In this document: positions 1 through 43,218 of the stretch, in pieces
Layout: each line of letters starts with the position of its first letter
Position numbering within the stretch: position 1 is the first letter of the stretch
NCBI GenBank assembly: GCA_015206945.1
Contig: JADEXV010000038.1
Span: 1 to 43,218, forward strand
Direction of reading: 5' to 3'
DNA from: Nostocales cyanobacterium LEGE 12452
GTDB taxonomy: Bacteria > Cyanobacteriota > Cyanobacteriia > Cyanobacteriales > Nostocaceae
DNA: 43,218 bases
Made by a program: the position numbers and the translations under genes
The notes under the pieces: model-generated
Seen by the model: only the letters and a program-made list of their open reading frames with translations
Databases searched by the model: none
What the model was told of the DNA's origin: nothing

Positions 1-90
1 GGAAACTTGGCAGGGGAGCAGGGGGGCAGGGGAAGTAACATTAATATTCTCCTCGTCTCCCTTGTCTCCCTCATCTCTCTTACTCTGGGA
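1..90. repeat. Degenerate G-rich / TCTCCC tandem repeat
   Basis: The first 90 bases contain GGGGAGCAGG-like units followed by repeated TCTCCC(T/C)(T/C) units. This low-complexity pattern recurs at 22101-22120 and 34615-34680. It is typical of the short tandem repeats in Nostoc intergenic DNA and here runs into the N-terminal coding region of the membrane protein. Confidence 0.55.
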
Positions 91-2923
91 AAGACTTGGG
101 GGCGTTTTACTCTTTTTGGGTTGGGTGGTGTCGGTAGTAAATTATCCTTGGCAAGCAATAGCTGTAAGTGGTTTGGGTTTGTGGTTTGTGGGGAGTCGCT
201 TGCAACGGTACAGTTTAAAGCGAGACTTTGCAGGGGTTTTCATCATCGGCTTAGAGACGATTTTGCTAGGTTGGCGATTAGTACCCGATAACTTACAGAA
301 ATTAGCGATCGCAACTGGTACTCAACTCACCAATTCTCAAAATGAACCTTGGGCACTACTGGGTATAGCTTTATTTCCCTACATAATTTTGATGGTGGCG
401 CTTACAGATAGTATGTATCGCAACCAAAAGCAAGAATTAGCTAAGTTTGGCGAACTGCTCGCTTTGTTATTTGGAGCTTTTTTAACAACGATCGCTCTAG
501 TCAATCCTGCATTGCGATCGCTAAATCTGCTATTTTCTACCGCCACTCTGGCATTTGTTACTCAACGCCGTTCCCCCTCATCTCTTCCGCTGGTATATCT
601 AACCCACATTATGGGGGTGCTGACATTTTGCTTTACCATTAATTGGTTATTCCCAACCCTGAGTCAACAAGTTTGGGCAAGTATTTTATTGGCTCTCATG
701 GTTGCAGAATGGCGATTCAGCTTGAAGGAAGGACTATGGCAACGTAGCGCATGGGATATCGGTTTAGGATTAGCCGCAGGGAGTTTTTTCCTTTTGTGGA
801 TGAATGCAGAATCATCTTGGTATGGCATCACTGATAACCGATCTGATTGGGGAGTTTTATGGCTAGTTACGCCTTTAGCTCTGACGGGTGTTGCCAATGC
901 CGCAATTATAGAGCGGCGGATTACTAGCCGTTACTTGAGTGTCTTGGCTGTAATAGTTGCCCAGCTACTAACTTTACAACTACCAGGAATCAGATTAATC
1001 GGTTTGGCTGTAGGTGCTGGATTGATGTTTGCAAATACCCGCAATTTGCGAAACCAAGTATCTGCGGTAATTACAGAAGGATTTGTTTTAAGTTTCATCG
1101 GCGTGCTGCTGTGGACAGGTGTGCCTGGTTTGCCTCGCCTAGCGGTAGCCGGTTGGTTTATTGTAGGAGCGATCGCAACTCTAAGTCTATGGTTAGTGCG
1201 GACTATTTTGAACCGACGCGGTAACGAATTAGCAGTTATCTATGCAGCCGCTAGCGATAAATGGGCGATCGCTTTGTGTAGTGTTGAATTATTAAGTTTG
1301 ACGCTGCACTCAGTACTGATTTACCAAGAGTTTACGACATCAGGATTTTTGTTCTTAATTGCCACTGTAATAATCCTGGCAGCCATTGTTTATCGGAGTT
1401 GGCGCGAACCGACAAATTGGGCATTTTATGGTACAGGCTGGTGTTTGGAATTGTTGATTACCCAAGTACTAGGGTTGGGGGAAAGCTCAATTGTGAGAAT
1501 TGCAATTGCAAACATCGCCTTGGGTTTAATTACTCAACTTGTCGGCGAGTGGTGGCGGCGACGACATCAATTAGAAAGGTTTCCTAGCAGCCTGCACATT
1601 TTGCCATTAATTTATGGTGTATTTAGTGTATTGCTGCGTTTGAATACCTTTACCGAGTGGACAGGTTTGTATTCCTTGGGTGTAGCTTTAATTATTATTG
1701 GCGTGGGGCGACGGCACGAGAGCTTCAAACCCTTGCTGTATTTAGGAATTATTGGCGTATCAATTTCTGCTTATGAACTTTTGTTCTATCAAATGTCACA
1801 AGCTTCAGGAGGAGCATTAGGTGATGGATTAATTGCCATGTCTGCCCTTGGCGCGAGTATCATGTATGCTTACCGGATTTTGTCACCTTGGCTTGTCAGC
1901 TACTTACACCTAACTCCCCAAGAATTGAAAAGAATTGCCCATATTCACTGGGTTTGGAGTAGCTGTTTATTAATGGCTGCTATTCCTCTTCCCATTGCAG
2001 TTAACCGTTTGGTGGGATTGGGAACGGGAGTATTTTTGATTCGCTATGCCATCTTTCAGGGACGAAATTCACTCACTTCCCCCAGTTTCTTCGGAGGAAT
2101 TACAATCGCCGAGATGTGGGTTTACCTTGGCTTATTAGAGGTAGCCGGCATGAGGATTTATTGGCGAGAGACAGCAGTAGGGCGATTTTGGGCTGGGCCA
2201 TTAGTTCCTTGGAACGGTGCGATCGCTTGTGTGGTAGCCTACTTTTTGTACATCTTACCTTGGGAAAGTTGGGGTTGGTCTAAAAGACCTTGGCAACAAG
2301 CTGCATACATCACACCATTGATAATTTTATGGGAAACTAGACTGCAAACTTACCCGATTACCTTGGTACTTGCAGCTGGATTTTACATCTTTTTAGCAAA
2401 AATAGGTGAAAACATCCGTTTCACCTATATTAGTGTGGCGTTAATTGATTGGGCACTTTATCGCTGGTTTGATTCCTTACGCTTAACTGATGCTTTGTGG
2501 TATGTAACACCAATTGGGTTATCACTACTTTATATTGCTCAAGTAGATACCCAACTGAAGCTACCAGAGTACAAAACATCTCGTCATCTTCTGAGAGTGC
2601 TAGGGAGTGGTTTAATTTGTGGGTGGGCAATTTTATTTAATCAAAATACAGCTTGGATACCAGGAATTTTTAGTCTCATCGCTATTTTTGCCGGATTAGC
2701 TTTGCGAGTACGGGCTTTTCTCTACATTGGTACAGCCACTTTTTTAATTACGACAATCTATCAATCGGTAATTTTCAGCTTACAGTACTCCTTTTTAAAA
2801 TGGGTTGTTGGCTTACTAGTTGGCATCTTACTAATTTACATCGCCGCCAACTTTGAAACCCGTCGCGCTCAAATAACTTCCTTAATTCGTAGCGCCATTG
2901 ATGAATTTCAATCATGGGAATAG
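2..2923 (+). CDS. Large multi-pass membrane protein of unknown function (5' end uncertain)
   Basis: The reading frame is open to the left edge of the window. The first usable start codon inside it is a TTG at 62, which would give 953 residues, so the true start may lie outside. The protein is almost entirely hydrophobic segments separated by short polar loops, with well over 20 predicted membrane spans and no recognisable catalytic motif. The extreme 5' part (1-90) is built from degenerate G-rich and TCTCCC-type tandem repeats, which also makes the start unreliable. It ends with a soluble tail (ETRRAQITSLIRSAIDEFQ). I do not recognise the family. It resembles the large DUF2157-like membrane proteins common in cyanobacteria in general shape only. 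The gene itself is sure; its function is unknown. Confidence 0.8.
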   Translation, partial: ETWQGSRGAGEVTLIFSSSPLSPSSLLLWERLGGVLLFLGWVVSVVNYPWQAIAVSGLGLWFVGSRLQRYSLKRDFAGVFIIGLETILLGWRLVPDNLQKLAIATGTQLTNSQNEPWALLGIALFPYIILMVALTDSMYRNQKQELAKFGELLALLFGAFLTTIALVNPALRSLNLLFSTATLAFVTQRRSPSSLPLVYLTHIMGVLTFCFTINWLFPTLSQQVWASILLALMVAEWRFSLKEGLWQRSAWDIGLGLAAGSFFLLWMNAESSWYGITDNRSDWGVLWLVTPLALTGVANAAIIERRITSRYLSVLAVIVAQLLTLQLPGIRLIGLAVGAGLMFANTRNLRNQVSAVITEGFVLSFIGVLLWTGVPGLPRLAVAGWFIVGAIATLSLWLVRTILNRRGNELAVIYAAASDKWAIALCSVELLSLTLHSVLIYQEFTTSGFLFLIATVIILAAIVYRSWREPTNWAFYGTGWCLELLITQVLGLGESSIVRIAIANIALGLITQLVGEWWRRRHQLERFPSSLHILPLIYGVFSVLLRLNTFTEWTGLYSLGVALIIIGVGRRHESFKPLLYLGIIGVSISAYELLFYQMSQASGGALGDGLIAMSALGASIMYAYRILSPWLVSYLHLTPQELKRIAHIHWVWSSCLLMAAIPLPIAVNRLVGLGTGVFLIRYAIFQGRNSLTSPSFFGGITIAEMWVYLGLLEVAGMRIYWRETAVGRFWAGPLVPWNGAIACVVAYFLYILPWESWGWSKRPWQQAAYITPLIILWETRLQTYPITLVLAAGFYIFLAKIGENIRFTYISVALIDWALYRWFDSLRLTDALWYVTPIGLSLLYIAQVDTQLKLPEYKTSRHLLRVLGSGLICGWAILFNQNTAWIPGIFSLIAIFAGLALRVRAFLYIGTATFLITTIYQSVIFSLQYSFLKWVVGLLVGILLIYIAANFETRRAQITSLIRSAIDEFQSWE

Positions 2924-3020
2924 GTAAGCTAAAGATTAAACTAATTAGACAGGCGATCGCACTATCTGACTACTTGTATCAATTCTGTATGAAGATGCAC
3001 CAAAGTATATTAGAAACGAA

Positions 3021-3064
3021 CCGCTTTCTGTGCGAGAGGCTTCCGCCAACGCGCAGCGTCTCGT
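3021..3064. repeat. Interspersed palindromic repeat
   Basis: A segment with the core GCGAGAGGCTTCCGCCAACGC, the same class as copies near 22119, 28552, 33314 and 41580. It lies between the first gene and the convergent 3118-3558 gene. Confidence 0.6.
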
Positions 3065-3117
3065 CAAAGTCGGACAAAAAAAAAGAAAATTTGGTGCTGC
3101 TTCATAAAGAAATGGTA

Positions 3118-3558
3118 TTAGGTATTAAGCCGATCGCCAATATCTCTAAGTTCCCTAACTACAGTACCGATTGTAGCTACACCGACGTTTACAATCGCGT
3201 TTGAAATAACTTCCCCTAATCTGACTAAGCCACTTAAAATATCAAAAAAATTCTGAGTTTCTTGAATTTTTGCAGCCGCTTGATCAAGAGAACTTGTAGC
3301 CTCAGTTATTTTCTTAACTGCTTCATCCATATCTGTTAAAACTTGATTAAATTGTCTACTATTAATCTCAGCAACAAAGTCCAAAATTTTTTGACACTCA
3401 TTACTAATTTCCCGAAATTGATTCAGGCTAATTTGTTCATCGTTGGAAAGCTTTTTCGCTCTTTCCCGAATAGCAACCTGTAGCTTTAGTATCCGATCTC
3501 TCAAAGAAGAAGGATTTTCCCAATCCTGTCTGGTAATTGCATTTTTAACTAATGGCAT
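3118..3558 (-). CDS. Unknown helical protein with hydrophobic C-terminal stretch
   Basis: A protein of 146 residues when started at the ATG at 3558; the frame continues to a TTG at 3567. The N-terminal two thirds are strongly helical and charged, with heptad-like spacing through IRERAKKLSNDEQISLN and the region around MDEAVKKITEATSSLDQA. A largely apolar stretch (FFDILSGLVRLGEVISNAIV) follows and could insert into membrane or pack in a bundle. It lies 63 bp downstream of the lipoprotein gene on the same strand, so the two are probably one transcript. I recognise no family. The long helix plus hydrophobic hairpin is reminiscent of alpha-helical pore or adaptor proteins, but that is speculation. 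Confidence 0.65.
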   Translation of the reverse strand: MPLVKNAITRQDWENPSSLRDRILKLQVAIRERAKKLSNDEQISLNQFREISNECQKILDFVAEINSRQFNQVLTDMDEAVKKITEATSSLDQAAAKIQETQNFFDILSGLVRLGEVISNAIVNVGVATIGTVVRELRDIGDRLNT

Positions 3559-3621
3559 AAACAACAACCCTGTTTTTCAAAATAATAAATTAGTGATTGA
3601 AAAGCATTCAATAAAACTTAG

Positions 3622-4686
3622 TTAAAAAGCGCGATCAACTTCTTCTACTAGAGGTTTAACCGAGATAACGTATTCATTGAGAATTGTTTGAATACGTTTT
3701 ATTTTTTTTTCGTCTATTTTTTTGAATGAAACTTTAGCATTAAACTGACATAATCGACTAACATCTTGAGGCTTTAACCCTTCTTCAAATTCTTTTCTCA
3801 GTTGATTATGGGTCTTAACTGTACTAAAAAGAATTTCATTATAAGCCCTAGCTGCTTGGTCTTTTTCAGCCACTATTTCCATAGATTTATTGTAGTCTTC
3901 TGTTAATTTTTCACCTACTGTAATTTGATCGACAACTTGTTGATAATTACTAGAATTGATTTCTCTATCATTACCTAGCTTTTTTAAAGTAGCAAAGTAA
4001 GGTTCATAGTAAGTATTAATTGCGTTTGCTTCTATGCCCAAAGTTCCTGCCTCGTTAAGGTAGTTATTTTGTACAATAAATATTAAGCCTCCTTTAGCAG
4101 GTTTATAAAGAGCGACTCCATTTTTATCAGCTGTTGGAACTGAATTACCAGTGACATATTTATGGATAGGTTCATTAGTACAAACAATTGCTTTTTGTAG
4201 AGCATCCTTTCGGATTTTGTTTGTTGCTAAATCAAATAATACCTTGAGGATTTCACTGCCTCCATCTACTGCATCTGCATCTAGTTTATTACCATTAATT
4301 GATAAATCTTTGATACTTTGACCCAATTCATCTATTGAGTTATCTAAAGATAAATTTTTTCCGCTTGCTATAGCACCTAAAGCATCCATATAGTCAATTA
4401 GAATATTGACTACTGTTTGAAAATTCTCAGAATCAACTCGCTCAATTCTCTCACAACCTTCTCGCCTCTTATTGCGATCGGAGATTCCACTATCAAGAAC
4501 TAATGGAGTATATCTAATACGTCGTAAACAAGATTTATAGATATCTTCAGCAAAATCATTAGAAGCTCGTTCAACTATCTCTTTGCTCTTGCTAAAGCTT
4601 TCTACAGACTTAAAATTATCTCCGCAACTTCCTAACAAAACAGCAATCGGAATAACAATACCGATTAAAGATTTCCTTTTGAACAT
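3622..4686 (-). CDS. Putative lipoprotein of unknown function
   Basis: A 354-residue protein that begins with a clear type II signal peptide: charged MFKRK, a hydrophobic core, then the lipobox LLGSC with the acylated Cys at residue 21. The mature part is hydrophilic and mostly helical, with further scattered cysteines (SCLRRI, EGCERI, IVCTNE, LCQFN). It is probably anchored on the periplasmic side of the inner membrane or in the outer membrane. Codon use is AT-rich compared with neighbours. The 3118-3558 gene follows on the same strand, and together they form a two-gene unit of unknown role. The gene and lipoprotein calls are good; the function is unknown. Confidence 0.75.
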   Translation of the reverse strand: MFKRKSLIGIVIPIAVLLGSCGDNFKSVESFSKSKEIVERASNDFAEDIYKSCLRRIRYTPLVLDSGISDRNKRREGCERIERVDSENFQTVVNILIDYMDALGAIASGKNLSLDNSIDELGQSIKDLSINGNKLDADAVDGGSEILKVLFDLATNKIRKDALQKAIVCTNEPIHKYVTGNSVPTADKNGVALYKPAKGGLIFIVQNNYLNEAGTLGIEANAINTYYEPYFATLKKLGNDREINSSNYQQVVDQITVGEKLTEDYNKSMEIVAEKDQAARAYNEILFSTVKTHNQLRKEFEEGLKPQDVSRLCQFNAKVSFKKIDEKKIKRIQTILNEYVISVKPLVEEVDRAF

Positions 4687-5022
4687 TTTTGCTTAACCTT
4701 ATTGTAAAATCAAAATTTTGCCAAGTTTTCCTTGTTGCTCGTTGAGTGAGTAACAACTTAGTCTCAAATCCTTATCAAATAATGATTTGGAATATAATCA
4801 AAAACCCATAAAATGATTCATATTTACTTACCGTTGCGCTATTGATAAAATCGCTGTTATTTCCTTCTCCACTCCCCAAGTAGTCAATTTCGGAATTTTG
4901 CGATCGCCCTTGAGCAAAACCTTGCGTACTGACTCTGTTGAATCACGGTTGCCATAGATATTTAGGACTTATGCACTTAGCTTAGATATTGAAACTAAGA
5001 ATGAAAAATAGGACAACGCCCC
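4687..5022. other. Intergenic region, divergent promoters expected
   Basis: 336 bp separate the lipoprotein gene (leftward) from the DUF218 gene (rightward), so promoters for both should lie here. I see AT-rich DNA, one HIP1-like GCGATCGC core at 4901-4907 and no convincing hairpin or RNA gene. Confidence 0.4.
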
Positions 5023-5628
5023 ATGCTCAATTACAAAATTCCCAAAAAATGGTTAATTTTGCTGACAGTGGCTTTGATCTCTGCCTTGTTGCTGGCGATC
5101 GCTTCTTCTGCCTCAAGTATTTATTTATATGGCAGCAGTACTGATAATATCAAGGCAGATGCAGCAATTGTTTTAGGAGCGGCAGTTTGGAAAGATGAAC
5201 CATCTCCTGTTTTCAGGGAGCGAATCAACCACGCCATTAACTTATATAAAAATGGATCTGTTAAGACAATCATTTTTACTGGTGGAGTTGGCGACAGTAA
5301 TGAACCAGCTGAAGCTATAGTTGGGAAAAATTATGCGATCGCACAACAGGTAAAAGCTGCTGATATTCTCATTGAGACTCAATCTCGCACAACTCACCAG
5401 AACCTCAAAAATGCTTTGGAAGTAGCGAATGCTCACCAATTAACTAAGTTTCTTATTGTCAGCGATCCATTGCACATGAAGCGAGCCGTGTTGATGGCAC
5501 GAGGCTTAGGAATGGATGCACATTCGTCTCCCACACCTACTACTCGCTATCGCAGTTTTTACAGTCAGATGGAGTTTTTGAGCCGAGAAACTTATTTTTA
5601 CTTTGTCTACTTAGTATTTAAAATATAG
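5023..5628 (+). CDS. DUF218 / YdcF-SanA family membrane-anchored protein
   Basis: A 201-residue protein with one N-terminal membrane anchor (about residues 11-34) and a DUF218 domain. The domain shows the conserved first strand (DAAIVLGAAVW), the FRERINHAINLY helix, the strand TIIFTGGVG and the later FLIVSDPLHMKRAVLMARGLG block. DUF218 proteins include SanA, YdcF and ElyC, which act in envelope integrity or lipid-carrier metabolism; the exact substrate is not established. The anchor with the domain on the outer face matches SanA more than the cytoplasmic YdcF. It is a single gene with no clear operon partner. Confidence 0.88.
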   Translation: MLNYKIPKKWLILLTVALISALLLAIASSASSIYLYGSSTDNIKADAAIVLGAAVWKDEPSPVFRERINHAINLYKNGSVKTIIFTGGVGDSNEPAEAIVGKNYAIAQQVKAADILIETQSRTTHQNLKNALEVANAHQLTKFLIVSDPLHMKRAVLMARGLGMDAHSSPTPTTRYRSFYSQMEFLSRETYFYFVYLVFKI

Positions 5629-5983
5629 CCGTGGCGGACTGCAACTAAAAATCGACCTAGAACTGTTACACCGCGTCGTATAAGTTGAGGCTTTACTTAC
5701 AGGTTGGCGAGATTACTTTCAGCAGGCAATCGAAAAGTTTAAAAGATGAATTTTATTAATCTTAGAAAACAAAGCTGTAACCTTCTCCCTGTATAACTTT
5801 TAGAAGTTGTCTTCAAATTTTATTTTTCTATGGGCAAATCTTCAGCTGTTAGCCACAAGTCTACCGAATGAGTAGCGATCGCTTTTTCCTCACTTGATGC
5901 CAACGGCAATATCTACCATATCTCAGGTTTGAGATTGTCAAATCGCAGCCAGAGGTTTATTATACTTTGCTGCGATTTGAACC
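5629..5983. other. Intergenic region between convergent genes
   Basis: 355 bp between the convergent DUF218 and chlM genes. A short coding-looking streak with stops (around 5650-5750, rightward, including ALLTGWRDYFQQAIEKFKR) may be gene debris, but I cannot assign it. No strong terminator hairpin stands out. Confidence 0.35.
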
Positions 5984-6670
5984 TTAATTGCGTGTAGCTT
6001 CCAGTAGGCGAGAAAAATAGAAGCGAGTCTTTGTCATTGCCCGTCGTTGCAAAGAAAAGCCATTGCTTTCTAAGATTTTCACTACATCAGCCTCACGATG
6101 CAAATATGCACGAGTGGCTTTACTTGGCCCAGGAAAGAAACTGCCAATTTTCTTGAGTATACTCAGGGCGCAGGTCTTCGGCGCAAAACTGAGAATTATC
6201 CGCGACTGTGCCAAAGAACAAAGGTGAGATATCATCTCATCGGCTTTTTCTTGAGGGTAATGGATGAGAACATCTAGGCAAATAACGGTATGGTAGCTAC
6301 CACTCAACGATTCTAAATCCTGCACGGCAAAAGTAGGATTTTCGGTATTTCCCAAAGTTTGCTTGGCTCTATCTCTGCCTTCTTCTACCATTTTTTCCGA
6401 AATATCGGTGGCATAGACTTTGGCACCATCTACTGCCAGGGGAATGCTGAGACTACCGACACCACACCCAGCATCACAGATTGATAGCTCTGGTAAATTG
6501 TTATCAGCCTTCAGCCAACCGAGAACTGTATCCACAGTTTGCTGGTGTCCATTGCGGATGTCTAATTGGACTTTGTTGACTTCGCCATCGCCGTAGATTC
6601 GCTTCCAACGGTCAAACCCTGTGGAATTGAAATACTCGCGAACAATCGTTTTGTCGTCGGCTGCGTTCAT
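5984..6670 (-). CDS. chlM: Magnesium-protoporphyrin IX methyltransferase
   Basis: Transfers a methyl group from S-adenosylmethionine to the C13 propionate of Mg-protoporphyrin IX, the step after Mg-chelatase in chlorophyll synthesis. The 228-residue length is normal for ChlM. The SAM-binding glycine loop is ICDAGCGVGSLS (residues 64-75), followed by ATDIS and the ICLDVLIHYP block typical of BchM/ChlM, and the C-terminal FFPGPSKATRAYLHREADVV region. The N-terminal REYFNSTGFDRWKRIYG is also characteristic. The start is the ATG at 6670. It stands alone on the leftward strand and supports a photosynthetic host. Confidence 0.95.
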   Translation of the reverse strand: MNAADDKTIVREYFNSTGFDRWKRIYGDGEVNKVQLDIRNGHQQTVDTVLGWLKADNNLPELSICDAGCGVGSLSIPLAVDGAKVYATDISEKMVEEGRDRAKQTLGNTENPTFAVQDLESLSGSYHTVICLDVLIHYPQEKADEMISHLCSLAQSRIILSFAPKTCALSILKKIGSFFPGPSKATRAYLHREADVVKILESNGFSLQRRAMTKTRFYFSRLLEATRN

Positions 6671-7349
6671 AAACTTCGATTTTTAGGGGTTCCCAATGCT
6701 TAAAATTATCATTGATAGGAACCCATAAGAGCGGTCTTCCAAATTTTTCCAGATGATAGTTCGCCGATAAGCAAGGATACTTACGTACATAGAGGAACTT
6801 AGGGTGTCGAATTACAATCCAGATGCGCAAAATTGAAGCTGTACTGGCTTAACAAGCAAAATACTGAATTTAGCTTGGGTTTTATGGCTTTTAGGTATAT
6901 TTTTTGCTCATAACAGCGATTTATTTTGATGAAATAAATCACTAAATCGCGATATTTATACAATTACTTTGGATTGGTCTATATTACCAAATTTGATGTT
7001 GTAATTTCATCAGCTGTTGGCATTATTTTTTTGTTTAAATCATTGTTCCACTAATATTTGTTTATTTTAAATGAAAACTGCTATTTTTCTATAGTTTCAG
7101 GATTCACGATCGCTAAATACGATTAAGAGCTATTTAAATACCCATAATTTTTGCAACCTCAAATCTCATCGAAATTTATATCTATGGATATAAAAAATAC
7201 CTCCTTAAGATAGAATTGAATTGCGATCGCAACAATTATGCTGTTAAAAATTTAATTATATGTAACCAATAAAACTGAACTATACAAAAAAAATAAGTAA
7301 AGTTTCGTATGCTGCTTGTACATCTAGTATCTAGGCTGATTTATTACAC
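6671..7349. other. Long AT-rich intergenic region between divergent genes
   Basis: 679 bp between chlM (leftward) and the antiporter gene (rightward), so it should hold both promoters. It is markedly AT-rich between about 6880 and 7340, with one HIP1 site near 7223. A leftward frame at 6612-6830 overlaps the chlM start and I do not accept it as a gene. I see no RNA gene or riboswitch. Confidence 0.4.
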
Positions 7350-9431
7350 ATGACACTGAACTCGCTCACAGACAGTCCAATTGTTGCATTTACAATTCTT
7401 TTAACAGTAATCTTTACTGTCCCTCCGATATTTGAGCGATTAAGGCTACCTGGATTAGTGGGGTTGTTGGTTGCAGGTATATTACTAGGGCAAAATGGAC
7501 TAAAGTTGTTAAACCCTGAGTCTGAAACTATCAATCTGCTCTCTGATATTGGCAAACTTTATTTGATGTTTGTGGCAGGTTTAGAAATTGACTTAGAGCA
7601 GTTTCGTAAAACTAGAAATCGCTCAATCGGGTTTGGCATTTTAACATTTTTAGTTCCAATGATTGCTGGCATTGCGACAGGACGATTATTCAATTTTGGT
7701 TGGAATGCCTCCGTCCTCATTGGTTCTTTACTAGCCTCTCATACCCTCTTGGCATACCCAATTGTGAGTCGTCTGGGAGTGGTAATGAATGAAGCTGTAA
7801 CCGTCACGATTGGCGCCACAATTTTTACTGACACAGGTGCTTTGCTAGTATTAGCGATTTGTGTTGGGATTCACGGAGGAGAATTCTCCGCCATGAGTTT
7901 AGCAATTTTATTGGGTGGATTAGCAATTTACACTGCTGTTGTCCTGTTTGGCTTTGACTGGGCAGGAAAAGAGTTTTTTCGCCGCTCTGGGGATGAACAA
8001 AGTAACCAGTTTTTGTTTATATTACTAGCATTATTTTTGGCATCTGTTGGAGCGCAGGTAATTGGAGTTGAAAAAATTGTTGGTGCTTTTTTAGCAGGTT
8101 TAGCTGTCAACGATGTTCTAGGACGTAGCCCAGTCAGAGAAAAAATCGAGTTTATTGGTAGTGTTTTATTTATCCCTTGTTTCTTTGTGGACATGGGATT
8201 ATTGATTAATATTCCTGCATTTATCAAAACCCTCAGTTCAATTTGGCTGACTCTGGTAATTGTAGTAGCTTTGATTGGCAGCAAATTTATAGCAGCATTC
8301 TTAGCCAAATTATTGTATCGCTACAACACGGCGGAATTGCTAACGATGTGGTCATTGTCTCTACCACAGGTAGCAGCCACACTAGCAGCAACCTTAGTTG
8401 CTTATCAAACGAAAAATCCTGCTGGTGAGCGCTTAATCAGTGAAGCTGTCTTAAACAGTGTGATTGTGCTTATGCTGGTAACTGCAATTCTGGGCCCCAT
8501 AATAACAGCACGATTTGCTCCTTCCCTACAGCTTTCTCAGACAGATTTTGAAACAGATAGTTTGACAACTTGGTGGCAAGGTGATGAAGATGAGCAAGTA
8601 GAGAAAAGCCAGTATCCATTTACTGTATTAGTGCCAATATATAATCCCCAAACCCAGCGCTATTTAATCGAAATGGCAGCACTACTGGCTAGTCATGAAT
8701 CTGGAAAAATTGTGCCATTAGCTATTACTAGAGCACATATTCAGATGGATGATCCGCAATTAGTAACAGCGCTCACTCAAAGCCGGGAAAGATTGAATTT
8801 AGCTAAAGAAATCAGTCAAGAGTTTGAGGTGGAAGTATTACCAGCAATTCGGATTGATGATGATGCAGCTTTGGGGATTAGCCGCACGAGTCGAGAACAA
8901 AACGCTAGTTTAGTAGTGATGGGTTGGTCGCAGACAACAGGTTTACGTGCCCGCTTATTTGGTAGTGTTATTGATAGTGTTTTCTGGTCTTCTCACTGTC
9001 CAGTAGCAGTAACACGCCTTTTAAGTAGTCCTAAGACAATTCAAAGAATTCTTGTACCAGTTGGAGACTTAACGCGCCAAACTATTGGTGCTTTAAGGTT
9101 TGCCCAGATTTTGGCTGATGTTAATCAGGCAGAAGTAGTGCTGTTACACGTATCCGATCGCAAAACACCACCGACTCGGGTAGAAAAATTTGTATCTCAA
9201 TTGTCTGAGATTATCTCTAAAGGCCAATTACAGGTGAATACGAATATCCAAACAATCAGGGGTGATGATATTGCTAGAACCATAATTCGGGAAGCTCAGT
9301 CATTTGATTTAGCGGTGTTACGTTCCGTTCGTTATCGCACAGCAGGTGGATTAGCTGTTAGCGAAGTGACAACGCAGTTAATTCGAGAATTGAAGTGTTC
9401 AATTGTGTTGCTTGGAGAACCTCACTCGTGA
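7350..9431 (+). CDS. CPA2-family cation:proton antiporter with C-terminal tandem Usp domains
   Basis: A 693-residue fusion. Residues 1-395 are a multi-pass Na+(K+)/H+ exchanger module with CPA2 hallmarks: FERLRLPGLVGLLVAGILLG, LYLMFVAGLEIDLEQF, and an acidic TDTGALL motif around D161. Residues about 420-555 and 565-690 look like two universal-stress-protein domains (NASLVVMGWSQTTGLRARLFGS and RILVPVGDLTRQTIGALRFA). This architecture is common in cyanobacteria, where such antiporters control cytosolic pH and Na+ or K+, with the Usp part probably binding nucleotide. The transported ion cannot be read from sequence. It is monocistronic, followed by a large HIP1-anchored hairpin. Confidence 0.92.
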   Translation: MTLNSLTDSPIVAFTILLTVIFTVPPIFERLRLPGLVGLLVAGILLGQNGLKLLNPESETINLLSDIGKLYLMFVAGLEIDLEQFRKTRNRSIGFGILTFLVPMIAGIATGRLFNFGWNASVLIGSLLASHTLLAYPIVSRLGVVMNEAVTVTIGATIFTDTGALLVLAICVGIHGGEFSAMSLAILLGGLAIYTAVVLFGFDWAGKEFFRRSGDEQSNQFLFILLALFLASVGAQVIGVEKIVGAFLAGLAVNDVLGRSPVREKIEFIGSVLFIPCFFVDMGLLINIPAFIKTLSSIWLTLVIVVALIGSKFIAAFLAKLLYRYNTAELLTMWSLSLPQVAATLAATLVAYQTKNPAGERLISEAVLNSVIVLMLVTAILGPIITARFAPSLQLSQTDFETDSLTTWWQGDEDEQVEKSQYPFTVLVPIYNPQTQRYLIEMAALLASHESGKIVPLAITRAHIQMDDPQLVTALTQSRERLNLAKEISQEFEVEVLPAIRIDDDAALGISRTSREQNASLVVMGWSQTTGLRARLFGSVIDSVFWSSHCPVAVTRLLSSPKTIQRILVPVGDLTRQTIGALRFAQILADVNQAEVVLLHVSDRKTPPTRVEKFVSQLSEIISKGQLQVNTNIQTIRGDDIARTIIREAQSFDLAVLRSVRYRTAGGLAVSEVTTQLIRELKCSIVLLGEPHS

Positions 9432-9468
9432 TCTGGGGAAGTCAATACCAGTAAAAAGAGAAAACACT

Positions 9469-9515
9469 TGCGATCGCTTTTGTCTCAGTGATGGGAATTA
9501 ACAAGAGCGATCGCA
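9469..9515. terminator. Bidirectional terminator-like hairpin built on two HIP1 sites
   Basis: Arms 9469-9483 and 9501-9515 are complementary at 14 of 15 positions, each arm containing GCGATCGC, with a 17-nt loop. It sits between the convergent antiporter and nagA genes. T-rich DNA flanks both sides, so it could end transcripts from either direction. Confidence 0.6.
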
Positions 9516-9561
9516 TAGTTTTATAGATATTCTCCAAAATTCCTCAATCTTGAAGCGAAAT

Positions 9562-10749
9562 TTAGCCCAATAATCGCTGCCACGTTAGTTCTTTTGTCGC
9601 TTCATCCCAATACCAGCGTAATAAATTAGCAGGTTGACTCTTGGTAATTCCAGGCAAACCAATTGCTTGTCTAGGTGCATCTGTAGCTAATAAAATGGCA
9701 GTCTCTACGTCACAAATTCCCCACTTCAACAAATTTTGCACTCCCACTAATAAGGGTAAAGTCGTCCCAGATAAAGTGCCATCCGCTAGTCGTGCTGTAC
9801 CGTTTTTAACTTCAATTTCCCGACTGTCCCAAGGATACACGCCATCGGGTAGCCCCAGAGGTGAAAGAGCATCGCTGACGAGGAACAACCCTTTTTCGTA
9901 ATCACTGGCACGGAGTAATATTTGCAGCATTGTGGGCGAAACGTGTTCACCATCAGCAATAAAACCACACATGACATCAGGATGAGTAATTGCTGCCCCT
10001 AATAATCCTGGTTCGCGGTGATGTAATGGTGGCATGGCATTGAAAGCATGAGTTACCATCGTTGCACCGAGTTCAAAAGCAAGTAGCGCTTGGGCAGATG
10101 TTGCCTGAGAATGTCCTAAACTAACGGTAATTCCCAAAGAACGCAAATATAGAATTACTTCGCCAGTGGGATCTAACTCCGGCGCTAAAGTTATGACTTT
10201 TACGACGTGGGCATAATCTCCCAAAACCCGCTTTACCTCGTCAATTGTTAAGGGTAATAAGTACTCTGCTGGGTGTGCGCCGCGCTTTTGGTAATTCAAA
10301 AATGGGCCTTCTAGATGGACTCCGAGAATCTTGGCAGATGACCTCACCCCCAACCCCTCTCCGTCAACGGAGAGGGGAGTAAAATTAGCAATAACTGCAA
10401 GCGATCGCTGAATCTTTTCTACTGAAGTTGTCACAAGTGTCGGTAAAAATCCATCTACCCCGACATCCCACAAAAATTGCGTTATTTTCTGGAGTAGATG
10501 AGCATTTTCAGCCGTTAAATCAGGAAATGCCAATCCCAAAGCACCGTTAATTTGCAAGTCAACCCCACCCAATGAAATCCAGTCGCCAGCTACATCTATT
10601 ACGGATGCACGGCTGTCTGCTTTTATTGCACCCATTGGCAAGATTTGCTCAATTATGCCCTTTTGATTAACCAAGAGCATCTGCAAATCTTTGTAACCAG
10701 TCACTCTAGCATTGATAATATCTACAGGATTTTGTGTTGCTTGGGTCAT
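9562..10749 (-). CDS. nagA: N-acetylglucosamine-6-phosphate deacetylase
   Basis: Removes acetate from GlcNAc-6-phosphate, feeding amino-sugar recycling or catabolism. Family motifs are all present: LGGVDLQINGALG, the metal-binding HLEGPF, LGHSQA, THAFNAMPPLHHREPG, ADGEHVSP and the catalytic LVSDALSPLG. I start it at the ATG at 10749 (MTQATQ); the frame is open to a TTG-type start at 10800, but those extra residues are not family-like. Directly before KILGVHLEGPF lies an in-frame insert (PLSVDGEGLGVRSS) encoded by a perfect palindromic repeat, described separately. The gene diverges from purE. No nagB or PTS gene is nearby, so recycling seems likelier than import. Confidence 0.92.
   Translation of the reverse strand: MTQATQNPVDIINARVTGYKDLQMLLVNQKGIIEQILPMGAIKADSRASVIDVAGDWISLGGVDLQINGALGLAFPDLTAENAHLLQKITQFLWDVGVDGFLPTLVTTSVEKIQRSLAVIANFTPLSVDGEGLGVRSSAKILGVHLEGPFLNYQKRGAHPAEYLLPLTIDEVKRVLGDYAHVVKVITLAPELDPTGEVILYLRSLGITVSLGHSQATSAQALLAFELGATMVTHAFNAMPPLHHREPGLLGAAITHPDVMCGFIADGEHVSPTMLQILLRASDYEKGLFLVSDALSPLGLPDGVYPWDSREIEVKNGTARLADGTLSGTTLPLLVGVQNLLKWGICDVETAILLATDAPRQAIGLPGITKSQPANLLRWYWDEATKELTWQRLLG
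10341..10384. repeat. Palindromic repeat inserted in frame within nagA
   Basis: Perfect 11-bp arms at 10354-10364 and 10367-10377 with a 2-nt centre, inside a CCTCACCCCCAACCCCTCTCC-type unit. This unit is a familiar interspersed repeat in cyanobacterial genomes. It codes for about 12-15 extra residues before the first metal-binding motif of NagA and keeps the frame open. Confidence 0.75.
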
Positions 10750-10872
10750 CATACTGACAAGAAAAGAGCTAAATCTGATTTTAGATGCAACCAACATCAA
10801 TGAATCAATTCAAACAATGCCAATAGATGAGATGATGATCCGCATCACCTAGCTTTTATAAGCTAGCTCAAA

Positions 10873-10900
10873 TAATTTTGAATTTTGAATTTTGAATTAT
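10873..10900. repeat. AATTTTG tandem repeat before purE
   Basis: About three and a half units of TTTTGAA(T) directly upstream of the purE ATG. A similar unit precedes cysT at 14520-14540. This is a short tandem repeat of the Nostoc type. Confidence 0.6.
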
Positions 10901-10901
10901 T

Positions 10902-11420
10902 ATGACTCCCCTAGTTGGTATTATCATGGGCAGCGATTCCGATTTGCCCACTATGAAAGATGCGATCGCAGTTTGTGAAGAATTTGGCATTGAGAGCGAA
11001 GTGGCGATCGTTTCGGCTCACCGCACCCCAGAACGTATGGTGCAATATGCTCAACTTGCACACCAACGCGGTATTAAGGTAATTATTGCTGGCGCCGGTG
11101 GTGCTGCCCATCTACCTGGAATGGTAGCGTCTTTAACTCCCCTTCCTGTGATCGGTGTTCCTGTACCCACCCGCAACTTACAAGGTGTAGATTCTTTGTA
11201 TTCTATTTTACAGATGCCTGGTGGTATTCCTGTGGCAACAGTAGCGATCGGTAATGCCAAAAATGCCGGTCTTTTAGCAATACAAATCCTCGCAACTCAT
11301 CAACCAGAATTGTTAGAAAAAGTGCAACAATATCGTCAAACCCTATGTGAATCAGTAATTGCAAAGCAAGCAAAACTAGAACAATTAGGCTATGAGCAAT
11401 ATTTACAGCAAATGTTTTAA
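10902..11420 (+). CDS. purE: N5-carboxyaminoimidazole ribonucleotide mutase
   Basis: Class I PurE, which converts N5-CAIR to CAIR in purine synthesis. Motifs: [10 protein letters not shown] (residues 9-18), [10 protein letters not shown] (38-47) including the catalytic His, [14 protein letters not shown], and the [22 protein letters not shown] block. The length of 172 residues is typical. No purK lies next to it, as is usual in cyanobacteria where pur genes are scattered. The ABM-domain gene follows after 19 bp and may be cotranscribed. The call is firm. Confidence 0.96.
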
Positions 11421-11439
11421 GATAATTCGTAATTGACAA

Positions 11440-11739
11440 ATGACTAACCAAACTATTCGCGTAGTTGCCCGTATTACTGCTTTGCCTAACAAAGTAGAAG
11501 AACTAAAAGCGGTACTGTTGGAACTCATTGAGCCAACTCGTCAGGAAGCAGGTGCGATTAAGTATGAACTTTTGCAAAACCAGTACGACCCTACAGACTT
11601 TACTTTTGTAGAGGAATGGACTTCTCATGAAGCCCTGAATAGTCATCTAGATTCACCCCATTTCCAAGCAGCAGCAGCTAAACTCGAAGGTTTAGTGACT
11701 ACTACACCCGATATCCGCCGCTACCATCTTTTGGCATAG
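11440..11739 (+). CDS. ABM-domain protein, putative quinol monooxygenase
   Basis: A 99-residue dimeric ferredoxin-like fold protein of the antibiotic biosynthesis monooxygenase (YgiN-like) family. It shows the usual pattern: VVARITALPNKVEELKAVL at the N-terminus, then EAGAIKYELLQNQYDPTDFTFVEEW and the helix with HLDSPHFQ. Relatives such as YgiN oxidise quinols without cofactor, but many members have unknown substrates. It lies 19 bp after purE, which may be transcriptional convenience rather than shared function. Confidence 0.88.
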   Translation: MTNQTIRVVARITALPNKVEELKAVLLELIEPTRQEAGAIKYELLQNQYDPTDFTFVEEWTSHEALNSHLDSPHFQAAAAKLEGLVTTTPDIRRYHLLA

Positions 11740-11892
11740 TGTCATCATGCTAACTAAAAGCAGACTCTTTTGTTTTGGGGATCATTTGGCATATCTCAGC
11801 CTTAAATTCTAAGATTGAAGCGATCGCTCCAGAATCAATGCAGCATTCTGAAGTATCTTGATCCTGAGACCTTAGTCAAAAATTGAGAGCTA

Positions 11893-12699
11893 ATGTGCCA
11901 ATTGCTCGGAATGAATTGCAATGTTCCAACGGATATTTGCTTTTCTTTTGAAGGGTTTTCTGCACGGGGAGGAAAAACGGATGACCATCGCGATGGTTGG
12001 GGCATTGCTTTCTTTGAAGGAAAGGGATGTCGAATGTTTTTAGACGCTCAACCTTCTGTTGCTTCTCCGGTAGCTGAGTTTGTGCGGAGTTATCCGATCC
12101 ACTCAACCCATGTCATAGCCCATATCCGCAAAGCTACTCAGGGTGAAATTGCCCTACACAATTGCCATCCTTTCCGCAGAGAATTGTGGGGTCAGTATTG
12201 GGTGTTTGCCCACAACGGTAATTTGCCAGATTTTGATCCAGAAAATTTGGGCTTTTATCAAGCCGTAGGTGATACCGATAGTGAAAAAGCATTCTGCATG
12301 ATGCTAGAAACATTGCGATCGCGTTTTCCTAAAGGTAAGCCTGACATAAAGGAACTATACCCTGTACTGCAAGAAATTACTGGTGCAATTGCAAGATTGG
12401 GTATATTTAATTACTTATTGTCAGATGGAGAACACTTTTTTGCTTATTGCTCAACTAAACTCAGCTACATTGTTCGCCAAGCGCCCTTTGCTGCTGCCCA
12501 TTTAATTGACCAAGACATGACCGTAGATTTTCGGGAGGTGACTACTGAACACGATCGCGTTGCTGTCATTGCTACTACACCCCTGACTGATAACGAAGTT
12601 TGGACACAAATTCAACCTGGAGAATTACTAGTTTTTCAGGACGGCTTGCCTCTGAAATACAGCATCAGTCAGCATACAGAATTCAGAATTCAGGAGTAA
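11893..12699 (+). CDS. Class II glutamine amidotransferase, YafJ family
   Basis: A 268-residue Ntn-type amidotransferase domain without a fused synthase. The nucleophile is Cys2, exposed after Met removal. Family motifs are DGWGIAFFEG (residues 34-43), IAHIRKAT, the VFAHNGNLPDF oxyanion region and GDTDSEKAFCMML. Known members hydrolyse gamma-glutamyl amides, but the substrate of YafJ proteins is not settled. It is a relative of the EgtC amidotransferase further right in this window. A good hairpin terminator follows at 12802-12836. Confidence 0.9.
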   Translation: MCQLLGMNCNVPTDICFSFEGFSARGGKTDDHRDGWGIAFFEGKGCRMFLDAQPSVASPVAEFVRSYPIHSTHVIAHIRKATQGEIALHNCHPFRRELWGQYWVFAHNGNLPDFDPENLGFYQAVGDTDSEKAFCMMLETLRSRFPKGKPDIKELYPVLQEITGAIARLGIFNYLLSDGEHFFAYCSTKLSYIVRQAPFAAAHLIDQDMTVDFREVTTEHDRVAVIATTPLTDNEVWTQIQPGELLVFQDGLPLKYSISQHTEFRIQE

Positions 12700-12801
12700 A
12701 ACACACTTTATACCTGAGTAACAGACGAATCGTTGCGTACCTAACTAACTTGAAATCTGCTGTATGTATTCAGTTAAAATAAGTAGTTAATCTATAATTT
12801 T

Positions 12802-12836
12802 CCCATTTAGATAATTTCTAGATGGGTTTTGTTTTT
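12802..12836 (+). terminator. Rho-independent terminator
   Basis: Stem arms 12802-12810 and 12818-12826 (9 bp, one G-U pair), 7-nt loop, followed by TTTTGTTTTT. It lies about 100 bp after the YafJ-type gene. Confidence 0.75.
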
Positions 12837-13157
12837 AATACTATTCATGACTTACTTTATGTTGTTGCGCTGCGTTGAGCGAAACCAATGTCTAAAATGG
12901 GCTACACCTAAGCTACAACAGACTTTTCTCAAAAATTAGCTATTCCCTAGCAAGTTGCTTGATGTACTAGATCGCTGATTGCGGTCGCAATTTGATAGTT
13001 GAAATTGAAAGTATTTTTAATTGCTCACAAAACTGATAAAATCTCCATATTCTTTGTCAAAAATATGATGTTTTTTGGTATTTGTAACTAGATATATGGA
13101 ATCATCCAGTATCATAAAATGATATAACTGTATTCCCATCAGTTATCTGTAGATTTA
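12837..13157. other. Upstream region of the sulfate permease operon
   Basis: About 320 bp of non-coding DNA after the terminator and before sbpA. It should contain the sulfur-responsive promoter. It is AT-rich near 13020-13140 and shows a partial interspersed repeat around 12862-12890. I see no clear ACCGTAG motif like those of the other sulfur genes here. Confidence 0.4.
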
Positions 13158-13171
13158 GGGGAGGAAATGGA
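13158..13171 (+). promoter_or_regulatory. Strong ribosome binding site of sbpA
   Basis: GGGGAGG at 13158-13164 is 7 nt before the ATG at 13172. A second ATG at 13167 is too close and out of frame. This supports the upstream start and hence translation of the unusual long leader. Confidence 0.7.
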
Positions 13172-14368
13172 ATGAGTTTGTGGCAACGCCCACTGAAAAG
13201 ATTACAAGCGATGTCTTACGACAAGCTGCTTCTCTCCGAGACGCTACGCGAACGCATCTACGCTGAACATAGAGCGTATCGGTTCAGACTAAATTCGCTC
13301 AAAGGCTTTGTATCACTCTTTTTGGTAGGGACTGTATTGAGTGTGGCGCTTGCCGCCTGCTCTGGTGGTGGAACTGGGAGTAATTCTGCCTCTGAAACCC
13401 CTGGTGCTAGTGCTACCCCTGTGGCTGCCAGTAAAGATAATGTTGAATTAACTCTAGTTTCCTTTGCTGTCACCAAAGCGGCTCACGAAGCAATTATTCC
13501 TAAGTTTGTAGAACAGTGGAAGAAAGATCGTAATCAAACTGTCGTCTTCAAGCAAAGCTATGGCGGATCTGGTTCCCAAACTCGCGCCGTTATTGATGGT
13601 TTGGAAGCAGATGTTGTTCACTTGGCACTAGCTGGAGACACCTCAAAGATTGAGAAGGCTGGATTGATTCAGCCAGGATGGGAAAAAGAAGTTCCCAACA
13701 ATGGTATTGTGTCCAAATCAGTTGCAGCATTAGTCACTCGTCAAGGCAATCCTAAAGGCATCAAGAACTGGGCAGATTTAGCCAAAGATGGCGTCAAATT
13801 AATTACTGCTAATCCCAAAACATCAGGCGTTGCTAAGTGGAATTTCTTGGCACTATGGGATTCTGTGATTAAAACAGGTGGCGATGAGGCGAAAGCTACT
13901 GAATTTGTGACTAAAGTTTACAAGAATGTGCCAATCTTACCTAAAGATGCACGGGAAGCTACTGATACATTCGCCAAGCAAGGACAGGGTGATGTCTTAA
14001 TCAACTACGAAAACGAAGTTATTTTGGCACAGCAAAAGGGCGAAAAGGTTGAGTATGTTGTTCCTGACGTGAATATATCCATTGACAATCCGATCGCTGT
14101 CGTCGATAAAAACGTCGATAAGCACGGAACCCGCGAAGTTGCTGAAGCTTTTATCAAATACCTCTATACCCCAGAAGCACAGCAAGAGTTTGTCAAATTG
14201 GGATTCCGTCCTGTGGATGAAACTATAGCTCAAACTAAAGAAGTTACAGACAAATTTCCCAAGGTGAAAACTTTGGGTACAGTTGCAGACTTGGGCGGTT
14301 GGGAAGCAATTGATAAGAAGTTCTTCGCAGATGGGGGCGTGTTTGACAAGATTCAAGCCCAAAAATAA
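13172..14368 (+). CDS. sbpA: Sulfate ABC transporter substrate-binding lipoprotein
   Basis: Periplasmic sulfate/thiosulfate receptor that delivers substrate to CysT/CysW. Family blocks include ELTLVSFAVTKAAHEAIIP, KQSYGGSGSQTRAVIDGLEADVV, NPKTSGVAKWNFLALW, GQGDVLINYENEV and GFRPVD. The signal peptide ends in the lipobox ALAAC with Cys63, so it is a lipoprotein. The n-region before the hydrophobic core is about 40 residues, far longer than normal. Residues about 14-35 are encoded by an interspersed repeat (13209-13262), so the leader seems to have been enlarged by insertion. It heads the sbpA-cysT-cysW set. Confidence 0.95.
   Translation: MSLWQRPLKRLQAMSYDKLLLSETLRERIYAEHRAYRFRLNSLKGFVSLFLVGTVLSVALAACSGGGTGSNSASETPGASATPVAASKDNVELTLVSFAVTKAAHEAIIPKFVEQWKKDRNQTVVFKQSYGGSGSQTRAVIDGLEADVVHLALAGDTSKIEKAGLIQPGWEKEVPNNGIVSKSVAALVTRQGNPKGIKNWADLAKDGVKLITANPKTSGVAKWNFLALWDSVIKTGGDEAKATEFVTKVYKNVPILPKDAREATDTFAKQGQGDVLINYENEVILAQQKGEKVEYVVPDVNISIDNPIAVVDKNVDKHGTREVAEAFIKYLYTPEAQQEFVKLGFRPVDETIAQTKEVTDKFPKVKTLGTVADLGGWEAIDKKFFADGGVFDKIQAQK
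13209..13262. repeat. Interspersed repeat inside the sbpA leader
   Basis: Contains the core CTTCTCTCCGAGACGCTACG, the same class as the repeats at 3021 and 41580. It is in frame and encodes part of the n-region of the SbpA signal peptide. Confidence 0.65.
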
Positions 14369-14420
14369 TTCGTAATGACGCTCGCGGACTCGCTACCGCT
14401 GCGCTAACGTAATTCGTAAT
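14367..14420. repeat. Repeat module flanked by AATTCGTAAT direct repeats
   Basis: AATTCGTAAT occurs at 14367-14376 and 14411-14420, bracketing a 34-bp GC-rich unit (GACGCTCGCGGACTCGCTAC core). The left copy includes the sbpA stop codon. Related TTACGAATTA and ATTACGAA units follow at 14476-14497. The structure looks like a short repeat inserted into a tandem repeat. Confidence 0.65.
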
Positions 14421-14544
14421 TCTGACTCTACAACTTTCTTTTCTCCAGAATTAAAAGTAGTTGGTCTGTGCTTGAATTACGAATTAGCAATTACGAACAC
14501 TGTCAAAAAGCTCCTTGTGAATTTTAAATTTTGAATTTTTCACT

Positions 14545-15405
14545 ATGACATCTGTATCTCCTTCTGTGGAAGTTGAACGCAAAACGCCATTCTGGAAGAG
14601 ATTGGGGCGAGTTCCTTGGACTTGGCGAATCACCATTGCATATCTGACGGTGATGTTGTTTATCCCTATAGTTGCCATGTTTCTGAAAGCAAGCACAGAA
14701 CCTCCATCTAGGTTTTGGGCGATCGCAACCAGTGATATCGCACTAGCAACATACAACGTAACTTTTGTTACAGCAATATTTGCCGCCTTACTCAATGGCG
14801 TATTTGGTACTCTAATTGCTTGGGTTCTGGTTCGCTACGACTTTCCCTTAAAGCGCTTGATTGACGCCACAGTAGATTTACCCTTTGCACTACCAACTTC
14901 TGTAGCAGGGCTAACTCTGGCAACAGTTTACAGCGATAATGGCTGGCTAGGTTCGCTACTAGCACCACTGGGAATTAAGGTATCTTTTACCCGCACAGGA
15001 GTAGCGGTAGCAATGATATTTATCTCACTACCTTTTATCGTGAGAACTGTGCAACCCGTACTTCAGGAAATGGAACGGGAAATTGAAGAAGCCGCCTGGT
15101 GTCTGGGTGCTTCTCAATGGCAGACCTTCTGGAAAGTGATTTTGCCACCTTTATTTCCCACAATTTTGACTGGTGTTGCCTTGGGTTTCTCTCGTGCAGT
15201 TGGAGAGTATGGTTCGACTGTGATTATCTCTTCCAATACGCCCTATCAAGATTTGATCGCACCTGTGCTGATTTTCCAACGGTTAGAGCAGTATGACTAT
15301 TCTGGTGCAACAGTAATTGGCATAGTTTTACTATCAATTTCGTTGGTATTGTTATTGGCAATTAATTTCTTACAAGCATGGGCAAGGCGATATGACAGTA
15401 GATAA
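14545..15405 (+). CDS. cysT: Sulfate ABC transporter permease CysT
   Basis: One of the two inner-membrane permeases of the sulfate/thiosulfate importer. The 286-residue protein has an N-terminal cytoplasmic stretch, about six membrane segments and the binding-protein-dependent transport (BPD) loop [23 protein letters not shown] that docks the ATPase. Family features include [15 protein letters not shown] and [16 protein letters not shown]. It lies 176 bp after sbpA with repeats between, and overlaps cysW by 14 bp, which indicates translational coupling. The ATG at 14545 is preceded by an AATTTTG-type repeat rather than a strong binding site. Confidence 0.95.
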
Positions 15406-16267
15406 GCCAAGTTTTCACTCATCTGCATCTGAGACACATACGGCCAAGCCTAAAGAGCAGAAGAGTTGGGTGCCAATAGTTTTAATTGGGATAGCGATCG
15501 CCTATTTAGCCTTAGTTCAATATATCCCGGCAATTAACGTTTTTATCCAAGCCTTCAGCAAAGGAGTTGGGCCATTTCTGTCCAACCTGACGCGACCAGA
15601 TTTTCTCAGTGCAGTTTGGTTGACATTTTTGCTGGCTTTGATTTCTCTGCCTGTGAATACTGTATTTGGTTTATGTGCAGCTTGGGCGATCGCTCGTCAT
15701 AAATTTCCTGGACGCGCCGTAGTTTTGAGCATTATTGACCTGCCTTTTTCGATTTCGCCCGTAGTTGCAGGATTAATGATTGTGCTACTTTATGGACGCA
15801 ATGGCTGGTTTGGCCCTTGGCTCCAAGCCCATGATATCAAGATTATCTTTGCCTTTCCAGGTATGGTACTGGCTACAGCCTTTGTGAGTATGCCCTTTGT
15901 GGCGCGGGAAGTGATTCCGGTTTTAGAAGAATTTGGTAAGGATCAAGAAGAAGCTGCTAGAACTCTAGGTGCGAAAGATTGGCAGATATTTTGGCGCGTC
16001 ACACTGCCTAGTATCCGTTGGGGTTTACTCTACGGTTTAATTTTGACCAATGCCAGAGCAATGGGTGAATTCGGAGCGGTTTCCGTCGTATCTGGTAACA
16101 TTGCTGACCAAACCCAGAGCCTACCATTATTTGTAGAAGACGCTTACAAACAATACGAAACGGAAGCTGCTTTCTCTGCGGCTGTACTGTTAGCGTTGTT
16201 AGCAGTAGTAACCTTGGTGTTGAAGGAGATTCTAGAACGGAAAACCCGCATTAAAGATGTTGAATAG
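15392..16267 (+). CDS. cysW: Sulfate ABC transporter permease CysW
   Basis: Second permease subunit of the sulfate importer, 291 residues, with about six membrane spans. The ATPase-docking loop is [21 protein letters not shown], and [20 protein letters not shown] and [16 protein letters not shown] are typical of CysW. It overlaps the end of cysT by 14 bp. The expected next gene, the ATPase cysA, is absent from this window; instead a NIL-domain gene follows after about 150 bp. The ATPase must therefore be encoded elsewhere. Confidence 0.95.
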
Positions 16268-16354
16268 AAAAATCAAGCGATTATAGTTATCTTTTGAATA
16301 GGATACAAGCAAATCATGGGACATGGTACGAGCTACCTAGTACCTATCAGGTAA

Positions 16355-16364
16355 TTACCGTTAG
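16355..16364 (+). promoter_or_regulatory. ACCGT-type motif upstream of NIL gene
   Basis: TTACCGTTAG lies about 55 bp before the NIL gene start. It is a weak match to the ACCGTAG motif seen upstream of other sulfur genes in this window. Function unproven. Confidence 0.25.
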
Positions 16365-16416
16365 GGTTAAGAGTAGTTCTGTACCAATCCCGATTAGGGA
16401 TTGAAATAACTCAGAT

Positions 16417-16683
16417 ATGGCTACTGACAATACACTTACCAATAAACGGATTCGACTCAGAATTCCTAAAGATTATCACCAGGAACCTGTTATTTCTCGC
16501 CTGGTGTCTGACTACGGACTGATTGTGAATATCACGGCAGCGATTTTGGGAGCCAATGCTGTCGGAGATGGTTGGTTTGACCTTGAACTCCAAGGAACAG
16601 ATGCACAAATTCAAAGCGGTTTAACTTATCTCCGCGATTTGGAATTGGAAGTCTGGGATGATACTAAAGCAAGCGATTGGTAA
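16417..16683 (+). CDS. Small NIL-domain protein
   Basis: An 88-residue protein made of one NIL domain (about residues 10-80). The recognisable core is the strand IRLRIPKDYHQEPVISRLVSDYGLIVNI followed by GDGWFDLELQG. NIL domains occur at the C-terminus of MetN-type ABC ATPases, where they bind methionine and regulate transport. Stand-alone versions in cyanobacteria sit by sulfate-uptake genes, as here directly after cysW. A role in sensing a sulfur amino acid or sulfur state is a reasonable inference. Its closest relatives in the window are the three NIL pieces at 20353-21423. A clear hairpin terminator follows. Confidence 0.88.
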   Translation: MATDNTLTNKRIRLRIPKDYHQEPVISRLVSDYGLIVNITAAILGANAVGDGWFDLELQGTDAQIQSGLTYLRDLELEVWDDTKASDW

Positions 16684-16739
16684 GGGTTATAGCAACACAA
16701 ACAGTTTATTTATCTGGTTTTAAGAGAATCGTAACCCGC

Positions 16740-16773
16740 AGATCCCCGACTTCGTAAAAGTTGTCGGGGATCT
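16740..16773 (+). terminator. Stem-loop terminator after the sulfate/NIL genes
   Basis: Perfect 11-bp arms (AGATCCCCGAC at 16740-16750 and its complement at 16763-16773) around a 12-nt loop, then TTGTTTATTAT. This stem is also a widespread cyanobacterial repeat. Confidence 0.75.
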
Positions 16774-16813
16774 TGTTTATTATGAATGATTCAGAATTGC
16801 TGTAGTAGTTTTT

Positions 16814-18325
16814 CTACAAAAGCGTATACCAAATACCGTTATCATTTTGACGTAAAATCCGGTATCTTCCCTCAAGAAATTCTAGCATTCTGGGAAAATT
16901 TCTGTTGATAGTAGGCTGCTGAATATAATCAATAAAGATATAAGGAGGCTTAGATGAATCTAACTCTTCTAGAAGTTTTGTCCATTGCTCAGGCAGAAAA
17001 TATTCAAGTGCCCAACCACGTAGTGATGTTGCCTGAGTCCGATTAGAAAAGTAGTAAATAGATGGATCGCCAGCTACATAAATCTTACCAGGAAGACTTC
17101 CTGGTTGGGAGATAAATTCAGCCTCTGAACGAAGAGATGGATATTTTTCTCTAAAAACAGCCTGATATTTAAATCGTGTATCTTCAGCTAAAGCAAAATT
17201 GTTATTAACCAGAACAACACTCTTTTTTAGAAGAGTGTGCGATAAAGGGAAGAAAAACAAAAATATCAGCAGAATTGTAGTAAATGGGGAACTCAATTTT
17301 TTTAAAGACTCCCATAAAACATCTAATCCTTTAGTAGCTAAAATCCCTAAAGGTACAAACAATAGTAAATAATGGTATTCCCAAAATGCGCCACGTTGTA
17401 GAGCAATCACACCCAAAGCAAAAATACACCAAATCACAAGTAGCAAAGTCAATATATTCTTAGACTTACGCAATGATACATCTACTGCAACCGTAGCAGC
17501 TAAAAGTAGAGGGTAAAAATTATTTAAGAACCATTTTATTCCTGCAAAAAGCCCACTTGGGTTAAATTGGGAATTAGCAACAATCCGAGGTGGATATAAA
17601 AAAAATGTTTCATACAAAATTGGTAAACTATTAAACCAGGCAAAATAGCTAACAATAAATAAAATAGGAAATATAATCCCCATAAAAATGGGAATAAAGA
17701 TTTCTACAAATACTTTTGGAATTGGCTGCCGTTTGATAAGCAAAGAATATATCAAAGTAGTTAGCCAAAAAGAAAGTAATATTAGCAAAAGTATTAATTT
17801 AAATGTGATGACAATTCCACCAATCAAGCCTGATAGTAAAAGTATAAAAAATCTTTTTCTACCTTCATATTTAAAAGATTGAGAAGTCAACCAAACACAA
17901 GTAAATAAAGGCAAACTAACCAGTGCCTCTACTTGAGTAAGATGCCAAGGCTGTGAAACAGTATAGTAAACGCCAACCGTTAACAGAGGTACTAGACTTG
18001 CGATTATCGGATGCTGAAAATAGCTTTTTAGACTCAGCAACAATATTATAGACAGAAACACCATGTAAATAAGTTCAAAAAGATGGATGCCAATCTCATT
18101 AAAACCAAATAAAGTTCCTGCCAAAAAGTAAAAGCAAAAAATCCCCGGTTGCTTCACATCCCAGAAATCACGATAAAGTAACTTACCTTGTTGCATTTCC
18201 AAAGCACCAAGCCTAAAAAATGCTTGATCTCCGTCAAATGGAAAAGGCAAATGTATAAGACCAATAATCACAATCCCAATCAAAACGAGAAAGTCAATTT
18301 TATTTAATTTAGTAATATTAATCAT
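16814..18325 (-). CDS. Membrane glycosyltransferase-like protein (GT39/ArnT type)
   Basis: A protein of about 503 residues from the ATG at 18325. It has 10 or more membrane segments and a short soluble C-terminal domain. The first large outer loop carries acidic residues after the first span (PFPFDGDQAFFRLGALEMQ, then DFWDVKQPG), the hallmark of GT-C glycosyltransferases using polyprenyl-phosphate sugars. The C-terminal part (KIYVAGDPSIYYFSNRT, PPYIFIDYIQQP) resembles the periplasmic domain of such enzymes. The substrate is unknown; glycosylation of lipid, polysaccharide or protein is possible. It is AT-rich and interrupts the sulfur genes, with no apparent functional link to them. Confidence 0.78.
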   Translation of the reverse strand: MINITKLNKIDFLVLIGIVIIGLIHLPFPFDGDQAFFRLGALEMQQGKLLYRDFWDVKQPGIFCFYFLAGTLFGFNEIGIHLFELIYMVFLSIILLLSLKSYFQHPIIASLVPLLTVGVYYTVSQPWHLTQVEALVSLPLFTCVWLTSQSFKYEGRKRFFILLLSGLIGGIVITFKLILLLILLSFWLTTLIYSLLIKRQPIPKVFVEIFIPIFMGIIFPILFIVSYFAWFNSLPILYETFFLYPPRIVANSQFNPSGLFAGIKWFLNNFYPLLLAATVAVDVSLRKSKNILTLLLVIWCIFALGVIALQRGAFWEYHYLLLFVPLGILATKGLDVLWESLKKLSSPFTTILLIFLFFFPLSHTLLKKSVVLVNNNFALAEDTRFKYQAVFREKYPSLRSEAEFISQPGSLPGKIYVAGDPSIYYFSNRTQATSLRGWALEYFLPEQWTKLLEELDSSKPPYIFIDYIQQPTINRNFPRMLEFLEGRYRILRQNDNGIWYTLL

Positions 18326-18966
18326 CAAACTTTATAATCAAAAGTTAACCGACTATCTTATGCTGATTAATATCCTAACAGGGGAAAGAACAAGGTAATT
18401 TTAGGATATGAACTTAAAGTTTAAAGTTTTCGCGATCGCGCCAGCACTAACCTGTTAGTTTATTAATAATTAGCTCAAGTACCAACTAAATCCCACGTAG
18501 TTGCGTGTGGATTGCTCTCGCCTTTTTTAATGTATTTAATTTAACCAAGTATTAAGTAGTTTTAATCTTTGTGACGGTAGTGGTATCCGTCCGTAAAGCT
18601 GCGGTTATTGGTAATGAAGAGCTATTTCTCTCCTTTCCCTCTGCTAACCGTTTGTAAGGAAATATGCATTTCTTTTGTTTGCCCACTTTTTGCTACCGTG
18701 TATACACAAGTCGGATGTAAAGAGGTGCATAGGATTTCCAAGAGGCAAAAACTTTGGATAATCCCATCTTAATTCACGCTAAAAATATACCAGGAAAGCC
18801 ATTTACAGACCTTCGCTTGATAAAAAAGGGGCGGTATTATATGAGGCGATTCCCTAACATCAATTGGTAAATATCTGGCAAATAAGTCGAGTAAATTGCT
18901 TAATGAAGGTGGTCTGATTAAATGGGAGCTAAAAATTAAAAATGAAAGTAATACAGTTTATTAAAT
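18326..18966. other. Intergenic region
   Basis: About 640 bp without an acceptable gene. A hairpin-like segment lies at 18489-18513 (AATCC arms around a central loop) followed by TTTTTT at about 18523-18528. A rightward coding-looking streak at about 18782-18870 (including RLIKKGRYYMRRFPNINW then stop) may be debris of an unidentified gene. One HIP1-like site lies near 18431. Confidence 0.4.
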
Positions 18967-19536
18967 TTAGCAACGTGACAGCTCACCAGAAGATATTACT
19001 ATTTTGGAAATGTCTATAGAACTTCCTAGTGATGATTGTGCAATTATATTAATACCTAATTGTCCTTGTCCACCACATGAATTAGATAGAACAGTAATAC
19101 TATCTTGCTCTGCAAATCCATTAGAACCGTTAGATGTAAAGTTGGTAGTTTTAATGGGAGATATGTCTTGGCCAAGAGAACCACCACTAAAGCTATAGGT
19201 TCTGCTTAAACTAGCACCTTGACTAATTGAACTAACTGTAGCACTTCCTTGGTACAGTATTTGTATATCTTTGACGAAGAAACCACTAGGAATAAAAGTC
19301 TGAGCACGTAAAATACACCTTTGACGCTGACCCTCGCTTGCACTGATTTGATCCAAGGCGATCGGTAAGGTTATAGGGGCAGATCCAGGAAGCGTATTTG
19401 TAACACTACATCCAACCGTTGTTATTGCTCCAAAAGTAATACTAGGCAAATCTTGAGCCAAAGTCTTGGTCGCAATAATGTTCATTCCAAAAATTGTAGA
19501 TATAGACAGTAATACACCAAATTTTTTAAAGTTCAT
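18967..19536 (-). CDS. Secreted DUF4360-like protein
   Basis: A 189-residue protein from the ATG at 19536, with a Sec signal peptide ending near TLAQ-DLPS. The mature part has four cysteines and the pattern of DUF4360: an early VGC, then a hydrophobic strand, an RQRC segment, PSGFFVKDIQILYQG, and an all-beta C-terminal part with SNSCGGQGQLGINI. DUF4360 proteins are secreted beta-sandwich proteins of unknown function in cyanobacteria and fungi. The assignment rests on pattern memory only. It is expressed alone and has no evident link to sulfur genes. Confidence 0.7.
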   Translation of the reverse strand: MNFKKFGVLLSISTIFGMNIIATKTLAQDLPSITFGAITTVGCSVTNTLPGSAPITLPIALDQISASEGQRQRCILRAQTFIPSGFFVKDIQILYQGSATVSSISQGASLSRTYSFSGGSLGQDISPIKTTNFTSNGSNGFAEQDSITVLSNSCGGQGQLGINIIAQSSLGSSIDISKIVISSGELSRC

Positions 19537-20304
19537 ATAGATTGTACTCATGTTGTTAAAGTTGTTTAAGGCGGTGAATTCTCAAGATAGTTAATGCAAT
19601 ACTTGAGCGCCTCGATTTTGATGCTTGATATTAAAAAATGAATGTGAGGAACTTGTGAATCAATACAGTGCTTATTACAACTTGAATTTTACGGCTTATG
19701 TGAGTAGAAGGTTGAAAACAACGTAGTCTTGTTTATAAGCCTAGAGTTTACGATTTAAGCTACAGCGCTTTCTGCTGTTATGAAGTACAGTCTCTTCCCC
19801 TGTGCATTCCCTTCTTTTCCACCCTTTCATAACTAAATATCTACCTTACAATAGCGGGAAGTACTGTAAGGCTGAAACCTATGATATTGCTTGAGAATTT
19901 TTAATTCACAGTAAGTCGTATCTTGTAACCGACATTCCACGGTTGGAGGGTTAGGTGATGATATTTTAGGGTTATAAGAACTCATCCCACTAATAATATT
20001 TGTGTCACAAAGCTTAAGCTTATCGAGAACTGACAACGAAAAATTAAGGTTTTTAAGTTCTGTCACAAGACCATTGAACAGGAGCAACGCGATTTGGTGA
20101 GGTCGGGTAAAAAAGATGCGTTCAATTTTGATTCCAAGATAATGACGATATCACCGAAGAGACAGATGGAATAAATTCTCAATTCGTTTACAGTCAAGTA
20201 CTCTACATAAATTGCTCCTAATTTAGTTCATTTTCTGATTGCTTTTTTGTGGGCTTTGTGATAGTTTCCTTTACATAATAATTTAGTTCACTAAATCGGT
20301 AGAG
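19537..20304. other. Long intergenic region before the NIL array
   Basis: About 770 bp. The leftward frame at 19833-20087 (84 codons, TTG start) has no recognisable features and I leave it out as a gene. AT-rich DNA at 20180-20300 contains two TAATTTAGTTCA units (20218-20229 and 20279-20290), a 12-bp direct repeat that may be regulatory for the NIL array. Confidence 0.4.
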
Positions 20305-20329
20305 TTACCGTAGTTTAATAAACCGTAGG
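20305..20329 (+). promoter_or_regulatory. Double ACCGTAG motif upstream of the NIL array
   Basis: TTACCGTAGTTTAA at 20305-20318 and AAACCGTAGGC at 20320-20330 are direct repeats 15 bp apart and 25-50 bp before the first NIL start. Related sites precede cysR, cysE, rrf2 and the TauE gene. Candidate operator for a sulfur regulator. Confidence 0.35.
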
Positions 20330-20352
20330 CATCGCTATTGGGAATTAATCTG

Positions 20353-20610
20353 ATGTCTCAGAGTAAATCTGTAGAACCTGCTTCAGTCCACAGTCGAATT
20401 CTCGTGCCTCAACGGTATAACAGGCAACCTGTAATTTCTCGACTGGTTTCTCGTTATGGTTTAACCGTCAATATCAAAGCTGCATCCCTGACATCTGACA
20501 ATGACAGCGATGGCTGGTTTGATTTGGAACTTTCAGGAAATCCCCAAAAGCTGACAAATAGCCTATCTTACTTGCAAGGATTGGGGGTGAATTTGCTGCA
20601 ACTAGCGTAG
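20353..20610 (+). CDS. NIL-domain protein, first piece of a broken array
   Basis: 85 residues from the ATG at 20353 (the frame is open to a TTG at 20338). The single NIL domain runs through RILVPQRYNRQPVISRLVSRYGLTVNI and DGWFDLELSGN. It ends at a TAG inside a 31-bp interspersed repeat (20604-20634) that contributes two in-frame TAG codons. The downstream NIL pieces at 20779 and 21085 are in exactly the same reading frame, so the three may descend from one multi-NIL gene or a tight tandem array. As it stands the piece contains a complete domain and may be functional. Confidence 0.8.
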   Translation: MSQSKSVEPASVHSRILVPQRYNRQPVISRLVSRYGLTVNIKAASLTSDNDSDGWFDLELSGNPQKLTNSLSYLQGLGVNLLQLA

Positions 20611-20634
20611 GCGTAGCCCGTCGTAGACATCGCT
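20604..20634. repeat. 31-bp inverted repeat, left copy
   Basis: The two halves (17 bp at 20604-20620 and 14 bp at 20621-20634) are perfect reverse complements of 21044-21060 and 21007-21020. The copy carries the two TAG codons that end the first NIL frame. Confidence 0.85.
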
Positions 20635-21030
20635 AACCAAATTCAATCCAACCAGCACACTCTACCTTTCCCAAATCCAGCTAGCAAACTGAGTCCCAAA
20701 GACTCTGCATGGCTGACAAATAAATGGCAAGAACAATTCCAGCAATGGATTTCTCAGGGTCAAACCAATCGATTACGCTTGCAACTGTGCATCTTAAAAT
20801 CTTATTACGAAGAACCAGTGATTTCCGAGTTAGTTTCTCGTTATGGACTAACAGTCAATATCACCAGTGCTATACTTCAACCCGATACGGAAGATGACGG
20901 CTGGTTTGACTTGGATTTGTGGGGGAGAACAAAGCAACTTTACTCTAGCCTGAGTTATTTAGAAAGACTGGGACTACCGATTTGGCTGGATTTGTCTAGC
21001 CTTTATAGCGATGTCTACGATGGTCACTGA
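20635..21030 (+). pseudogene. NIL-domain piece without a normal start
   Basis: The same frame as the first NIL gene resumes after the repeat and runs 20617-21030. It encodes a linker rich in Pro, Ser and Gln, an amphipathic part (AWLTNKWQEQFQQWISQG), then a complete NIL domain (LCILKSYYEEPVISELVSRYG, DDGWFDLDLWG). There is no ATG or GTG before the domain. The only usable start is a TTG at 20779, which cuts the first beta strand. It ends at a TGA within the second copy of the repeat. It may be translated from the TTG, by coupling, or not at all. I call it a gene fragment with moderate confidence. Confidence 0.6.
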
Positions 21031-21060
21031 GCTTGTCGAAGTGCGGGCTACGCCTACGCT
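21007..21060. repeat. 31-bp inverted repeat, right copy, with a nested 23-bp insert
   Basis: The 14-bp and 17-bp halves of the left copy are found here in reverse complement at 21007-21020 and 21044-21060. They are separated by 23 bp (GGTCACTGAGCTTGTCGAAG core), which itself resembles the repeat at 22189-22212. One repeat therefore seems inserted into another. The TGA ending the middle NIL frame lies in the insert. Confidence 0.8.
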
Positions 21061-21084
21061 AATTAATAAAATCATCACTATCCA

Positions 21085-21423
21085 ATGGCAGCACTAAATA
21101 ACCAAAAAACTAATTTCCAAAACAGATTATCACTGGTTTCTTCAGTTTATGAAAAAAGCCAAATCACTCAAATTCGTCTACGGATACATATTCCCAAATG
21201 CTATCTGCAAGCGCCCGTGATTTCGCAGTTAATTTCTACTTATGGCTTGGTAGTTAATATTACCAAGGCTATGCTACTACCAAGTGCAGATGCAGAAGGA
21301 TGCTTTGACATTGAACTGCGGGGAACAGTGCCACAAATTTCTAGTGGTTTAGCTTACCTAGAATCCCTGAATCTTAGAATTGTGGGTAAGCCGAATGCTG
21401 ACGGCGATAGCTGGTTTTACTGA
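21085..21423 (+). CDS. NIL-domain protein, third piece
   Basis: 112 residues from the ATG at 21085, with an N-terminal extension of about 30 residues and one NIL domain (IRLRIHIPKCYLQAPVISQLISTYG, AEGCFDIELRG). The usual DGWFD is here EGCFD, so the tryptophan is replaced by cysteine. It is in the same frame as the two NIL pieces upstream, separated by repeat-derived stops at 21028 and TAA TAA at 21064. It ends 6 bp before the convergent cysR stop. It could bind a different ligand from the canonical NIL domains, which is conjecture. Confidence 0.8.
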   Translation: MAALNNQKTNFQNRLSLVSSVYEKSQITQIRLRIHIPKCYLQAPVISQLISTYGLVVNITKAMLLPSADAEGCFDIELRGTVPQISSGLAYLESLNLRIVGKPNADGDSWFY

Positions 21424-21429
21424 AATAAT

Positions 21430-22020
21430 CTAAATTTCGTAGTACCAAATTTCTTCTTCTTTTAGGACAATTCGATGTAGGGAGAGACGATCAATCAAGC
21501 CTTCTTGCTCAAACTGCCCAAGAACACGAGTGATAGTCACACGAGTTGAACCGAGCATTTCCGCCAGGTCTTCATGAGTCAGACGCATATCTATTAAACG
21601 TCCCTTCTCAACTTCCGAACCAAACTTTTTGGATAACCATGCCAACAGCTTGATGAGCATAGTATCCACTTTTTTATGGCTACGAATGATCATCAATTCT
21701 TGAGCCTGTTGGATATGGGCAAGTAGAGTTTCTGTTAGTTCAGTCCACTCCTCTAGAGGTAAAACTGTTGCCTCCACTTTAGTTAGGCATTCCATCTGAT
21801 AAGGTTCTAATTTTGACAACCTCTTACCAACGACATCTCCAGGTCCCCACAATCCTAAAGCGACAGTTGTACCATCTTCCAGATAGCTAAAAGTTCTCAC
21901 AAAACCCGTTTCAATCTTCCAAAGGTCGTTATGATGCTCTGGCAAAAATGACCTACGGGCAAAAAGTTGCTTAGTATTGTTACTGTTTGGACTAGATAAG
22001 CTTGTGTACAAAGACACCAT
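21430..22020 (-). CDS. cysR: Crp/Fnr-family regulator, CysR-like
   Basis: A 196-residue DNA-binding regulator. Residues about 15-95 form a degenerate cyclic-nucleotide-binding fold (FVRTFSYLEDGTTVALGLWGPGDVVG). Residues 147-175 are the winged helix-turn-helix (RLTHEDLAEMLGSTRVTITRVLGQFEQEG) with the Crp-type recognition helix. CysR of Synechococcus is a Crp-family activator of sulfur-assimilation genes. Placement between NIL genes and cysE supports the same name here, by context and overall similarity rather than proof. The cNMP-binding signature is not evident, so it may sense something else. It is separately promoted, with an ACCGTAG motif upstream. Confidence 0.82.
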   Translation of the reverse strand: MVSLYTSLSSPNSNNTKQLFARRSFLPEHHNDLWKIETGFVRTFSYLEDGTTVALGLWGPGDVVGKRLSKLEPYQMECLTKVEATVLPLEEWTELTETLLAHIQQAQELMIIRSHKKVDTMLIKLLAWLSKKFGSEVEKGRLIDMRLTHEDLAEMLGSTRVTITRVLGQFEQEGLIDRLSLHRIVLKEEEIWYYEI

Positions 22021-22046
22021 ATTATATAAAACTATTCTCCGATAAA

Positions 22047-22061
22047 TTAACCGTAGTATTA
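22047..22061 (-). promoter_or_regulatory. ACCGTAG motif upstream of cysR
   Basis: TTAACCGTAGTATTA on the plus strand, 27-41 bp before the cysR ATG, which is read leftward. It shares ACCGTAGTAT with the site at the rrf2 start. Candidate operator. Confidence 0.35.
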
Positions 22062-22116
22062 CATTTATATCAGGTTATAAGAACCTATGAGTATTTTGAT
22101 GAGGGAGCAGGGGGAG

Positions 22117-22215
22117 CAGCACTTCTCTACGAGAGGCTGCGCTCAGTGACCAAGGATAAGTTGCAGTAAATTTTCCCCTCCGCCCCTCGGTCACTGAGCG
22201 TAGCCGAAGTGCCGC
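22117..22215. repeat. Composite repeat with 12-bp inverted arms
   Basis: CGCTCAGTGACC at 22140-22151 and its perfect complement at 22189-22200 can form a large hairpin with a 37-nt loop. The unit also contains CTCTACGAGAGGCTGCGC. It fills most of the space between cysR and cysE and may act as an mRNA structure after cysE. Confidence 0.75.
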
Positions 22216-22252
22216 ACCTCTGCCTCTTGTGCCCAATGCCCAATTCCCTAAA

Positions 22253-22978
22253 TTAAATTCCCGCACCATCAAGAAAATCTTCAATCATCCCATCAGAATT
22301 TTTGCTCTTAGGGTTGTCGGTTAATTCGTCGCCAAGCTCAGTTGGGGACAAACTTGATTGTTCCAACTGCTCAAACTGTTTCTCTAGAGACTTGACGCGT
22401 TCAAATAAAGCGCGGATGACTTCAGCTTCTACGTCGCGTACTTTATCGTGATCCAGAACATTGCTAGACGAGTTGTTCTGACGAGTTACGCGCCCTGGAA
22501 TCCCAACTACAGTCGTGTTACTGGGGACATCTCGTAGCACCACAGAACCGGCTCCTATACGGACGCGATCGCCAATTTGAATATTTCCCAATACTTTCGC
22601 ACCCGCTCCCACAACCACATGAGAGCCTAAAGTGGGATGGCGTTTGCCGCTTTCTTTCCCAGTCCCACCAAGGGTGACACCTTGATAAATCAGAGCATAG
22701 TCCCCCACGATCGCAGTCTCACCAATCACAACTCCCATTCCGTGGTCTATAAACACTCCCTGGCCAATTAATGCCCCAGGATGAATTTCAATTCCAGTTA
22801 AAAACCTACTAATATGAGAGATGAATCTTGGTATGAACGGAATTCCAATTTTATACAGCCAGTGCGCCAATCGATGAAACACTAGAGCTTGGAGTCCAGG
22901 GTAACAGAACAATACTTCTAGCCAGTTACGGGCTGCTGGATCACGCTCAAAAATGGTTCGCAAATCAGTTATTAGCAT
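22253..22978 (-). CDS. cysE: Serine O-acetyltransferase
   Basis: Acetylates serine with acetyl-CoA to O-acetylserine, the carbon skeleton for cysteine. The 241-residue protein has an N-terminal helical part and a left-handed beta-helix of hexapeptide repeats. Catalytic and binding residues are visible: IEIHPGA (His66), [12 protein letters not shown] (His79), [16 protein letters not shown] and VGIPGRV. After the catalytic domain an acidic tail ([28 protein letters not shown]) forms a coiled coil. It diverges from the Rrf2-cysK pair over a shared 225-bp promoter region. It fits a cysteine-synthesis cluster with cysK. Confidence 0.95.
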
Positions 22979-23080
22979 ACTCTGTTGAGATTTTTATTGG
23001 TAGGTGAGGCTCTGAAAACAGAAACTCAGGATGATTCCCAGAAAAAGATCGAGTCCTTTATGGGAATTGTGCAATATCAG

Positions 23081-23094
23081 AATCTACGGTAATT
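23081..23094 (-). promoter_or_regulatory. ACCGTAG motif upstream of cysE
   Basis: Read on the minus strand as AATTACCGTAGATT, about 105 bp before the cysE ATG, in the divergent cysE/rrf2 promoter region. Candidate operator. Confidence 0.35.
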
Positions 23095-23193
23095 CGATAG
23101 AGTATAGTGTTTTTGTGGGTAATAAGTGGGATGCTATCACATTCCACAGTTGAAAAAAATTAATTTCGCATAAACTGCGATAAGTCCCCCAAT

Positions 23194-23207
23194 TCACCGT
23201 AGTATGT
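23194..23207 (+). promoter_or_regulatory. ACCGTAG motif at the rrf2 start
   Basis: TTCACCGTAGTATG overlaps the ATG at 23204. If the true start is a downstream codon such as the TTG at 23243, the motif would sit at an autoregulatory promoter position. Confidence 0.35.
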
Positions 23208-23674
23208 TGAGTACAGTGTTGAATAGCCAAAACTACGCTCTCTTGGATCTGTCTTCCAAAGTGGAATACGCGCTGCTGGCACTATTAGAACTGGCAAGCC
23301 ACCACGGACAAAAACTTCCTTTAACCATGAGCGAGATTACTGCCAAGCAACCCATACCTGAGCGCTATCTGGAACAAATTTTGACCAACCTCCGGCGTGC
23401 TGGTGTGGTGCAGAGTCAACGCGGCTCTAAAGGAGGTTTCGTTTTAGTTCGGGAACCTTGGCAGATTACAATACTTGAAATTGTCACTTTGGTTGAAGGC
23501 GAGCGGAAAGAGAAAGATACCTCTAACTCTCCGACTCTGGAAAAGACTCTGGTTTATGAAGTTTGGGAGCAAGCTAACGCTGCCTCAATAGAAGTTTTGG
23601 GTCGTTATACACTCCAAGACTTGTGCGAGGAAAGAGAAACTCGCGCCCAGCAGAGTCCAATGTATTATATTTAG
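23204..23674 (+). CDS. Rrf2-family transcriptional regulator
   Basis: A 156-residue winged-helix regulator of the Rrf2/CymR type. The DNA-binding part is LSSKVEYALLALLELAS, then MSEITAKQPIPERYLEQILTNLRRAGVVQSQRGSKGGF. The family's cysteine triad (as in IscR) is absent from the region after the HTH, so an iron-sulfur cluster is unlikely, as in CymR. CymR works with CysK to repress cysteine genes in Firmicutes, and this gene is followed by cysK after 18 bp. That suggests a similar pairing, which is inference. Family proteins usually start at MDLSSK, matching a TTG at 23243, so the first 13 residues are doubtful. Confidence 0.88.
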   Translation: MLSTVLNSQNYALLDLSSKVEYALLALLELASHHGQKLPLTMSEITAKQPIPERYLEQILTNLRRAGVVQSQRGSKGGFVLVREPWQITILEIVTLVEGERKEKDTSNSPTLEKTLVYEVWEQANAASIEVLGRYTLQDLCEERETRAQQSPMYYI

Positions 23675-23692
23675 ACACGACGGAGTACCCAC

Positions 23693-24655
23693 ATGCGGAT
23701 AGCGAAAGATATCACAGAGTTAATCGGCCGAACTCCTTTAGTTCAATTAAACAAGATTCCCCAAGCGTCAGGAGCGGTTGCTCGGATTGTGGTGAAGCTA
23801 GAAAGCATGAATCCAGCATCTTCTGTGAAAGACCGGATTGGCGCGAGTATGGTAGAAGCGGCAGAAGAAGCAGGCTTGATTCACCCCGGAAAAACTGTTT
23901 TAGTAGAGCCGACTTCTGGAAACACAGGAATTGCGCTAGCGATGGTGGCAGCTGCCAAGGGCTACCATCTCATTCTAACGATGCCTGACACAATGAGCCA
24001 CGAAAGACGATCAATGCTCAAAGCTTATGGCGCTCAACTAGAGTTAACGCCAGGGGTAGAAGGGATGCGAGGAGCGATCGCTCATGCAGAACAGCTTGTA
24101 GCGAAAACGCCCAATGCTTATATGTTGCAGCAGTTCCGCAACCCTGCTAACCCGAAAGTTCACGCCGAAACCACAGCCGAAGAAATTTGGAATGATACCG
24201 ATGGAGAGGTAGATATTCTCGTGGCGGGAGTGGGTACTGGTGGGACAATTACGGGAGTTTCAGAAGTTATTAAAAAACGGAAGCCAAGTTTCCAAGCGAT
24301 CGCAGTTGAACCAAGCAACAGTCCGGTATTAGCAGGCGGTAAATCAGGGCCTCACAAAATTCAAGGTATCGGCGCGGGATTTGTCCCAGCAATTTACCGT
24401 TCAGAACTGGTAGATGAAGTGATTCAGGTAGCAGATGAGCAAGCGATCGCTTACAGCCGTCGCCTCGCAAAAGAAGAAGGATTGCTATCAGGGATTTCGA
24501 CTGGTGCTGCTTTATACGCAGCTATTCAAGTGGCACAACGGCCAGAAAATGCAGGTCGCCTAATCGTTATGATCCAGCCTAGCTTCGGCGAACGCTATCT
24601 CAGCACCTCACTGTTCAAAGACCCAGAGGAGAATGAGTGGTTGAGTAAAGTTTGA
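23693..24655 (+). CDS. cysK: Cysteine synthase (O-acetylserine sulfhydrylase)
   Basis: Joins sulfide with O-acetylserine to give cysteine, a PLP enzyme. The 320-residue protein has the PLP lysine in [11 protein letters not shown] (Lys46), the substrate loop [10 protein letters not shown] (residues 73-82) and the PLP phosphate loop [24 protein letters not shown] and GISTGAAL are also diagnostic. It lies 18 bp behind the Rrf2 gene, so the two are cotranscribed. CysE, whose C-terminal tail may dock into CysK in the cysteine synthase complex, is encoded on the other side of the promoter region. Confidence 0.96.
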
Positions 24656-25015
24656 TTTCTTATAGTAAGTAAGCATTCTCAGGATAAGACTCTTAATGAG
24701 GCAATTTAGAATCGTAAATTAAACTAAGTTCCAGGATTAGGTAGGGGCGCGTTTCCTTGATATGATCGTGAACTGTTAATTAGATCGTCAAATCCGCCCT
24801 TCCTTGTTTATTAATACACGGTGGAGCATCTGATTAACAATAGCGATCGCCTAATCTTTTGTTGTTTCGGATTGGAATATTGTGATTGGCTTCGACACAC
24901 TCTCCTGGTGTTCTACTTACTGTGTACGCACAGACGTTAGCTGATACAGAAGCAGAAATTTTTCAACCATCAATCCTTTCGGAAATTTCCAGCGCGTCCG
25001 TCGTATTAGTGACAT
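24656..25015. other. Intergenic region between convergent genes
   Basis: 360 bp between cysK and the convergent CadD gene. I see one HIP1 site at about 24843 and a rightward coding-looking streak at 24930-25023 (QTLADTEAEIFQPSILSEI) that I cannot assign. No hairpin terminator is convincing. Confidence 0.35.
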
Positions 25016-25720
25016 TCATTTACTAGAATTTTCGCCAATTTTATCGTTACTTTCATTATTTTTCACCAAAATCATCAAACAGATACTACTAGCAGCTAGC
25101 TTTATTGGGCTTAAAGCTTCACTTTTTAACACAATAAAAACCCCTAATCCGATCAGAATAAAAGGCACAAGATTATTAATATAGTGAGTCAATACATCAG
25201 CTATAACTCTGTTGTTAATTAATTTGTATGCAACGTAGCACCAAATTCCTAACAAGAGAAAAAATAATCCGATAATTACCAAAAAGCTCTCTAAGTTGCT
25301 GCTAGCAAATAAAGGCACATAGACACTAATATTATCGCTACCATTAGCAATGGTAACAGCTGCCACACTATAAGCTTGGGGAGAAAAAAAGCTAGTAGTT
25401 GTTGATGCTTCTTCTCTAGTAGCTACAACTTCTTTTGATGAATCTTCTTCCTGATTTACTAAGCTACTGATACCTATGGACATTGGTAGTAAACCAAGTA
25501 ATCCAATCCAGTTTTTTGATAAAACTAATCCACCAAATAAACCCGAAAGACTAAGGATTAACAGAACTGTAAAACCGAGAAACTGACCAGCAACTATATG
25601 CCGGGGACGAAAGTTAGCATTTATTTGAGAAAAAAACAACAATAAAATGACAATATCATCAATGTTAGTGGCAATGAACGCAATTGCCCCTGTAGTAATT
25701 TCAGTAACTAACTCGCTCAT
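25016..25720 (-). CDS. CadD-family transporter
   Basis: A 234-residue membrane protein of the cadmium-resistance transporter family. The start block TTGAIAFIATNIDDIVILLLFFSQ contains the conserved acidic DD pair in the first span. A second diagnostic block is PQAYSVAAVTIANGSDNISVYVPLFA. About five to six spans are predicted, with a charged loop near residues 90-108. It is divergently paired with a closely related gene at 25848. CadD exports Cd2+; the true substrate here is unproven, and metal or amine export is possible. Its place next to cysteine genes may reflect thiol-metal stress. Confidence 0.87.
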   Translation of the reverse strand: MSELVTEITTGAIAFIATNIDDIVILLLFFSQINANFRPRHIVAGQFLGFTVLLILSLSGLFGGLVLSKNWIGLLGLLPMSIGISSLVNQEEDSSKEVVATREEASTTTSFFSPQAYSVAAVTIANGSDNISVYVPLFASSNLESFLVIIGLFFLLLGIWCYVAYKLINNRVIADVLTHYINNLVPFILIGLGVFIVLKSEALSPIKLAASSICLMILVKNNESNDKIGENSSK

Positions 25721-25847
25721 ATTTAACAGTAGTTTTCAGGTATTTAGACTACGACTGAGATGGGGAATAGGGAGTGGAGTGGTGTAGTTCAATTACTTGA
25801 AAGGTTAATTTGGTATGGTGGTAAATCGTAGATTCTAAAAATCCAGC

Positions 25848-26510
25848 ATGAGTCAGCTAGGGACAGCTTTCAGTGAAGGGATAATTGCCTTCATCGCCAC
25901 TAACATAGATGACATCATTATCTTGTTAATATTTTTTTCACAAATAGATGCTAATTTTCGGCGGCGGCATATCTTACTCGGTCAATATCTAGGTTTTACA
26001 GCTATTATCATCGCTAGCTTACCAGGATTTTTTGGTGGATTGGTTGTACAGCGAGAATGGATAGGATTGCTAGGATTGCTACCAATTGCTATTGGTATTC
26101 AGCAATTAATATCTAGAAAAGAAGAAACTATAACAGTTCAGACAGTCAGTAGTGATTTTAGAGAGCCTACACCTACTAACCCAGTATTGTCTTTTATTTT
26201 GAGTATTTTGCACCCCCAAACCTATAAAGTTGCAGCAGTAACGATCGCTAATGGTGGTGACAATATTAGTATATATATCCCTTTGTTCGCTGGTCATGAC
26301 CTTGCCAGTTTGGGAGTAATTTTAAGTATATTTTTTATCATGGTAGGGGTTTGGTGTGCGATCGCTTATTTTTTTAGCCGCCAACCTAGCATTGCTAATA
26401 TTTTAAGTCGCTACGGTAAGGCTGTTGTACCTTTTGTGTTAATTGGTTTGGGTCTATTCATTATGTACGAGCGAGGTACATTCACTCTACTATCTTGGAT
26501 GAGAAGTTAA
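25848..26510 (+). CDS. CadD-family transporter, paralogue
   Basis: A 220-residue paralogue of the divergent gene, with the same SEGIIAFIATNIDDIIILLIFFSQ and PQTYKVAAVTIANGGDNISIYIPLFAG blocks. The loop between spans 3 and 4 differs in sequence and length. Two divergent copies over a 127-bp promoter region suggest either different substrates or a heteromer. Its stop is 50 bp from that of the convergent TauE gene, with short tandem repeats between them. Family call firm, substrate unknown. Confidence 0.87.
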   Translation: MSQLGTAFSEGIIAFIATNIDDIIILLIFFSQIDANFRRRHILLGQYLGFTAIIIASLPGFFGGLVVQREWIGLLGLLPIAIGIQQLISRKEETITVQTVSSDFREPTPTNPVLSFILSILHPQTYKVAAVTIANGGDNISIYIPLFAGHDLASLGVILSIFFIMVGVWCAIAYFFSRQPSIANILSRYGKAVVPFVLIGLGLFIMYERGTFTLLSWMRS

Positions 26511-26560
26511 TCAATATTGGATGTTGAATGCTGGATTTAGAATTGAAAATCTCAAATTGG

Positions 26561-27358
26561 TTACACCTGATGAACTAATTTCCAACTTACCATCATCAAA
26601 ATCGTATAAATGATAAACCGTAGTGGGCGTTGCGGAGCTACCTGGCAGATTTTAGCGCCAAGTAAAACCCCTGGCACAGAGCCTAGCCATATAGGCATTA
26701 CCAAACTCCAATCAACTGTTCCGAGGCTTAGATGACCAAGGGCTGTAAACAGCAGTAAAATCGCTGCGTGTGAAATATCTGTACCCACTAACTTTCGTGC
26801 ATCAAGGCGGAAAAACCCAATCAGCACTAGGGCAAACATTGAACCTGATGAGACGCTAGTTAGACCAACCAAACAGCCTAAAATTGCTCCCAAAGTAATT
26901 GTCATAAATCGACCAAAGTTAGTTTCTAAGTCTAACTTTGGCAGTTCGGGTAAATTAAATTTGGGTAAAAAAGTCAATAACAACAATTGCACTAGTGCTA
27001 ACACTGTGACTAGCAAAATCATCCCGCCCAGCAAACGGAGCAAGATGTTATCCAGGTTATACCCACCTGTACGTTTAATGAAGTGCAAAATTCCCACCCC
27101 GAAGAGTGAGCCTGGAACACTCCCGAATGCCAGCCATTTGACAACTTCTGTGTCAAGGGTTTTCTGTTCCCAATGCTTGACACTACCAACAATTTTCATC
27201 AATGTGGCAGCCACAACATCAGAACTCACAGCGATAGAAGGCGGAACCTGAAAGACAAAAATTAACATTGGGGTGATGAGAGAGGCTCCGCCAATTCCCG
27301 TCAAACCAACGATGATGCCAACAAAGAAGCTTAAGAATGGTAGTAATAAATAGTGCAT
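26561..27358 (-). CDS. TauE/SafE-family anion exporter
   Basis: About 265 residues from the ATG at 27358; the frame extends to a TTG at 27409. The protein has eight predicted spans in two repeats. Family signatures are FFVGIIVGLTGIGGASLITPML near the start and GCLVGLTSVSSGSMFALVLIG in the second half. TauE/SafE proteins export sulfite, sulfoacetate or other sulfur oxyanions; some import sulfate. It is the last member of the sulfur island and has its own upstream region with two ACCGTA-type sites. Sulfite or sulfate transport is a reasonable inference. Confidence 0.88.
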   Translation of the reverse strand: MHYLLLPFLSFFVGIIVGLTGIGGASLITPMLIFVFQVPPSIAVSSDVVAATLMKIVGSVKHWEQKTLDTEVVKWLAFGSVPGSLFGVGILHFIKRTGGYNLDNILLRLLGGMILLVTVLALVQLLLLTFLPKFNLPELPKLDLETNFGRFMTITLGAILGCLVGLTSVSSGSMFALVLIGFFRLDARKLVGTDISHAAILLLFTALGHLSLGTVDWSLVMPIWLGSVPGVLLGAKICQVAPQRPLRFIIYTILMMVSWKLVHQV

Positions 27359-28021
27359 ACTCTTTGGGGGTTTGAGAAAGTCAGCTAGAGCTTCACTACT
27401 AAAGAGCAATAACTCAGCCGAATTACAGCCTAGTGGTAGATAGAGCTAGTCATGGCAAGTTATTGTGTTTCTCAAAGGATGAGTGACACAAAAGAAAGGT
27501 TATCCAGCTAAAAGTTAGAGCAGAGGATTACTGGACAACTTAAAACCTGTCTGGAAGTTTTTGGAAGTATGACAACTGGCATTTAGCTGAAACAGACTTT
27601 GATAACTGCTTATGGGTCAGTTGTTTTACTAAAATCAACTTCTTACTGGTTTTTATGCGGTTTTCCGTGCAAAAGCCGGTAAAGCGATGTGCTTACCGTA
27701 TTTTACTTGTAAACACGATCAAACGTCTAGCGTATTCGCTTTGTATATCGCTATATTCTCTGGATAATAGACCGTAAGTCTAATGACTCATGGAAAATTT
27801 TGTTTTTTACAACCCAGTCAAAATCCTGTTTAGCAAAGCTCAAATCGCCAATATTGGGGAGTTTTACATCAAGTGTTTCTTCAGAGAGCGTTCAGTAGGC
27901 AATGTAAGCAAAAATATTGTGTAAAAGCTAAAAAACTGTCGCTGGGAGTAAATTGAGATATTGGAACCTTTATGAAAGTCAGGTTAAAATCGCAAGCAAA
28001 GTGTAAATCTGAAGTGAAATT
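27359..28021. other. Intergenic region with divergent promoters
   Basis: About 660 bp between the TauE gene (leftward) and the 28022 gene (rightward). Besides the two ACCGTA-type sites I see no RNA gene or hairpin. Confidence 0.4.
27692..27780 (-). promoter_or_regulatory. Two ACCGTA-type sites upstream of the TauE gene
   Basis: CTTACCGTATTTTAC at 27692-27706 and TAGACCGTAAGTCTA at 27768-27782, the second palindromic (TAGAC/GTCTA arms). They lie 330-420 bp before the TauE gene and may instead belong to the rightward gene at 28022. Confidence 0.25.
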
Positions 28022-28501
28022 ATGAAAACTGCTGAAAAATTAGCTGCTGGTTGGCTACTGACACTCGGATTCATGTTTGTAACTCTATCAGCAACAGCGG
28101 CATTAGATAAATTTGCTACACGAAAAGCCATCATAATACCCACAGGTGAGTATGAGTTTAATGCACCTAATGCTACTTATGAAGATAATAATGCTGCTGT
28201 TGGTGGTCTAATTTTTGGTGTCCCTACCCTAACACTGGGCACGTGGTTAGCATTGGGATTGTACCGTCAAAGTCGGCAGGAGAAAAAGGCGATTAATCAA
28301 CAAGTTAGCGATCGCCTGCAATCAATTTTTTATGAGATGCTACAAGAAAATCACGGGCGCGTAACTGTTTTAGGCTTTGCCATACAGTCACAACTACCCG
28401 CAGCCCACGCCAGACAATATTTAGATGAAAAAGCTAAAGAATTCAATGCAAACTTTAAGGTGAACGAAGAAGGGGCTGTATCATATCATTTTGATGTCTA
28501 A
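28022..28501 (+). CDS. Small two-span membrane protein of unknown function
   Basis: A 159-residue protein with two membrane segments (about 10-30 and 61-81) and a cytoplasmic C-terminal domain. The tail (SQLPAAHARQYLDEKAKEFNANFKVNEEGAVSYHF) matches a small helical/winged motif that I recall attached to many cyanobacterial proteins, with the pattern AxxYLDEKAKEFxAxFxVxExGxxxYxF. It has no known function. It is not in an operon with the next gene, because a heptamer-repeat element lies between them. Confidence 0.75.
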   Translation: MKTAEKLAAGWLLTLGFMFVTLSATAALDKFATRKAIIIPTGEYEFNAPNATYEDNNAAVGGLIFGVPTLTLGTWLALGLYRQSRQEKKAINQQVSDRLQSIFYEMLQENHGRVTVLGFAIQSQLPAAHARQYLDEKAKEFNANFKVNEEGAVSYHFDV

Positions 28502-28503
28502 TT

Positions 28504-28643
28504 GTCATTAGTCATTTGTCCTTTGTCCTTTGTCATTTGTTATTCACTAATACTTCTCTACAAGAGGCTGCGCCAACGACTACGCGGTAGTTGAGCGCAG
28601 TCGAAACTCAGTAAAAGTGACTAATGACTAATGACTAATGACT
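28504..28643. repeat. Heptamer repeats flanking a palindromic unit (TIR-like)
   Basis: GTCATTAGTCATT at 28504-28516 is the perfect reverse complement of copies at 28623-28635 and 28630-28642. Between lie TTTGTCC-type heptamers and an interspersed repeat (28552-28611, core CAAGAGGCTGCGCCAACGAC). It resembles a small non-autonomous mobile unit. The right end provides a false early start for the next gene. Confidence 0.7.
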
Positions 28644-28669
28644 ACTTTACCAACTTACGGCTAGTTCTA

Positions 28670-29050
28670 ATGACGCAGATTTTTTTGAGCGTAGCTGCCA
28701 TTTTGGGCGGTTTGTCAGTTGCTGCTGGTGCTTTTGCTTCCCATGCGTTACGGGAAAAAATTAGTGAGCGATCGCTAGAAATTTTTGAAACTGGCGCTCG
28801 TTACCAAATGTATCATGCTCTTGCCCTTTTTCTAGTAGCCATACTAATTAGTCGTACCGAGTCCCCTCAACCCACACTCGTAGCCAGTGGATGGCTGTTT
28901 ATCATTGGCATTGCTATTTTCTCAGGTAGCTTGTACGCCCTTAGCTTAACCGGTATTAAATCCTTGGGAGCGATCGCACCACTAGGCGGCACAGCCTTTC
29001 TTGCAGGTTGGGGTGCTTTAGCTTTTGCTGCTTGGAATTTGAAGTTGTAA
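28670..29050 (+). CDS. DUF423 (YgdD-type) membrane protein
   Basis: A 126-residue protein with four membrane spans when started at the ATG at 28670. The frame goes back to 28631, but those codons are heptamer repeat, so I reject the earlier start. DUF423 signatures are AAILGGLSVAAGAFASHALRE, FETGARYQMYHALAL and the C-terminal IAPLGGTAFLAGWGALAFAA. The function of DUF423 proteins is unknown. The IS element begins 24 bp after its stop codon. Confidence 0.9.
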   Translation: MTQIFLSVAAILGGLSVAAGAFASHALREKISERSLEIFETGARYQMYHALALFLVAILISRTESPQPTLVASGWLFIIGIAIFSGSLYALSLTGIKSLGAIAPLGGTAFLAGWGALAFAAWNLKL

Positions 29051-29073
29051 AAAAGTTAGGAGTTAAAAAGTCT

Positions 29074-29103
29074 GGCTCTTCCAGACTAGATATGTTAAAT
29101 TAA
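29074..29103. repeat. Left terminal inverted repeat of the ISL3 element
   Basis: Starts with GGCTCTTCCAGACTAGATAT. It overlaps the transposase stop codon at 29100-29102. The partner lies at 30463-30492. Confidence 0.85.
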
Positions 29104-30326
29104 CAACAGAAATACCAATTTAGTAAAACCCTTCTTCTAAAATTATGAAAGTTAGTTAAGCCATAAGCCCTGCGTTTAATGAGCTTAATCTTCTGATTAA
29201 TTCCTTCTACGATACCTTGAGTAGTTCGGTGATCAAAATAAGCCAGAATTTCATCTATCCATCTACTGATTGTTCGACAGCTTTTGGGGAAAAATTTATA
29301 AGCTGCTTGAGTCCATTCCAGGAATTTATCTAAGGCTTCATCACTGGTTATTGGACTTTCAAATATATCTCTAATTGCTTCTTTATTGCGATACATTTCT
29401 CCTAATTCTGGAGCAACTTTTCGGAGTAAATCTATCTGAGCTTGTTCCTCATCACTGAGGCATTCTTTTTTCTTTAATAAAGGGTATTTACTGTGAGTTA
29501 AGCCAGCTAATTTCTTTTCTCTTTCTTGGCGGTTTTTAATTTTATTAGCTGCTCTTTTTTCCTGTTTTCTTCTTTCGTCTAACTCCTGATTTATTTGTTT
29601 CATGACATGAAATCTATCCGCTACTACTTGAGCATTCGGTAGCATTTCTTGGATTAAACTTTTATAGGGTATCCATAAGTCTATGCTGACTTCTTCTATT
29701 TGATTCAATACCTCTGAACCTAGACTGGATAAGTATTCTGCAATAACTGCTTTATTTCTTTTCTCTAACAATGCTATTGGTCTTCTTGCCTCTAAATCTA
29801 CTAATACTGCTGCATAATTCTTTCCTCCTTTTAATTGTGTGATTTCATCTATTCCTAGCTTTTTTATCTGACGGGGTTTTTCTTTTAGTAAATCTAACTC
29901 TAGTTCTTTTAATATTGTTTCTATCTCAGATGCTGTCATTCTATTTCTTCTAGCTGCACTCTCTACATCAGTTTCTAAAACTTCCTTGATTACTTTCATC
30001 GCTAGTCTTTTTGTGTAAGTTCTTCTAGTTTTTACAAAAGACAATTTTTCGCTAAAAACTTGATGACATTCTGTACATTTCAATTGACGACGATTTACTT
30101 TTAAAATTACTTGATAGTCACTCATTGGTATATCTCTGACCATATACCAATGATTTTGATGAGTTTTATTAGTTGTCTTTCCACAGTGAGGACACTGAGA
30201 AAGTTTTGACTGATTTTGGATTTCAATTACGATTTCATCGTCGGTGATAAAATCGTAATTCACCACCTTTATATCTTCAATATTAATCAGTTTAGTAATA
30301 AAATGAAGTAGGGGATTAGAAGGCAT
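29100..30326 (-). CDS. ISL3-family transposase
   Basis: A 408-residue transposase from the ATG at 30326 (MPSNPLLHF); a TTG at 30380 is an alternative. An N-terminal zinc ribbon is formed by CPHCGKTT and CTECHQ. The helix-turn-helix region follows, with RRTYTKRLAMKVIKEVL and ESAARRNRMTASEIE. The DDE catalytic domain shows LGIDEITQLKGG, VVADRFHVMKQIN and a late GIVEGINQKIKLIKRRAYG carrying the Glu. The frame is intact and there are no premature stops, so the element could still be active. Confidence 0.93.
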   Translation of the reverse strand: MPSNPLLHFITKLINIEDIKVVNYDFITDDEIVIEIQNQSKLSQCPHCGKTTNKTHQNHWYMVRDIPMSDYQVILKVNRRQLKCTECHQVFSEKLSFVKTRRTYTKRLAMKVIKEVLETDVESAARRNRMTASEIETILKELELDLLKEKPRQIKKLGIDEITQLKGGKNYAAVLVDLEARRPIALLEKRNKAVIAEYLSSLGSEVLNQIEEVSIDLWIPYKSLIQEMLPNAQVVADRFHVMKQINQELDERRKQEKRAANKIKNRQEREKKLAGLTHSKYPLLKKKECLSDEEQAQIDLLRKVAPELGEMYRNKEAIRDIFESPITSDEALDKFLEWTQAAYKFFPKSCRTISRWIDEILAYFDHRTTQGIVEGINQKIKLIKRRAYGLTNFHNFRRRVLLNWYFCC

Positions 30327-30462
30327 ATTTATTAAAATGATAATTTTATTTTCAATATTTATTGTCTTTTGTACTGTCAATTACTTCTGCATTTCCTCCC
30401 CAGCTTGGGTTATTACCACCAATCACTGGTAATTCTATTGAAATATATTTGATTTTTTCGTA

Positions 30463-30492
30463 CTATTTTATCATAACTACTCTGGGAGAGCC
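30463..30492. repeat. Right terminal inverted repeat of the ISL3 element
   Basis: On the minus strand it begins GGCTCTCCCAGAGTAGTTAT, 24/30 identical to the left end. Its TAG ends the truncated nucleotidyltransferase frame. Confidence 0.85.
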
Positions 30493-31073
30493 ACTAATTT
30501 TTGGGCGATCAAATCAGAAATATAGGGTAAATTAAAAATCTCATTTAGCTTAATTAAATTAGACTCAACTATTCCTGTTTGCATCAAATAAATTCCAGTT
30601 AATAAAACTCGATAAACATAAAGTAATGGCTTGAGTCGATGCGCATTTTCTTTCTCAAAAAGTTTCCATTGGGTTGTGGCAAAACCAATATAATGGTAGC
30701 TATGATAACGGGTAATACAATTTTTAGCAATATTTTTCAATTCCTCATGCTCAGGTGAGGTTCTTAATATTAAAGGAGAATACAATTGTTCTAAGACATA
30801 ACCATTCTTTTTAAGTAGCATCAAAAAGAATTTTTTGACATCATGAGTTACTAAATCAATTTCTAAAGATTCGCGAACTTCTGAAACTTGAATTGTTTCA
30901 TTTTTAGTCTGTAATCCCACTACTTCTTGAACTGGTAAAATATGCACACCACGCAAGTCATAATCAGAATCAGGTGAGGGAAAACCATATAAGTGGGAAC
31001 CACTGATGATGGCGAATAAAAACGGGTAAGGCTGTTGCCCAATAATTGTATTAATAGAAGTTGGAATATTCAT
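30477..31073 (-). pseudogene. Nucleotidyltransferase-superfamily gene truncated by the IS element
   Basis: The N-terminal part shows the nucleotidyltransferase motif IISGSHLYGFPSPDSDYDLRGV, with Gly25-Ser26 and aspartates 37 and 39. This is the COG3541-type (YcgL-like) family, whose members I recall as about 250 residues or longer. Here the frame ends after 198 residues, and the last five codons (VALPE) come from the end of the IS. No remaining 3' part exists on the other side of the IS, where only 24 bp separate it from the DUF423 gene. The insertion was therefore accompanied by loss of the 3' end. It is divergent from egtC, with start codons nearly touching. Confidence 0.75.
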
Positions 31074-31074
31074 A

Positions 31075-31863
31075 ATGTGCCGTTTACTTGCTTACCTCGG
31101 TTCGCCTATTTCTTTAGAATATCTATTATATAAACCAGAACACTCACTCATCGTCCAGAGTTATCAACCCCACGAAAAGACCTCTGGGGTAGTAAATGCA
31201 GATGGCTTTGGTGTGGGTTGGTATCATATTCAAAAAGATACTGGCCCTTTTATCTACAAAAATACTCTGCCTATTTGAAATGATATAAACCTACCCAGTC
31301 TCAGCCGTTACGTCGAATCAAAGTGTGTACTTGCTTATGTCCGCAGTGCTACACCAGGACAAGCCGTAGATTTTGCTAATTGTCAGCCCTTTAACCATCA
31401 ACAACAGTTATTTATTCACAATGGACGAATCGAAAATTTCCGCAAAACATTACACAGAAAAATTCGCAGTACTTTAACCCAAGATTTTTACGAAAAAATT
31501 AATGGCAATACTGACTCAGAACATATTTTTGCATTGTTACTTTCGCAAAGTCAAATTAACAAACATCGACCTCCAGAATATGCTTTACGCTCCACATTAT
31601 TAACGCTGCTAGAGATGGCAAAACGCTATCAAGTAGAAGCCTCACTCAACGTAGTTTTTAATGACGGACATCGTTTAATAGCTTCTCGTTTTGCTACCAC
31701 TTCACCGCCTCCATCTCTTTACTGGATACGAGATGATCCGACTTTCCCACAATCCGTAATTATTGCGTCTGAACCTCTATTTCTAGGTAATTGGATTGCT
31801 TGCCCAGAAAATAGCATCATTAGTGTGGGAGCAGACTGTGAGATCCAAATTGAGCAAATCTAG
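31075..31863 (+). pseudogene. egtC: egtC with a premature stop codon
   Basis: Reads MCRLLAYLG with catalytic Cys2 and [11 protein letters not shown], both typical of EgtC, the class II amidohydrolase that removes the glutamate from the ergothioneine intermediate. At 31276-31278 a TGA replaces the codon for a tryptophan expected in LPIWND (codon 68). After it the same frame stays open for 194 codons to 31863 and still matches the family (YVRSATPGQAVDFANCQPF, IHNGRIENFR, GNTDSEHIFALLL). The most likely cause is a single G-to-A change. The product would be a 67-residue stub unless read through. A sequencing error cannot be excluded from one sequence. Confidence 0.85.
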
Positions 31864-31864
31864 T

Positions 31865-32040
31865 GTGAAAGAGGCTATTTCTCAAGCCTTCGATAAATGT
31901 CGCTCGAAAACTTTTGCGCTATTCCAGGATATGGACGAAGCCACATTCTCTAGTCAACCTCATTCTGACTTGATCTGCTATTGGCTGCTACTTGGGACAT
32001 ATTGCCTATATCGAGTCTTTATCGTTGGAGAACATAGCAA
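31865..32040 (+). pseudogene. egtB: egtB remnant with a frameshift
   Basis: Starts at a GTG one base after the egtC stop and reads ISQAFDKCRSKTFALFQDMDEATFSSQPHSDL, the N-terminal DinB-like helices of EgtB. Near 31973 one extra base shifts the frame; in the +1 frame the next residues are SAIGCYLGHIAYIESL, matching the GWHLGHIAYxE core with the iron-ligand His kept. Similarity then ends after roughly 55 residues, so some 350 residues of the enzyme are missing. EgtB is the iron-dependent sulfoxide synthase that joins cysteine or glutamylcysteine to hercynine. The gene is clearly dead. Confidence 0.75.
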
Positions 32041-32095
32041 TTAGACGCTTACTTGCTACTATTTTTGTGGGAAAATCCTGAAAAATAGCTTTAAA

Positions 32096-32117
32096 GCTTG
32101 AGCTATATTGCTCAAGC
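32096..32117. other. Hairpin between the egtB remnant and egtD
   Basis: Perfect 8-bp arms GCTTGAGC and GCTCAAGC around TATATT. No long U tract follows, so it is only a weak terminator candidate. It may be a scar of the deletion that removed egtB. Confidence 0.4.
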
Positions 32118-32208
32118 ATGATTTTATTAACTATGGCTATGTGTTTCACTGATTGGGGTAAAGGTCTGCTATCAAAGTAACCTATTACGCCAAGCAAACG
32201 GAGGTTTC

Positions 32209-33243
32209 ATGTCGATATCTAAAGCTGTTAACAGCAAGGTTACTTCTCAAAGCAGCGTTGAAAAACGCTTGCTGATAGAGCGTTTGGTAGGAGCAACTCA
32301 AATAGTTGCATCTAGTGCTGGAAGTGATGTAGTGAAGGGATTAACTCACACCCCTAAATCTCTACCCCCTTGTTACTTTTATGATGACCGTGGTTCCGAT
32401 CTATTTGAGCAAATCTGTGATTTACCAGAATATTATCTTACACGCACAGAAACAACGATTTTACAGCAGTATGCTGGTGAAATTGCCAAGATAACTGGCG
32501 TTTGTGAATTGGTAGAACTTGGCAGTGGCAGTTCTAGCAAAACCCGCATTTTACTAGATGCCTACCAGCAACTAGGCTATCCTCTGCACTACCTACCAAT
32601 TGATGTATGTGCAGGTATGTTGGAAAGTAGTGCCAAGCAGTTATTAAAAGATTATCCCTTACTCCAAGTTTATGCACTAGCGGGAACCTATGAATTAGCC
32701 CTTGCAAAACTCCTACCGACGCAATTACCCAGTCGGATGATTTGTTTTATTGGTAGCAGTTTAGGTAATCTTACCCCTGATGAGTGTGATGTGTTCTTCT
32801 CTCAAATTACTAATGCTCTACAAGTCGGTGAGTATTTTTTATTGGGGATAGATTTACGAAAGCCAAAACAGATTTTGGAACCAGCTTATAACGACAGCCA
32901 GGGAGTGACAGCTGCATTTAACCTCAATATGCTAGAACATTTAAATCAGCGATTTGAGGGTAACTTTGACACCACCCAGTTTGAACACTGGGCATTTTAC
33001 AATGAAAGCGAGCATCAAATAGAAATGCATTTACGCAGCTTGCGATCGCAAATTGTAGAATTACGCGCTCTTAATCTTAAGGTTAATTTTGCACTAGGTG
33101 AGACTATCCTTACCGAAATTTCCCGCAAATTTGACCTTAATACTATCAAACAGCAACTAACTGCACAAGGTTTATTACCTCTTCATGTGTGGAGAGATCC
33201 AAATCAATGGTTTGGCTTAATGTTCTGTCAGCTGCAAGCATAA
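32209..33243 (+). CDS. egtD: L-histidine N-alpha-methyltransferase
   Basis: Methylates histidine three times with SAM to give hercynine, the first step to ergothioneine. The 344-residue protein shows CYFYDDRGSDLFEQICDLPEYYLTRTE (residues 55-81), the SAM loop VELGSGSSSKTRILLDAY (102-119), the histidine-binding area with IDVCAGMLE, then IGSSLGNL and LGIDLRKP, and the C-terminal FGLMFCQL. It has a strong ribosome binding site (GGAGG at 32200-32204) and no lesions. It is intact while its partners egtC and egtB are broken upstream. It may be under a different promoter or make hercynine for another use. Confidence 0.94.
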   Translation: MSISKAVNSKVTSQSSVEKRLLIERLVGATQIVASSAGSDVVKGLTHTPKSLPPCYFYDDRGSDLFEQICDLPEYYLTRTETTILQQYAGEIAKITGVCELVELGSGSSSKTRILLDAYQQLGYPLHYLPIDVCAGMLESSAKQLLKDYPLLQVYALAGTYELALAKLLPTQLPSRMICFIGSSLGNLTPDECDVFFSQITNALQVGEYFLLGIDLRKPKQILEPAYNDSQGVTAAFNLNMLEHLNQRFEGNFDTTQFEHWAFYNESEHQIEMHLRSLRSQIVELRALNLKVNFALGETILTEISRKFDLNTIKQQLTAQGLLPLHVWRDPNQWFGLMFCQLQA

Positions 33244-33347
33244 AGCAAATCAGGGTATGGCTAATATATATAGCGGTTCTCAGTTGAGTCCAATATATAT
33301 CTAACAAAAACAGTACTTCTCTATAAGCGTTGGGGAGTAACATTCAA

Positions 33348-33374
33348 AACCTCTCTTCTTTTAGGAGAGAGGTT
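33348..33374 (+). terminator. Hairpin after egtD
   Basis: Perfect 9-bp arms AACCTCTCT (33348-33356) and AGAGAGGTT (33366-33374). It is of the same family as the palindromic repeat in nagA and may serve as terminator. No strong T tract. Confidence 0.5.
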
Positions 33375-33409
33375 AAACTATATTAGACCTCTTGTACGAA
33401 TGCAAATAA

Positions 33410-33724
33410 TTATTGCTGCATTGAAGGCGTAGGAAAAATTCTGCTGAATATAGGAAGCCGTGTACGAGGCTTATTTGCTGTTCTATTGGCATTAGGAACA
33501 GAAGAGTTATTAGCTGCCTCAGAAAGGAGAGGTGGTTTGCTATTAGTAGAATTGGCAAAATCACTCAATTGGGTAGCCGAAGGTGAATTTGAAGGTATGG
33601 AAGTAACATTTTCAGGATTTTGACTGTTGGTTTTTACCGGAGTTTGAGCTTGAGATGGAGTAACGAGGAAAGTTGAACTTGTTCCTAATACCAGTATGAG
33701 TAAATGAGAAATATATTGTTGCAT
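33410..33724 (-). CDS. Small secreted protein of unknown function
   Basis: 104 residues from the ATG at 33724, with a signal peptide (hydrophobic ISHLLILVLGTSSTFLV then SQAQ). The mature part is a low-complexity chain rich in Ser, Asn, Pro and Thr with no cysteines. It appears disordered and could be a surface or periplasmic linker protein. I recognise no family. It is a separate leftward gene facing egtD. Confidence 0.55.
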   Translation of the reverse strand: MQQYISHLLILVLGTSSTFLVTPSQAQTPVKTNSQNPENVTSIPSNSPSATQLSDFANSTNSKPPLLSEAANNSSVPNANRTANKPRTRLPIFSRIFPTPSMQQ

Positions 33725-34449
33725 GGGGATTGGTAAAATGGGTTGATAAATATTCAAAGCTTGAAGAAGTTGTGTTTGTTCTCAGTTAGAAATAAAAGTG
33801 CAATTTTCCAATAGAAATCATGACGCTGTTGCCTCATAAAACTTGAACACAGCGATTTCAAAATGCACAGAATATTAATGCTTAGTACATTAATTTACGA
33901 ACAACAATCTAACCTCCCTCAATCAAGGGGAAGATAAACTCTCTTTTGTAAAAAGAAAGAGAGCGGTTATTTTAAGACTCCTGAATCTGCCTGAAGGAGA
34001 GTTAGAAATAGATACATCTGGAATAATTGACGTTTTTTTAATCAACTAAGCCAGCACAACTATTAATATTCTAGTGATATTTAACTTGTTAATAAAAGAG
34101 GAATGTTACTGAACTTTTTGACAAAACTGATTTATATAAAATCAACTCTAACTCGCATATTTAACTAATTAAAGCAAAAAGTATATGAATTTTTAATAAA
34201 GCCTAAATTTGATAAAGTAGTTTTAGTTAATCAATGCGTGTATATTTCAGCAATATACACTAAGTCTGAATATATTAAGTAAATATTGAGAATATAAATC
34301 CACAGAAACCCGACTTTTCAAACAAGTCAGAATTCTTATTTGTCACAAAGATTTAGGTTTGCTCGATATGAGTTTAGCTGTAGACATTCTTAAACTACAA
34401 CCCATTCCTAGTTAGATAAGACAGACAACAATTAATTTTTGCTTCAATT
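33725..34449. other. Long intergenic region
   Basis: Over 700 bp of mostly AT-rich DNA. A hairpin with 8-bp arms (CTCTCTTT at 33939-33946, AAAGAGAG at 33956-33963) is the only clear structure. A short rightward streak at 34368-34416 (MSLAVDILKLQPIPS) is unassigned. Confidence 0.4.
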
Positions 34450-34595
34450 GAACCAGGGATAGAACAGCAGATTCGCACATCATGATTACTCAACTAGAAG
34501 AGTTAGCTGAGACGCTGTTAAATTTCAACAGTCAAAGCGATTTAGTATATTACCTAGAAAATATCTTTTTACCTCAACCTAATCTGCAAGATTAA
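34450..34595 (+). pseudogene. Remnant of a DUF4351 C-terminal domain
   Basis: Two frames meet near 34480: GIEQQIRTS in one and ITQLEELAETLLNFNSQSDLVYYLEN in the next. Together they match the end of DUF4351 (QQIxxLxITQLEELGEALLDFxxxxDLxxWL), a tail common on Rpn-type PD-(D/E)XK nuclease proteins in cyanobacteria. The bulk of the gene is gone. The tail is readable from an ATG at 34482 as 37 residues, but I do not consider that a gene. Confidence 0.5.
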
Positions 34596-34611
34596 GCGAC
34601 ACCTACGCAAG

Positions 34612-34682
34612 AGTAAAGGGGGCAGGAATTAGGGGGATATTCCTACATCTTTCTCCCCTTCTCCTTGCTCCCCTACCTCTTT
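34612..34682. repeat. Degenerate purine/pyrimidine-rich tandem repeat
   Basis: GGGGGCAGGAATTAGGGGGA followed by TTCTCCCCTTCTCCTTGCTC-type units. It ends just before the ilvB stop codon and resembles the repeats at 1-90 and 22101-22120. Confidence 0.5.
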
Positions 34683-34704
34683 GGTCTTGAATTATCAAAA
34701 AGCG

Positions 34705-36600
34705 TTACAGCTTCGTCCCACACTCAGCACAGAAGTTGTGGGTAGGAGCATTTTTGGCATTGCAGTTGCTACAATACACTGGCTCGGCTGCTGCTTTTGG
34801 CGGTTGTTTCTGCAAGCCGACCATTTGAGCGTTGCTCTTACCAGGGGCTACCATTGGATAGCAGTTTTCGTCTCTGGTGACGTGGACATTTAAGATTACT
34901 GGGCCTTTGTGTGCTAGCATCTCGGCGATCGCATCTTTTAATTGACTGCGATCGCTGATTATCATGCCTTTAATGCCATAAGCTTTTCCCAACAACTCTA
35001 CGTCTGGCATCCCTATTTCCATGTCGGAGCATGAGTAACGCTCACCATAGAAGGCTTGCTGCCACTGGCGCACCATCCCTTGCCAGCCGTTGTTGAGAAT
35101 TATTGTCTTGACATTTATTCCATACTGTGAAATTGTTCCTAGTTCCTGTAAACACATTTGGAAACTAGCATCACCGCTGATACAGATGACTTCTTCATCA
35201 GGAAACGCCACTTTCGCGCCCATTGCCGCAGGTAAGCCAAAACCCATCGTTCCCAAACCAGCGCTAGAAATCCAGCGCCTTGGGCCATTCTTCAGGAATT
35301 GTGCTGCCCACATTTGATGTTGTCCGACATCTGTGGTGTAGAAAGCGTGAGGTGCTTGGCTATTGACTTCTACAATCACTTCTTGGGGTGAAATGCTGTC
35401 GAGATGATGCGGCACGATTAGAGGATACTCTTCGCGCCAACGGTTGACTAGATTCAGCCATTCTTGGTTTTGATTAGGTGTAGCCTTTACCCCTGTTTCT
35501 TTGCAGCGACGCAATAAGTCTACTAACACATTCCGCACATCGCCGACGATGGGCACTTCGGGAATGCGGTTTTTGCCGACTTCTGCGGGATCGATGTCGA
35601 TGTGAATTACTTTAGCGCGGGAGGCGAATTCGTCTAACTTGCCTGTAACGCGATCGTCAAATCTAGCGCCGACGCAAATCAGCAAGTCACAATCACTAAC
35701 GGCGAAGTTGGCGTAAGCGGTGCCGTGCATCCCCAACATTCCCAAAGCTAGGGGATGATGTTCGTCAAAGGCACCGATCCCCATTAAGGTTGTGGTGACG
35801 GGGATATCGAATAATTCAGCTAGTTGTTTGATTTCTTCATGGGCACCAGCTGCGATCGCACCACCACCCACATACAATAACGGACGGCGGCTTTCAGTAA
35901 TTAACTGGATGGCAGCATTAATCTGGCGGGGATTTCCCTTCACAGTGGGACGATAACCGCGTAACTTCACTGAACCTGGTTTGACAGGTACATAGTCAAA
36001 TTCTTCTAAAGCTACATCTTTGGGGACATCAATCAAAACTGGCCCCGGACGCCCAGTGCTAGCGATGTGGAATGCTTCGGCGACAATTCGCGCCATATCT
36101 TTGGGATCGCGCACTACATAAGAGTGCTTGACGATTGGGAGCGTAATCCCGTAAATATCGGTTTCTTGAAACGCATCTGTACCAATTGACGGACGTGCTA
36201 CCTGCCCCGTGACTACAATCATCGGGATTGAATCCATGTAGGCTGTGGCGATGCCTGTCACCAAGTTAGTTGCTCCTGGTCCCGAAGTACCAAAGCAGAC
36301 TCCTACTTTTCCTGTGGCACGGGCGTAACCATCAGCAGCGTGGGCTGCGCCTTGCTCGTGCCTCACGAGAATGTGCTTCATAGCACCAGTTGCTTCCACC
36401 TTATACAGGTCGTCGTAAATTGGTAGAATTGCCCCACCAGGATAACCAAAAATATAATCAACGCCGTGGCGATGAAGGCTGTCAAGCAGCGCAAAACCGC
36501 CAGATGCTCGTTTGGGCAAGGCTGGCGGGCTAGAGGCACGAGACTGTTTGTGATTCTCGGTTTGTGGGAGACTAATTTGGGAGAGCGATCGCACGGTCAA
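34705..36600 (-). CDS. ilvB: Acetolactate synthase large subunit with C-terminal zinc ribbon
   Basis: Catalyses the first common step of valine, leucine and isoleucine synthesis, a ThDP/FAD enzyme. The ThDP glutamate lies in [50 protein letters not shown] and the ThDP motif [12 protein letters not shown] to [13 protein letters not shown] are all present. At 631 residues it is longer than usual at the C-terminus: residues 610-627 form a CxxC...CxxC zinc ribbon ([20 protein letters not shown]). The start is a TTG at 36600 or a GTG at 36594; a stop lies just upstream. The regulatory subunit ilvN is not in the window. Confidence 0.94.
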
Positions 36601-36727
36601 ACCTCAGACTATAAGCTAAAGTTAATGCTGGATTCTGTATTTAAGATTTCATTTTAATTGAAAACTTCAATCAAAATTTTATTAATTTTTATATTGAATA
36701 TAAACCTAGACTATTAGCCTACATTAA

Positions 36728-37990
36728 TTAAATTACGTTTTGCAAGACTTTGCGGGTATTTTTCCAAGCCCAAACACCGACAACTACGACAACAATACTC
36801 ATTGCTACCAGCACGGTTCGCAAGCCCAGAGCATCAGTTAATGGCCCAGTTATGGCCAGAGGTAACGCCAGAGCAATATTAACGGCATGATTTTGAAAGC
36901 CAAATACTTTACCGTGCATGGTAGATGGTGTTTGCTGTTGAATTAAAGTTTGCATGGGTACGCCAATTAGGGAAGCACCTACACCCAAAAATGCACAAAG
37001 TCCTAGCGCCAGTAATAAGTTGTGCGTAAAAGTGAACACCCCTAAAACTAGTGCAATTATCAAAAATCCAATTAAAGGTAGAGGTTTATGATGCAATTTA
37101 TCACCCCAGTGGCCTAAAATCGCCGCACCAAATACCATACCCACACCGGCTGCTGCCAAGAAAAAGCCAAACTGTTTTTCTTTTAAACCAAACTCCTCGG
37201 CTAATTGAATTGTCAGCACCGTTAAGGCTGCAAACACACAATATAAAGTTGTCAGTTGCAGCATGGCATTCAATATCAAACGGTTTTTCTTGAGATACCG
37301 CAGGCTCTCAGTGAATTCAGCCCAAGGGTTATTTGATGCTTGATGTTCTTGGTGGGGTTTGGATTCTTTAAACTTAATTGGCTGCATGATCGCAGCCGAT
37401 AATATGTATAATCCACCAACTACAATCTCTTGACCGTATTGTTCTCCCATCAAGCTTTTCGACAAACTCAGAATCGGCTCACCGATCGCAAACCCAACAA
37501 TTAAAGCTCCCATCATCGTGCTGCTAAACAGCGCATTGGCTGCCAACAAATTCTCTCGCTTCACCAACAAGGGAATCGCTGCTTGTTCAGCTGGTGCAAA
37601 AAACTGCGTCACCGTGGAAATGGCAAAAGTCAGGATTAACAGAATCAGGAACTCTCGCGGTAACAAGGGAAGACACAGTGTCAATATTCCCCGTACAATA
37701 TCTGAGCCGACCATAATCAGCTTTTTTGGCAAGCGGTCAACAAAGATACCACCAGCAGAGCCGAACAAAATTGCTGGTATTGTAAACGATAGCATCAAGG
37801 TTGAGTACATCGAGTTTTGTGCCAACCCAGGAAGCGGTGAGTAGTTCTCTAACAGAGCAATCATTAAAACGAAGAAGACTTTATCTGCTAACTGGGACAC
37901 CAATTGCCCAATCCACAGGAGCATAAAACCACGGTTTTTCAGCAGTGCGCCAAAGCCGTTATTAACAGCAGCCGGTTCAGTTGGAAACAT
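36728..37990 (-). CDS. MFS transporter
   Basis: About 420 residues from the ATG at 37990 (MFPTEPAAV); the open frame further up to 38047 lies in a tandem repeat and is rejected. Twelve spans are predicted, with typical MFS blocks: FMLLWIGQLVSQLADKVFFVLM, FGSAGGIFVDRLPKKLIMVGSDIVRG and GVGMVFGAAILGHWGD. It looks like the drug/efflux-type DHA3 group found widely in cyanobacteria. The substrate is unknown. It is transcribed in the same direction as ilvB but 127 bp apart, and may be independent. Confidence 0.88.
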   Translation of the reverse strand: MFPTEPAAVNNGFGALLKNRGFMLLWIGQLVSQLADKVFFVLMIALLENYSPLPGLAQNSMYSTLMLSFTIPAILFGSAGGIFVDRLPKKLIMVGSDIVRGILTLCLPLLPREFLILLILTFAISTVTQFFAPAEQAAIPLLVKRENLLAANALFSSTMMGALIVGFAIGEPILSLSKSLMGEQYGQEIVVGGLYILSAAIMQPIKFKESKPHQEHQASNNPWAEFTESLRYLKKNRLILNAMLQLTTLYCVFAALTVLTIQLAEEFGLKEKQFGFFLAAAGVGMVFGAAILGHWGDKLHHKPLPLIGFLIIALVLGVFTFTHNLLLALGLCAFLGVGASLIGVPMQTLIQQQTPSTMHGKVFGFQNHAVNIALALPLAITGPLTDALGLRTVLVAMSIVVVVVGVWAWKNTRKVLQNVI

Positions 37991-38008
37991 TAGATACTTT
38001 CTTAGGGT

Positions 38009-38100
38009 AGATGGGGCATGGGGTATTGGGCATGGGACATTGGGCATTGGGCAGAAAAAATGCTGATTCCAAATCCCTCACTCCTCACTCCTAACTCCTG
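38009..38100. repeat. GGGCATT / ACTCCTC tandem heptamer repeats
   Basis: Units such as GGGCATGGG, GGGCATTGGGCA and CACTCCTCACTCCTAACTCC. They lie between the hydrolase-like gene and the MFS gene and extend the MFS reading frame artificially. Confidence 0.65.
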
Positions 38101-38122
38101 TTTACTTACTCCATTGTCCGGA

Positions 38123-38716
38123 TTAATTTGCTTCGTAGTGCTTTAACAGCATAAGCAAAAACTCCGTTGCTGTCAGACGACCTGTGGGTGGAATAATCTC
38201 AATGGACGAATCTACCCAACAGCCTTGTACAGTTTGGGGAGATTTCCAAATGGACAAATGATCGACTGATGGCTCTGCATAAAAGTTATTTTGCCCACTG
38301 CCTAGCAAAGATGAACTCCAATGGGTGAAATAATCATGGCTCATCCGATGAATAGGAAAATTACCCTGTAGTGGTACTCCCCATCCATCTATAGCAATAA
38401 ACGCTTTGACACGACCACCCAAGAGTTGCCACAAATTTGCTGCCCCTATTGCCCCAACTACGCCAGCACTAAAGCTTATGAATATAATTGGTAATTTTAA
38501 AGAGTCGGTTAAGCAATACCTGCGGTGAGCTACGCTAACGCGCAAAAACTGCAAAATGTGCAATGCTGATAAATTCGAAAAATCCTTACCTGGATAAACC
38601 AGTATATTAGATTGATTTTTCGCAATTGAGCCATTAGGAATATTTAAGCATTCCGATATAAAAGATTCAGTGAAGGCTGGATCGTGGATTCCAGGGCAAA
38701 TAATAATGATGCTCAT
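38123..38716 (-). CDS. Alpha/beta-hydrolase-like protein of unknown substrate
   Basis: 197 residues from the ATG at 38716 (MSIIIICPGIHDP). The first strand and loop (IIIICPGIHD) and the nucleophile elbow PIIFISFSAGVVG suggest an alpha/beta hydrolase. The elbow has Ser in place of the usual first Gly, with the candidate nucleophile at Ser83. The candidate acid and His cannot be assigned safely; the sequence has VDHLSIWKSP near residue 150. About ten residues (RVSVAHRRYCL) are encoded by an interspersed repeat at 38511-38545. No family name can be given with confidence. Confidence 0.65.
   Translation of the reverse strand: MSIIIICPGIHDPAFTESFISECLNIPNGSIAKNQSNILVYPGKDFSNLSALHILQFLRVSVAHRRYCLTDSLKLPIIFISFSAGVVGAIGAANLWQLLGGRVKAFIAIDGWGVPLQGNFPIHRMSHDYFTHWSSSLLGSGQNNFYAEPSVDHLSIWKSPQTVQGCWVDSSIEIIPPTGRLTATEFLLMLLKHYEAN
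38511..38545. repeat. Interspersed repeat inside the hydrolase-like gene
   Basis: Core TACCTGCGGTGAGCTACGCT, a typical Nostoc repeat. It is in frame, between the first helix and the nucleophile strand. Confidence 0.5.
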
Positions 38717-38740
38717 CTCTCTGTGCGTGGCAGCTTTCAA

Positions 38741-39289
38741 AATTATGAATAACTTAAACCTACTACAAGGGTCTATTAACTGTTCACGTTTACTAAAAGA
38801 TGATGAGAGATGAAGGGAATATTTTAAGTAACATGTAGTAACAAATAAAACCTAGCGAATTGAAAAATTACATAGGTTTGCTCATAACTATCAGATGCAG
38901 GGATGAGGCTTTGTGTCAGTTTGTGTCATCCCTTAGTGCGGTTCCCATTCAGATGCGGTACAACATTATATCGCAGGGTGTACCTCACACAAACAAGAAA
39001 CGCTATAGTGCGATCGCTAATTGCAATTCTCAAATCTGAATTTGCTTTGATAGCAGAAAATGTGAGAGAAAGCCTGTGAAATATCGAATCTTTGAAAGTA
39101 AGAACAATGCTTGCCCAAGCTCATTCCTTAGTCTACACTCTCAAATCATTGATGTGTGCTCAAGCTCAATATAAATTTAATCAAATTTATCGGTTAATCG
39201 TTGAATTATTTTAAAATTAATCTTAATACCATAATTGCAGATTGTGGAGGATTTTATGTGCAGCCTTAGCTACTCTGAATAACTCAAAC
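38741..39289. other. Intergenic region
   Basis: About 550 bp. One HIP1 site near 39011 is seen. A rightward 35-codon frame at 39107-39214 (MLAQAHSLVYTLKSLMCAQAQ...) looks coding-like but is unassigned; it may be the start of a lost gene. Confidence 0.35.
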
Positions 39290-39607
39290 TTATAATCTCA
39301 AATCGTCTAATTCTTGCCAGAGAGTATTGATAAAATCCTGAGTCTGTTTTAAATTCAGTTCTCCAAAAGCTTGCCATTCTTCAGGTGTAATTTTCTCATC
39401 GCTTTGAATCACTTCTTGTATCCAATAGGGTAAGTCAAATGGGTGGCGAATTAATTCGTAGGTTTTTTCCAAAGGAGTTTTGCCTAAACTTTCTGGATTA
39501 TATCTAGCAACCAAGCATAATTTTAACAACTTAGCTAAATTACTTTCAGGAGGGATTGAGAGTAAAAAAGCCATAGTTTGAGCTAACGTATTTTTGTTAA
39601 CTTCCAT
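39290..39607 (-). CDS. Small soluble protein of unknown function, next to the double-globin gene
   Basis: A 105-residue, mostly helical, acidic protein. It starts at the ATG at 39607, 58 bp after the stop of the globin fusion gene on the same strand, so the two are likely one operon. Segments MAFLLSIPPESNLAKLLKLCLVARYNPESLG and PFDLPYWIQEVIQSDEKITPEEWQAFGEL are well formed and look like a genuine folded protein. No family is recognised. A helper or regulatory role for the globin fusion is possible by context only. Confidence 0.7.
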   Translation of the reverse strand: MEVNKNTLAQTMAFLLSIPPESNLAKLLKLCLVARYNPESLGKTPLEKTYELIRHPFDLPYWIQEVIQSDEKITPEEWQAFGELNLKQTQDFINTLWQELDDLRL

Positions 39608-39665
39608 TAATTTTGATTCCTTTTTACAGTTTTAGAATATAAAAAATTATACATTCTTATTAAAA

Positions 39666-41507
39666 TTATGGATGTTTTGACCCATCAGGCATAATAGCAC
39701 CTTTGAGATAAGCTCCACGCAAATCGTAGTCATTAACATTAGCACCTTTGAGGTCAGCACCTGTTAAATAAGCATTTTTCATATCTGCACCACTAAGATT
39801 TGCATTGCTGAGATTTGCACCACTAAGATTCGTATCTCTTAAATCAGCACAAATCAGATTGGCATGGCTAAGGTTAGCACTACTAAGATTAGCGTAACTA
39901 AGTTTAGCAAAACCCAAGTTGGCATGACTCAGATTAGCACCAGTAAGATTCACACGAGCCAGCAAAGCATTTCCAAGGTTAGCATGATTAAGGTTGGCAT
40001 GATTCATATCAGATTTAGTTAAATTAGCTTCGCTTAAATCAGCTTCAGGAAGATTAATCCTAACTAATTTTGCTTGGGGTAAATCTAGATTATTTAAAGT
40101 AACTCCATCTTCGTTTAAATCTTGTAAAGCAATAATTCTTGCCGGACTAACTTTTACGCCATTAGCAGCATCAATGACACTCCAAGCTTGATATTGAAAT
40201 TCTTTTTTCCGATCGGGAATTTCTTTGATATATAGAATTAAAGCAGCGATGATACTAATAGGTTCAACCTCTGATAAAAGTCTAGATATAATTGAACTAT
40301 CAGGAGTAAGAATAACTAAGATAATTAAACTAGAAGCAATGGAAATAGCCACTAACCATGTTGGTGACTCCCAGAACCAATCAAGAAGTTTTTTGAAAAT
40401 ATTTTTAAAACTATTTTGGATGAGTTGTATTGGTTTTAATATCAGTCTAATTACTTTACTTAAATTACTTTGCTGAGGTATAGCTTTGACTGTCCTACCT
40501 CTTCTCCCTAGCTTGAGGGAGACAGCCTCACTGATCAACGGAGGAAATTCTGGTTGTTCTAGTTTTACAGCGACATCTATTCCTGCACCTTCTAACATTA
40601 ACGCAGAGATAGTTGTGTAAGTATCAACCCAAGCTTGTGCAACTTCGGGAGTCCAATCTTCTTGTAAATATTCTGCGAAAGTTTTTAGCAAAATATCTCC
40701 CACAATTGGATAATATTCTATAAGTGTGCCATAGCCTTTATGTCTAGCACCTAAATCTTTGAGAACTAAAACTAAAGCTTTGGGAGTACGTAAACTTTCT
40801 ACTAATAAGACGAGAGAATTAAATAGTTTTTTCTCTTGCTTATCCATATCAGTTTTACCAAACAAACCTTGAGTTTGGGGATAACTTTTAAAGAGATTTT
40901 CGTAAAACCTAGCAGCAAATTCTCCAGCATGAGGTTTAATTTTTTCAAAGCTAGTTTCGACGAGTTGAATTTGTGTAACTGTAGATAATTGAGGTGTTAC
41001 TTCTTTTGCTGAAAAAACTGACACTTGAGGCGGTGATTGGGATTTTTCTACATCTGGTTGTATACTTAACTGAGAAATATCTACTCCTGCACCTTCTAAC
41101 ATTAACCCAGAGATACTTGTGTAAGTATCAACCCAAGCTTGGGCGACTTCGGGAGTCCAATCTTCTTGTAAATACTCCGCAAAAGTTGCTAGTAAAATAT
41201 CGCCTACAAGGGGATAATAGTCTATAAGTGTGCCATAACCTTTATGTCTAGCACCTAAATCTTTAAGAACTACAGCTAAAGCTTCGGGAGTGCGTAAACC
41301 TTCTACTAATAAGACGAGAGAATTAAGTAGTTTTTTCTCTTGCTTATCCATATCAGTTTTACCAAACAAAGCTTGAGTTTGGGGATAAGTTTCAAAGAGA
41401 TTTTGGTAAAAACTAAAAACAAATTCTCTAGCACGAGGTTTGATTTTCTCAAAGCTAGTTTCAACGAGTTCAATGCGTAAATTTGAATAAGATGATGTCA
41501 TATTCAT
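39666..41507 (-). CDS. Double-globin, transmembrane, pentapeptide-repeat fusion protein
   Basis: A 613-residue protein with three parts. Residues 12-146 and 180-314 are two bacterial-type globin domains, offset by exactly 168 residues and nearly identical. Each keeps a B10 tyrosine (Tyr34, Tyr202), CD1 phenylalanine (Phe48, Phe216), a distal E7 glutamine candidate (Gln56, Gln224) and proximal histidine in GARHKGYG (His88, His256), so both should bind heme in the flavohemoglobin/Vgb style. Two membrane spans follow (about 384-400 and 414-428). Residues about 472-606 are pentapeptide repeats of the A(N/D)Lxx type, probably a right-handed beta helix. The role is unknown: NO or O2 sensing or detoxification at the membrane is an inference. 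Confidence 0.9.
   Translation of the reverse strand: MNMTSSYSNLRIELVETSFEKIKPRAREFVFSFYQNLFETYPQTQALFGKTDMDKQEKKLLNSLVLLVEGLRTPEALAVVLKDLGARHKGYGTLIDYYPLVGDILLATFAEYLQEDWTPEVAQAWVDTYTSISGLMLEGAGVDISQLSIQPDVEKSQSPPQVSVFSAKEVTPQLSTVTQIQLVETSFEKIKPHAGEFAARFYENLFKSYPQTQGLFGKTDMDKQEKKLFNSLVLLVESLRTPKALVLVLKDLGARHKGYGTLIEYYPIVGDILLKTFAEYLQEDWTPEVAQAWVDTYTTISALMLEGAGIDVAVKLEQPEFPPLISEAVSLKLGRRGRTVKAIPQQSNLSKVIRLILKPIQLIQNSFKNIFKKLLDWFWESPTWLVAISIASSLIILVILTPDSSIISRLLSEVEPISIIAALILYIKEIPDRKKEFQYQAWSVIDAANGVKVSPARIIALQDLNEDGVTLNNLDLPQAKLVRINLPEADLSEANLTKSDMNHANLNHANLGNALLARVNLTGANLSHANLGFAKLSYANLSSANLSHANLICADLRDTNLSGANLSNANLSGADMKNAYLTGADLKGANVNDYDLRGAYLKGAIMPDGSKHP
40560..41473. repeat. Tandem duplication of the globin coding segment
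   Basis: The DNA coding for globin 2 (about 40563-40970) and globin 1 (about 41067-41474) is very similar base by base, offset by 504 bp. Segments such as TTTTTCTCTTGCTTATCCAT are unchanged. This implies a recent duplication or gene conversion. Confidence 0.85.
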
Positions 41508-41715
41508 ATTGATGGTTATTGAACAGAATTCAGGAGTCAGGAATCGGAGTGAATTCTGACTAAAAAAGCGGATAGCGTAGCGTAAAGGCTTCTCTTTCAG
41601 AAACGCTACCGCGAACGTTTATAGCGAGTCGCCTACGCCTGCGGGAAAGCAAGCTATGCGCTGCGTCTCGTACACAGCATCTTGATTCTGAAGTCTGAAT
41701 TCTGCATTCTTCTTC
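41508..41715. repeat. Mosaic of interspersed repeats
   Basis: Contains GAATTC(A/T)GGAG and GAATTCTGA-type short repeats at both ends and palindromic units rich in GCGTAGC, CTACCGCGAACG and GCGTCTCGT in the middle (41573-41675). It lies upstream of the double-globin gene and likely includes its promoter. Confidence 0.6.
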
Positions 41716-41857
41716 AACCATCATATTTTAATGGGAATTCGCCCATATCTATTTTCTGGATTTTATAGTAGTGTGCCCTTGAGCGAGATACAAGAAAAGC
41801 CCTTTTTGTCAGGGATTATAGCCCATACAAGTGTATGTCACTCGACTACACACTGCT
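41716..41857. other. Remaining intergenic DNA before the fluoride channel genes
   Basis: Continues the non-coding stretch after the repeats. The rightward frame at 41731-41958 overlaps the channel gene and is not accepted. Confidence 0.35.
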
Positions 41858-42265
41858 TTAGGATCTCTGAACGCTTGCTCTTGCCAATAAAACACCGATT
41901 TGGATGCCAATCATTCCTGCGATCGCACTGCCAACAAAATAAATTAACAGCATTGTAATGTCGCCCTTATCCAAAAAATTTCTTGATTCCAAGCCATAGG
42001 TTGAAAAAGTAGTATATGCACCGCAGAAACCTGTTGTTGTCATCAGGCGAAGTTCAGGCGAGATGATGCGAATATTCTCGACTGCTAAAGTCAAAATATA
42101 AGCAATCAATAAACAGCCAGTCACATTAATAAAGAATGTGCCGTAAAAGCCAAAATCTTTTCCAAAAATAGCTTTTGCAAATTCGGTTCCATAAAAACGA
42201 CTCAACGCTCCAAAAACTGCCCCGATCGCCACAGCTAGGGGATAACGTCCTTTCAAAAAATTCAT
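41858..42265 (-). CDS. crcB: Fluoride channel subunit, CrcB/FluC family
   Basis: A 135-residue four-span protein that exports fluoride. Signature blocks: GAVFGALSRFY, GTFFINVTGCLLI with the conserved Asn, and TGFCGAYTTFSTYG with the phenylalanine box and Ser/Thr track. It follows the other crcB by 94 bp on the same strand. Such pairs form antiparallel heterodimers, each chain fixed in one orientation. I found no fluoride riboswitch upstream. Firm family call. Confidence 0.94.
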   Translation of the reverse strand: MNFLKGRYPLAVAIGAVFGALSRFYGTEFAKAIFGKDFGFYGTFFINVTGCLLIAYILTLAVENIRIISPELRLMTTTGFCGAYTTFSTYGLESRNFLDKGDITMLLIYFVGSAIAGMIGIQIGVLLARASVQRS

Positions 42266-42359
42266 TGTTTTTTACCTAAAAAAATGTGCGTAGTTTTTTG
42301 TCAAGGTCTTTTCAAACTTGCTCTCAAGTGTATCCCAACCTTTTTATTACTTGAGCAAA

Positions 42360-42749
42360 TTACTTTACAAAAAGCTTGGCGATCGCTACTCCTAAAATCA
42401 CCGCTCCCAAACCTAGAACTGCACTCCCCGCCCAATAAAAGACTGTCGCAGTCTTTTGTTTGCTACGCCACAGGCTTAGAGTATCAAAGCCATAGGTTGA
42501 AAATGTGGTGTAAGAACCTAAAAATCCAGTCCTAATTAGTAAATCCAATTCTGATGGATAGCCTGTAATTCCTTTAGAAATCGTGAAAAAGAAACCCATC
42601 GCTAAACATCCAGTCAGATTAATGACAAATGTTCCATAGGGAAATTTTGTCCCTAATTTGGCTTTTGTCCATTCTGTTATATAGAACCGAGACAGCGCTC
42701 CAGGAACTGCACCTACCGCAATTGAGAGAACATTAGTTAAATCTGCCAC
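42360..42749 (-). CDS. crcB: Fluoride channel subunit, CrcB/FluC family, first of the pair
   Basis: 129 residues from the GTG at 42749, four spans. It keeps GAVPGALSRFY, YGTFVINLTGCLAMG and RTGFLGSYTTFSTYG. It is clearly paralogous to the neighbouring crcB but differs at the ends and in charge distribution, as expected for heterodimer partners with opposite topology. It is the upstream gene of the pair. Confidence 0.94.
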   Translation of the reverse strand: MADLTNVLSIAVGAVPGALSRFYITEWTKAKLGTKFPYGTFVINLTGCLAMGFFFTISKGITGYPSELDLLIRTGFLGSYTTFSTYGFDTLSLWRSKQKTATVFYWAGSAVLGLGAVILGVAIAKLFVK

Positions 42750-43218
42750 TATTTTTGTAACTCTCCGCGCTCAATGTTTGAGTTGTTTTGCATATAATGT
42801 ATTTGAAAAGTCTCATTGCAAAAAAATCGTTGAAATAAATCATACAAGACTGACTCTCAAATTTGCAATAAATATATGTAACAATCATCATTAAAACTAA
42901 TATATAAAGCCCATACATAAGTAAGCCGACGTAAATATCTGTAGCTGTGATAGAGCAAGAAACAGGAGTCATTAAGCAGGAACAAAGAGAGTTATAGCCT
43001 AATTTATTTTGATTTACTTAGTTTCGTTTTATTGTGCCGTTACTAATTTTTAAGGTCTGGTAAATGCTTTTTTTAACTTATCTACTTTGTATATAGGACT
43101 AATATTTGATTTCTGAAAAAGCTCCGTACATTTGAAGAGTGGGGAAATCAAAAGTGGTGTGTCGGATAAACCACTCAAACATCCACTTCAGATGAGAGAA
43201 CGAAGGAATCAAAGCACA
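42750..43218. other. Right-end non-coding DNA
   Basis: About 470 bp to the window edge. The leftward frame 42733-42972 overlaps the crcB start, has no recognisable features and is left out. The last 100 bp contain no feature I can assign. Confidence 0.4.

Follow-up and report, generated by a model that had tools for sequence, protein, structure and literature searches.

The minus strand of the window (here the whole 43,218-nucleotide stretch of Nostocales cyanobacterium LEGE 12452 DNA under analysis) encodes at positions 39666..41507 a 613-residue protein in which heme globins, membrane spans and a pentapeptide-repeat tail form a single chain, and the locus raises the question of what such a chain could do. 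The answer tentatively preferred here, at a little below an even chance, is that it acts as a heme sensor or relay that is anchored in the membrane and faces the cytoplasm, with its β-helix and a neighbouring 105-residue protein serving as docking parts.

Architecture of the fusion protein

The open reading frame starts with ATG and its ends match 39666 and 41507 exactly. In the Pfam scan Globin (PF00042) is matched twice, with 115 bits over the entire protein against a cut-off of 22, and the pentapeptide-repeat family (PF00805) reaches 134 bits against 20.2. The frame, Pfam and hydropathy agree in placing globins, membrane spans and a pentapeptide tail in one ORF, as an earlier sequence-only reading had claimed. 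From the N-terminus, two F-type (HGbI-like) globins are followed by a membrane hairpin of two helices, then by a conserved segment next to the membrane and finally by about 27 pentapeptide repeats. The dN/dS ratio of 0.18 versus the Planktothrix gene is consistent with purifying selection on the fusion gene.

Globin copy 1 covers approximately residues 9-145 (41073..41483, minus strand) and copy 2 residues 177-313 (40569..40979, minus strand), according to phmmer matches to HGbI (3s1i; E 5.5e-24 and 6.2e-24, respectively) and conserved columns. The copies were earlier described as near-identical, which is too strong for two very similar domains that share 81% of their residues (116 of 153 alignment columns, or 76%, when the tails are included) and 376 of 424 DNA columns (89%). 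The pocket of copy 1 consists of Tyr34 (B10), Phe48 (CD1), Gln56 (E7), Leu60 and His88 (F8), and that of copy 2 of Tyr202, Phe216, Gln224, Leu228 and His256 at the same positions, so that the four residues named in the earlier reading are present in both; the leucines we take to be E11. In the alignments to Hell's Gate globin I, the Tyr of each copy falls on Tyr29 (B10) and the Gln on Gln50 (E7), numbered as in the available part of PMC11203436.

Conservation was followed in 103 distinct related globin domains (>30 bits and >110 positions) drawn from 66 loci, namely 54 of the 79 loci of a named-genome scan and 12 others, the window included. Phe CD1 is kept in all 103, and Tyr B10, Gln E7 and His F8 are kept in 102, 101 and 99 of them, respectively. 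The exceptions at F8 are L112 (Gln), L129 (Asp) and the second copies of L119 and L128; those at E7 are copy 1 of L102 and L125, and B10 is altered in copy 2 of L128. This near-complete retention supports the prediction, made already from the window alone, that both globins are heme-competent. Heme binding is probably not universal in the family, since L112 and L129, which lack His F8, and L125, which lacks Gln E7, are single-globin proteins. In a midpoint-rooted FastTree phylogeny, the last two globin copies are exclusive sisters in only 4 of 33 multi-globin proteins, and the copies group by lineage: 8 from the window and Planktothrix (support 0.985), 16 from Okeania (0.885) and 8 from Rhizonema and Scytonema (1.0). 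Independent duplication and gene conversion are both compatible with this pattern.

The nearest solved globins of both copies are HGbI (3s1i, 3ubc) and HGbRL (3wfw) of Methylacidiphilum infernorum, which are the best PDB sequence matches and F-type globins with the same Tyr B10 and Gln E7. Foldseek superposes the globin on HGbI (3s1i) over 126 columns at 1.7 A rmsd and 39% identity; with PF00042, the PDB matches and the Tyr B10/Phe CD1/Gln E7/His F8 set, this assigns the domains to the F-type globins. HGbI is a single domain with a chain of 139 residues and HGbRL is a globin fused to Roadblock, whereas the window globins are fused to a hairpin and pentapeptides; to our knowledge, neither of the two carries such elements. 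Interaction with lipids has been reported for HGb-I (PMC11203436, in its available part). Pfam finds a classic globin family, no signalling domain and C-terminal pentapeptides, which is not the composition of a globin-coupled sensor, although the near relative HGbRL has been called a putative globin-coupled sensor (PMC4476040, available part). The chain also lacks any Pfam FAD/NAD reductase domain of the flavohemoglobin kind, and the NCBIfam flavohemoprotein model NF009805 matches the globin part only (profile positions 5-134 of 399). In the same phylum, syNOS (PDB 9q05 and others) has a related globin, but fused to oxygenase and reductase domains; it is described as an NO dioxygenase and a Ca2+-sensitive enzyme in the available parts of PMC6104048 and PMC12922734.

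The membrane hairpin (40224..40358, minus strand) was placed by hydropathy, with TM1 at about residues 384-402 and TM2 at about 413-428. TM2 is weak in the window protein (hydropathy 1.62 versus a threshold of 1.6), and reaches 1.7-2.1 in the relatives scanned. Among 18 aligned two-globin proteins, the C-terminal flank of the hairpin has a charge of +1 or +2 in all 18, the loop ranges from -2 to +1 and the N-terminal flank from -3 to +2. The hydropathy supports the predicted membrane anchoring. Because there are two spans and the C-terminal flank is positive, the globins and the β-helix would lie on one side of the membrane, most likely in the cytoplasm by the positive-inside rule.

The conserved juxtamembrane segment (residues 429-475; 40083..40223, minus strand), defined by alignment and genome searches, also occurs in globin-free membrane pentapeptide proteins. 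The following repeats, about 27 in number (residues 471-606; 39690..40097, minus strand), are assigned to the pentapeptide-repeat family by Pfam, by repeat splitting and by Foldseek, whose top match for the modelled tail is the β-helical HetL (3du1); other pentapeptide proteins also match. HglK and other membrane pentapeptide proteins likewise have membrane spans followed by pentapeptide repeats. However, HglK is predicted to cross the membrane four times and contains 36 repeats, with no globin mentioned in the available part of PMC8145042, and the fusion has two hydrophobic spans and about 27 repeats.

An AF2 model of the fusion, built from 18 sequences, has a pLDDT of 71 and a whole-protein pTM of 0.35. 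It contains helical globin domains, helices across the hydrophobic segments and a C-terminal solenoid of repeating strands with pLDDT mostly above 90. Modelling had been suggested earlier as a check on the heme pockets; it supports the separate domains only, and because the pTM is only 0.35 the domain arrangement is not predicted.

Distribution, origin and the 105-residue partner

The sequence-only reading did not recognize this domain order. No globin-pentapeptide protein was found in the open-access literature searched (titles and starts of abstracts), so that within that literature the order appears new as a description; it is frequent in filamentous cyanobacteria, however, and not unique to the window. 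Genome scans gave one-, two- and three-globin genes. The named-genome scan returned 79 loci, the first 54 of which (L084-L137) have a globin or a strong match to the membrane-pentapeptide module. They comprise 17 one-globin, 26 two-globin and 4 three-globin genes and 7 modules whose ORF contains no globin. Some of these 7 are split or broken, and L096 and L105 from the one-globin group seem to be split as well; the three-globin L121 has a partial first globin. The other 25 loci (L138-L162) match the module at 44-85 bits and have no globin, and none was seen in 16 inspected loci with weaker matches (L063, L068-L079, L081-L083). Of the 217 family genomes, 29 have a module match above 100 bits, the criterion for the fusion lineage (by which the broken or remnant loci G072, G116, G139 and G081 count as positive), and 104 have one at E 0.001 or better; the corresponding figures for the 386 phylum genomes are 12 and 24. 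The two genome sets overlap with each other and with the named loci (L091 and G059, for instance, have the same contig layout), and the samples are therefore not independent.

Fusion hosts include Planktothrix, Microcoleus, Tychonema, Okeania, Anabaena, Cylindrospermum, Brasilonema, Scytonema, Rhizonema and Phormidium. In the Okeania loci L114, L122, L137, L130 and L121, either a single gene encodes three globins or the globin array is split. Divergent two-globin TM-pentapeptide genes were also seen in two metagenome-assembled genomes of Bacteroidota type, labelled Flavobacteriales or Arcticimaribacter (L126:4232-5974 and L128:246-2066). On visual inspection the genes around them do not resemble cyanobacterial ones, and the 105-residue gene is absent. 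The membrane-pentapeptide part is widespread without globins, a point that the earlier reading had missed, and since the module is so common on its own, globins were probably added in front of one that already existed. By protein sequence, Planktothrix has the genes most similar to that of the window (77-80% across the protein), ahead of the next full-length relatives at about 50-52%. A one-globin paralogue on another contig of LEGE 12452 (L001/L200) is 75% identical to the Brasilonema gene L087. That the window gene has its nearest relatives in Planktothrix while the paralogue of its own genome resembles Brasilonema suggests acquisition by horizontal transfer.

Also missed earlier was an adjoining 105-residue ORF (39290..39607, minus strand), 58 bp downstream of the fusion. 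Its AF2 model is all-helical (pLDDT 80.5), its dN/dS versus Planktothrix is 0.24, and 38 of the 41 distinct homologues listed have exactly 105 residues. No known family or fold could be assigned: the best Pfam match among 25 members scanned has E 0.012, NCBIfam gave no match for the window protein, PDB sequence-profile searches gave none at E up to 1, and the best Foldseek hit (E 3.9) is not significant.

The gene tracks the globin fusion across genomes. Full matches (>140 bits) are found in 36 of the 54 named loci, always on the strand of the module (36 of 36), upstream in 26 and downstream in 10 (Planktothrix, Okeania, Hydrocoleum). Split copies occur in L099, L111 and L112, and in L096, L124, L130 and L136 the gene stands beside a split or broken globin gene. 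The family genomes contain it in 21 of 217 cases (19 in the fusion lineage; G026 and G118 as fragments only) and the phylum genomes in 13 of 386, 12 of them with the fusion and the 13th being G420, where the contig ends inside a globin ORF directly beside it; the Fisher tests on such counts ignore kinship among the genomes. The association is not invariable. The gene is absent from 10 of the 29 fusion-lineage genomes, among which G020, G022, G075, G192 and G198 are examples with an open globin gene, and from named loci with both flanks that include L087, L103, L125, L126, L127, L128 and L129. It is also lacking beside the one-globin paralogue of LEGE 12452, and in L091 (G059) it lies 13 kb from the fusion.

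Redox and signalling neighbours

A role with gases, NO or reactive oxygen, as proposed earlier, would fit some of the gene neighbours, namely NOX5, a cyclase with a cNMP channel and, rarely, NO synthase (NOS), but the LEGE 12452 genome is without NOX5. At the 54 named loci, counting pieces, the neighbours include a His-phosphatase/EF-hand protein (HisPhos-EF) at 15, an EF-hand NADPH oxidase at 8, a cyclase at 6, an MscS-cNMP channel at 5, bestrophin at 4 and NOS at 1, the families being assigned by Pfam on representatives. Some of these matches are short: HisPhos-EF down to 42 aligned residues, the oxidase 53 in L106, the cyclase 43-79 in L097, L107 and L131, and bestrophin 81 in L119. In L101, the oxidase is on the opposite strand.

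The oxidase matches NADPH oxidase 5 (6sz5, E 9e-160; 5o0x, which we take to be csNOX5, E 2e-162) and is a neighbour of the fusion, not a homologue. NOX5 is encoded in 8 of the 217 family genomes (E 1e-20), in 6 of them on the same contig as the fusion at 0.5-13 kb. Within the fusion lineage, it is present in 6 of 29 genomes and missing from 23. HisPhos-EF occurs in 25 of the 217, 19 of them fusion-lineage. Its phosphatase end matches solved structures and its far end Pfam EF-hands; a protein of about 690 residues at L094:3065-5143 has a His-phosphatase domain, a middle part without an assigned family and C-terminal EF-hands. In G005, NOX5, the 105-residue gene, HisPhos-EF and the globin gene follow in this order on one strand within about 7 kb. 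The window contig carries no NOX5, and the LEGE 12452 genome matches neither NOX5 nor HisPhos-EF at E 1e-20; since most of the fusion lineage also lacks NOX5, both are optional partners. A search of the open-access literature for NADPH oxidase with cyanobacteria, EF-hand and globin found nothing.

A globin of the fusion type is also found at the C-terminus of two kinds of cyclase, which give a cyclase output and have no pentapeptide tail (L194-L198, L204). Five of the six genes (L194:2748-5378, L195:4388-7021, L196:2099-4756, L197:2274-4772, L204:3906-6584) are followed by an MscS-like gene; the sixth, L198:3-5186, encodes an AAA_16-GAF-cyclase-TPR protein. NOX5 lies within 3 kb of such a cyclase in two genomes, G039 and G041. 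L091/L203 (L091 and G059 sharing one contig), L108 and L119 have globin-free cyclase and MscS-cNMP genes in the vicinity of the fusion. The Pfam assignments cover L195, whose channel has a cNMP-binding domain, L203 and the representatives from L091 and L108; the other cyclase-globin/MscS pairs were assigned by similarity. Because the cyclase is either fused to the globin or a neighbour of the fusion, these arrangements suggest that in some species the globin feeds into an output by cyclic nucleotides.

NOS adjoins the fusion at two loci, L109 (5462-9043, cut by the contig end) and G019 (L199:7056-11531); the former matches EF-hand models and the latter does not. The globin of the G019 NOS is distant, scoring 37 bits to a two-sequence model versus 96-294 for fusion globins (partial domains aside). 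As a general partner, NOS was rejected: 19 of 20 NOS-sized globin ORFs (1430-1510 residues, among the matches listed) lie outside fusion genomes, that of G019 being the only one confirmed as NOS.

Candidate functions

The preferred model proposes that the fusion senses or relays NO, O2 or reactive oxygen at the membrane of filamentous cyanobacteria. The hairpin would hold the globins and the β-helix together on the cytoplasmic side, and the globins, judging from their HGbI-type pockets, would at the inner membrane face bind O2 and also react with either NO or reactive oxygen species. Their ligand or redox state could then be passed on through the β-helix and the 105-residue partner. The output or input may, in some species, be the Ca2+-regulated superoxide generator NOX5 encoded nearby and, in some, the nearby cyclase with its cNMP-gated MscS channel. 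We infer signalling here rather than plain scavenging, although the extra globin copies suit the capacity of a scavenger at least as well as a sensor.

An NO dioxygenase or scavenger is the strongest rival, a substantial possibility that still falls short of probable. The related syNOS globin reportedly works as an NO dioxygenase (PMC12922734, available part), and a tethered globin array could turn NO into nitrate or remove peroxide near its source. One to three globins per protein, the stand-alone globin ORFs beside some fusions (L088, L102, L108, L109, L133, L134) and the proximity of NOX5 or NOS in some species would all suit this. For its re-reduction such an array would depend on a reductase outside the protein (ferredoxin, FNR or the NOX5 dehydrogenase domain). 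The fusion protein has no reductase domain in Pfam or NCBIfam, however, nor does one appear nearby among those ORFs that were annotated in the window and at the Planktothrix loci. In addition, residue 138, which we take to be only near the usual flavohemoglobin catalytic Glu, is variable (K in 55 and E in 24 of the 103 domains).

A bolder scheme, which we regard as unlikely, would place the fusion and the 105-residue protein at the centre of a hitherto undescribed redox-signalling complex of bacteria, built around NOX5. In it, the membrane globins would be reduced by the FNR-type dehydrogenase domain that NOX5 (or NOS) carries, giving a split flavohemoglobin, and the globin state would gate the cyclase/MscS or phosphatase/EF-hand outputs. 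If true, Ca2+, superoxide or NO and cyclic nucleotides would be linked in cyanobacteria.

Storage or delivery of O2 at the membrane, for respiration or nitrogenase protection, is very unlikely. The O2-type pockets, the membrane anchor and the several fusion hosts that form heterocysts would fit it, but the fusion is also found in Planktothrix, Okeania, Microcoleus and Tychonema, which are not known to form any, and the O2 affinity of an HGbI-like globin would be too high for delivery. A heterocyst-specific role was likewise rejected as general, because the intact genes most closely related to that of the window are those of Planktothrix. Quite improbable, too, is a structural or septal role with the globins secondary, which the stand-alone TM-juxtamembrane-pentapeptide module of many cyanobacteria and the effect of the membrane pentapeptide protein HglK on septa (PMC8145042, available part) would favour, against the retention of heme residues in nearly all globin copies and the tracking of the globin-bearing form by the 105-residue gene.

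The locus adds a new chimeric globin architecture and a partner protein without a known fold. It also offers a genetic context for bacterial NOX5, which has solved structures (5o0x), and it makes a Ca2+/ROS/NO signalling unit at the membrane of filamentous cyanobacteria testable.

The surroundings of the gene contribute context only. Upstream of the fusion lies a tandem pair of CrcB genes of the fluoride channel family (41858..42265 and 42360..42749, minus strand, by Pfam and NCBIfam; 41858-42749 together). CrcB genes also stand beside the broken fusion copy of Nostoc mirabile (L127, apparently the same as G116) and, judged by visual inspection alone, close to the G019 fusion (L199:1107-1986). 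Farther away, at 34705-36600 of the window, the C-terminus of an acetolactate synthase large subunit matches a zinc ribbon with 25.0 bits, which is just the Pfam cut-off.
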